From the NCBI GenBank assembly GCA_945864225.1, contig CAMBAL010000018.1, positions 1 to 40,914 of the forward strand: a stretch of DNA of 40,914 nt. Reading direction: 5' to 3'. The notes beneath the pieces were generated by a model, which ran no database searches, had not been told where the DNA came from, and was given only the letters and a program-made list of their open reading frames with translations. Position numbers and translations under genes: made by a program. The DNA comes from an uncultured Blautia sp. (lineage in GTDB: Bacteria > Bacillota > Clostridia > Lachnospirales > Lachnospiraceae). This document shows, one piece after another, positions 1-40,914 of this stretch. Each line of letters opens with the position of its first letter. Within the stretch, counting starts at the first letter, position 1.

Positions 1-185
<185 letters not shown>

Positions 186-243
186 TTAAAGGTATGAAAA
201 TAATTATTTCTAGACAACGGATGTGTCTAAAATTCCATTTACG

Positions 244-272
244 ATTATAACATAATTTTACAGTTATGTCCA
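244..272 (-). promoter_or_regulatory. Promoter of PFOR gene
   Basis: On the minus strand, TGGACA (267-272) and TATAAT (244-249) are 17 bases apart, with a TG one base before the -10 (extended -10). The rest of 171-487 holds the ribosome site of PFOR, this promoter and the terminator of the upstream regulator gene. Confidence 0.7.
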
Positions 273-420
273 ACCGGATTATCTATTTTTTGTACCTAAT
301 TGCATACAAGCGTGATATTTTTAATAAATCTTAATCAAAAAGGGTGTGTTTTCCCAGTCAGCAGTTGCCTTTTATTCATAGCTGAGGCCTGTACTGTCAG
401 ACATTTCCGTTTTAAAATGC

Positions 421-462
421 AAAAAAAGGAAATCTGCCATATCATTTCAACAGATTTCCTTT
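421..462 (-). terminator. Intrinsic terminator after Rrf2 regulator gene
   Basis: A perfect 12-bp stem (425-436 with 451-462, 14-base loop) is followed on the minus strand by a run of T (complement of 421-427). It ends the regulator transcript before the PFOR promoter. Confidence 0.85.
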
Positions 463-487
463 CCCCTGTCGGTTTCTTTTTATCCTT

Positions 488-901
488 TTACTCATTCTTC
501 ACCAGTTCACCCAGCGGTCTGCGTTTCAGCATTTCGCATAACTCATGCTGTATATCCAAAAGTTCATAATGGACACGGCAGGAAATTCCGTCCTGTCCGT
601 CGCGCATGCAATGGAACTCCGGATCGAGACAGTCTATGATAAACATATCCGAATCAATCGCAGAATAGATGTCAAACAGCGTCAGTTTATCCAGGTCACG
701 ATTCAGGGAATATCCTCCATGCACTCCGCGGTAGCCGCGTACAATTTTCGCTTTCTGAAGTTTTTTTAAAATTTTGTAGGCAAATGGAGCTGTTATACTT
801 TCCTTTTCGCAGATCTCATTGACGCTAAGCCTTCCATTCTCATTTCCAGCCAAAGCGCGGATAACTCTCATTGCGTAATCGCATTCCCTGGTGATAAACA
901 T
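488..901 (-). CDS. Rrf2/IscR-family transcriptional regulator
   Basis: A 137-residue winged-helix DNA-binding protein of the Rrf2 family. The N-terminus (MFITRECDYAMRVIRAL) and the wing motif GGYSL near residue 62 are family hallmarks. Three cysteines at 91, 98 and 108 lie in the loop where IscR and its relatives bind a [2Fe-2S] cluster, so the protein probably senses iron-sulfur or redox state. Length is typical of the family. The ATG at 899-901 has a GAGAGGG ribosome site 7 bases upstream. It lies directly upstream of and in line with the PFOR gene, an iron-sulfur enzyme, but is separated by a terminator. Control of PFOR is a reasonable guess from position only. It could equally regulate Fe-S assembly genes elsewhere. 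Confidence 0.88.
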   Translation of the reverse strand: MFITRECDYAMRVIRALAGNENGRLSVNEICEKESITAPFAYKILKKLQKAKIVRGYRGVHGGYSLNRDLDKLTLFDIYSAIDSDMFIIDCLDPEFHCMRDGQDGISCRVHYELLDIQHELCEMLKRRPLGELVKNE

Positions 902-967
902 GTTGATGCCCTCTCTCTATATACATTCCAAACAAACAGCTACTTTCTCTTTTTCAGGATTAAGGAA

Positions 968-996
968 ATTATACCAATACTTGCCCAAAAATACAA
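968..996 (-). promoter_or_regulatory. Putative promoter of Rrf2 regulator gene
   Basis: Minus-strand TTGTAT (991-996), 17-base spacer and TATAAT (968-973) preceded by TGG. The spacer carries CTTG...CAAG arms (980-983 and 994-997) that could be part of an operator, a weak observation. The remaining part of 902-1162 is very A+T rich with no coding signal. Confidence 0.55.
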
Positions 997-1162
997 GGAT
1001 TCTTCGCGAATATTTTAAGAAAATTCTAAATATTTTCAAAAATTGTATATGTTTGCAGACTAATTCTCGATTATTTTTCTCCAATTATAGTAATTTTTCT
1101 AATTGAACAATTTAGGCGAAAGGACATTTTTTACAGTTATTTAATTTATATTTTTTCTGATT

Positions 1163-1687
1163 TCAGATTTTTTCAATAATTTCACTGCAAATTTCCAAAG
1201 CAGTCTTATTATCTGTGGAAATCACCATATCTGCAGCCTCTTCATATTTCGGAGCTCTTTTCTGCATTAAAGAGGAAATATATTCCACATTCATATTGCC
1301 TTCCAGCAATGGCCGGTCATGAAAACAGTGTACTCTCTCATAAACTGTTTCCGGTTTTGCACTCAGAAGTACAATTTTTCCATGCTTCTTCATTTCCTGT
1401 ACATTGCAGTCTCTCATCGCAGTTCCTCCGCCGCAGGAAACGACAGTATTTTTCTTGGTTCCGAACTGCTTCAGGAGCGACGTTTCCAGATGTCTGAAAT
1501 ATTCCTCTCCATCCTGAGCAAAGATTTCAGAAATCGATTTTCCCTCATTTTTTTCAATCTGTTCGTCCATCTCCATTTTTTCCATTCCGTATTCCCTGCA
1601 AAAGCAGTCTGCAACGGTGCTCTTTCCGCAGCCCATAAATCCGATCAGAAATATATTTCCATTTATTATCTGTTTTTTCTCATTCAT
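1163..1687 (-). CDS. aroK: Shikimate kinase
   Basis: A 174-residue kinase that phosphorylates shikimate at the 3-hydroxyl with ATP, the fifth step of chorismate synthesis. The P-loop GFMGCGKST is at residues 16-24. Further hallmarks are the MDEQIE segment near residue 40 (the substrate-binding Asp is kept, the first Asp of the usual DxD is Glu), EEYFRHLE with the conserved Arg, the GGGTAM motif near residue 87, and the lid-region RPLL. Length is normal for AroK. The ATG has an AGAGGT site upstream and a well-formed promoter at 1769-1797. It is divergently transcribed from the ABC-F gene. No other aromatic-pathway genes are nearby. Confidence 0.93.
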   Translation of the reverse strand: MNEKKQIINGNIFLIGFMGCGKSTVADCFCREYGMEKMEMDEQIEKNEGKSISEIFAQDGEEYFRHLETSLLKQFGTKKNTVVSCGGGTAMRDCNVQEMKKHGKIVLLSAKPETVYERVHCFHDRPLLEGNMNVEYISSLMQKRAPKYEEAADMVISTDNKTALEICSEIIEKI

Positions 1688-1768
1688 CGTTCTGTACCTC
1701 TTCTGTATTTTTCAAGCATGTGGTTACTGTCCATTTCGTTCGCAGCAGCCATTTTTTTGCTTATCGAA

Positions 1769-1797
1769 ATTATAACAATATCCCTCTCCCGTGTAAA
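1769..1797 (-). promoter_or_regulatory. Promoter of aroK
   Basis: Minus-strand TTTACA (1792-1797), 17-base spacer, TATAAT (1769-1774) with an upstream TG. This is close to the consensus for the main sigma factor. Confidence 0.75.
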
Positions 1798-1841
1798 GCG
1801 CACTTTTTTCGGAAAAATCCGTTGGAATTCAAAAATACCTC

Positions 1842-1869
1842 TTGCAAAATCCCTATTTTACGGTACAAT
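1842..1869 (+). promoter_or_regulatory. Putative promoter of ABC-F gene
   Basis: TTGCAA (1842-1847), 16-base spacer and TACAAT (1864-1869). It leaves a leader of about 105 bases before the ATG, containing a small hairpin (1932-1937 with 1947-1952). Leaders of ABC-F genes are sometimes attenuators, but no clear terminator or leader peptide is seen here. Confidence 0.5.
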
Positions 1870-1981
1870 GGAAATCGGCTACAAAAGCAATCGTAGCATT
1901 ATAATAGGAAATAAAGAAACCATAACCGTAGCTGTTCCCTGTCAGAGAACAGTCACTTACAAACAGGAAAAGAGGTACCTT

Positions 1982-3622
1982 ATGATTTCAGCAAATAATA
2001 TCACGCTGCGTGTAGGCAAAAAAGCCTTATTCGAAGACGTTAATATCAAATTTACCGAAGGCAACTGCTATGGTCTGATCGGCGCCAACGGAGCAGGAAA
2101 ATCCACCTTTCTGAAGATCCTTTCCGGACAGCTTGAGCCGACGAAAGGTGATGTAGTCATCACTCCCGGACAGCGGCTTTCCTTCCTGCAGCAGGATCAT
2201 TTTAAATATGATGCTTACCCGGTTTTGGATACCGTAATTATGGGCAACGCAAGACTCTATGAGATTATGAAAGAAAAAGAAGCCATCTATGCCAAAGAAG
2301 ATTTCACAGACGAAGATGGCATCCGTGCCAGCGAACTGGAAGGCGAATTCGCCGAAATGAACGGATGGGAGGCAGAATCCGATGCAGCGACTCTTCTGAA
2401 CGGTCTTGGCATCGAAACAGAATTCCATTATACTCCGATGGCAGACCTTACCGGTAGCCAGAAGGTAAAAGTTCTCCTTGCACAGGCGCTTTTCGGTAAT
2501 CCGGATATCCTTCTTCTCGACGAGCCTACCAACCACCTGGATCTGCCGGCTATTGAATGGCTGGAGGAATTCCTGATCAACTTTGACAACACCGTCATCG
2601 TTGTTTCTCATGACCGTTATTTCTTAAATAAAGTATGTACCCATACTGCGGATATTGACTACGGCAAAATCCAGCTTTATGCCGGAAACTATGATTTCTG
2701 GTTTGAATCCAGTCAGCTCCTCATCAAACAGATGAAAGAAGCCAATAAGAAAAAAGAAGAAAAAATCAAGGAATTGCAGGAATTCATTTCCCGATTCAGC
2801 GCAAATGCTTCCAAATCCAAACAGGCTACTTCCCGTAAGCGTGCCCTGGAAAAAATCCAGCTGGATGAAATGCGTCCTTCCAGCCGCAAATATCCATATA
2901 TTGATTTCCGTCCCAACCGTGAAATCGGAAACGAAGTTCTGATGGTAGAGAATCTTTCCAAAACCATCGATGGCGTAAAAGTTCTTGACAATATCACTTT
3001 TACTCTCGGACATAACGACAAAGTTGCTTTTGTCGGCGCCAACGAGCAGGCTACTACCACATTTTTCAAGATTCTTATGGGAGAAATGGAACCGGACGAA
3101 GGAAATTACAAATGGGGTGTTACAACTTCTCAGGCTTATTTCCCGAAGGACAGTACAAAGGAATTTGATAACGACCTGACAATCACCGACTGGCTGACAC
3201 AGTATTCCGAGATCAAGGATGCAACCTATGTGCGTGGCTTCCTCGGACGTATGCTCTTCCCTGGTGAAGACGGAGTAAAACGTGTGAAGGTGCTTTCCGG
3301 TGGTGAAAAGGTACGCTGCCTTCTTTCCAAAATGATGATCTCCGGTGCAAATATCCTGCTTCTTGATGAGCCTACCAACCATCTGGATATGGAATCCATC
3401 ACTGCACTGAACAATGGTCTGATTAAATTTCCGGGAGTCATCCTTTTCACTTCTCATGACCACCAGTTTGTACAGACAACTGCCAACCGTATTATGGAAA
3501 TCCTTCCGAATGGTACCCTGGTAGACAAAATCACTACTTATGATGAATATCTTGCAAGTGATGAAATGGCCAAGAAACGTCATGTTTATACCATGAACGA
3601 AGAGGACGAGAACGATAACTGA
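1982..3622 (+). CDS. ykpA: ABC-F family ATPase, YkpA/YbiT type
   Basis: A 546-residue protein with two ATP-binding cassettes and no membrane segments, so a ribosome-associated ABC-F factor rather than a transporter. Cassette 1 has Walker A GANGAGKST, a degenerate signature LTGSQ and Walker B LLLDEPTNHLD. A charged linker rich in Lys/Glu joins it to cassette 2, which has a strong LSGGEK signature and LLLDEPTNHLD. The second Walker A reads GANEQATTT and lacks the catalytic lysine; relatives of the YkpA/YbiT subgroup show the same kind of loss, so this is a subgroup trait and not decay. An open frame extends upstream to 1319, but that part overlaps aroK. The ATG at 1982 follows an AGAGG site and starts the canonical MISANNITLRVG. 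A role in translation or antibiotic protection is plausible; none is proven. Confidence 0.92.
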   Translation: MISANNITLRVGKKALFEDVNIKFTEGNCYGLIGANGAGKSTFLKILSGQLEPTKGDVVITPGQRLSFLQQDHFKYDAYPVLDTVIMGNARLYEIMKEKEAIYAKEDFTDEDGIRASELEGEFAEMNGWEAESDAATLLNGLGIETEFHYTPMADLTGSQKVKVLLAQALFGNPDILLLDEPTNHLDLPAIEWLEEFLINFDNTVIVVSHDRYFLNKVCTHTADIDYGKIQLYAGNYDFWFESSQLLIKQMKEANKKKEEKIKELQEFISRFSANASKSKQATSRKRALEKIQLDEMRPSSRKYPYIDFRPNREIGNEVLMVENLSKTIDGVKVLDNITFTLGHNDKVAFVGANEQATTTFFKILMGEMEPDEGNYKWGVTTSQAYFPKDSTKEFDNDLTITDWLTQYSEIKDATYVRGFLGRMLFPGEDGVKRVKVLSGGEKVRCLLSKMMISGANILLLDEPTNHLDMESITALNNGLIKFPGVILFTSHDHQFVQTTANRIMEILPNGTLVDKITTYDEYLASDEMAKKRHVYTMNEEDENDN

Positions 3623-3690
3623 TCTTACAGAAACAGAGGATTCTATCTCTGAGCGGAAATTTCTGTTGACTCAGATATTACGAAAACAAA

Positions 3691-3738
3691 AAAAGGAATA
3701 CAGGGAATGAATGATATCTTCATCCCTGTATTCCTTTT
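3691..3738. terminator. Bidirectional terminator between ABC-F and ybaK genes
   Basis: A perfect 15-bp stem (3691-3705 with 3724-3738). It is flanked by an A-run on the left and T-rich sequence on the right, so it can end both the plus-strand ABC-F transcript and the minus-strand ybaK transcript. Confidence 0.88.
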
Positions 3739-3741
3739 CTC

Positions 3742-3874
3742 ATATCATAGGAAAGTGCTTTGCATTTTCCTATGATATAAGAAAGCCCTTCGGGCAGGAT
3801 CGCACTGCGGCGGAGCGGAAATATATTGCTAAAGCAATCCGCCGCAGGCGGAGAATCCTGCAAAGCAGGATTCT
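3742..3874. repeat. Cluster of inverted repeats (multi-hairpin element)
   Basis: Four stems lie in a row: a 13-bp stem 3742-3754/3766-3778; GCCC-TTC-GGGC at 3785-3795; an 8-bp G+C stem 3807-3814/3838-3845 enclosing a smaller hairpin at 3825-3838; and a 10-bp stem 3852-3861/3865-3874 with an AAA loop. The flanks (about 3775-3785 and 3873-3882) also pair. A similar last hairpin occurs at 23494-23513. It resembles a dispersed intergenic repeat or structured RNA; its identity is not known to me. Confidence 0.6.
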
Positions 3875-3877
3875 TTC

Positions 3878-4354
3878 TTATACTGTGATATCCGCCAGCT
3901 TTCCTCCCGTCACTTTGAGCAATGCATCCAGAGGAACCTTCAAAGTAAGACCAATGCGTCCTCCGCTTACATAAATCTCATCAAAATTTCCTGCAGAACT
4001 GTCAAACACCGTTGGATAGGCTTTCTTCATTCCGATCGGACTGCAGCCTCCCCGTACATAACCGGTAATTTTCAGAATATCTTTTACATGGATCATATCA
4101 ACAGACTTTTCTCCCACTGCTTTTGCCGCCTCTTTTCGATCCACTTCTTTTTCGATAGGGACAACAAACACATAATATCCTCCGCTCTTCCCTTCCATTA
4201 CCAGTGTTTTAAATGATTGCTCATAAGGGGCGCCTGTAAGATCCGCACTGTGGATTCCGTCAATAAACTCATCACATTCATAGGTAAGAGTCTCATATGT
4301 AATTTTTTGTCTGTCCAACATGCGCATTGCATTTGTTTTTGCTTCTTTCGCCAT
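3878..4354 (-). CDS. ybaK: Cys-tRNA(Pro) deacylase, YbaK/EbsC family
   Basis: A 158-residue cytoplasmic editing enzyme of the YbaK family, which hydrolyses cysteine wrongly attached to tRNA(Pro). The start MAKEAKTNAMRMLDRQKI, the KTLVMEG segment with its conserved Lys, and the GYVRGGCSPIG loop are typical of the family. The length is normal. The ATG at 4352-4354 has AGGAGG at 4364-4369. It lies 58 bases after the DUF4203 gene with no clear terminator between, so it may be the last gene of that operon, ended by the strong terminator at 3691-3738. Confidence 0.92.
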   Translation of the reverse strand: MAKEAKTNAMRMLDRQKITYETLTYECDEFIDGIHSADLTGAPYEQSFKTLVMEGKSGGYYVFVVPIEKEVDRKEAAKAVGEKSVDMIHVKDILKITGYVRGGCSPIGMKKAYPTVFDSSAGNFDEIYVSGGRIGLTLKVPLDALLKVTGGKLADITV

Positions 4355-4412
4355 TGTTTCTTTCCTCCTGTACCGAAAATTCTGTCATCTGTGATGGATC
4401 ATTCATTCTGTA

Positions 4413-5165
4413 TCAGAATTTCCCTCGTTTCTTTTTATTGTTATTGCTTATCTCCTCATCCTCATACGATTCCTCATCAAAATCATCCGCTCTGTTATAC
4501 TCGTATTTGGATTTCCTTTCTTCTGCGTATCTGCCATGATCCTCATAGGCAGAATCTTCTTCGTCTTCGTCCTCATCTCTGTGATTCGTCGCAAACTGAA
4601 TGATCAGGCCAAGCACTGCAAAACCGGCACTAAGCGCCAGTGCATACGGAAATTCAGCCAGACCTCCGATTTTGGTAAGAGAATACCCAGCCAAAATTCC
4701 TCCCAGAAGGCTGGTTCCCACAATGATCACTTCTCTGGCAAATCGAACACCAAGCACCCCGATCGCCACTCCGATCAGGATACACAGGAAAAAGATTGCC
4801 GAAGTAGTCGGATGCAGAATATAAACGCTCAGAGTCATACCAATTCCGGCACCAAGAACAAAAATGCCGAACCGGTAGACAAGAAATGCGATAACGCCAA
4901 GAGCAATACCGCCTCCGAGCATTGCCGCAAGATAAATCATGTTGTCTTCGATGCCCATACTCCTTGCCACAAACAGTCCTGCAAGCGCACCTCCCACAAA
5001 TCCGAAAAGCATCACCCAGAATCTCAGCAGCCGGTATCCAAGTACACAATTCATAATCCCAAATATCATCAGGATACCAAATATTCCAATCATCACAGAA
5101 GGAATCGTCTCCATATTACGAAATCGTTCCAATATTTCCATAATTCCTGTCAATACATCTGCCAT
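4413..5165 (-). CDS. DUF4203 (TMEM198-like) membrane protein
   Basis: A 250-residue integral membrane protein. After a short amphipathic N-terminus come about seven hydrophobic, glycine-rich segments between residues 20 and 195, in the pattern of the DUF4203/TMEM198 family. The C-terminal 55 residues are a highly charged cytoplasmic-type tail, first acidic (DEDEDEEDS) and later basic at the very end (NNNKKKRGKF). The function of the family in bacteria is unknown. The ATG has GAGGAGG at 5174-5180, 8 bases upstream. It sits 83 bases after the transglutaminase-like gene and 58 before ybaK, all on the same strand. Confidence 0.8.
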   Translation of the reverse strand: MADVLTGIMEILERFRNMETIPSVMIGIFGILMIFGIMNCVLGYRLLRFWVMLFGFVGGALAGLFVARSMGIEDNMIYLAAMLGGGIALGVIAFLVYRFGIFVLGAGIGMTLSVYILHPTTSAIFFLCILIGVAIGVLGVRFAREVIIVGTSLLGGILAGYSLTKIGGLAEFPYALALSAGFAVLGLIIQFATNHRDEDEDEEDSAYEDHGRYAEERKSKYEYNRADDFDEESYEDEEISNNNKKKRGKF

Positions 5166-5248
5166 ACTCTCTTCCTCCTCATCACTGTTTCATTATCATT
5201 TCGTCAGACAGCAGCATCCTTTTCGTTTTCTGAAAGCATATTCCTGTG

Positions 5249-6487
5249 TCAGAACATAAAATAAAATGTTTTCATATGATCCAGAATCCCATAATGATAT
5301 TCCACCTCATTCATCCCATAAAGGTCCATATAATATCTGGCAACTTCCTGAACACCATTTCCCTGTATCCAGTCAGCATAAGCCAAATCAAAAGCTTCCT
5401 GACTGCTGAATTTAAAACGTACAACAGCTGCACCATAATTCAAGCGCATCTTGCAGTATTCATAAATCGTCTGATAGTCATAGGTGTCAAAGCATCCCTG
5501 ATTCAGGATGTAAAAATTCTTCTCCGTGGCTGTACAGTCCGGAACAGCAAATTCTTCAGAAGGCCAATATGTTATTTCATACTCATCAGGAAAAGGACAA
5601 AGATAATCATAAATCGTCGTCTTATGTTCCGCCATCTGCACTGCGTCTCCTTCCAGGAACTGAGGCTGATCTCCATTCGTCGCATCCACATAGTAATACT
5701 CGCCGTCAATCTGAACGATATTCCACGCATGACCCTCATCACTGCCATCTGCATCCCCATCTACATAAATACAGGGAATTCCAAAACGTTCCAGCAGATA
5801 CTGCAGCGCACCGGCATAACCCGCGCAGACCGCGCTTTTCTTCCAGAATATGCCTGCAATACTCTGATCATCTTCCGACAGCATGTATTCTGTCGAATCA
5901 ATCAGATATGTGTAAACCGTCTTTACGATCTCATAGATATCCGCATTTTCCGGAAGAAGTTCATTCACTTCCTGCCACGCAAGTTCAATCGACTGGTCGA
6001 TTTGTATTATTTCCTCTTCCGTATAGGAATATCCCGGAGAAAACAAACAATAATCACTGCCTTCATAAGTTGTTTTATACACCTGCAGGCGGTTATGAAC
6101 CCAATATAACTCCGGGTGATCCTTCAGAAGCGCATGATAAGCTCTGTCAACTTCTTCATTGTCACAAATAGTGACATAAAACTCCTCCTGCCTTGCACGG
6201 ATACCATCAAGCATTTCTCTATATCCACGCTGTTCCTCCTCCGTCAGCAGTTTAAAATAATACTCCTGATGTCCCTCTTCTGCCTGTATCACTTCCTGCT
6301 CCCGCAGATTCTTTACTTCCGCAGGTTCACTCCCCCAAAATTCCATGGCAGAGCTTAGCCATTCACCGAACCCTGCAGAAGGATTACTCACTTCAGAAAC
6401 GCACGGAATTTCTTTCCACAGCATAATTCCGGATAAAACCATGCAGAAAAGAAGTATCCATTTTATCCATCTATTCTTTTTCTTCAT
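5249..6487 (-). CDS. Exported transglutaminase-like protein
   Basis: A 412-residue protein with a basic N-terminus and one hydrophobic segment (about residues 9-23), so exported or anchored to the membrane. Residues 190-275 form a transglutaminase/protease-like core with the expected triad: Cys221 (AVCAGYAG), His253 (EGHAWN) and Asp268 (YYVDATNG). Such proteins in Firmicutes are cell-surface peptidases or crosslinkers; the substrate is unknown. The open frame begins at a TTG at 6511, but the ATG at 6485-6487 is preferred: it has CAGGAG at 6493-6498 and follows the predicted transcription start near 6517. It heads a likely operon with the DUF4203 gene and ybaK. Confidence 0.85.
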   Translation of the reverse strand: MKKKNRWIKWILLFCMVLSGIMLWKEIPCVSEVSNPSAGFGEWLSSAMEFWGSEPAEVKNLREQEVIQAEEGHQEYYFKLLTEEEQRGYREMLDGIRARQEEFYVTICDNEEVDRAYHALLKDHPELYWVHNRLQVYKTTYEGSDYCLFSPGYSYTEEEIIQIDQSIELAWQEVNELLPENADIYEIVKTVYTYLIDSTEYMLSEDDQSIAGIFWKKSAVCAGYAGALQYLLERFGIPCIYVDGDADGSDEGHAWNIVQIDGEYYYVDATNGDQPQFLEGDAVQMAEHKTTIYDYLCPFPDEYEITYWPSEEFAVPDCTATEKNFYILNQGCFDTYDYQTIYEYCKMRLNYGAAVVRFKFSSQEAFDLAYADWIQGNGVQEVARYYMDLYGMNEVEYHYGILDHMKTFYFMF

Positions 6488-6523
6488 CTGTACTCCTGTT
6501 CCTGTATCCAATCGATATGAGAC

Positions 6524-6553
6524 ATTATATATGATTCACCCTCTGTTTGTAAA
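6524..6553 (-). promoter_or_regulatory. Promoter of transglutaminase-like gene
   Basis: Minus-strand TTTACA (6548-6553), 18-base spacer, TATAAT (6524-6529). Confidence 0.7.
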
Positions 6554-6623
6554 TCGAATCCTCAATAATCAAAGGAAATGATTGCTATTTTTCTTCAAAC
6601 GCGTTAAACTGTTAAAGACTGTA

Positions 6624-6642
6624 TGGTCAGTCTGTTTGACCA
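6624..6642 (+). promoter_or_regulatory. Inverted repeat upstream of pduL, possible operator
   Basis: TGGTCA (6624-6629) and TGACCA (6637-6642) form a 6-7-6 inverted repeat. The right arm overlaps a TTGACC that could be a -35 element, but no good -10 follows, so the promoter itself is not resolved. Confidence 0.3.
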
Positions 6643-6697
6643 GATTATTCCGGTACCATGTACCCTGATCGCATCTTATCCTTTCGGGAGGTTTATT

Positions 6698-7336
6698 ATG
6701 AGTGTAAAAATTCCAATTGAAACATCTGCAAGACATATTCATGTCTCCAGAGAAGATTTTGAAAAACTGTTCGGGGAAGGAGCAGAGCTTCATTATACAA
6801 AAGAGCTCAGCCAGCCCGGCCAATACCTTTGTAAAGAACGCCTGACGGTCCAGGGGCCATCCGGCAAGTTTGAAAACATGGCGATTCTGGGACCTTTTCG
6901 TAAAGAAACACAGGTAGAAGTGTCTCTTACTGATACCCGGAAGCTCGGTCTTCCCGGTATTATCCGTCAGTCCGGAGATACAGAAGGTACTCCCGGCTGT
7001 ACGCTGATCGGTCCGGGAGGTTCTCTTGAAATCCCCAAAGGTGTGATCGTTGCCAAACGCCACATCCACATGACTCCGGAGGATGCGTGGTCCTTACGCG
7101 TCCGTGACAATGATGAAGTTTTTGTCCTTACAAAAAGTTATGGACGTGCTCTGATCTATGCAGATGTTGTGGTACGTGTCAACCAGAATTTCCATTTGGC
7201 TATGCACGTTGATACAGACGAAGCAAACGCATTTTCCAGTGATGCAGAACCTTACGGTGTCATTGTCAGACTTTTTGATGATAATTACAATACGGACAAA
7301 TGGATTGAAGAAGTACTTTCCGGAATTCATCGCTGA
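6698..7336 (+). CDS. pduL: Phosphate propanoyl/acetyltransferase, PduL family
   Basis: A 212-residue enzyme that swaps phosphate and CoA on acyl groups (acyl-CoA + Pi to acyl-phosphate + CoA). The two half-domains each carry the metal-binding HIH motif: His13/His15 (ARHIHVS) and His122/His124 (KRHIHMT), with a further His170 in AMHVDTDEANA. The length matches PduL without the microcompartment targeting extension. No shell-protein or diol-dehydratase genes are nearby, so it probably works as a housekeeping phosphotransacetylase, feeding acetyl-CoA made by enzymes such as PFOR into ATP formation. The ATG at 6698 has GGGAGG at 6686-6691; the upstream 25 codons of open frame lack a ribosome site. 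Confidence 0.9.
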   Translation: MSVKIPIETSARHIHVSREDFEKLFGEGAELHYTKELSQPGQYLCKERLTVQGPSGKFENMAILGPFRKETQVEVSLTDTRKLGLPGIIRQSGDTEGTPGCTLIGPGGSLEIPKGVIVAKRHIHMTPEDAWSLRVRDNDEVFVLTKSYGRALIYADVVVRVNQNFHLAMHVDTDEANAFSSDAEPYGVIVRLFDDNYNTDKWIEEVLSGIHR

Positions 7337-7402
7337 CACTTCTTTTTCTTTTACCAGAGCAATTTGCAAACACGCTCTGGAATCATCGTTCTATTTGTGC
7401 AA

Positions 7403-7439
7403 AAAACCATGCTGATTCTCAACGCACCAGCATGGTTTT
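7403..7439. terminator. Bidirectional terminator between convergent genes
   Basis: A perfect 12-bp stem (7403-7414 with 7428-7439), with A-rich and T-rich flanks, between the ends of pduL and the NlpC/P60 gene. A second, shorter stem (CCAGAGC with GCTCTGG, about 7357-7378) lies just before it. Confidence 0.88.
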
Positions 7440-7446
7440 CCTTTTC

Positions 7447-9480
7447 TTATTCTCCGATAAACAACTCTACATCTGCCATATCCGTAAGGATATTTTTCTC
7501 TTCTGTTTCTTCAGGCGATGTAAAACTGTTTTCTTTTATAATATTCTGAAGGGCATTTCCGACTTTTACACTGTTCTGTCCTGCAGCAATGCTGTCCCAG
7601 TAATTGGTATCATAGCTGCTGTCTCCTGAATAGAAGGAAGGCTGTCTGATATAACGGAAGCTTGCGCTGTAAGCCTCTCCGACTGTGACTCCATTCTTAC
7701 TCGAAGAGCAATGTACCGCAATCCAGTCGCCGGAATCTGTCTTTCCGCACAGAATTCCAACATGATTATCGGAACCTGCTTCCGGACCTCTCTGGAATAC
7801 AAGATCCCCAGGCTGAGCATCCTGTTCACTGACAACTTGTGCATTCACCCATTGTTCCGATGTTCCGTCTCCGACCGCACTCTGCATAGACTGGTCATGA
7901 TATCCGTTCACAACTGCCCAGGTGACAAAGCCGCTGCAGTCCAGTCCGTAGGCACGCACAGTCCCTGTACTGTTGCTTCCTGCCGATGTTACTCTCTCAG
8001 CTGTTCCCCAGGAAGGGTCATCTCCAAACACGGTAGATTTACCGCCCCAGAAATATCCAACCTTACCAACCAGCGAATAAGCTGCAGCAATTACATTCAC
8101 GCGTTCTTCCGACACATCATCTCCAACGCTCTGGCGAACAAAGCCTTTTGCGGCAGTAACTGTTGCACAAAGCAGCTTGCAGTCTGTCTCGACATACTTT
8201 TTCAGAATCTGCCTGTCCTCACGGGAAATCTCATTTTTCTTAATAAAGTAATTGATATGGCGATTACCGTAAGAAACGTTTGTGATATGCTCCTTATCTC
8301 TGACAACCGGATTCATTTCTTCAAAAATCGCAGCAAGCTCCTCCTTGCAGGAAGAATCCAGTGTAAAAGAAGCTGCACCTTCTTTACTTTTTTCATAGAT
8401 ATACACGGCAATGATATCCTGCCAGTTTCTTACCAGAAACGTATCCTCTGAAGTTGTCACACCGTCTGTACGGGAATCACTTGCATCTTCCAGTTTGTAT
8501 TTTTTCTTGTAATCTTTTTCTATGGAATCCATCACGCTTGCAAAATCTTCGGAAAAAGTCAGCTGATACTCACTTTTCAACGTATCCAGGTAGAATTCTT
8601 TTCCTGCATGGATATTGGATACCATATTGGTGTAATATACAGGTTCACCGACTTTTACATCGATTGTCTGAATGCCGGTTCCATCCGTAATCTCCGAACC
8701 GTCCCCAAATTCGTCAGTCTTGTCCTCATCAGCTGCGGCCTTTAATTCGGATATAATGTTCTCATAACCTAACAGCAAATCGTAATTACTTACCAATGCC
8801 TGTTCTTCCGCTGAAAGTTTATCATATTTCAGGCGAAGGCTCTTCACCTGAAGTTCATAATCCAGCGTAATCTCCACTTCACTCAAAGCCTGAATCCCAT
8901 CGACAATTTCCTTCACATTCTCTGGAAGAAGTCCTTCTTCCGGAGTCGGCGTCGGTGTTTCAGATGGTTCCGGCGTTGGGGTAAGTTCCCCGTCCGGTGT
9001 TGGTGTTGGCGTCAGTTCTCCATCGGGTGTCTCTGTTGGTTCCGGCGTCTCTGACGGTGTTGGTGTTTCTGATGGGACAGGACTCTCTGATGGCGACGGT
9101 GTCTCTGATGGTCCTGGTGTAACCGATTCCTCAGAATCAAAAGAATTATCCTCTTCTGATGATGCACTGCCGTTTTCATCCGACTTATTATCGGAAGGCT
9201 CCTGATTTGCTTCCTGTCCGCTGCTGCCAGATTCATCGCTGCCGCCTGTCGATCCCGGTTCCTGATTGATTACCGGAGACTCTGCTGATGTTTCGGCAAC
9301 CGGAACAACTTCAGACTGAGCAGCCGCTGTCGTTGTATCCACGGCCTTCACCTCAGCAGAAGCAACTTCCGAAGCTGTCAGATCCGCTTCATCAGAAGCC
9401 ATCGCAGAGAAAGAACCTGCCATAACCATTGTGGATATCAATGTTATACATAAACATCTTGTTAAATACTTATTTTTCAT
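7447..9480 (-). CDS. Secreted NlpC/P60 peptidoglycan hydrolase
   Basis: A 677-residue secreted protein. Residues 1-28 are a signal peptide ending ASAMA-like (FSAMAS). Residues 30-190 are disordered, rich in Ser/Pro/Thr/Glu with repeated SETPTP-type motifs. A middle region (about 195-480) includes a segment like those of lysozyme-type wall hydrolases but has no motif I can name with confidence. The C-terminal NlpC/P60 domain (about 485-650) has the catalytic Cys515 (LDCSGF), His573 (DNHVG) and His590 (AVHCSS). Such enzymes cut D-Glu/diaminopimelate bonds in cell-wall peptides. The ATG is unusual in having its GGGAG 13 bases upstream. The gene is single, ended by the terminator it shares with pduL. 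Confidence 0.9.
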
Positions 9481-9539
9481 AATAAATAAGATGCTCCCTT
9501 CTTTCCTTGGGCATCCCTTTACTCCCCACTATAAAGGTA

Positions 9540-9551
9540 TGCTATATAGCA
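9540..9551. promoter_or_regulatory. Perfect 12-bp palindrome upstream of NlpC/P60 gene
   Basis: TGCTATATAGCA lies about 60 bases upstream of the start codon, in an A+T rich region without a clear -35/-10 pair. It may be an operator. Confidence 0.3.
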
Positions 9552-9622
9552 GAATTTCAACTAATTATTCTCCAACTTACATAGTACCTGTGTATTTTAG
9601 CATAATTTTTCCACAAAATCAA

Positions 9623-9646
9623 CCGCCAGAGTCTTCACTCCGGCGG
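9623..9646 (-). terminator. Possible terminator after phospholipase C-like gene
   Basis: A hairpin with CCGCC/GGCGG and GAGT/ACTC stems (one mismatch, CTTC loop) follows the phospholipase-like gene on the minus strand. The T-tract after it is weak. Confidence 0.45.
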
Positions 9647-9683
9647 ATATATAAAAAATTCACGTTTTCTTCACACTTCATTC

Positions 9684-10274
9684 TTACGCAACAGTAAATT
9701 CAAAATTGCCGTGTGACATACACAGTTCAAACATTCCACGAACCACCTGAAGACAAACAGAAAGGATATAACGGATATCTTCTTCAATTGTGCGAACTTT
9801 CCTAAGGTAATCTGCATGCTTTCTTTCAACATAAGAAATCAGCTCCTGCAAATTGCCAAAATGAATGGTCTGTTCATCTTTGAGAAGGACTGCTGCTTCT
9901 CCGTTCTGAATACATTTTTTAAGGCCATTTTTCAGTTCTTTTTCATAATGGTTGTGTTCCATAAATGTTCCATGAAACGTCTTATTATGCGGAAAAGTGA
10001 AATAATCAGCAATATAATGAATCACTTCACCGAAACGGCGCCAGAACACTCTCTCATTGCAGACCTGAGAACCATTCTCCACCAGAAAACGAATTCTGTC
10101 CTGAATATTCTCAAATGTCCCGAAATATTCATGCCTTGTCGTCAAAAAGGAAGGCTTGCAGTCCGGAAGAATGCTTCCCAGACAAAACGCTTTTCTATGT
10201 AACTGAAGGCTGTGAGCCGTTTTCATTTGATCTGCCAGATAGCCTGCCAGAAGGATGTGGGATTTTTTTCTCAA
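9684..10274 (-). CDS. Zinc-dependent phospholipase C family protein
   Basis: A 196-residue protein resembling the zinc-dependent phospholipase C/S1-P1 nuclease fold: a His near the N-terminus (RKKSHILLAGYLA), an invariant-type LGSILPD, and later His-rich helices (GEVIHYIADYFTFPHN, MEHNHYEKEL) that would bind the metals. No signal peptide is visible, so it probably acts in the cytoplasm, and its substrate is unknown. The start is a TTG at 10272-10274 with AGAGG 6 bases upstream. The first internal ATG would remove the N-terminal His, so TTG is favoured. It has its own promoter (10370-10398). Confidence 0.78.
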   Translation of the reverse strand: MRKKSHILLAGYLADQMKTAHSLQLHRKAFCLGSILPDCKPSFLTTRHEYFGTFENIQDRIRFLVENGSQVCNERVFWRRFGEVIHYIADYFTFPHNKTFHGTFMEHNHYEKELKNGLKKCIQNGEAAVLLKDEQTIHFGNLQELISYVERKHADYLRKVRTIEEDIRYILSVCLQVVRGMFELCMSHGNFEFTVA

Positions 10275-10369
10275 TGTTGTCCTCTTCTTTCCTGTTCTGC
10301 GGATGTTACCGAAAACATTGTACAGAAAAAGCGGATTTCTTCACCTTTTCGTTATCTGCAACCAAATCA

Positions 10370-10398
10370 ACTATAACAGAAATCATTTCTGATTGCAA
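10370..10398 (-). promoter_or_regulatory. Promoter with palindrome in its spacer
   Basis: Minus-strand TTGCAA (10393-10398), 17-base spacer and TATAGT (10370-10375). The spacer holds a 15-base palindrome (10377-10391, AGAAAT-C-ATTTCT core), a position typical of repressor operators. Confidence 0.55.
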
Positions 10399-10448
10399 TT
10401 CATCTATTCGTAAAAAAATGTGAAAAATTGTATTTTTTTATGTACTTT

Positions 10449-11840
10449 TTATTTTCCATTGAAAACACTGTACGTACTTCCAGCCTGAAGCTCTATGCCA
10501 TGAGCCTCTGCAAGCTCATGAACGGTCACCAGTTCGTAGCCCTGTTCTATCAGTTTCGGAATAATTATTTCAGCAGCATCCACAGTCTGTGAATAAATAT
10601 CATGCATAAGAACGATAGAACCATCCTCAACCTGAGAAAGCACAGCATCCGCTGTTTTCTGGGCATCAAGTGTTTCCCAGTCCTCTGTATCAATGGACCA
10701 GAGAATCATCGGCACAGTCACCTGAGATACCACCGCATCATTGATTGAACCGTAGGGCGGTCTTAATACTGTGGAAACATGCCCTGTCAGTTCCTGGATC
10801 AGCTGGTCGGTTCTGGAAATCTCTGAAGCGATTCCATCAGAATCCAGAGTGGTAAAATCCGTATGAGAGTAAGAATGATTGCCAATCTCGCATCCCAGAG
10901 AATCGATACGCTTTACCTGATCCGGGAAATAACTGGCTTCCTCACCCACAAGGAAAAAAGTGGCTTTCGCCTGATTCGCTTCCAGACAGTCGAGAAGTCT
11001 GTCCGTGAAAGAGCTTGGACCATCATCAAATGTCAGGGCAACTGTTTTCTTATTCTGACTCTGATTTGTTTTTTTATCATCGGATTGCGCTTCTTCCTGA
11101 GCTGCAGCTGTTTTTTCTTCGCTTTCTTCCGCCGCTTTATCGTCTTTTTCTTCTGTCTCCGCTGTTCCTTTATCTTTTGTTTCTGATTTCTTCGATTCTT
11201 CCAGCTTCTTCTCTGACACAGATTCTTCTGTCTGCTTTGCTTCTGCATCTTTTCCGGAAGTCTCCGTCTTACCATCTTTCAGTCTGCCATCATTCAGAAA
11301 AACATAGGTTTCTTTGTCTATTATGACTTCTCCGGTCTGCATGATGCCATCCATATCCAGATAATATGTGTTTCCGTCGTCTTCCAGCCAGCCGGTCTGC
11401 ATAATGCCATCTTTATCAAAATAATAATGATGTCCGTCCGTATCAATCAGCCATCCAGTATATGGAGCACCATCAACAAGGAACATCCAGTTGCTTCCGC
11501 TAGAAGTCCATACCCCTTTCGATGCTTCGGGAGAAGCTTCTTCTTTCTGCGGTTCTTCTTTCTGCGGTTCTTCCTCCTCCACAGGTTTTTCTATAGGTTC
11601 GGGCGTCACAGTTGGCTCTGAAACATTTTCTGTATCCTGTGAATCCCCATCCACCAGGCTGTCGTCCGCATGAGAAATGGCATCTTCTTTATCTGCGGCA
11701 ACAAACATATCCGGCTCTGTTCCAGTCACACCCGAAGAACGTTTCGCAGAGGATCCTGTCAATATAATTCCGAAAAATACGCACAGCAAAATCAAAATCA
11801 TAAACAGTACTGGATTCGTCCGTTTTTTATCCCCCGGCAT
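10449..11840 (-). CDS. Polysaccharide deacetylase with cell-wall-binding repeats
   Basis: A 463-residue surface enzyme. One membrane segment near residues 10-28 anchors or exports it. An acidic linker follows, then two to three choline-binding-type repeats (about 110-190; WLIDTDGHHYYFDKDGIMQTG pattern broken over the repeats), a second Lys/Glu-rich linker, and a NodB domain (about 265-450). NodB motifs are complete: TFDDGP with Asp272/Asp273, the metal-binding HSYSH with His322 and His326, RPPYG, and LMHD. It likely removes acetyl groups from peptidoglycan or a related glycan, which often confers lysozyme resistance. AAGGAGG lies at 11848-11854. It starts 38 bases after metA ends, so it may share a transcript with metA. 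Confidence 0.9.
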   Translation of the reverse strand: MPGDKKRTNPVLFMILILLCVFFGIILTGSSAKRSSGVTGTEPDMFVAADKEDAISHADDSLVDGDSQDTENVSEPTVTPEPIEKPVEEEEPQKEEPQKEEASPEASKGVWTSSGSNWMFLVDGAPYTGWLIDTDGHHYYFDKDGIMQTGWLEDDGNTYYLDMDGIMQTGEVIIDKETYVFLNDGRLKDGKTETSGKDAEAKQTEESVSEKKLEESKKSETKDKGTAETEEKDDKAAEESEEKTAAAQEEAQSDDKKTNQSQNKKTVALTFDDGPSSFTDRLLDCLEANQAKATFFLVGEEASYFPDQVKRIDSLGCEIGNHSYSHTDFTTLDSDGIASEISRTDQLIQELTGHVSTVLRPPYGSINDAVVSQVTVPMILWSIDTEDWETLDAQKTADAVLSQVEDGSIVLMHDIYSQTVDAAEIIIPKLIEQGYELVTVHELAEAHGIELQAGSTYSVFNGK

Positions 11841-11878
11841 CTTATTACCTCCTTATCTGAAAGTCTGTTAAAATCCGT

Positions 11879-12811
11879 TTATTCTGCACGGAAATCCGGT
11901 GTGCCGTACAGGTCATAAGGAGTGCTCTGATATACGTAATAATTCAGCCAGTTTGTATAAAGATTGTTGGCATGCGCGCGCCACATAAGCAGCGGACGGT
12001 ATTCCGGATCATCATCGCGGTAATAATTCTTCGGAATATCGATCGGCAATCCTTTGCTCATGTCACGTTTGTATTCTCCGTCAAGCGTAATTCTGTCATA
12101 TTCCGGATGCCCCATCACAAAGATCTTACGTCCTTCATCAGCCATCGCAAGAAACAGTCCTGCCTCGTCCGATTCCGCAAGTACCATCAGTTTTTCGCAT
12201 GCGTGGATATCTGCAATCGGCACCTCCGTATGTCTGGAATGCGGTGCAAGGAACATATCATCAAATCCACGGACCAGCGGAATCTTACGGTTTAATACTT
12301 TGTGCCAGAAAAGTCCGAACATCTTGGAATCCAGCGGTTTCTTCTGAAGTCCGTAGAAGTGATATAGTGCAGCCTGTGCCGCCCAGCACAGGAAAATAGT
12401 GGAAGTAACATGAGATTCTGTCCAGTCCATAATCTCTTCCAGTTCCTTCCAGTAATCCACCTCCTCAAATGTCATCTGCTCTACAGGCGCTCCTGTAATG
12501 ATCATTCCGTCAAACTTCAGGTCTTTCAGTTCAGGAAACGTCTGATAAAACTTATTCAAGTGGCTCAAAGACGTGTTTTTGGATTCGTGGCTTTCCACTG
12601 TCATAAACGTTACATCTACCTGAAGCGGTGTATTGGAAAGGGAACGCAGAAGCTGAAGTTCCGTTTCCTCCTTGAGCGGCATCAGATTCAGTACCAGAAT
12701 ATTGATCGGACGGATATCCTGATGAAGTGCCCGGTTCTCATCCATCACAAAAATATTTTCCCGTTCCAGTATTTCTTTTACCGGCAGATCACTCTGTATT
12801 TTAATTGGCAT
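11879..12811 (-). CDS. metA: Homoserine O-acyltransferase MetA (predicted acetyl type)
   Basis: A 310-residue enzyme that acylates homoserine at the start of methionine synthesis. The catalytic Cys142 (FLCWAAQ), His235 and Glu237 (GHPEYDR) are all present. Residue 111 is Glu (GAPVE), the residue that in this family goes with acetyl-CoA use; the succinyl-CoA enzymes have Gly there. So despite the name of the family this is predicted to be an O-acetyltransferase. The ATG at 12809-12811 follows GAGGAGG at 12819-12825; the upstream 10 codons lack a ribosome site. No SAM riboswitch is seen in the 100 bases upstream. Confidence 0.94.
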   Translation of the reverse strand: MPIKIQSDLPVKEILERENIFVMDENRALHQDIRPINILVLNLMPLKEETELQLLRSLSNTPLQVDVTFMTVESHESKNTSLSHLNKFYQTFPELKDLKFDGMIITGAPVEQMTFEEVDYWKELEEIMDWTESHVTSTIFLCWAAQAALYHFYGLQKKPLDSKMFGLFWHKVLNRKIPLVRGFDDMFLAPHSRHTEVPIADIHACEKLMVLAESDEAGLFLAMADEGRKIFVMGHPEYDRITLDGEYKRDMSKGLPIDIPKNYYRDDDPEYRPLLMWRAHANNLYTNWLNYYVYQSTPYDLYGTPDFRAE

Positions 12812-12861
12812 ATTTCTTCCTCCTCGAAGTATGGCTTTCACAAGCCTGCATATTTTATCAT

Positions 12862-12903
12862 AAATCAGAACACGATTCCTCTACTGGTTAGTTCTGATTT
12901 TTT
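12862..12903. terminator. Hairpin between ligA and metA
   Basis: A perfect 10-bp stem (12862-12871 with 12891-12900). The T-rich tail is better on the plus strand, although the genes on both sides are on the minus strand. It may end ligA transcription weakly or act as a leader structure of metA. Confidence 0.45.
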
Positions 12904-12918
12904 CTCATTTTATTTCCA

Positions 12919-14883
12919 CTATGCTTTTCCTGTCATTTTCAGGAATTCCATTTCAGATATAATCGGAACCCCCAGTTCTTTCGCTTTTTTGTTTTTGGAT
13001 GAATTGGAAGTTGTATCATTATTGATCAGATAATTCGTTTTGCCGGTTACAGAACCGGTAACCTTGCCTCCCATGGATTCAATCAGTGTTTTCACTTCTC
13101 CTCTGTTGGCAAAATGTTCCACGCTTCCTGTAATCACAAAATTCATTCCTGCCAAAATCTGTTCACCGGAAATTTCTTCTTTTTGGATGATCAGATGACT
13201 CAGAAGGTGATCCAGTTTCCGGTTATTCTCTTCCTTTGCAAAATAGCCGGTCATATTCTGCGCGATCACAGGACCGATTCCATCGATTGCACCGATCTCA
13301 TCCGTTTGGGCATGCCGTATTTTTTCCAGATCATCATCAAAATAACGGCAGATTACTTTGGCATTGGCCAGACCGATATTGGCAATTCCCAGACTGTAGA
13401 TGACTCTGGGAAGAGTTGTTTCTCTGGCCTTTTCAAGGCTTGCCAGAAGATTGTCAAAAGATTTTTCTCCAAAGCCTTCCATCGACGTGATCTCATTCCG
13501 ATATTTCTCAATCTCAAAGATATCACCAAAATCATGGATATAGCCTCTGGCAATAAATTTCTCCAGCGTAGCTTCCGATAAGCCGTCAATATTCATGGCA
13601 TCACGACTGACAAACAGGGTAAAGGCCTTTATCTTTTTTGCGGCACAGTCAGGATTCATACAGTAGAGTGCTTCCACCTCATTTTCTCTGATCACCTTTG
13701 CTTCCTGTCCGCATGCAGGGCATTGATCAGGAATGATCAGCTTCCTGCTTCTTGTAAGATTTTCTGCAATCTGCGGTATGATCATATTGGCTTTGTATAC
13801 CTGAATCACATCGCCGATACCAAGTTCCAGTTCTTTAACGATACTGACATTGTGTACGCTTGCCCGGCTTACAGTAGTTCCTTCCAGTTCCACCGGTTCA
13901 AAAACAGCTACCGGATTGATCAGACCGGTTCTCGACGGACTCCATTCTATTTCAAGAAGATGTGTTTCCCGGATTTCATCCGCCCATTTAAAGGCAAATG
14001 CATTCCTCGGGAACTTGGCCGTACGTCCAAGCGACTCTCCAAACGCAATATCATCATATAGTGCAACCAATCCATCTGAAGGAAAATCATTCCCGGATAT
14101 TGCTTCTGCAAAATAATCCATCGCCTCATCAAGTGTTTCCGAGGTTACCATACGATATTCCACGACTTCAAATCCCTGTGAAACCAGCCACTGAAACTGA
14201 TACTCCCTGGAATTATGCATATCCACATTTTCTGCGCTTACCAGACTGAACGCATAAAAATGTACATTTCTCCGTGCAGTGATCTGATTGTTCAGCTGCC
14301 GGACAGAGCCGCTGCAAAGATTTCTCGGGTTTTTATAACGTGCGTCCACATCTTCAATGGATGCATTGATTTTTTCAAAATCAGAATACGTAATAATGGC
14401 TTCCCCTCTCAGTACCAGCCGACCCTGATACGGAATCTTAAGCGGTATATTACAGAATACCTTTGCATTATTGGTAATGACCTCACCGGTTGTTCCATTT
14501 CCGCGGGTAACAGCTTTTTGCAGTTCTCCATGTTCATACGTCAGAACGATAGTCAGTCCATCCAGCTTCCAGGAGAGCAGTGTTCTGTGATTTCCGATAA
14601 ATGATCTCAGCACCTCGCGGTCTTTTGTTTTATCCAGAGAAAGCATGGGACTCTCATGGGTCTCTTTCGGCAGTGAGTCAACGGCTTCATACCCCACGCT
14701 GACGGTCGGACTTCCTGCCAGAACGGTTCCGGTTTCTTTTTCCAGTTCCTGAAGTCTGTCGTAAAGAGCGTCGTACTCCAGATTGCTCATGATTTCCCGG
14801 TCTTCCTGATAATATGCCTTTGCTGCTTCGTTCAGTTTTCTGGCCAGTTCTTTCATTTCCTGTATGGATGCTCCTGTTTCCAT
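12919..14883 (-). CDS. ligA: Divergent NAD-dependent DNA ligase
   Basis: A 654-residue LigA-type ligase that seals nicks using NAD. It has the N-terminal NAD-binding domain, the adenylation site KLDG with Lys106, the OB fold, a zinc finger (Cys388, Cys391, Cys408, Cys413), helix-hairpin-helix repeats and a C-terminal BRCT domain (about 575-650). It departs from typical LigA: RGDG reads RGNG (127-130), and motif IV (usually DGVVxK) reads DGLVAL at 270-275, so the motif lysine is Leu275. The motif III region reads NPRNLCSGSVRQL. It is probably an accessory paralogue or a specialised ligase. The ATG at 14881-14883 has AGGAGG at 14889-14894; a TTG 18 bases further up is less likely. Its first 197 bases lie inside the rluF frame. 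Confidence 0.88.
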   Translation of the reverse strand: METGASIQEMKELARKLNEAAKAYYQEDREIMSNLEYDALYDRLQELEKETGTVLAGSPTVSVGYEAVDSLPKETHESPMLSLDKTKDREVLRSFIGNHRTLLSWKLDGLTIVLTYEHGELQKAVTRGNGTTGEVITNNAKVFCNIPLKIPYQGRLVLRGEAIITYSDFEKINASIEDVDARYKNPRNLCSGSVRQLNNQITARRNVHFYAFSLVSAENVDMHNSREYQFQWLVSQGFEVVEYRMVTSETLDEAMDYFAEAISGNDFPSDGLVALYDDIAFGESLGRTAKFPRNAFAFKWADEIRETHLLEIEWSPSRTGLINPVAVFEPVELEGTTVSRASVHNVSIVKELELGIGDVIQVYKANMIIPQIAENLTRSRKLIIPDQCPACGQEAKVIRENEVEALYCMNPDCAAKKIKAFTLFVSRDAMNIDGLSEATLEKFIARGYIHDFGDIFEIEKYRNEITSMEGFGEKSFDNLLASLEKARETTLPRVIYSLGIANIGLANAKVICRYFDDDLEKIRHAQTDEIGAIDGIGPVIAQNMTGYFAKEENNRKLDHLLSHLIIQKEEISGEQILAGMNFVITGSVEHFANRGEVKTLIESMGGKVTGSVTGKTNYLINNDTTSNSSKNKKAKELGVPIISEMEFLKMTGKA

Positions 14884-15700
14884 GTTGTCCTCCTGTTTCA
14901 ATTACAGTTTCATTCGATGAAAATGCCAGCATGGAAGTCAGCGTCCTCCATTCTTCAGAGGAAATTTCCCGATAACCTCCTTCTGGTATCCCATCCAGTG
15001 TCAGATTCATAATACGTATTCTTTTCAGAGTGGTGACATGATATCCAAAATATTCACACATTCGTCGGATCTGACGGTTCAGTCCCTGGGTCAGTATGAT
15101 ACGGAAACTCTTTTTTCCTGTCCGTTCGACTGTACAGGGACGCGTCACGGTATCCAGAATCGGAACACCGGATGCCATATTCTTTAAAAATTCATCCGTT
15201 ACAGGCCTGTCTACTGTAACCAGATATTCTTTTTCATGGCGGTTCCCGGCACGCATGATTCTATTGACCAGATCTCCCTGATTTGTCATGAGGAGAAGTC
15301 CCTCCGACTCTTTATCAAGTCTTCCAATCGGATAGATGCGAAGAGGATATTTCAGGTATTCCGTTACAGTAGTCTCCTGTCTCTGCATCCTGGTACTGCA
15401 CACAATTCCGCGCGGTTTATAAAACAGAAGAAGTACCCGCCGTTCCTCTTTTGTTACTTTTTTCCCATCTACCAATACATCATCTTCTGATGAGATTCTT
15501 TCTCCCGGTTCTGCTGCATGTCCATTTACGCTTACTCTCCCGGATGCAATCAGGCGATCCGCTTCCCTTCGGGAACAGACTCCCGTTTCGCTCAAAAATT
15601 TATTGATTCTGATATCACCAGAGCTGTCTGTTTTTTGACAGTTCACAAGATTGTCTGTTTTTTGATGGTTCATAGGTTCTGTTTGCTTCCCTGTATTCAT
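14687..15700 (-). CDS. rluF: Pseudouridine synthase, RsuA/RluF type
   Basis: A 337-residue RNA-modifying enzyme. An S4 RNA-binding domain (about residues 30-85; RINKFLSETGVCSRREADRL pattern in part) precedes the synthase domain with catalytic Asp in GRLDKESEGLLL and the KxxGxNRQIRRM-type motif (QGLNRQIRRM). RluF acts on 23S rRNA U2604 or tRNA; the exact target here is unknown. The normal domain ends near 14930. The frame then continues some 75-80 residues rich in Arg, Gly and Ser through the start of ligA, giving an unusually large overlap. The ATG at 15698-15700 is chosen because the promoter at 15735-15763 lies over the earlier TTG start; the ribosome site is weak (AGAG). Confidence 0.85.
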   Translation of the reverse strand: MNTGKQTEPMNHQKTDNLVNCQKTDSSGDIRINKFLSETGVCSRREADRLIASGRVSVNGHAAEPGERISSEDDVLVDGKKVTKEERRVLLLFYKPRGIVCSTRMQRQETTVTEYLKYPLRIYPIGRLDKESEGLLLMTNQGDLVNRIMRAGNRHEKEYLVTVDRPVTDEFLKNMASGVPILDTVTRPCTVERTGKKSFRIILTQGLNRQIRRMCEYFGYHVTTLKRIRIMNLTLDGIPEGGYREISSEEWRTLTSMLAFSSNETVIETGGQHGNRSIHTGNERTGQKTERSSKGILSGRPGNHEQSGVRRSLRQTSGTGKRNRNRSGRKSDRQRGV

Positions 15701-15734
15701 ATAGATTTGCTCTGTTTCTCCATACCCGTTTTTT

Positions 15735-15763
15735 ATTATATATTTTTTTTCGTATATCCGCAA
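15735..15763 (-). promoter_or_regulatory. Promoter of rluF
   Basis: Minus-strand TTGCGG (15758-15763), 17-base A-rich spacer, TATAAT (15735-15740). It may also drive ligA, which has no room for a separate promoter outside the rluF gene. Confidence 0.6.
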
Positions 15764-15803
15764 CCTGTGTTTCCCTTTATGGTTTTCCCTTTTCCTTTGT
15801 CAC

Positions 15804-15851
15804 AAAAAAGGGGCTCCCGCACATAGGTTTTCCAATGCGGCATCCCCTTTT
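15804..15851 (-). terminator. Terminator after SH3b protein gene
   Basis: An interrupted long stem: AAAAGGGG/CCCCTTTTTT outside and TGCCGCA/TGCGGGA inside. It is followed by T on the minus strand and lies 28 bases after the stop codon. Confidence 0.8.
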
Positions 15852-15878
15852 ACATACCATATTTACTTTTTATCAGAC

Positions 15879-16805
15879 TTACTCAAGAAGACTGTTGTGA
15901 ACATACCCTGAAATACCATCATAACTGATCTGGATCCATTCACCTTCCTGGCCTGTTTTTTCGACCTCTGTTCCGGCAGAAAGAACATCAATAATTTCTG
16001 CTTCACTGTCCGCAGACTCTCTTACATTACATTCTTCTATTACCGTAAGCTTTGTACCATTTTCCGATACAGAAGATGACTGACCATCTTCTCCAAGTCC
16101 TTCAAGAAATTCCGCAAGTGCAGGATCCTCCTGCTGTGCTTTTTCATTTTCTGCCTGTACTTCTGCAATAAGCTCTGCCACATCCGCATCTTTCTGCATT
16201 TCATCCGTATAAGCAGTAATCTCTGCATCCTGCAGAGCGCCCCCATCAATTTTCAGTTTGCCTTCACTGTCCGTTTCCACATAAAACTGACTCAATGCAG
16301 GCACCGGTGTATCAATTCCCTTACACATGTATTGAAAAACAGCATATACTACATAAGAATCTTCTGTCAATCCCTTTTTACTGTAGACATTCTTAACTTC
16401 ATACCCTTCAATGTAATCTTTGGAATTGGTAATTCTGGCTTCATCTGACGGTGACAGATCATACTCCAGAGTTCTGAGTGTGGCAATATCTTTCTCCCCA
16501 AGAGCCTTGTAATAGCTCTTAATCAATGCAGTCATTTCTGCATTATTTTTTTCCATGGGATTGGTATCTTCTTTCTTCCCGTCGTTTGTCTCCCCATCAT
16601 CTTCCGGAGAAGAAGGAACATTTCCCTGGTCGTTGTTCTCCGCTGACAGCTGTCCGGCTTCCTGCTGCTTTGATTCGGAATTCCCCTTATTGCTTCCGAC
16701 GCATGCACGAAAACCCAGAATAGCCACAGCAACGATTAACAGAATTGCTCCGCCAAGCATAAAATAGCGAAGGTTATCTGATAACCATTCTCTGAAATTA
16801 TCCAA
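15879..16805 (-). CDS. Membrane-anchored protein with NTF2-like and SH3b domains
   Basis: A 308-residue protein of unknown function. Residues 14-35 form a membrane anchor, followed by a low-complexity Asn/Glu/Asp/Gly linker, a segment that looks like an NTF2-like/DUF4878 fold (about 85-190), an acidic helix, and a bacterial SH3 domain (about 245-305; CNVRES, GEWIQISYDGISGYVH). SH3b domains usually bind cell wall. The open frame runs back into a tRNA gene, so its first Met (16889) is impossible. The TTG at 16803-16805 is the real start: it has AAGGAGG 8 bases upstream and begins MDNFREWLSD just before the anchor. It probably shares the promoter of the tRNA. Confidence 0.82.
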   Translation of the reverse strand: MDNFREWLSDNLRYFMLGGAILLIVAVAILGFRACVGSNKGNSESKQQEAGQLSAENNDQGNVPSSPEDDGETNDGKKEDTNPMEKNNAEMTALIKSYYKALGEKDIATLRTLEYDLSPSDEARITNSKDYIEGYEVKNVYSKKGLTEDSYVVYAVFQYMCKGIDTPVPALSQFYVETDSEGKLKIDGGALQDAEITAYTDEMQKDADVAELIAEVQAENEKAQQEDPALAEFLEGLGEDGQSSSVSENGTKLTVIEECNVRESADSEAEIIDVLSAGTEVEKTGQEGEWIQISYDGISGYVHNSLLE

Positions 16806-16833
16806 GTTCTTGTCCTCCTTATAATACAACACG

Positions 16834-16856
16834 CCGGAACGGAAGACCCGTTCCGG
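16834..16856 (-). terminator. Hairpin directly after tRNA-Arg
   Basis: A perfect 9-bp G+C stem (16834-16842 with 16848-16856, 5-base loop) begins 4 bases after the tRNA 3' end. The T-rich tail is modest, so it may only partly stop transcription and let the SH3b gene be read, or serve in tRNA 3' processing. Confidence 0.65.
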
Positions 16857-16860
16857 ACAA

Positions 16861-16932
16861 TACACCTGAAGGGAATCGAACCCCCGCACATGGTACCGGA
16901 AACCACTGCTCTATCCACTGAGCTACAGGTGC
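16861..16932 (-). tRNA. tRNA-Arg (CCG anticodon)
   Basis: A 72-base cloverleaf: acceptor GCACCTG pairs with CAGGTGT (first pair G-U), D-arm GCTC/GAGC, anticodon stem GTGGT/ACCAT with loop TTCCGGT giving anticodon CCG, a 4-base variable loop and a T-arm with TTCGATT loop. The discriminator is A. CCA is not encoded. It reads the arginine codon CGG. Confidence 0.95.
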
Positions 16933-16961
16933 ATATTAATTGGTAATCCCAAGACTTTTAT

Positions 16962-16990
16962 ACTATAACACACTTTTTGGGATTTGTAAA
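16962..16990 (-). promoter_or_regulatory. Promoter of tRNA-Arg
   Basis: Minus-strand TTTACA (16985-16990), 17-base spacer and TATAGT (16962-16967), with a TG before the -10. It is about 30 bases upstream of the tRNA. Its -10 and spacer lie inside the right-hand copy of the inverted repeat. Confidence 0.75.
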
Positions 16991-17069
16991 GTTTTGTTTG
17001 ATTATTAAAATCCGGGGAAATCACTGAAAATAATGACTTTTCTAATTAACATCCCAAAAGTGTGTTATA
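16964..17069. repeat. Inverted repeat, 19-20 bp arms, flanking the tRNA promoter
   Basis: Arm 16964-16983 (TATAACACAC...GGGAT) and arm 17051-17069 (ATCCC...GTGTGTTATA) are reverse complements apart from one extra T. The 67 bases between them are A+T rich and non-coding. The left arm overlaps the tRNA promoter and the right arm ends 5 bases from the stop of the next gene. It could be the remnant of a small mobile element, a large terminator, or a recombination product. Confidence 0.75.
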
Positions 17070-17074
17070 AAAAA

Positions 17075-17917
17075 TTATTTTTTCTCTTCCCAGTCAAACC
17101 GATATACCACATATTCTTCTGTCTGCGCAATCGGTATACAGCCGACTTCTTTTAAATAGTCATGTTTCAGATTCAAGACAGATACAACCAGATAATCCGT
17201 TTTGGCAGCAATCAAAGCATCACAAAATATATCTTTGTCTACATCTTCATTATAATATACAACATCCATAATTGCTTTCTGTCTTTGATAACTGGCTTTT
17301 TCCGAATTTACTTTGATCACACCGGAACCTGCCCGATAAAGCACCGCATCCCGGTTCAGTACCAGAAAAAGTGAAGCATCGTACTGCCTTGCAGTAAAAT
17401 TCAATCCAATATCGAATACTACTCTCGGATTTTCTTTCTTACCATCTCCGTGAATCACCGAACAGACGGACCTGAGCTCATCAGGCACTTTATAAAGATT
17501 TTCCGCAGCAGTAAAATTTTGGGCAATTCCCTGCATAGGTGTTCCGGAACATACAATAATTGCGGCCATCAGTAATGCGGCCACTATTTTCCCGGCTGTT
17601 TTTTTTCGAGAGCAAATAATTCGGACTGCATAATAGGCAATTCCCGGAATCACAGGAAGAATCCAGAAAAAGCGGTAATATTCGTCTTCGAAATTCATTT
17701 TCGGGATGACATACTTCACAAATAACGGATTATATACCGTTAACGCCAGAGAAAGTGCATAGCAGAGAAAAATACGCGCTGTCTGTTTTTTATGATAAAA
17801 TAAACTCCATAATATTCCACACAGAAATAAAATCGGAAACAGACAGCTGCCCCAGTATTCTTCTGCACAGACCCGCACAAACCGCAGACCTAATTCCTCA
17901 ATGCTGACTCCAGCCAT
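17075..17917 (-). CDS. Membrane protein of unknown function, probable partner of preceding gene
   Basis: A 280-residue protein that I do not recognise. Four to five membrane segments (about residues 24-40, 48-66, 84-102, 108-125) are followed by a soluble C-terminal domain of about 150 residues with alternating beta-type stretches. This layout resembles the C-terminal half of GT-C-type glycosyltransferase-like membrane proteins. The gene starts 12 bases after the stop of the upstream membrane protein gene and has AAGGAGGG 6 bases before its ATG. The two may be halves of what is one protein in relatives. Confidence 0.7.
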   Translation of the reverse strand: MAGVSIEELGLRFVRVCAEEYWGSCLFPILFLCGILWSLFYHKKQTARIFLCYALSLALTVYNPLFVKYVIPKMNFEDEYYRFFWILPVIPGIAYYAVRIICSRKKTAGKIVAALLMAAIIVCSGTPMQGIAQNFTAAENLYKVPDELRSVCSVIHGDGKKENPRVVFDIGLNFTARQYDASLFLVLNRDAVLYRAGSGVIKVNSEKASYQRQKAIMDVVYYNEDVDKDIFCDALIAAKTDYLVVSVLNLKHDYLKEVGCIPIAQTEEYVVYRFDWEEKK

Positions 17918-17929
17918 ACTTATCCCTCC

Positions 17930-18985
17930 TTATGATGCATGAAATACAAACCATCCGGTTTTTGTACCATAATACAGAAGAAAATACAGCACTTCCGGAA
18001 TCATACAAATACACAGCGGAATCACCTTTTTAACATTTTTACGCTGCCATAGCATCGGAAAAATACCTGCCGCTATGGCAGCCAGCAGAATAATCGAAGA
18101 CCCCGAAAAACATACCGCGCTCAAAGATGACAGAAAGAGCATAATCCACATATTTCTTTCCTCTTCCTTCCAGAACCAGATGCTGCAGTACAAAACTGCC
18201 GGTATCGCAATATTTGCAAGGAGTGATTTTCCTTCGTATGCTCTTGTAAAGAAAAACGTGCCTGAAGTATAAATGGTATTTGTAAACAACTGCAGCAGGC
18301 ATACAAAACATACCATCATGTCTGCTTTCTTTTTATTGTTATCAAACAGGCTCTTTCCGATCTGATAGATGATCAGATTGGCGACCAGTACATTCATAAC
18401 GGACATCACTGTTTTTGACTGTACAATCGGATGAATTCCTAAAAGTTCACACCAGACAGCGTTATGCATCGGATAACCTGAAAAAACATATCGTTCTTCA
18501 AATTCTTTCAAAAGGCTGCCGGTATATGGATTATAGCGGCACATCGTTCCCGTATAGACAGAAGTAGAGACTGTTCCGACATAATATGCTGCATCCGCAG
18601 TCGTATCCTGATACAAAGCCACAACCACGCATTGAAATACAATTACGGCTGCCGCCAGAAGAAGCATCCAGGAATGCTCCTTCCAGACTTCTGAAATCTT
18701 AAGACATTGAGCTGCCCACTGTTTCCTCATCAATACTGTACCGATACCCCAAACAACGATAAGCAGTATTCCCCAGCAAACAGAAAAAGCATGTAAAGGT
18801 ACCCAAAGAAGAGTCATTGGCACAACGATAAGTTCAAATATGGAAAAATAAAGGAGATAGCCAAGGATCACTGCCATTGAAGAATCCTGTTTCATTTTCA
18901 GCGTTTTCATCAATACACTTCCAAAAACAAAAAACACCAAAAACTGAAGACAGAATCCGCATCCTGCTCTCATTAACTCTATCAT
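17930..18985 (-). CDS. Polytopic membrane protein, DUF6077-like
   Basis: A 351-residue protein with about nine hydrophobic segments, resembling the DUF6077 family of uncharacterised Firmicute membrane proteins. A loop after the fourth segment (about residues 130-190) carries TTADAAYYVGTVST and a conserved-looking acidic/aromatic region, which in GT-C-like proteins holds the active site; that comparison is an inference. The ATG at 18983-18985 is 7 bases after the molybdenum subunit stop, so it is in the hydroxylase operon by position. The longer frame to 19030 overlaps the hydroxylase gene and lacks a ribosome site. Confidence 0.72.
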   Translation of the reverse strand: MIELMRAGCGFCLQFLVFFVFGSVLMKTLKMKQDSSMAVILGYLLYFSIFELIVVPMTLLWVPLHAFSVCWGILLIVVWGIGTVLMRKQWAAQCLKISEVWKEHSWMLLLAAAVIVFQCVVVALYQDTTADAAYYVGTVSTSVYTGTMCRYNPYTGSLLKEFEERYVFSGYPMHNAVWCELLGIHPIVQSKTVMSVMNVLVANLIIYQIGKSLFDNNKKKADMMVCFVCLLQLFTNTIYTSGTFFFTRAYEGKSLLANIAIPAVLYCSIWFWKEEERNMWIMLFLSSLSAVCFSGSSIILLAAIAAGIFPMLWQRKNVKKVIPLCICMIPEVLYFLLYYGTKTGWFVFHAS

Positions 18986-18992
18986 AATCTGC

Positions 18993-21278
18993 TTATTCCC
19001 TTTCTTCCTGCTCCAGAATTCCCATCGCAATTTTTTCCGGTGTAATAGGAAGCTCTCTTGCTCTTACTCCTACTGCATTATAAATCGCATTGGCAATTGC
19101 CGGAGATGGCGTATCGATAACCAGTTCTCCGATCGATTTTGCCCCGAAAGGCCCTGTCTCTTCATAACTGCTGCGGAAATCCACACGTATGGAACCAATA
19201 TCCATTCTGCTTGGAATCTTATACTGCATAAAGGAATTATTACGGACAGCGCCCTTTTCGCTGTACTGTACATCTTCATACAGTGCCATGCCGATTCCCT
19301 GGGCAATTCCGCCCTCGGTCTGCACACGCGCCAGGTTCGGGTTGATCGGTGTTCCGCAGTCTGCAACTGCTACATAATCCAGCACCTTTACGCTTCCTGT
19401 TTCTTTATCGATCTCCACTTCAGCCATTCCCACCATATAAGGAGGCGGAGAAATCTGAGATGAATGCGATCTTGTCACCTGAAGTTCCTGGGTATTTCCG
19501 CAGGTACCTTTTACAGCAATCTCCCTGAGCGAAACTTTTTTATCACTGGAATATACATATTCTCCGTCAAAATCCACCTGAGCTTTTTCTGCATCCAGCA
19601 TAGCGGCGCCAAGCGCACAGATTTTTTCCCGCAGGGCTTCACACGCATGCATCACAGCAACACCGGTAGTATACGTTGTCGCGGATGCGTAAGAGCCGGA
19701 ATCATATGGAGAAATATCGGTATCCACACCGAACACAACAATATTTTCCATGGAAGTTTCCAGACATTCGGCAGCAATCTGAGCCATAATGGTATCACAG
19801 CCCGTACCCATATCGGTACATCCAAGCCCCAGTGTATAGGAACCGTCTTCATTCAGCTTCAGATCCGCACCGCCCACATCAACGCCTGCAATGGATGATC
19901 CCTGCATTGCCATCGCAACACCCACACCGCGCACCTTGCCGTTTCCCATATCGCGGCATGGATATTTGGCATCCCAGTCCATCATTTCTTTTGCCCGGAC
20001 CATACACTGATCCATGGCACAGCTTGTTGCATAAGGGCTGTCCGGATATCCCGGAAGCGGACCGCCTTCCAGAGGCATATTCAGTTCTCTGATTTTTACA
20101 GGATCCATATGCATCTGTGCTGCCAGTTCATTCACTGCAGATTCTACCGCAAAAATACCCTGTGTGGCACCATAACCGCGGTATGCTCCGGCAGCCTGCA
20201 TATTCGTATAGACCACATCGTAGGCAAACCGGTAAGCTTCCAGGTGACGGTAAAGAGCAATGGATTTATGCCCGCTCAGAGAAACTGTTGTCGGTCCATG
20301 CTCACCGTAAGCACCGGTGTTGGACAGAGAATACACATCCAGAACACGGACGATTCCATTTTCATCCGCTCCTGCACGAACACGAATTTCCATTTCATGC
20401 CGCGGAGAAGAACAGATCTGCGATTCATATCTGGAATAAACAAGCTTACATGGACGTCCTGTTTTCCAGGTCACAAATGCAGGATATACATCGGATACAG
20501 CAGTCTGTTTCGCACCGAATCCTCCGCCGATACGCGGCTTGATCACACGGATCTTCGATGAAGGAATATCCAGGGCTGTTCCCAGAATTCTCCTTACATG
20601 GAATGGGATCTGTGTCGATGAAACCACATTCAATCGTCCGAAATGGTCCATATAACAATAACTGCGGAATGTTTCCATCATTGCCTGCTGATTTGCTTTT
20701 GTATGATAAACCTGATCCACGGTATATTTGCACTGTGCCAGAAGTTCTTCCACATTTCCGGATTCTTCTGTATAGGAAGCACAGAGATTCCGTTTATTAT
20801 CTGCTCCCACAGGCACTTTGGATTCCCAGTTACCCTCCGGATGAACCAGAGTCTTATGATCCATGGCTGTATGAATATCAAGCACCGGTTCCTCTACACG
20901 ATACTTGACTTTAATACGCTTCAATGCCTTATCTACTGCAGCCTCTGTTTCTCCCGCAACGATTGCCACAGCATCTCCGACAAAACGCACATGCCGGTCC
21001 AGGATCAGACGGTCATAAGGACTCATTTCCGGATAAGTCTGTCCGGCAAGCGTAAAGCGTTTCTGAGGCACATCCTTGTATGTAAAAACACAGGCAATAC
21101 CGCTCACCTGCGCAGCGGTTCCTGTACGGATATCTTCGATCCATGCATTTGCATAGGGGCTTCTTAAAATTTTTACGATCAGGCAGTCTTTTGGAACAAG
21201 ATCATCTGTATATACCGGTTTTCCTGTTACAAGGGACATGGCGTCACTTTTCCGCACCGGCTGATTGACGTATTTCAT
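18993..21278 (-). CDS. Molybdenum hydroxylase, Mo-cofactor subunit (xanthine dehydrogenase family)
   Basis: A 761-residue catalytic subunit that binds the molybdopterin cofactor and hydroxylates an N-heterocycle or aldehyde. Hallmarks are GGGFGAKQ (cofactor contact), AYRGYGATQG (substrate-pocket Arg) and, near the C-terminus, GAKSIGE carrying the catalytic Glu. The ATG at 21276-21278 overlaps the stop of the iron-sulfur subunit (ATGA), has AAGGAGGGA upstream, and gives the expected start MKYVNQPVRKSDA; the frame reaches to 21467 but only as overlap. The substrate cannot be read from the sequence; xanthine or another purine is the commonest in this family. No maturation or Mo-transport genes are in the window. 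Confidence 0.92.
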   Translation of the reverse strand: MKYVNQPVRKSDAMSLVTGKPVYTDDLVPKDCLIVKILRSPYANAWIEDIRTGTAAQVSGIACVFTYKDVPQKRFTLAGQTYPEMSPYDRLILDRHVRFVGDAVAIVAGETEAAVDKALKRIKVKYRVEEPVLDIHTAMDHKTLVHPEGNWESKVPVGADNKRNLCASYTEESGNVEELLAQCKYTVDQVYHTKANQQAMMETFRSYCYMDHFGRLNVVSSTQIPFHVRRILGTALDIPSSKIRVIKPRIGGGFGAKQTAVSDVYPAFVTWKTGRPCKLVYSRYESQICSSPRHEMEIRVRAGADENGIVRVLDVYSLSNTGAYGEHGPTTVSLSGHKSIALYRHLEAYRFAYDVVYTNMQAAGAYRGYGATQGIFAVESAVNELAAQMHMDPVKIRELNMPLEGGPLPGYPDSPYATSCAMDQCMVRAKEMMDWDAKYPCRDMGNGKVRGVGVAMAMQGSSIAGVDVGGADLKLNEDGSYTLGLGCTDMGTGCDTIMAQIAAECLETSMENIVVFGVDTDISPYDSGSYASATTYTTGVAVMHACEALREKICALGAAMLDAEKAQVDFDGEYVYSSDKKVSLREIAVKGTCGNTQELQVTRSHSSQISPPPYMVGMAEVEIDKETGSVKVLDYVAVADCGTPINPNLARVQTEGGIAQGIGMALYEDVQYSEKGAVRNNSFMQYKIPSRMDIGSIRVDFRSSYEETGPFGAKSIGELVIDTPSPAIANAIYNAVGVRARELPITPEKIAMGILEQEERE

Positions 21279-21748
21279 TCTTCTCCCTCCTTCTGTGCTT
21301 TTTTGTACTGAAGGAACTTCAGAATACTTCTTGTCTGTCCCACAAATCCGGAACAGCGGCAAAGATTTCCGGACAGATATTCCCGGATTTCCTCTTCCGT
21401 AGGATCCGGAATTTCTTTCAGCATGGCAAAAACATTCATAATAAACCCGGGATTGCAGAAGCCGCACTGTTCTGCTCCTTCATCTGCAAGAAAGCTTCCA
21501 AATTCTTCCGCTTCTTTCTGCATTCCTTCCAGAGTAATGATTTTGTGTCCTTCTGCCCGAACCGCAAGAACACTGCAGGACAAAACCGGTTTTCCATCCA
21601 TAAGAACTGTACAGAGTCCGCAGTTGGCAGTTTCACAGCCTCTTTTTACACTGTAACAGCCTTTCTGGCGAAGAAAATCAAGAAGCAGGGTATCCGGTTC
21701 TGCTTCTCCGCTGACACAGACACCGTTCAGCCAAAAACTAATATTCAT
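21275..21748 (-). CDS. Molybdenum hydroxylase, 2Fe-2S subunit
   Basis: A 157-residue electron-transfer subunit with two [2Fe-2S] clusters. The plant-ferredoxin-type cluster is held by Cys38, Cys43, Cys46 and Cys58, the second by Cys95, Cys98, Cys130 and Cys132 (CGFC...CRC), which is the standard pattern of the family. Length is normal. It overlaps the FAD subunit gene by 11 bases and the Mo subunit by 4, which points to translational coupling in a fixed three-subunit complex. AGGAGG lies inside the end of the FAD gene. Confidence 0.95.
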   Translation of the reverse strand: MNISFWLNGVCVSGEAEPDTLLLDFLRQKGCYSVKRGCETANCGLCTVLMDGKPVLSCSVLAVRAEGHKIITLEGMQKEAEEFGSFLADEGAEQCGFCNPGFIMNVFAMLKEIPDPTEEEIREYLSGNLCRCSGFVGQTRSILKFLQYKKAQKEGEE

Positions 21749-22556
21749 TTTTCATTCCTCCTACTGCTTCCCATGCTCTTCTGGTCAATACCTTTACCAG
21801 AAGTTTCCTGTACTCTGCAGACGCACGCATATTTCCTCCGACAGGTACCTTCTGCGCTGCATACTCTGCAAAGGACCGGATTGCAGCTTCACGCTGCTTT
21901 TTGGTCATTTTCTTAAATCCCTTCATAATCCCGCGAGTATCTTCTACAATCATCGCCCGTCCCGGCCGGGCACCGATCACCGTAACAGCATCTTCTCCAA
22001 TAAGAGATGCCGCACATGTCAGCACCGGAAAATCGGTTTCCGAATTACGCTGACTGATATAGCTGCAAAATACCGGTGTTTTTTTCACAATAATATTTAC
22101 CAGAATATCTCTGTCTTTTTTCATGGAGGCAAATTCTGCCAGAGGAATGATTCCGCCCTGGTAAAGCTCTACCCAGGTATCCATAGCCAGAAACATGGTC
22201 AGTACATCGGAAAATCCATATCTTCCATAAATACTGCCTCCTACTGTCGCACAATTGCGAAACTGTACACCTACAATATGACGAAGGCTTTCCCTGACCG
22301 CTCCATGAGAAAAGGCATCCAGCGCAGGATTCACTTCCAGATCTCTGAGCGACGTCATACAGCCAATCACAAATTCTTCTTCCGTTTCCGAAATCGTATC
22401 CAGTCCCAGACCGGACAGATCAATGGCTGTGGAAACATTCCGATTTCCCATCTTCAGCCATACCATTCCGCCCAAAACACAGGCTGTTTTTTTCTGATTC
22501 AGTTCATAGGCCTCGGCAACGCTTTTTACTTTTATATAATTCCTGATTTTCAGCAT
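21738..22556 (-). CDS. Molybdenum hydroxylase, FAD subunit
   Basis: A 272-residue FAD-binding subunit that passes electrons from the iron-sulfur clusters to NAD or another acceptor. The segment QFRNCATVGGSIYGRYGFSD corresponds to the family's FAD pyrophosphate-binding motif, and ACVLGGMVWLKMG near residue 27 to the first FAD contact. Length is usual. It is the first gene of the operon; a good promoter is at 22578-22607 with the start codon about 15 bases after the predicted transcript start. AAGGA is 8 bases upstream of the ATG. Confidence 0.92.
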   Translation of the reverse strand: MLKIRNYIKVKSVAEAYELNQKKTACVLGGMVWLKMGNRNVSTAIDLSGLGLDTISETEEEFVIGCMTSLRDLEVNPALDAFSHGAVRESLRHIVGVQFRNCATVGGSIYGRYGFSDVLTMFLAMDTWVELYQGGIIPLAEFASMKKDRDILVNIIVKKTPVFCSYISQRNSETDFPVLTCAASLIGEDAVTVIGARPGRAMIVEDTRGIMKGFKKMTKKQREAAIRSFAEYAAQKVPVGGNMRASAEYRKLLVKVLTRRAWEAVGGMKNEY

Positions 22557-22577
22557 TCCGTTATCCTTTCTAAATGT

Positions 22578-22607
22578 ATTTTACAAATTTTTTCTGTCCT
22601 TTTACAA
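22578..22607 (-). promoter_or_regulatory. Promoter of molybdenum hydroxylase operon
   Basis: Minus-strand TTGTAA (22602-22607), 18-base spacer and TAAAAT (22578-22583). It lies just upstream of the FAD subunit gene, within the 3' part of a doubtful small frame. Confidence 0.6.
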
Positions 22608-22766
22608 AGGGCATAAAAATAGACATTTTCTTTTCAATTTTAACAGGAATCATCTCAAATTTCCAGTCTGTGATTTCAAAAACATATAAAAAATCCTGAA
22701 CACGGATATTTGCATCTGGTACATCAAAAAATATATCAATAATCAGGTGCTTTTTCTGTCTATTTG

Positions 22767-22775
22767 TGATATAAT
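22767..22775 (+). promoter_or_regulatory. Extended -10 promoter of cytidylate-kinase-like gene
   Basis: TGA-TATAAT with no clear -35. It leaves a leader of about 75 bases before the ATG. Confidence 0.45.
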
Positions 22776-22856
22776 ATAGATACAAAAGAAGGAAAATATG
22801 GTAATTATTCACAATGACAGAACCATACTCTGTATTCCAGGAAGGGAGGAATCCTT

Positions 22857-23444
22857 ATGAGTAAACGGATCATTACCATTAACCGCATGTTTGGAAGCGG
22901 TGGACGCGCGATTGGAAAGGCACTTGCAGAAGAACTTGATATTCATTTTTATGACAAGGAATTAATTGAACTGGCAAGCAAAGAAAAAAAGATTCCTTTT
23001 GATGAACTCGCCAAAGTAGACGAGAAAAAAGCCAACCAGTGGCTTTTCCCGGTAGACTACGAAGTGCAGATGAATCCGGAGTATCATTTTATTCCAATGA
23101 ATGATGTCCTCTACGAAGTGCAGCGTGATATCATCATCAATCTTGCAGATAAAGAAGACTGCGTCATCGTTGGAAGATGTGCCAATCATATCCTGAAAGA
23201 TAAAACTCTGAGCGTTTTCATTTATGCGCCTTTTGAGTACCGGGTAAAAACAGTTATGGAGAGAACCGGACGCGAGGAAAAAAGCGTACGCAAACTTGTC
23301 AGACGTATGGACAAAGAACGAAAAGCATATTACGAATACTTTACGGATTCCAGCTGGACCGATATGAAAGAATATGATCTCTGTATCGACAGCAGCCGTT
23401 TTACCACAGAACAGATTCTGAATGTTTTAAAAGGAAGCCTTTAA
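22857..23444 (+). CDS. Cytidylate kinase-like protein
   Basis: A 195-residue P-loop NTPase of the cytidylate-kinase-like family that is common in Firmicutes. The N-terminus ITINRMFGSGGRAIGKALA is the family's modified Walker A, in which the usual GKS/T is embedded as GRAIGK. VIVGRCANHIL and the lid region with several Arg (REEKSVRKLVRRMDKERK) follow. It is shorter than true CMP kinase, and the substrate is not established. The ATG has GGGAGGA at 22844-22850. It stands alone, with a promoter upstream and a terminator that overlaps its stop codon. Confidence 0.85.
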   Translation: MSKRIITINRMFGSGGRAIGKALAEELDIHFYDKELIELASKEKKIPFDELAKVDEKKANQWLFPVDYEVQMNPEYHFIPMNDVLYEVQRDIIINLADKEDCVIVGRCANHILKDKTLSVFIYAPFEYRVKTVMERTGREEKSVRKLVRRMDKERKAYYEYFTDSSWTDMKEYDLCIDSSRFTTEQILNVLKGSL

Positions 23445-23458
23445 CGGGCTTCCTTTTT
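23429..23458 (+). terminator. Terminator overlapping the stop codon
   Basis: An 11-bp stem (23429-23439 with 23447-23457) followed by T. The last codons and the TAA stop of the cytidylate-kinase-like gene are in the left arm and loop. Confidence 0.88.
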
Positions 23459-23472
23459 ATGAGATCTATTGC

Positions 23473-23513
23473 AAAAAAACACCACTGTGGGAGGATTCTG
23501 CAAAGGCAGGATC
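23473..23513 (-). terminator. Possible terminator after DUF362 gene
   Basis: An 8-bp stem (23494-23501 with 23506-23513, one G-U pair) is followed on the minus strand, after a small CCA/TGG stem, by a run of seven T. The stem is similar to the last hairpin of the element at 3852-3874. Confidence 0.5.
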
Positions 23514-23541
23514 TTTTTATATAATCTGCTCCATTCCCATA

Positions 23542-24633
23542 TCATGATAACAGATAATTCTTCAGGAACTCGTAAATCTGCTGTTCCGTTGGAGGACAGC
23601 CGTCCAGATGGCATCTGAAATTTCTGGTACAGTGCCCGATCCCCAGTTCTCCTGTTTTCCCACGCCAGCCCTGTCCGATGCAGATTTTTTCTTCCAGTCT
23701 TTCAAACAGACCTTCCTCCCGCAGCATATCCAGAGCAGGAATCAGATATCCGTAACAGGCACTGCATGACTCCACTTCTTCCACGGCATCCTGAAGCTCC
23801 ACAACTTTCCGGGATTTTGGCATTGGTTCCGCATCCCCTTTGCTGCACAGGCAGATTTCTGCCTTATGAATATCCGCACATCCAGCCCCCAGCTGTTCTG
23901 CCATAACCACATAAGGAACCTCTGACACCTCATAATGCATCATATGGCAGACATAGGCATCCATCAATACAGGATCTCTTCCGGCAAGAATCCGGTTCAT
24001 CACCACCGGATGACCGCCATCCTCAAAATCCAGATCGCCGCAGATATTATCTACCACAATAAAATCCTGATAAATCCCTGCTGCAAGATGTGCAATCGGT
24101 TTATGGAGCCCCAAAGAATGAAAGCGTCTTTTTTCGAAATTAGGAATCAGGCCTTTCATATTTTTCAGCGCACATGTGATTTTTGTCTGACAATGTCCCT
24201 TCAGAACCGGAACATTAATCATAAAATCAACATTCTCCACACAGGCGCACAGATGCAGTTCCATTCCTGCGCAATCCTTTACAACCGCTTTTTCTTTCTG
24301 GGTATCTATAAATGGAACTCCGTACTTTTCCGAAAGCTCTTTATATCCGCAGACTTCATAAGCCTCGGACGTTCTGTCGCCAACCCAGGATCCTTCCATC
24401 ATGGTCAGATTTGTAAACTCATTCTCCTGCAAATATTCCAGAATCCCGGCAACCACCTCCGGATGCGTGGTTCCTCCGTAGGAAGCCACTGTCGGAGAAA
24501 CCAGATTGGGTTTGATCCCGATTCTGGAGTTCCGATTACCGATCAGACCAGCCAGATCACATACCGTCAGCAATTCTTTTGTCATTTCTTTATATTCTGT
24601 ACCACTTTTTATATAAATCTGATTTTTTTCCAT
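23542..24633 (-). CDS. DUF362 domain protein
   Basis: A 363-residue protein of the DUF362 family (N-terminal GIKPNLVSP and the central VPVLKGHCQTKITCALKNMKG and LMDAYVCH stretches, in parts). The family is of unknown biochemical role; members are often fused to or encoded near ferredoxin domains. This one has many Cys (at least fourteen) including CSACYG near residue 290, but no complete 4Fe-4S motif. No signal peptide. The ATG follows GGAG by 8 bases. The gene comes 84 bases after azlD on the same strand, separated by a small hairpin. Confidence 0.85.
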   Translation of the reverse strand: MEKNQIYIKSGTEYKEMTKELLTVCDLAGLIGNRNSRIGIKPNLVSPTVASYGGTTHPEVVAGILEYLQENEFTNLTMMEGSWVGDRTSEAYEVCGYKELSEKYGVPFIDTQKEKAVVKDCAGMELHLCACVENVDFMINVPVLKGHCQTKITCALKNMKGLIPNFEKRRFHSLGLHKPIAHLAAGIYQDFIVVDNICGDLDFEDGGHPVVMNRILAGRDPVLMDAYVCHMMHYEVSEVPYVVMAEQLGAGCADIHKAEICLCSKGDAEPMPKSRKVVELQDAVEEVESCSACYGYLIPALDMLREEGLFERLEEKICIGQGWRGKTGELGIGHCTRNFRCHLDGCPPTEQQIYEFLKNYLLS

Positions 24634-24657
24634 ATCGATTCTCCAATTTAATTTTTA

Positions 24658-24673
24658 CAGACAGAAATGTCTG
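24658..24673. terminator. Small hairpin between azlD and DUF362 gene
   Basis: A 6-bp stem CAGACA/TGTCTG with a GAAA-type tetraloop. The following bases on the minus strand are A/T rich but not a T-run, so it is a weak terminator at most. Beside it, TGCTTTTACAG is repeated (24672-24698). Confidence 0.3.
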
Positions 24674-24717
24674 CTTTTACAGGCATTGCTTTTACAGTTT
24701 AATATCGTTCTTTTATG

Positions 24718-25041
24718 TTAAAACAGAACTTGTACAAAGAGCATATAACAGACTGTTCCACTTACGATTGAGAGCAGGGTATTATGCTTCCACTTATGTA
24801 ATACGACCACCAGCAAGGCGGACACGATTTCCGGAATCCCGTGTGCCGGACCGGTGAAACTGGTGTTTTTCAGGCAATATACAACCAGCATTGCCATAAT
24901 TGCCGGCGGCAGAACATTTCCCAGATAAAGTATCGGACGGGGTGTTCCCCTGGAAAATACCGCAAACGGCAAAAAACGAAGAAGCTGTGTCACTGCCCCC
25001 ATAACAAGAATCAACATCAGCGAATATTTCACATCAATCAT
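24718..25041 (-). CDS. azlD: Branched-chain amino acid exporter subunit AzlD
   Basis: A 107-residue membrane protein with about four hydrophobic segments, the usual size and pattern of AzlD (FLPFAVF and LPPAIMAMLVVYCLK are typical). With AzlC it forms an exporter for branched-chain amino acids or their analogues. Its ATG lies within the last codons of azlC (8-base overlap) and has GAGGAAG upstream, so the two are translationally coupled. Confidence 0.92.
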   Translation of the reverse strand: MIDVKYSLMLILVMGAVTQLLRFLPFAVFSRGTPRPILYLGNVLPPAIMAMLVVYCLKNTSFTGPAHGIPEIVSALLVVVLHKWKHNTLLSIVSGTVCYMLFVQVLF

Positions 25042-25732
25042 GATCCGCTTCCTCCTTTGTAATAACCCCTTTCAAAACAAAAAGACCTGCCGTAATGCCG
25101 ATCATGGATGGTATCAGAAAATTGGATACACCGAACACCGCAAGACAGATTACCGTAACCGCAATTCCAAGCACTGCAGGGATATGCTGTTTATTTTTCT
25201 CCCACTGTTCCACCATGATGACTACAAAAAGTGCAGTCATGGAAAAGTCAATTCCGTTTGTATTAAACGGGATGACACTTCCCAGAAGGCCTCCAAGAAA
25301 GCTGCCCAGCACCCAGTAGCTCTGATCCATCAGGGTAACCCAGAAATAATAATCTTTTTTACGGATTCCTTCCGGCAGACAGGGATCACACACAAGAGAA
25401 TACGTCTCATCTGTCAGCCCGTAAATCAGATAGGGCCTTGCGGCTCCTGTATCACGGTATTTCTCAACCATCGATACCCCATAAAAAACATGTCTTGCAT
25501 TTACCATCAATGTCATAAATGCTGCTGTAAGCAGGGATCCATGCCCTGCAAGGAGGCCGACTCCCACATACTGCATGGATCCGGCATAAATAGCTACGCT
25601 CATCAGGACTGCCCACCAGAAGGAATATCCCTTGTCATGAAGCAGGATACCAAATCCGATCCCGAGTACAAGATATCCTGCCATCACGGGAATCGTCGAT
25701 AAAAATGAATATTTTATTGTCTGTCTGTTCAT
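25034..25732 (-). CDS. azlC: Branched-chain amino acid exporter subunit AzlC
   Basis: A 232-residue membrane protein with 7 or more segments. GIGFGILLHDKGYS, GSMQYVGVGLL and LMVNARHVFYGVSM are the AzlC signatures. It is the larger subunit of the AzlCD exporter. GAGG is 8 bases before the ATG, and a strong promoter at 25796-25824 carries a palindrome over its -35 element, so it is probably controlled by a repressor. The usual AzlB/Lrp regulator gene is not next to it. Confidence 0.94.
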   Translation of the reverse strand: MNRQTIKYSFLSTIPVMAGYLVLGIGFGILLHDKGYSFWWAVLMSVAIYAGSMQYVGVGLLAGHGSLLTAAFMTLMVNARHVFYGVSMVEKYRDTGAARPYLIYGLTDETYSLVCDPCLPEGIRKKDYYFWVTLMDQSYWVLGSFLGGLLGSVIPFNTNGIDFSMTALFVVIMVEQWEKNKQHIPAVLGIAVTVICLAVFGVSNFLIPSMIGITAGLFVLKGVITKEEADHD

Positions 25733-25795
25733 TTCCAGTTCCTCATTTGTCTTCCGAAATTTATGTTAAAGCTGCAAACATATCGGACATGAAAC

Positions 25796-25824
25796 ATTTT
25801 ATCATACAATAATGACCGGGTCAA
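25796..25824 (-). promoter_or_regulatory. Promoter and candidate operator of azlCD
   Basis: Minus-strand TTGACC (25819-25824), 17-base spacer, TAAAAT (25796-25801). TGACC-G-GGTCA (25813-25823) overlaps the -35, and a second palindrome, GTCAAAAA-AC-TTTTTGAC, lies just upstream (about 25820-25837). Confidence 0.65.
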
Positions 25825-25843
25825 AAAACTTTTTGACAAACTC

Positions 25844-25901
25844 AAAAACAAGACAACGGCGGGGAGCTTTAATGTTTGCTCTCCGCCATTGTCTTGTTTT
25901 T
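25844..25901 (-). terminator. Strong terminator of the giant protein/protease operon
   Basis: A stem of over 20 pairs with two or three mismatches (AAAAACAAGACAA...GGCGG...GAGC paired with GCTC...CCGCC...TTGTCTTGTTTTT), loop about 25867-25876, T-run at the end on the minus strand. It lies 3 bases after the protease stop codon. Confidence 0.92.
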
Positions 25902-25904
25902 ATA

Positions 25905-26693
25905 TCAGGGAGTTTCCAGGTAGCCCCAGCCGTACCAGTCGTCGTATCCGGGCTCTCCCATATCCTGCGTCATATCCGCGAAATGTTCTGTGATCAGCAA
26001 AGGATCATTGCCGTCCTGAAGATAATCGGCGATCATGCCGGAGACACGGGCGGCGGCATAGGATGAGCCTTTTTCATCGCCGCAGTCACCGCGGACACAG
26101 AAATCGACGGCTTCTCCGTAAAGATACCACAGGCTGGTCTGCGGCTCTCCTTCCTCATTCAGGTTGACACCTGCGATGCCGATGACCTCGTCCCATGCGG
26201 CGGGATAAGCGACGGTACCGGGACCGGTGCTCAAACTCAGATTACCGGTGCTGGCAACGAGGATGGCGCCCTGGTCATGAGCGTGGAGAATGGCTTCATG
26301 AAGAGCGTCACTTTCGTCAGCCAGCGTCCAGCTCATGTTGATAACATCCGCGTGATATGTATCCACGGCGGCATACAGCGCGGAAATAATAGCCTCTTCA
26401 TTCACGGTATCCTGAGAATCAAAACACTTGAGCATAACCACCTTCGCCTCCGGCGCACCGTTTCGCACCAGCGAACAGATACGGGTGCCATGGCCGACAG
26501 AATCCGTCAGATCATCAGGATCATCCAGGAAGCTCTCTCCTTCCGTGTGATTCTCGCTGCAGCCGGAATCAAGGATACAGACAGTGATCTCTTCCGCTGC
26601 ATAACAGGTCGTCCACGGAAGGATCATGAATAAAATCAGAATTGCAGGAAGAGCCGAAACTCTTCCTGCAAAGTTAAAAATCGTTCGTTTCAT
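25905..26693 (-). CDS. Secreted subtilisin-like serine protease (S8), compact
   Basis: A 262-residue peptidase. A signal peptide (cleavage about TCYAA|EE, residue 33) leads straight into the catalytic domain. The triad is Asp42 (ILDSGC), His68 (GHGTRI) and Ser211 (KGSSYAAARVSG), with the oxyanion Asn151 (STGN). The usual GTSxAxP around the serine reads GSSYAAA, and there are about five other Cys residues. No propeptide is present, and the domain is near the minimum size for the family. The ATG is 8 bases after the stop of the giant surface protein gene, with AAGG 5 bases upstream. Processing or release of that protein is the obvious guess. Confidence 0.88.
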   Translation of the reverse strand: MKRTIFNFAGRVSALPAILILFMILPWTTCYAAEEITVCILDSGCSENHTEGESFLDDPDDLTDSVGHGTRICSLVRNGAPEAKVVMLKCFDSQDTVNEEAIISALYAAVDTYHADVINMSWTLADESDALHEAILHAHDQGAILVASTGNLSLSTGPGTVAYPAAWDEVIGIAGVNLNEEGEPQTSLWYLYGEAVDFCVRGDCGDEKGSSYAAARVSGMIADYLQDGNDPLLITEHFADMTQDMGEPGYDDWYGWGYLETP

Positions 26694-26701
26694 ATTACCT
26701 T

Positions 26702-29700
26702 CTATTCCGGAAGTTCTCCGGCTGCTGCTTCAGCAGCCGGTGCTTCCTGAACTGGTTCCGGGGCCGGTTCGGACATCGGCTCCGGTTCGGCCGTGGGTTC
26801 CACGATCGGCTCGGCCGTGGGTTCCGGAGTCGGCTCGACCGTAGGTACCGGAGTCGGCTCAGCCGTTGGTATCGGGGTCGGCTCAGCGGTAGGTACCGGA
26901 GTCGGCTCAGCCGTTGGTTCCGGAGTCGGCTCGGCGGTTGGTTCCGGGGTCGGCTCGGCCGTAAATTCCGGAGTCGGCTCGGCCGTTGGTGTCAGAGTCG
27001 GCTCGGCCGTTGGTTCGACGTAAGCCATTAGTTCGAACAGTGCTTCTCCCCAGGAAACGCTGCCGTCCTCCAGAACTGCACCTACGTACAGCTTATAACG
27101 TCCGGAAACGTAATCCGCTGCATCCAGTTCGATCTTCTTTTCTTGGGTCATGTCGATCAGCTCCGGTTCGGACTGGCCGTCCTGCTGCTGGGTGTATACC
27201 AGATATTCGGAAGCGGTCTTGCTCACATCCCACTTGAATTCAACCTTCTTCTGGTCTTTTGCAAGCTGGATCGTCCACAGGTCATCGGTCTTCTTCGCAT
27301 CCTGTTTCGGCTCGATCCTGACCACATTTCCGATGGCGCCGGGTTCCAGTACAGGCGTAGGTTCCACTGTCGGCACGGCGGCTGCCGCCCTGCTGCGCAG
27401 GCTGAAGGAGGATGCGTTCGTCACTGTCGTATTGTTCTGATCCGCAAGTTCCATGTAGACATCAAGGTCTGACAGGGTCCACTTGGTTTGGCCGCTTCCA
27501 TATTTAATCGTACACACAGCATTCCCTGACTCATTACTCTCTACTTCTAAATAAACCTCAAAACGGTTGGCACCGGAGACAATATGGGATCCGTCGGCTT
27601 TGTATTCGTTGTCGCTCAGGAGTATATCTGTTCCATGACGATAGACTTGGATTCTGCTGACATGCAACATGCCCAGATTTCCGCCATCCAGGCTCATCCA
27701 TACCTCGGTTTCGGCAGTGCCATACTTGTTATCCGTTATGGTCTTTCTATCTCTGGATGTCAAGTTGCCCACCCCGTAGAGATAATTGCCGCTTCTCATA
27801 ATGATATTGGCATATCTGTAGTTAGTAACCGGCAATTCGATCTCAACATCAGCCTCACGATAGTTGCTGCCCACTACGCCATTGATTGTCTCTGTATACG
27901 GTTGGAACACCGCATTGTAGACAGCGGTATTTTCAACAAACTTATCGGGATCCGGCCATTCCATCCATCCGGGCACACTCTCACCGGTCTTATCATTGAC
28001 GGGCAATCTCTTGATGCGAGGCTCGAAATTTCCAAACGTGTTAACCGGCTCCGCAGGCGGTTCAGGCTGGTAGACATTTTCTTCGGCGATATAGCCGCCG
28101 CAATTATTGGTATCGGGCGTTGATCGGCTAACCTGCACGGTGAAGGTTTCCCTAAGCTGGGCGTAGTTCTCCGGCTTATCCACATATGGCAGGTAGTATG
28201 CCTCCACGGAGTGTCCGTCACCGAAGTCTGCATTGTCTCCTTTAATACTTGCGCACAGCGTTATGCCTTTCATGGAAGCATCCCAAACCCACTTGCCGTT
28301 GATCTGCTCACCGTTGATACCGGTAACCACCAGCCCCGAGAGCATGTCGTTGGCAGTCTTGATTATATCATTTGACGTGCCGTTTGGATCTGTGCACAGC
28401 TGCTGACCGTAGCTCAGCGGGGAGACAGAATGTTTGGTCTTATCCAGCTTCAGCTTCGCGGGCTGAATGGTAAAAGTCCTAACCTTATCGGCTGTAGTTC
28501 CGTCACTCCACGCAGTATTTACGCTATCCTTTAGCTTCAGGACGACTGTGTAATCACCCGCGTCAATGCCGCCGCTGTTGCTCTCCACGGTGTAGTAGGC
28601 GGTGTCGGAAATGTTCGCCTTCTGCAGGGTTCCATTGTACTCTGCCGGCTCGATCACAGGGATCGCCACCTTGCCGGAGGTCACCGTGATTTTTACCGGT
28701 GCCTTGCAGGGGTTAAACAGATCCGTACGATCCGGCTGGAAGACGATATTGTACTCGAATGTGCCGACTTTATCCAGTACGGTGTCCGGGTTCTCCCATA
28801 CCAGGGTTCCTGTCAGATCGCCATAGTTCTCAATGGCCCATTTGTAGGTTTCACTACATGCTTCGATATCAAACAAGCTCCAATGAGAGTAGCTTCCCTT
28901 TAACAGAGTCATGTAGTCGATATCGCCCAGCTTTGTGCCTCCTTCAACGGTGAGCGGCATTAAGGCGTTGGGGCGATTGAAACTCGTATCCGAGGGAACG
29001 ATTTTGAAAGTCGCGCTGGTATTCGCGCTAGCGTTCGGGTCGACAAGATAATATTCATCCAGATCAAAAGGATACGCTTCATATTGTTTGCCTGGTTCAT
29101 CATCGTAGACGTAACGTGTTGTCAGTTCAAGGGGTTTATCTTTCTCCAGCGTGATTGTAGCCGTACCGGGCATGTACGAGTCCACTTTAAACATTGCGTT
29201 AATTCCCATGTTGCTCGGCATCCTGTCGCCGGTATCGACATCGACCATATAGAAACCATCTAAATGCCTATATATTACAATATACAGGTAAAACCCGCCC
29301 AAAAATTCCTCACCGTAATACGGGACTTCATCGCCGAGATCGAACACCGGTTTCACGCCGATCTGCGCGGACACGGCGATTGCCGTCTGCGCGCTGCTGT
29401 ATTTCTTGGTATCTTCAGGTGTGAACACCACCTCGTATATCAGTTCCCCGTTATCCTTACCCAGCGGTCTGATGCCGGGATCCGCCCACTGGAAGGTACC
29501 AGGTACCTCGATTCCTTTTTCGTCTTTTGCCGTACCGGTCAGTTCCACATCGGCAAGGGTGGTGCCGTAAGGAATGTATTTCTTTCCTTCCGGATAAACA
29601 GCGCTCACATCGATGGTTACCGGGTTCAGCAAAGACTTCACGCTGATGTTCTTGCTTGCGGCTGTGATATTACCGTCATCGTCGATGAAGGATATGGTTA

Positions 29701-32700
29701 CTCTATAAGTATAGATATCACCATCTTTATTCTGAACCGCATCTCCGATCTTTTCAACTTCGCTCATAAGAGCTTTTCCATAGATGTCGACATATTTATA
29801 TTCATTTTCATATTTATTATTATTTTCATCTTCATCTACTAATATAAAAGTCGGAGAAGCCAGAGCTGTCTGGACAAAGCTGTCGATATTTTCCAGCTCG
29901 TTCACGCTCATGGTAGCTGATGACGGAATGGCACCAAGCAGTTTCTGGATGATCTCCTGGACAGGAACTCTGGTCTCCCAGACATCCCGGAACTCATGAT
30001 CACCGGTGGATCCCTTGGGGATCACCACTTCAAGTGCCGGCTCGTCACTGTCTCCATCGACCCATCCGAGGAAGTTATAGCCTACCGCGGAAGGATTGAC
30101 CAGCGTAATATCATCTCTTTCAATCGTATACGTGCGTGGGTTGTCCGCCTCGCCGCGACGGAGTTTGAATTCTTTTGAGAAGAGGGAATATTCCACAATC
30201 TTCCAGGTCGCAGTCAAGGTGATATTACCATAAGAACCTGCCTCGATCCAGCAATCGAAACTATCGTCGTATTTGGCAGGGCCCGTTACTTCCCAGCCGC
30301 AGAATTCATATCCTTCGCGGGTAGGATGGGCAATGTCGATCCTGTCGTCCTCGACGGTGTAGGATGCCGGGTTGCCGGGGTCGTTCGTGCCGCCGTTCAT
30401 AATGTAGGTGATAGTATAATCCACAGGCTTCCATCCCGCATACAGATTCATATCGCCTTCCACGAGATAAGTGGCAAAATCGATCTCATCTTCCTCCTGG
30501 CAGTCCGACGTACGGTACCAGCCGGTAAATTCGTAGTTTGTGCGTTCGGGATCCGGGGGAACTTCCTTCTTAATCAGTTCACCGACATATTCGGTTGCCG
30601 GCCAGTGGAGATCCAAGCTTTCCTCTTCTTTATAGTTCAGCCAATAATCAAACTTGGCCTTCTCTAACCAGCGTGCATAGAAGGTCATGCTTTCGTAGAG
30701 CCAGTACTCGCTGGATTCCTTATGCACTTCACCGGTGTAATCAGGCGTGCGATACCAGCCGCCGAAATCATAGCCCTCGATGTACGGCAGGACCAGTTCC
30801 ACCATTTGCTGGTCGACCCTCATCTCGAAGGTGAACCGTTCCTTTTCCGAATCATCGCCAGGGAAGATCTGAACATGAGCGCTTTCAAGTCCATCCCCGG
30901 AACCGCCTCCGACGATTCCGTAGTATTGTGCCTTACCCTTCTGGCCGCCAAAGTCCACGGTGACAGTCACCCACCAGTCGGCGTAGAGGTCGGTGTTTTC
31001 GGTGAACGTTTCGCTGCCGGTATATGGGTTGCCTTTAAATTCGGAATTATCGTACCAGCCCTTGAAGATCAGGCCTTCCACAACAGGATTCTCCGGCATG
31101 GTAATGCTTCCATCCTCCGCGATATCGGCAATGCGGTAGATGCCCATATCGCCGTAGTTATACCGGAAGTTCACCTGATTGATCTTCACACCGCGCAGGT
31201 CGATGCTCACATCCTGTGCCGGCATGATAAAGGTGACCGTATTCTCAGTGATATCGTCCGTATTCTTAGTGATGTCGTAGTTGAGGTCCGCAGCATCAGA
31301 GGTGAGCCGCAGGTTGTTATAGCCTTCCAGCAGAATTGCGGAAAGGGTCACCTCAGCACCGGGAACGATGGCGTTCATCATGGAAGCATCAGGGTACTGG
31401 ATCTCCCAGGACTTAATGCTGCCGGCATCACTGTTAACGGTGAGTTTTCTTGGAATGTGTTCCAGTCTCAGGGTGACTACAGATTCTTCCTCGTTTCCAG
31501 TGAGGGTCAGTCCGCTTTCAAAGGCATCCATGCCGGATCTGTGCAGCAGGATTGCGCGCTCTGTTCCGTCAAATGCGGCGCGGTCCGCGGTCAGGGTCCA
31601 GCGGTTCGTTTCTCCCTCCACAGGAGCAAAGGTCAGAGTCGCTGCCGAGCTGTTTTCGACGGTGAACTCGGTGCCATCGGGCGCGTCAGGCGCTTCGATG
31701 ATGTAGGTGATCTTTCCGGGAACGCCTCCCACGGTCACCTCCACATCCATGAAGGCACTGCTGTAACAGTTCAGGTCGTCCGGGGTAAAGGTTATCCTGT
31801 AGGTGGATGTACCTACTCCCGGCAGAGTGGATGGAGCCTCCCATGCAAAGGTACCTGCAACTGTATCTTCAGCAGACGTTGACGCGTTCAGAGCAAGGTC
31901 CGCAGGGGTAATGCTGCTCAAAAGCCTGCCGTAATCGGCGTTGTATTTCGTGCTGCCGCTCAGGATGGTTTTTGCACGGGTGATGGTGATGACATCGCTG
32001 GCATCCGTGCCTGCGATGGCGTACAGGGACTTGTCGCTGACGCCGGAGATCTCACAGGTCTCATAAGACTTCAGTTTGACAGTGGCCCTGCCGGGCGTGA
32101 TCATGGACTGTTCGAGCACAGCGCCCGTGATGTTGAAGCTCGCGCCCGTGATCATCTTGCGGGTCGCGATATCACTTGCGTAGAACTTGCACTCGGTTAC
32201 ATCCACTGCCCGTCCCATATATTCGATGGTATCGGGCGCATCGAGGACGATTTTCACGCCGATCTGGGTATTGACGGCGATCTGCGTTTCCGCAGTGCTG
32301 TATGTGCCGGAATCCTCAGGTGTGAACACGACCTTGTAGATTTCACTTCCGTTGTCCGCGCTAAGGGGAACGATGGTGTCATCCGCCCACGCGAAGCTTC
32401 CCTTTACCTCTGTGCTGCCATAGCTTGCCGTTCCGGTCAGTGCCACACTAGCGAGGCTCGTGCCGTAAGGGATATAACTGCTGTCCGCCGGATAGCCGGC
32501 TTCCGCTTTGATGGTGACAGGGTTCTTCAGTACCCGCAGCAGGAAATCCTTGCTGTCAGAGAAGGTATTTTCTTCATCCTGATAGGTCACGGTCACGGTC
32601 GCGGTGTAGGAATAGCCCTCGCCGTCCTCTTCCGCTTCGCCGTACGGTACGGCCTCTACGGAAAGATGTGCAAGATGGTCGGCACAGTTCTCATCATCCT

Positions 32701-35700
32701 CCACTGCGTTCCATGCGATTTCCCGGATCACATCGGTGCCCGTGAAATCATTGATACTCATCTTGTGGGAATCCGGGATGGCCGCCAGTGCCGCTTCCAC
32801 GATTTTGGCATTGGGGTCGTCGGCTCTCCATTTGGCAGTATAGCTGCGGTTTCCGGTGGAGCCCGCCGGGATCTTCACTTCCAGCGTCGGTTCCGTGAGA
32901 TCCGTGCCCGTCCAGCCGAGGAAGGTATAGCCTTTTGCTGCGGGGTTGTTCAGCACGATCTCCGCACTCTCAACATTGTAGCTTTCCGGATTTGGCGCAG
33001 CCGTTTCGCCGCGGATGAGTTTGTAACTGATGGTATACGTAATGGGTTTCCATCCGGCACTCAGGGTGATGGCACCGGTGGAACCGGCAGGGATCACCAC
33101 ATCGGTTGTCGGCTCTGCCAGACCCGTTCCCGTCCAGCCAAGGAACTGGTAACCCTTCCGTTCGGGTCTTCCGATGGCGGTCTCACCGCTCTCAACGGTA
33201 TAGCTGTCCGGATTGGACGCACTGTTCTCACCGCCGTTCAGCTCGTAGCTGATGGAATATACTTCCGGTTCCCATCCGGCGTACAGCGTCATGGTGCCTT
33301 CAACCAGGTAGGTATCCGGGTCGATCCGGTCTGCTTCCCCCAAGGCCGGTGTGCGGTACCAGCCGGTAAATTTGTAGCCGTCACGCTGCGGTACTTCACC
33401 GGGGGCATTCTGCATCTTCATGCCCACATATTCCAGGGCCTCATGGAATGGAGCCTCGTCCACGCCGTCATTCTTCCTGTAGGTCAGGGTGGCGGCCTTC
33501 TTCCAGCAGGCGTAGAAGGTCACGCCTCCGGTAAGCTCAAAGGACGAGAGGTTCATCATGCCCTCTCCCGAGAAATCGGGCGTGAGATACCAGCCGAAGA
33601 AACGGTATTCTGTGGATTCCGGAAGGACGATCTCAAGCGCATGGTCACCCACCTTCTGCGTGGAGTAGGTAAAACGCTCATACTCGGTCTCGTCGCCCGG
33701 GAAGATCAGTTCGAAGGAGGACGAGCCGCCGGAACCTTCCTCTCCGGAAGAGGTATCATAGGCCGCCTTGCCCTTCATAACGCCGAAGTCCACGGTGACG
33801 TTTACCCGCCAGTCGGCGTAGAGCGTGATGTTTCCGCTGAGCTTTTTGGTGAAGTCGAAGGCTTCTCCCGTGCATCCGGCATTGTCATACCAGCCTGCAA
33901 AGGTAAGGCCTTCCACGGAAGGATCTTTCGGCATGGAGATGCCGCCGTCCTCCTGCGTGTCGATTGTGCGGTAGACACCCATATCGTCATAGTTGTACAG
34001 GAACTCCGCCTGGTAATCCTTCACACCGCGCAGCACAAGTTCCACATCCTGCGCCGGCATGGTGAAGCTGAACCGGCCATTCTCATAAGAAGCATTCAGT
34101 CCCGCAGGGTCAGAGGTGGAACGCAGTTCGTTATAACCGTCCTTAAGACTGACGGAAAGGACCACCTTTTCACCGGGGGCGATGGCATCCGCCTGGCCGC
34201 CGGCAGGAGTCAGCATCTCCCAGGTGCCAATGCCGTCCATTGCGGAGACGGAGAGCTTTCTTGGAACATAGTCCAGCTTCAGGATGACCTCGGACTCTGC
34301 TTCGCGTCCGGTAATGGTCAGTCCGCATCTGACGGGGTCGTTCTCTCCCATCTGGAGCATGATCGCGTGCTCTGTGCCGTCGAAGGCAGCTCGGGCTACG
34401 TCCAGTCTCCAGCGGTTCTGCTCTCCTTCCACAGGGGCAAAGGACAGCGCCTTTTCCTCACCATAATCGGCGGTGACTGTGAACAGCGCATCGGAAGGCG
34501 CGTCAGGTGCTTCAATGATGTAGGTAACTTCACCCGGATAGCCGCTGACGGTCACCTTTGCGTCGATGGCTGCGCTGCTGTAGCAGCTCAGGTCATCCGG
34601 TGTAAAGATCACTTTGTAAGTGTATTCTCCCGCTTTCTTCAGAGGGATATTGGGATTCTCCCATGCGAAGGTACCGGCAACAGTATCTCCCGCTGCTGTT
34701 GCAGCCTTAAGATCCGGAACGATGCTGCGCAGTACACTGTCGTAATCGGCGGTGTACTCCGTCACGCCGCTGATGACCGGAACTGCGCGGGTGATGGTGA
34801 TGGTATCGCTGATATCCGTGTCGGCGATGTCGTACAGATCCGGATCGCTGACACCGGTGATCTCAAGTGTTTCGTATCCCTTCAGCGTGACAGTGGCCCT
34901 GCCGGGCGTGGTCACGGACTGTTCCAGCACAGCTCCCGTGATGCTGAAGGCCGCTCCGGTGATCTTCTCACCGGTATCTATGTCAACTGCATGGAAGCTG
35001 CACTCGGACAGATCCAGTGCGCGTCCCGTGTACTCGATGGTATCCGGCGCATCGAGGACGACCTTCACGCCGGTCCGTGCATTGACGGCGATCATCGTTT
35101 CCGCAGTGCTGTATCTGCCGGGATCCTCGGGTGTGAACACGACCTTGTAGATCTCGCTGCCGTTATCCGCGCTAAGGGGAACGATGGTGTCATCCTCCCA
35201 CGTGAAGCTTCCCTTTACGGTTTTGCCGTCAGAGGTCGCCTTTCCGGTCAGTTCCACATCCGCAAGGCGCGTGCCGTAAGGAACGGATTTTCTTCCGGAC
35301 GGATAGCGGACATCCGCGCTAATGGTAACGGGATTCTTCTCGACCTTCAGCGCAACCTTCTTGCTTTTTGCACTGATATTGCCGTCGTCGTCGGTGAAGG
35401 TAACAGTTGCTTTCACGGTATAGGAAATGCTCGCGCTTCCCTCAACCGCCTCGCCAACCTGTTCGACCGTTACGGAAATCTGATCGAGGTACGGGGCAAA
35501 AGTATCATCGCCGGTCAGCGCATCCATGGCGAGTGTTTGGATAACCTCAATGCCGGAGAAATCGTTCACACTCATCGTGTGCGAATCCGGAATTGCTGCC
35601 AGTGCCTTCGCAACGATGTCATCGATTGACGTATTGGCACGCCAGTTGGCTCTGTAGCTGCGGTTACCGGTGGAGCCTTTGGGGATCACCACATCGGTGG

Positions 35701-38700
35701 TTGGCTCGGTGAGGTTCGTGCCGGTCCATCCCAGGAAGGTGTAACCGGTACGCGTCGGATTTTCCAGCGCAATAGCTTCACTTTTGACAGTGTATGTGTC
35801 GGGTACGGTCTGCGTCATGGTGCCCCCTGCGGCATCGCAGCTGAGCGTATAGACGCTGATCTCCCAGTTGGCAGTCAGGGTGATGTTGCCGGTGGAGCCG
35901 GCCGGGATGCGCACTGTTCCGTCATCCGTGCCGATGCCTTTCGCTGTCCATCCGAGGAACTGATAGCCCTTGCGGGTGGGTTCGCCAATGACGATATCTT
36001 TGCTCTCAATGGTGTAGTAGCCCGGGTTGGCGGGATTGTTCTCGCCGCCGTCCAGATTGTAGGTGATGATGTATTCCTGCGGCTTCCATCCCGCATACAG
36101 CGTAATGGATTTTTCCACAATATAGTCATCGAGTCTGACATAGTTATCCGCGGTGGTTTTGGACGAGCGGAACCATCCGAGGAACCTGTAGTTCTCGCGC
36201 TGCGGCTTTTCGGGCATGTGCTGTACCGGCATACCCACATATTCCATGGACATGTAGTAGGGCTTTTCCTGTTCGCCATAATTCAGCTCGTAGGTCAGGA
36301 AGGCGTAGGCCTTCCAGCAGGCGTAAAAGGTCACACCTCCGGTGAGCACGTAAGTCGCCGGATTCACGGGTTCTCCCGAGAATTCCGGATTTGTGTACCA
36401 GCCGAAGAACTCGTAGCCCATATAGCTTGGCAGCTTGTAATCCAGCGCGGTATCGCCCACCTTATGCGTGGAATAGGTGTAGCGGGCGTATTCGCTCTGA
36501 TCGCCGGGGAAGATCAAACCGTAGCCGTTGGCTTCCGCCTTCCCTTTCGGTCCGCCCAGATCCACGGTGACATTCACCCGCCAGTCGGCATACAGAGTAA
36601 TGTTGCCGGTGATCGGCTTCGCAAAGTCAAAAGGTTCGCCCCTGCATTCGGCGTTGTCGTACCAGCCCGCGAAGGTCAGTCCGCTGACGGATGGATCGGA
36701 TGGCCGTCCGACGGCGGAGCCTTCCTCCACATCCGCGCTCCGGTATACGCCGAGCCCGTCATAGTTGTACATGAAGTTCACCTGATAGTTGCGCGATCCG
36801 TATAAGGTCACACTGACGTCGTGGGCCGGCATGGTGAAGGTGACCGTGCTGCCGTCAGAGCGATACTGCAGTCCTGCGGGCTCAGAGGTGAGGCGCAGAT
36901 TCTGATAGCCGTTCATCAGCCCGGCAGAGAGGACGACCTTTTCGCCGGCGAGGATGCTGTTCATCTGCGAAGGATCGTGGGAACGGATTTCCCAGGACGC
37001 GATGCCTTTCCCGCCGGTGACGGAGAGTTTCTTTTTCAGGCTTTCCAGCTTCAGTACGACGACGGATTCCTTCTCGCGTCCGGTGACCGTCAGTCCGGAA
37101 TCGATGGTCTCTCCTCCGTTCACACGCATCTGGATTGGTCTCTTGCTGCCGTTAAAAGCAACACGCGGAACGGTCAGGCTCCAGCGGTTCGACGTATCCT
37201 CCATGCGCGCGAAGGTCCTGTTTTCCCCTGTGTCTCTGCCGCGAACCGTGAACAGGGTATCCTCAGGCGCATCTTCCGCTTCGATGATGTAGGTAATATC
37301 ACCGGTATATCCCTGATAGCGGTTGACGAACAGACAGAAGGTCACGCTGTATTCATTGGTCGTCTCATACACGTTATAGCGCACAGTTCCGCTGTTGGGC
37401 GTCAAATAGCACAGGTTGCTGAATTGCGGAATGCTGTACTGAACGGTGCGGTTTACCTGGTTGAGGGTCGGGTTGAACCAGGAGAGCATCGATTCATCGA
37501 TTTCGGGATATTGCTTCTTTACAGTGGCGATCACTTCGTCGAGATCGATCTCACCGGTTGCGCTGATATCTGTGGGACAGCCCAGAATGTGGGTGTCCTC
37601 GAAGGTGGTCTCATACACGGTGGTATTGTCCCACTGTGCTGCCTCGATCCCCCAGCTGTGGGCGCACCAGTCGTACAGTGCGATGTTCACGTCGACCGTG
37701 GTGACGGCCATCTTGAATTCGCGATGGAAGGGGAATACCTGCCGATGGTTCTTGATCAATTCGGACTTGTTTTTATTCTTATAAGTCAGCACCACATCGC
37801 ACTGATAATCCTCTACCTTGTAGTTGGCCGCCGCATACTCGTCTGCGTAGATCGAGCCGCACCTGTGGCCGTCTGTGCCATCGCCAACAACAATGACGTT
37901 GACGCGCGGATCATCAGCCGCGACAGGTTCGCCGTTGATGACCACGTTCTCCAGCGACAGCTTTGCGGTGACATTGCCCTCCTGCAGATTTTCAAACAGC
38001 AGCTGGCTTTTGGTGCATTCGGCCGTGCGCAGGTCGTAGGAATCCAGGGTAAGATAGAGCAGGTTGTAGCTGGTTTTGTAGTTGGCGTTCTTCATGGTCT
38101 TCGCCCACATTTCCTCCAGCGGCGCCTTCTCCACCACGCTCATGGTCATGTAGTGGTCCAGGGTGTACAACGACCATCGCTCCGACCAGAGCGTGCCGCC
38201 GAACTCAAAGGCAAAGAGGAACAGGTCGACCCTCGTTTTACAACCGAGGTCCAGTTCTATGCCCACATCCAGATGCAGCGCGTCCGCATAATTGCCTCCG
38301 CCCGCCGACACTGCAGCTTTATGCATGAACATGCCTGCCAGTTCGACATAGACAAAGACCGCGCCGAAGAAGTGTGGCTGAATGACCTGGGCGAGCTTGC
38401 CGTAAAAGGTGAGCTGGACACCCAGCCGCACACCCATCGCGCCGATCAGGAAGACCTCGCTGGTGACGTCGCTGGCCAGTTTCTGCTTGTAGGTACCGCC
38501 CTTGGACGTCTTGAAGTTGTAGTTAAAGCCGACCTTCTGGCCGTACTCCGCCGTGATCTTAACGCCGAAATTGGCTGTCACAGACGCTTGGCCGATGAGT
38601 TCGATCTTACCTCCAAGTGTCACGAGACCATAGGCAGCGTTCTTCTTGATATCCAGCAAAGGCACAACGAACAGATCAAAATATTCGTGTTCGGTTGAAG

Positions 38701-40885
38701 TCAGGCAGATCATGCAAGTCACCAGATCATGGGCCGCCTTTTCGTAATCGTAGCCGTCCACTGCCGTTCCGTCTGCCTGGATGACCTCCTCCAGCGTGGT
38801 CTTGGCCTTATCGATAACATTCGTACCTTCGCCGGTGACCACCTCGAGTTCCAGGTTCATGTCGGTCTTGGTCTTGAATACAACGGACATATCCATCCAC
38901 AGGAACCCGCCGTCCGCATTGACATCCAGCGTCAGCTGCTGCTCAAAGTGCATCTTCGGGGAGATCGTGGCAAGCGTGCCCTCCACATCTAAAACGTCAT
39001 ACGTAGTGGTGTACAGCACCATGGTATAGGTCACATCAACGCTGACGGTCAAGGTGTTGCCTTCGGGCGTGATATGGGGATCCACATCGATGCTGGTGGG
39101 ATCGACAATCGTTCCGGCCAGTGAGTAGGTGCCGGGACCGTACTTGTCGTCCAGGATCTTCTGCGTTTCATCGCTGGTCATGACGGCCATCATCATCTGC
39201 GCCTTCAGTTCTTCATTGGAAGATATCTGGCTGACGATGGTCTTTTCGGCCTGGGCGATCTGTTCCTCGGTCAGCTGCTCCTCCAGGTCCACTCCCTCGG
39301 TGGTATGGATCTCCAGCTCGGAGATGTAGTCCTCCGGATCGGCATAGCGGAAGGTGACCTCGCTGGTCCCGTCTTCCAGGGGCTCCACGGTCATGATCTG
39401 GGCATACAGCACATAGCCTGCCAGATCGCCGCTCTCCCATTCGGTGACGGAGACTTCGTCCCGGTTGATCTCGCCGTCGTAGAATACAACGACCTGTTCC
39501 GGCCGGAGATCCGCATCGCCGGTCAGGATCAGCCTGCCGGGAATGACCTCTCCTTTCGCTTCGTTTTCGTCCAGCATATTGAACACAGTGCTTTCCCCGG
39601 TATAGTCGCTCATATCCTCATTATCAAAATCGTCCGTATCGTTCGTCCTGCTCACGGGAGTATAATCGGTCACATCGTCCCACAGGACGTAGGTCAGCCC
39701 TTCGGCAAACTCAACGACTTCGATCTGCTCACGGTAGATGCTCACCGTCAGTGTATCGATGTATTCCGGCTGTCCTTCAAACATCACACCGTTCTGTGCG
39801 GTCAGGGTAAAGGTGGAGCCAGGGACGAAGCCCTCTTCGCAGTAGATCTCCGCGCCTCCTTCGGTCTCGCGAACGGAGATCTCCGGAGCTTCCGGGCCGG
39901 TGCCGGCTTCGAGGGTGATGTTATCCAGAACCTCGTCTGCGGTCATGCCCTCGGGCAGTACAAGGCCGATGGCCGCCTCGCCGTCGGGAAGCTCGACCTC
40001 GGCAACGGTGCCCGGCTTTTCGCTAGCGATCTGCTCCTCGGAGGAATACAGGGCATAGAGGGTCATGCTCTCTTCAATGGGATCCATGTAGCCAAAGCCC
40101 GTGGTGCATTCCTCGTCCACGCACCATCCTCCGAAGGTATAGCCCTCTTTGGCGGTGTACAGGCTCTGTACCGGCTTGGTCAGCAGATACTCGCCTTTGG
40201 CAAATACCAGCGGTTCCAGCTCACTTCCGCCGAAGGTCTCAAAGGTGACCACCGCCGCGTCGGCTTCATCGACGAAGCGGGCGTACAGGGTCATATCTCT
40301 GTCCACGGTTTCCAGACGGGAAGCCGGAGTGGTAAAGTCAGCGTCTTCATACCATGCGGTGAAGATCTTTCCCTCCAGCTCGGTGTTCGCCTCAGCGTAA
40401 TTCACCATGCCTCCGGGAGCGACTTCCTGGGTTTTGACGGGTGTACCCTCGGTGACGAAGGACACCAGCCATTTGTTCAGTACGAAATCCACCTGCTCGC
40501 CCGGCTGCAGTTCCACGACCTCGTCATCGGGGCCGGTCACTTCAAAGGCTTCCTCTGTTTCGTTGACCACGGAACCGGTAGCCCGGACAGTCAGGGCATT
40601 TACAGCCTCCTGCACACGGACCACGCCCAGAGCGCCGCTGCCCTCAATGATCACTTCGTCCGCACTCTTGACGATGATCTCGGGAAGCTGCGTGCCGGAA
40701 TTCATATGAAGATAGATCAGGTCCGGCTCTTCTTCGTCCGGATCGGTTTCTTTATCTGAATCAGTTTCTTCATTATTTGGGTCTGTTTCTTCTGAATCTG
40801 CTTTTTCATTTGAATCTGCTTCTTCTGAATCTGCTTCTTCTTCTGAATCTGCTTCTTCTGAATATGCTTCTTCTTCATATTCATC
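26702..40885 (-). CDS. Giant repetitive surface protein with InlB B-repeats, 5' end missing
   Basis: At least 4,727 codons, open from 40885 to the stop at 26702; the first ATG in frame (40703-40705) leaves 4,667 residues, but no ribosome site precedes it and the acidic frame upstream is clearly coding, so the true start lies beyond the contig end. Layout from that ATG: two InlB-type repeats (about 80-225), an alpha/beta region, a glycine- and aromatic-rich beta region (about 640-860), three mega-units (about 1135, 2057 and 2995 onward), a fibronectin-like domain (about 4470-4560) and a Pro/Thr/Glu tail of ten octapeptides. InlB B-repeats (GYxFLGWxG...ITLTANW) are beta-grasp modules of adhesins. 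There is no LPXTG or membrane anchor at the C-terminus. It is a likely adhesin or extracellular matrix protein, unnamed to my knowledge. Confidence 0.85.
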   Translation of the reverse strand, partial: DEYEEEAYSEEADSEEEADSEEADSNEKADSEETDPNNEETDSDKETDPDEEEPDLIYLHMNSGTQLPEIIVKSADEVIIEGSGALGVVRVQEAVNALTVRATGSVVNETEEAFEVTGPDDEVVELQPGEQVDFVLNKWLVSFVTEGTPVKTQEVAPGGMVNYAEANTELEGKIFTAWYEDADFTTPASRLETVDRDMTLYARFVDEADAAVVTFETFGGSELEPLVFAKGEYLLTKPVQSLYTAKEGYTFGGWCVDEECTTGFGYMDPIEESMTLYALYSSEEQIASEKPGTVAEVELPDGEAAIGLVLPEGMTADEVLDNITLEAGTGPEAPEISVRETEGGAEIYCEEGFVPGSTFTLTAQNGVMFEGQPEYIDTLTVSIYREQIEVVEFAEGLTYVLWDDVTDYTPVSRTNDTDDFDNEDMSDYTGESTVFNMLDENEAKGEVIPGRLILTGDADLRPEQVVVFYDGEINRDEVSVTEWESGDLAGYVLYAQIMTVEPLEDGTSEVTFRYADPEDYISELEIHTTEGVDLEEQLTEEQIAQAEKTIVSQISSNEELKAQMMMAVMTSDETQKILDDKYGPGTYSLAGTIVDPTSIDVDPHITPEGNTLTVSVDVTYTMVLYTTTYDVLDVEGTLATISPKMHFEQQLTLDVNADGGFLWMDMSVVFKTKTDMNLELEVVTGEGTNVIDKAKTTLEEVIQADGTAVDGYDYEKAAHDLVTCMICLTSTEHEYFDLFVVPLLDIKKNAAYGLVTLGGKIELIGQASVTANFGVKITAEYGQKVGFNYNFKTSKGGTYKQKLASDVTSEVFLIGAMGVRLGVQLTFYGKLAQVIQPHFFGAVFVYVELAGMFMHKAAVSAGGGNYADALHLDVGIELDLGCKTRVDLFLFAFEFGGTLWSERWSLYTLDHYMTMSVVEKAPLEEMWAKTMKNANYKTSYNLLYLTLDSYDLRTAECTKSQLLFENLQEGNVTAKLSLENVVINGEPVAADDPRVNVIVVGDGTDGHRCGSIYADEYAAANYKVEDYQCDVVLTYKNKNKSELIKNHRQVFPFHREFKMAVTTVDVNIALYDWCAHSWGIEAAQWDNTTVYETTFEDTHILGCPTDISATGEIDLDEVIATVKKQYPEIDESMLSWFNPTLNQVNRTVQYSIPQFSNLCYLTPNSGTVRYNVYETTNEYSVTFCLFVNRYQGYTGDITYIIEAEDAPEDTLFTVRGRDTGENRTFARMEDTSNRWSLTVPRVAFNGSKRPIQMRVNGGETIDSGLTVTGREKESVVVLKLESLKKKLSVTGGKGIASWEIRSHDPSQMNSILAGEKVVLSAGLMNGYQNLRLTSEPAGLQYRSDGSTVTFTMPAHDVSVTLYGSRNYQVNFMYNYDGLGVYRSADVEEGSAVGRPSDPSVSGLTFAGWYDNAECRGEPFDFAKPITGNITLYADWRVNVTVDLGGPKGKAEANGYGLIFPGDQSEYARYTYSTHKVGDTALDYKLPSYMGYEFFGWYTNPEFSGEPVNPATYVLTGGVTFYACWKAYAFLTYELNYGEQEKPYYMSMEYVGMPVQHMPEKPQRENYRFLGWFRSSKTTADNYVRLDDYIVEKSITLYAGWKPQEYIITYNLDGGENNPANPGYYTIESKDIVIGEPTRKGYQFLGWTAKGIGTDDGTVRIPAGSTGNITLTANWEISVYTLSCDAAGGTMTQTVPDTYTVKSEAIALENPTRTGYTFLGWTGTNLTEPTTDVVIPKGSTGNRSYRANWRANTSIDDIVAKALAAIPDSHTMSVNDFSGIEVIQTLAMDALTGDDTFAPYLDQISVTVEQVGEAVEGSASISYTVKATVTFTDDDGNISAKSKKVALKVEKNPVTISADVRYPSGRKSVPYGTRLADVELTGKATSDGKTVKGSFTWEDDTIVPLSADNGSEIYKVVFTPEDPGRYSTAETMIAVNARTGVKVVLDAPDTIEYTGRALDLSECSFHAVDIDTGEKITGAAFSITGAVLEQSVTTPGRATVTLKGYETLEITGVSDPDLYDIADTDISDTITITRAVPVISGVTEYTADYDSVLRSIVPDLKAATAAGDTVAGTFAWENPNIPLKKAGEYTYKVIFTPDDLSCYSSAAIDAKVTVSGYPGEVTYIIEAPDAPSDALFTVTADYGEEKALSFAPVEGEQNRWRLDVARAAFDGTEHAIMLQMGENDPVRCGLTITGREAESEVILKLDYVPRKLSVSAMDGIGTWEMLTPAGGQADAIAPGEKVVLSVSLKDGYNELRSTSDPAGLNASYENGRFSFTMPAQDVELVLRGVKDYQAEFLYNYDDMGVYRTIDTQEDGGISMPKDPSVEGLTFAGWYDNAGCTGEAFDFTKKLSGNITLYADWRVNVTVDFGVMKGKAAYDTSSGEEGSGGSSSFELIFPGDETEYERFTYSTQKVGDHALEIVLPESTEYRFFGWYLTPDFSGEGMMNLSSFELTGGVTFYACWKKAATLTYRKNDGVDEAPFHEALEYVGMKMQNAPGEVPQRDGYKFTGWYRTPALGEADRIDPDTYLVEGTMTLYAGWEPEVYSISYELNGGENSASNPDSYTVESGETAIGRPERKGYQFLGWTGTGLAEPTTDVVIPAGSTGAITLSAGWKPITYTISYKLIRGETAAPNPESYNVESAEIVLNNPAAKGYTFLGWTGTDLTEPTLEVKIPAGSTGNRSYTAKWRADDPNAKIVEAALAAIPDSHKMSINDFTGTDVIREIAWNAVEDDENCADHLAHLSVEAVPYGEAEEDGEGYSYTATVTVTYQDEENTFSDSKDFLLRVLKNPVTIKAEAGYPADSSYIPYGTSLASVALTGTASYGSTEVKGSFAWADDTIVPLSADNGSEIYKVVFTPEDSGTYSTAETQIAVNTQIGVKIVLDAPDTIEYMGRAVDVTECKFYASDIATRKMITGASFNITGAVLEQSMITPGRATVKLKSYETCEISGVSDKSLYAIAGTDASDVITITRAKTILSGSTKYNADYGRLLSSITPADLALNASTSAEDTVAGTFAWEAPSTLPGVGTSTYRITFTPDDLNCYSSAFMDVEVTVGGVPGKITYIIEAPDAPDGTEFTVENSSAATLTFAPVEGETNRWTLTADRAAFDGTERAILLHRSGMDAFESGLTLTGNEEESVVTLRLEHIPRKLTVNSDAGSIKSWEIQYPDASMMNAIVPGAEVTLSAILLEGYNNLRLTSDAADLNYDITKNTDDITENTVTFIMPAQDVSIDLRGVKINQVNFRYNYGDMGIYRIADIAEDGSITMPENPVVEGLIFKGWYDNSEFKGNPYTGSETFTENTDLYADWWVTVTVDFGGQKGKAQYYGIVGGGSGDGLESAHVQIFPGDDSEKERFTFEMRVDQQMVELVLPYIEGYDFGGWYRTPDYTGEVHKESSEYWLYESMTFYARWLEKAKFDYWLNYKEEESLDLHWPATEYVGELIKKEVPPDPERTNYEFTGWYRTSDCQEEDEIDFATYLVEGDMNLYAGWKPVDYTITYIMNGGTNDPGNPASYTVEDDRIDIAHPTREGYEFCGWEVTGPAKYDDSFDCWIEAGSYGNITLTATWKIVEYSLFSKEFKLRRGEADNPRTYTIERDDITLVNPSAVGYNFLGWVDGDSDEPALEVVIPKGSTGDHEFRDVWETRVPVQEIIQKLLGAIPSSATMSVNELENIDSFVQTALASPTFILVDEDENNNKYENEYKYVDIYGKALMSEVEKIGDAVQNKDGDIYTYRVTISFIDDDGNITAASKNISVKSLLNPVTIDVSAVYPEGKKYIPYGTTLADVELTGTAKDEKGIEVPGTFQWADPGIRPLGKDNGELIYEVVFTPEDTKKYSSAQTAIAVSAQIGVKPVFDLGDEVPYYGEEFLGGFYLYIVIYRHLDGFYMVDVDTGDRMPSNMGINAMFKVDSYMPGTATITLEKDKPLELTTRYVYDDEPGKQYEAYPFDLDEYYLVDPNASANTSATFKIVPSDTSFNRPNALMPLTVEGGTKLGDIDYMTLLKGSYSHWSLFDIEACSETYKWAIENYGDLTGTLVWENPDTVLDKVGTFEYNIVFQPDRTDLFNPCKAPVKITVTSGKVAIPVIEPAEYNGTLQKANISDTAYYTVESNSGGIDAGDYTVVLKLKDSVNTAWSDGTTADKVRTFTIQPAKLKLDKTKHSVSPLSYGQQLCTDPNGTSNDIIKTANDMLSGLVVTGINGEQINGKWVWDASMKGITLCASIKGDNADFGDGHSVEAYYLPYVDKPENYAQLRETFTVQVSRSTPDTNNCGGYIAEENVYQPEPPAEPVNTFGNFEPRIKRLPVNDKTGESVPGWMEWPDPDKFVENTAVYNAVFQPYTETINGVVGSNYREADVEIELPVTNYRYANIIMRSGNYLYGVGNLTSRDRKTITDNKYGTAETEVWMSLDGGNLGMLHVSRIQVYRHGTDILLSDNEYKADGSHIVSGANRFEVYLEVESNESGNAVCTIKYGSGQTKWTLSDLDVYMELADQNNTTVTNASSFSLRSRAAAAVPTVEPTPVLEPGAIGNVVRIEPKQDAKKTDDLWTIQLAKDQKKVEFKWDVSKTASEYLVYTQQQDGQSEPELIDMTQEKKIELDAADYVSGRYKLYVGAVLEDGSVSWGEALFELMAYVEPTAEPTLTPTAEPTPEFTAEPTPEPTAEPTPEPTAEPTPVPTAEPTPIPTAEPTPVPTVEPTPEPTAEPIVEPTAEPEPMSEPAPEPVQEAPAAEAAAGELPE
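26780..27019 (-). repeat. Ten 24-bp repeats coding PxPTAEPT octapeptides
   Basis: Ten in-frame copies of a 24-base unit give units such as VEPTAEPT, PEPTAEPT and PVPTAEPT. It forms a stiff extended tail before the final acidic/alanine-rich 25 residues. Copy number could vary by slippage without a frameshift. Confidence 0.9.
28680..31719 (-). repeat. Mega-unit 3 of giant protein, more diverged
   Basis: About 1,010 residues starting GKITYIIEAPDAPDGT. Same order of modules, but with insertions rich in charged residues (ENNNKYENEYK near 29800) and less conserved beta domains at the end. It is the oldest-looking of the three. Confidence 0.8.
31720..34534 (-). repeat. Mega-unit 2 of giant protein
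   Basis: About 938 residues starting GEVTYIIEAPDAPSDA, collinear with unit 1 (FAGWYDN, FFGWYLT, FTGWYRT, FLGWTGT twice, IPDSHKMSINDF, IPYGTSLASVALTG). Some stretches match unit 1 almost exactly (DDTIVPLSADNGSEIYKVVF), which suggests recent duplication or gene conversion. Confidence 0.85.
34535..37304 (-). repeat. Mega-unit 1 of giant protein
   Basis: About 923 residues starting GDITYIIEAEDAPEDT. Contains a YIIEA-type domain, about five InlB B-repeats (FAGWYDN, FFGWYTN, FLGWFRS, FLGWTAK, FLGWTGT), an alpha-helical IPDSHTMSVNDF segment and two MBG-type beta domains (VPYGTRLADVELTG; YTADYDSVLRSI). Confidence 0.85.
40755..40885 (-). repeat. Acidic low-complexity repeat near contig end
   Basis: Imperfect 12-15-base repeats code EEADS/EETDS units, in frame with the giant protein. 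A TAA stop interrupts the frame at 40886-40888, and the last 26 bases continue the same acidic coding pattern beyond it. Confidence 0.75.
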
Positions 40886-40914
40886 TTATTCTTCTTGTTC
40901 TTCTTCTGGTTTGT

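Follow-up and report, generated by a model that had tools for sequence, protein, structure and literature searches.

A small subtilisin-like protease encoded immediately behind a giant repeat protein in an uncultured Blautia sp. raises the question of whether the enzyme is dedicated to its giant neighbor. A first-pass annotation of this DNA had proposed that the protease processes, releases or trims the giant protein. Our analysis partly supports that interpretation: the pair recurs in the same order in other genomes, which speaks for it, and the two genes occur apart in some relatives, which speaks against it.

The window, that is, the whole stretch of 40,914 nucleotides analyzed here, is one complete contig (G000:C18) of a 2.67 Mb genome that is 84% complete. 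Both genes lie on the minus strand. The giant InlB-B-repeat (Flg_new) protein is encoded by an open frame (26702–40885) that ends at 26702, and the gene of the 262-aa protease (25905–26693) starts at 26693, 8 bases past the giant stop, exactly as the first-pass annotation had read it. That annotation had also assigned one strong terminator to both genes, and an intrinsic-terminator-like hairpin was indeed found 3′ of the two (25843–25902, minus strand), with a loop of 10, a U-run at the end of its 3′ arm and a folding energy of −37.1 kcal/mol (z −11.6; none of 200 shuffles was equally stable). The giant and protease genes are probably co-transcribed on one transcript that ends at this terminator. 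The high G+C content said to mark the pair off was also borne out, with 54.7% in the giant and 53.9% in the protease versus 43.3% in the rest of the window; GC3 is 66.5 and 58.2, respectively, and 39–46 in five other genes.

The giant frame comprises 4,727 codons, with 4,667 aa from the first ATG (40705), and stays open upstream to about 40885, 29 bases short of the contig end; the part near the contig end (40706–40885, minus strand) encodes an acidic, D/E/S-rich linker in the same frame. The orthologue in Blautia sp. SUG17 (G013/G041) has about 210 extra N-terminal residues, and its N-terminus is a signal-peptide-like hydrophobic segment by hydropathy. Because the frame is open so near the contig end and this orthologue is longer, the true start of the giant, and with it the 5′ end of the gene, lies outside the window. 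Flg_new (PF09479) matches the giant at 406.9 bits, versus a cut-off of 27, in 16 stretches, and by this repeat score the giant is an InlB-B-repeat surface protein. It does not belong to the LPXTG-anchored InlB-type surface proteins: its last 60 residues contain no LPxT[GAN] motif, hydropathy gave no C-terminal hydrophobic segment, and the protein ends in a Pro/Glu/Thr-rich tail (26702–27022, minus strand) that has neither an LPXTG motif nor a membrane segment.

The giant also contains a non-repeat core domain of 617 aa without a Pfam name (37868–39718, minus strand). The structure model of this core is of low confidence (pTM 0.53) and has beta strands as long as 37 residues; assignment of the model to a known fold was rejected, as Foldseek gave no PDB match below E 1e-3. 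An S-layer-homology domain at the N-terminus was likewise rejected, since six of the seven giant N-termini examined had no Pfam match at all and the matches of the other one stayed below threshold. Much of the size of the window giant comes from a module of ~930–1000 residues, which split self-comparison revealed in three tandem copies (28679–37177, minus strand; residues ~1177–2099, ~2101–3036 and ~3001–4009). Copy numbers taken from alignments were one in the giants of G045 (3051 aa) and G044 (2966 aa), two in that of G043 (3976 aa) and three in that of G041 (4929 aa). Giant length was observed to differ among species by whole modules of this size, present in one, two or three copies. Other observations concern the C-terminal end. 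In the first giant gene of G045 (L011:9930-9975), an in-frame TAG stands just before the conserved C-terminal tip, and the frames of the window and L006 giants run five codons beyond the stop position of their relatives. The distant giants at L062, L063, L064, L073 and L075 have a similar C-terminal segment (GTNVLTF...), with a protease following or not; we know of no family name for this segment.

The protease matches PF00082 (peptidase S8) at 84.9 bits (gathering cut-off 21.8; E 8e-24), and the same Pfam scan gave no propeptide family, in keeping with the earlier description of an enzyme without a recognizable propeptide. The full triad of Asp42, His68 and Ser211 described earlier was confirmed: these residues, together with Asn151, are invariant across an alignment of eight family members including the window protease, with L012 in place of L013. 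By both score and triad, the window protease is a peptidase S8. Its structure model is of moderate confidence (pLDDT 63.7), and the best Foldseek matches are subtilisin BPN′ variants (TM about 0.6–0.68). By hydropathy, the N-terminus is hydrophobic and would be a signal peptide or else an anchor that stays uncleaved; a membrane segment is missing at the C-terminus. This N-terminus is consistent with the export claimed earlier, and the protease of several relatives looks membrane-tethered. A 13-bp RNA hairpin within the codons of the signal segment (26642–26671, minus strand) is strong in five of seven sequences and missing in L008 and L009, and its covariation, examined with a conserved regulatory RNA in mind, is not above that of shuffles (86 of 500 reach its score). 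Such a hairpin might keep the yield of protease below that of the giant.

Searching a collection of one genome per species for the protease returned nine loci, eight of which are close (45–97% identity); the ninth, L014 of Phycisphaerales (28% identity), stands outside the counts given here. The outcome was strongly positive for the same gene pair and order elsewhere. The giant core was found in all eight other genomes with a close protease, and of the ten close pairs (the eight loci, the window pair and an additional pair of G045), eight are adjacent, with gaps of −4 to 59 b. In the two other pairs (L012 and L013), three genes separate giant and protease, over a distance of about 2 kb. The intervening genes (L013:7836-9561, L012:4113-5838) encode a nucleotidyltransferase, a HepT-like RNase (toxin–antitoxin type) and a LuxR-type regulator, these families having been tested in L013 only. 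The contigs of L007 and L012 carry only the C-terminal part of the giant; each of these two genomes has the core on a different contig.

Because these loci were reached via the protease, they are unable to show giants that lack one. Searches with the giant core gave close giants in two of 41 relatives (the window genome itself and G013), in two of 149 relatives of G043 (G043, which had itself been reached via its protease, and G044) and in one of 397 Lachnospiraceae genomes (the window genome), and each of these genomes also has the protease. Among the 41 relatives, a close protease was present in the window genome and G013 only; three others gave general S8 matches in frames of 715–1405 aa.

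The pair has also been duplicated as a unit. Blautia sp. SUG67 (G045) carries two giant–protease pairs about 1.2 kb apart. The second (L030:730-10145, on G045:C26), downstream of the first, encodes a giant of 2872 aa and a protease of 266 aa, and the likely GTG start of the protease overlaps the giant stop by 4 bases. The two pairs are 41% identical in the giant core and 46% identical in the protease.

Two comparisons gave identity patterns suggestive of transfer. The window and G013 are 93–97% identical in DNA over the pair, with the match stopping at the protease end, and identity in the syntenic flank beyond is 81%; the stretch between protease end and flank is about 12 kb in G013 and 1.2 kb in the window. 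The proteases of G042, G043 and G048 are 69–73% identical to that of the window, while RpoB of these genomes is 62–65% identical to that of the window genome (the RpoB of G048 is partial, and that of G044 was not found). Greater conservation of a secreted protease than of RpoB between lineages points to lateral transfer of both genes together, and it seems that the pair was passed between lineages as one unit. Since the close pairs come from records titled MAG (metagenome-assembled), misbinning could inflate this claim; the contigs of the eight loci measure 40–140 kb in five cases and 8–13 kb in three, and the window flank is syntenic with that of G013. The loci compared do not share their downstream sequence, so no further downstream gene was observed to move along with the pair. 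The earlier reading had rested on operon structure only; conserved adjacency, duplication as a unit and apparent transfer as a unit are now added to it.

Two possible carriers, phage and plasmid, were rejected. Of 24 pattern matches in viral contigs, none was confirmed as a relative, and the matches in 23 plasmid records were all below 60% identity, with ≤30% among the eight matches listed.

Protease and giant-core identities correlate with each other (r 0.83; 7 genomes, 21 pairs), and RpoB identities track neither the protease nor the giant core (0.31 and −0.02; 7 genomes). The protease tree places G045 with G000/G041 (support 0.909), and the giant-core tree places it with G048 (support 0.881). 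Between G000/G041 and G045, the core is 56–57% identical and the protease 81%, indicating that the protease does not track the core closely. Given the greater divergence of the G000/G041 core and the different placement of G045 in the two trees, the recognition site probably lies outside the core, if the protease recognizes the giant. The dN/dS ratio of the protease is 0.16–0.24 (seven comparisons, one with dS near saturation), and this purifying selection suggests that the enzyme is probably functional. The giant core gave 0.34–0.54 in five comparisons, a sixth being saturated, and by this measure the giant evolves faster than the protease.

The pairing extends to a wider circle of proteins. 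The protease profile, searched against the 397 Lachnospiraceae genomes at E ≤ 1e-25, gave 11 further places in eight genomes. Four of these are small S8 frames of less than 400 aa (G121, 376 aa; G050, 375 aa; G347, 382 aa; G090, 312 aa), and all four lie directly behind an InlB-B-repeat protein, with upstream frames of 2835, 3222, 3141 and 693 aa, respectively, the last near a contig start. The upstream protein of G121 has only the divergent repeat PF18998, with a dockerin. Among the seven large S8 places (546–1283 aa), six are not directly behind a frame of >2000 aa, and the contig is too short in one. InlB-B-repeat proteins are common, with Flg_new matches in 38 of 60 sampled Lachnospiraceae genomes, but an estimate based on at least 18 repeat-protein frames of >2000 aa in at least 13 of the 60 genomes makes it very unlikely that four of four small proteases lie behind repeat proteins by chance. 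In a control of 392 genomes of the order with 23 S8 loci, 19 loci had an upstream frame in the short flanks, and the [FY]xGW repeat motif occurred in none of these 19 visible frames; L091 (207 aa) had no upstream frame. Only the G347 giant matched the giant-core profile among the four outer pairs; the outer giants thus share the repeats and not the core. The best curated score of the four outer proteases is against mycosin, at 125–198 bits (top 197.6; cut-off 278.75), and the G347 protease has hydrophobic segments at both its N- and C-terminal ends by hydropathy.

Repeat giants also occur on their own. Five distant giants (G344, G341, G160, G225 and one in G121) had no S8 gene in the surrounding sequence that was fetched, nor did a 1037-aa relative in G205; the distant giants of G345, G087 and G402 were left out, as their contigs end too soon to show a neighbor. 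These giants and the G205 relative indicate that such proteins do not generally need a protease. The first-pass annotation had named occurrence of the two genes apart in relatives as grounds against its proposal. This situation exists in the wider circle, in the five distant giants; among the closer genomes, separation amounts to the three intervening genes in two, and the other pairs are adjacent.

We propose that the locus is a horizontally spread two-gene cassette, with dedicated processing of the giant as the most likely function of the protease; we assign this reading a probability of roughly 0.55. A functional link between giant and protease is well supported. The two genes have remained paired across duplication and what looks like transfer between distant lineages; such persistence suggests that the giant is served by the small enzyme. 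The first gene would produce a giant (about 3,000–5,000 aa), exported InlB-B-repeat protein without LPXTG or a C-terminal anchor, and the second a minimal exported subtilisin, seemingly membrane-tethered in several relatives. The protease would sit on the outer side of the membrane, close to the exit of the giant from Sec, would fold without a propeptide and would make one or a few cuts in the giant. Natural candidate cut sites would be linkers near the ends, for instance the Pro/Glu/Thr-rich tail or the acidic linker at the N-terminus, and the outcome of cutting would be maturation or release of the giant. No conserved cleavage site was found in the giants, and the variation of their C-terminal tip in L011, L006 and the window also counts against this reading. 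We infer co-transcription, export and tethering (the last two from hydropathy), as well as the giant as substrate and the position and effect of the cut.

A more far-reaching version of this proposal would make the pair a new surface-assembly cassette of Clostridia, in which an anchor-less giant has its own tethered, propeptide-less subtilisin as dedicated maturase or even as transpeptidase (“subtilisin-type sortase”), the whole being laterally spread as a unit and scaled by ~950-residue modules. We regard this version as speculative and rather doubtful. The compact protease that accompanies one class of LPXTG-less giants provides a direct genetic handle on how such giants are matured and held, since a system of two genes is easily transferred to a laboratory host and probed with a single active-site mutant.

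The two proteins may instead be co-secreted partners that share a purpose without being enzyme and substrate. The giant would then be an adhesin, a scaffold or a mucus-binding fiber, and the protease would attack nearby third-party proteins of the host, the diet or a competitor. This arrangement is consistent with the export-type hydrophobic segments at both N-termini, with the InlB-type repeats and faster evolution of the giant and with the disagreement between the protease and giant-core trees. However, the membrane-tethered look of several relatives better suits a partner emerging at the membrane than distant targets, and the constant giant-then-protease order and duplication as a unit suit a dedicated partner. 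We consider third-party substrates a somewhat unlikely explanation.

A structural or chaperone-like role of the mycosin type, in which the protein but not its proteolysis is needed for export or assembly, is difficult to reconcile with catalytic residues that are invariant in the aligned family and under purifying selection, and with the absence of a C-terminal membrane segment from the window protease. We judge it improbable, even though the four outer proteases score best against mycosin, the G347 protease has hydrophobic segments at both ends, and an excerpt of PMC5082899 describes mycosin as essential for secretion and the protease activity of MycP1 as dispensable. It is also highly improbable that co-inheritance explains everything, the genes being two members of one mobile or recombining island with no functional link. 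The breaks in GC and identity show that this block moves, and related giants exist without a protease; nevertheless, adjacency has been kept despite much divergence, both in four other genera whose giants are different and in the second, diverged pair of G045, and no other downstream gene accompanies the pair in the loci compared. We favor the reading of the protease as the processing enzyme of the giant, and compare it below with known systems.

Our searches of the open-licence literature gave no earlier description of the giant–protease pair. The window giant resembles the InlB-B-repeat (Flg_new/List_Bact_rpt) surface proteins in its 16 Flg_new stretches and differs from them in lacking LPXTG or a C-terminal membrane anchor; unlike the five distant giants examined, it has a protease next door. 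Mycosins carry a C-terminal membrane segment and are encoded with a type VII secretion system. The mycosin MycP, a type VII secretion protease, is a compact exported subtilisin, as the window protease appears to be by hydropathy. The mycosin-type C-terminal segment is present in the G347 relative and absent from the window protease, which scores 64.1 bits against the mycosin profile (TIGR03921; cut-off 278.75) and has an InlB-B-repeat protein as its partner.

The subtilisin SphB1, a surface-anchored exoprotease, is to our knowledge neither minimal nor encoded immediately downstream of its substrate. It resembles the present case in that a subtilisin acts on a giant surface protein, the corresponding cleavage being putative here. 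Excerpts of PMC8263021 describe the cutting of giant FhaB (filamentous haemagglutinin) by SphB1 in Bordetella, and those of PMC6070651 describe SphB1 as an autotransporter.

The best curated match of the window protease is QhpE (NF049966), the maturase of quinohemoprotein amine dehydrogenase, at 101.6 bits with a cut-off of 165. QhpE is likewise the best curated match of L010, L011 and L012 (96–104 bits), and its profile gave 60.7–104.3 bits in eight protease relatives, all below that cut-off. Since the window protease scores below both the QhpE and mycosin cut-offs, it belongs to neither family by those cut-offs. According to excerpts of PMC7876137, the subtilisin QhpE shares an operon with the partner that it cuts, does so in a single turnover and works in the cytoplasm on a small leader-bearing subunit. 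Both systems have a small subtilisin encoded beside its substrate, a putative one in our case. In contrast to QhpE, the window protease looks exported, its score stays below 165, and its partner is a giant repeat protein.
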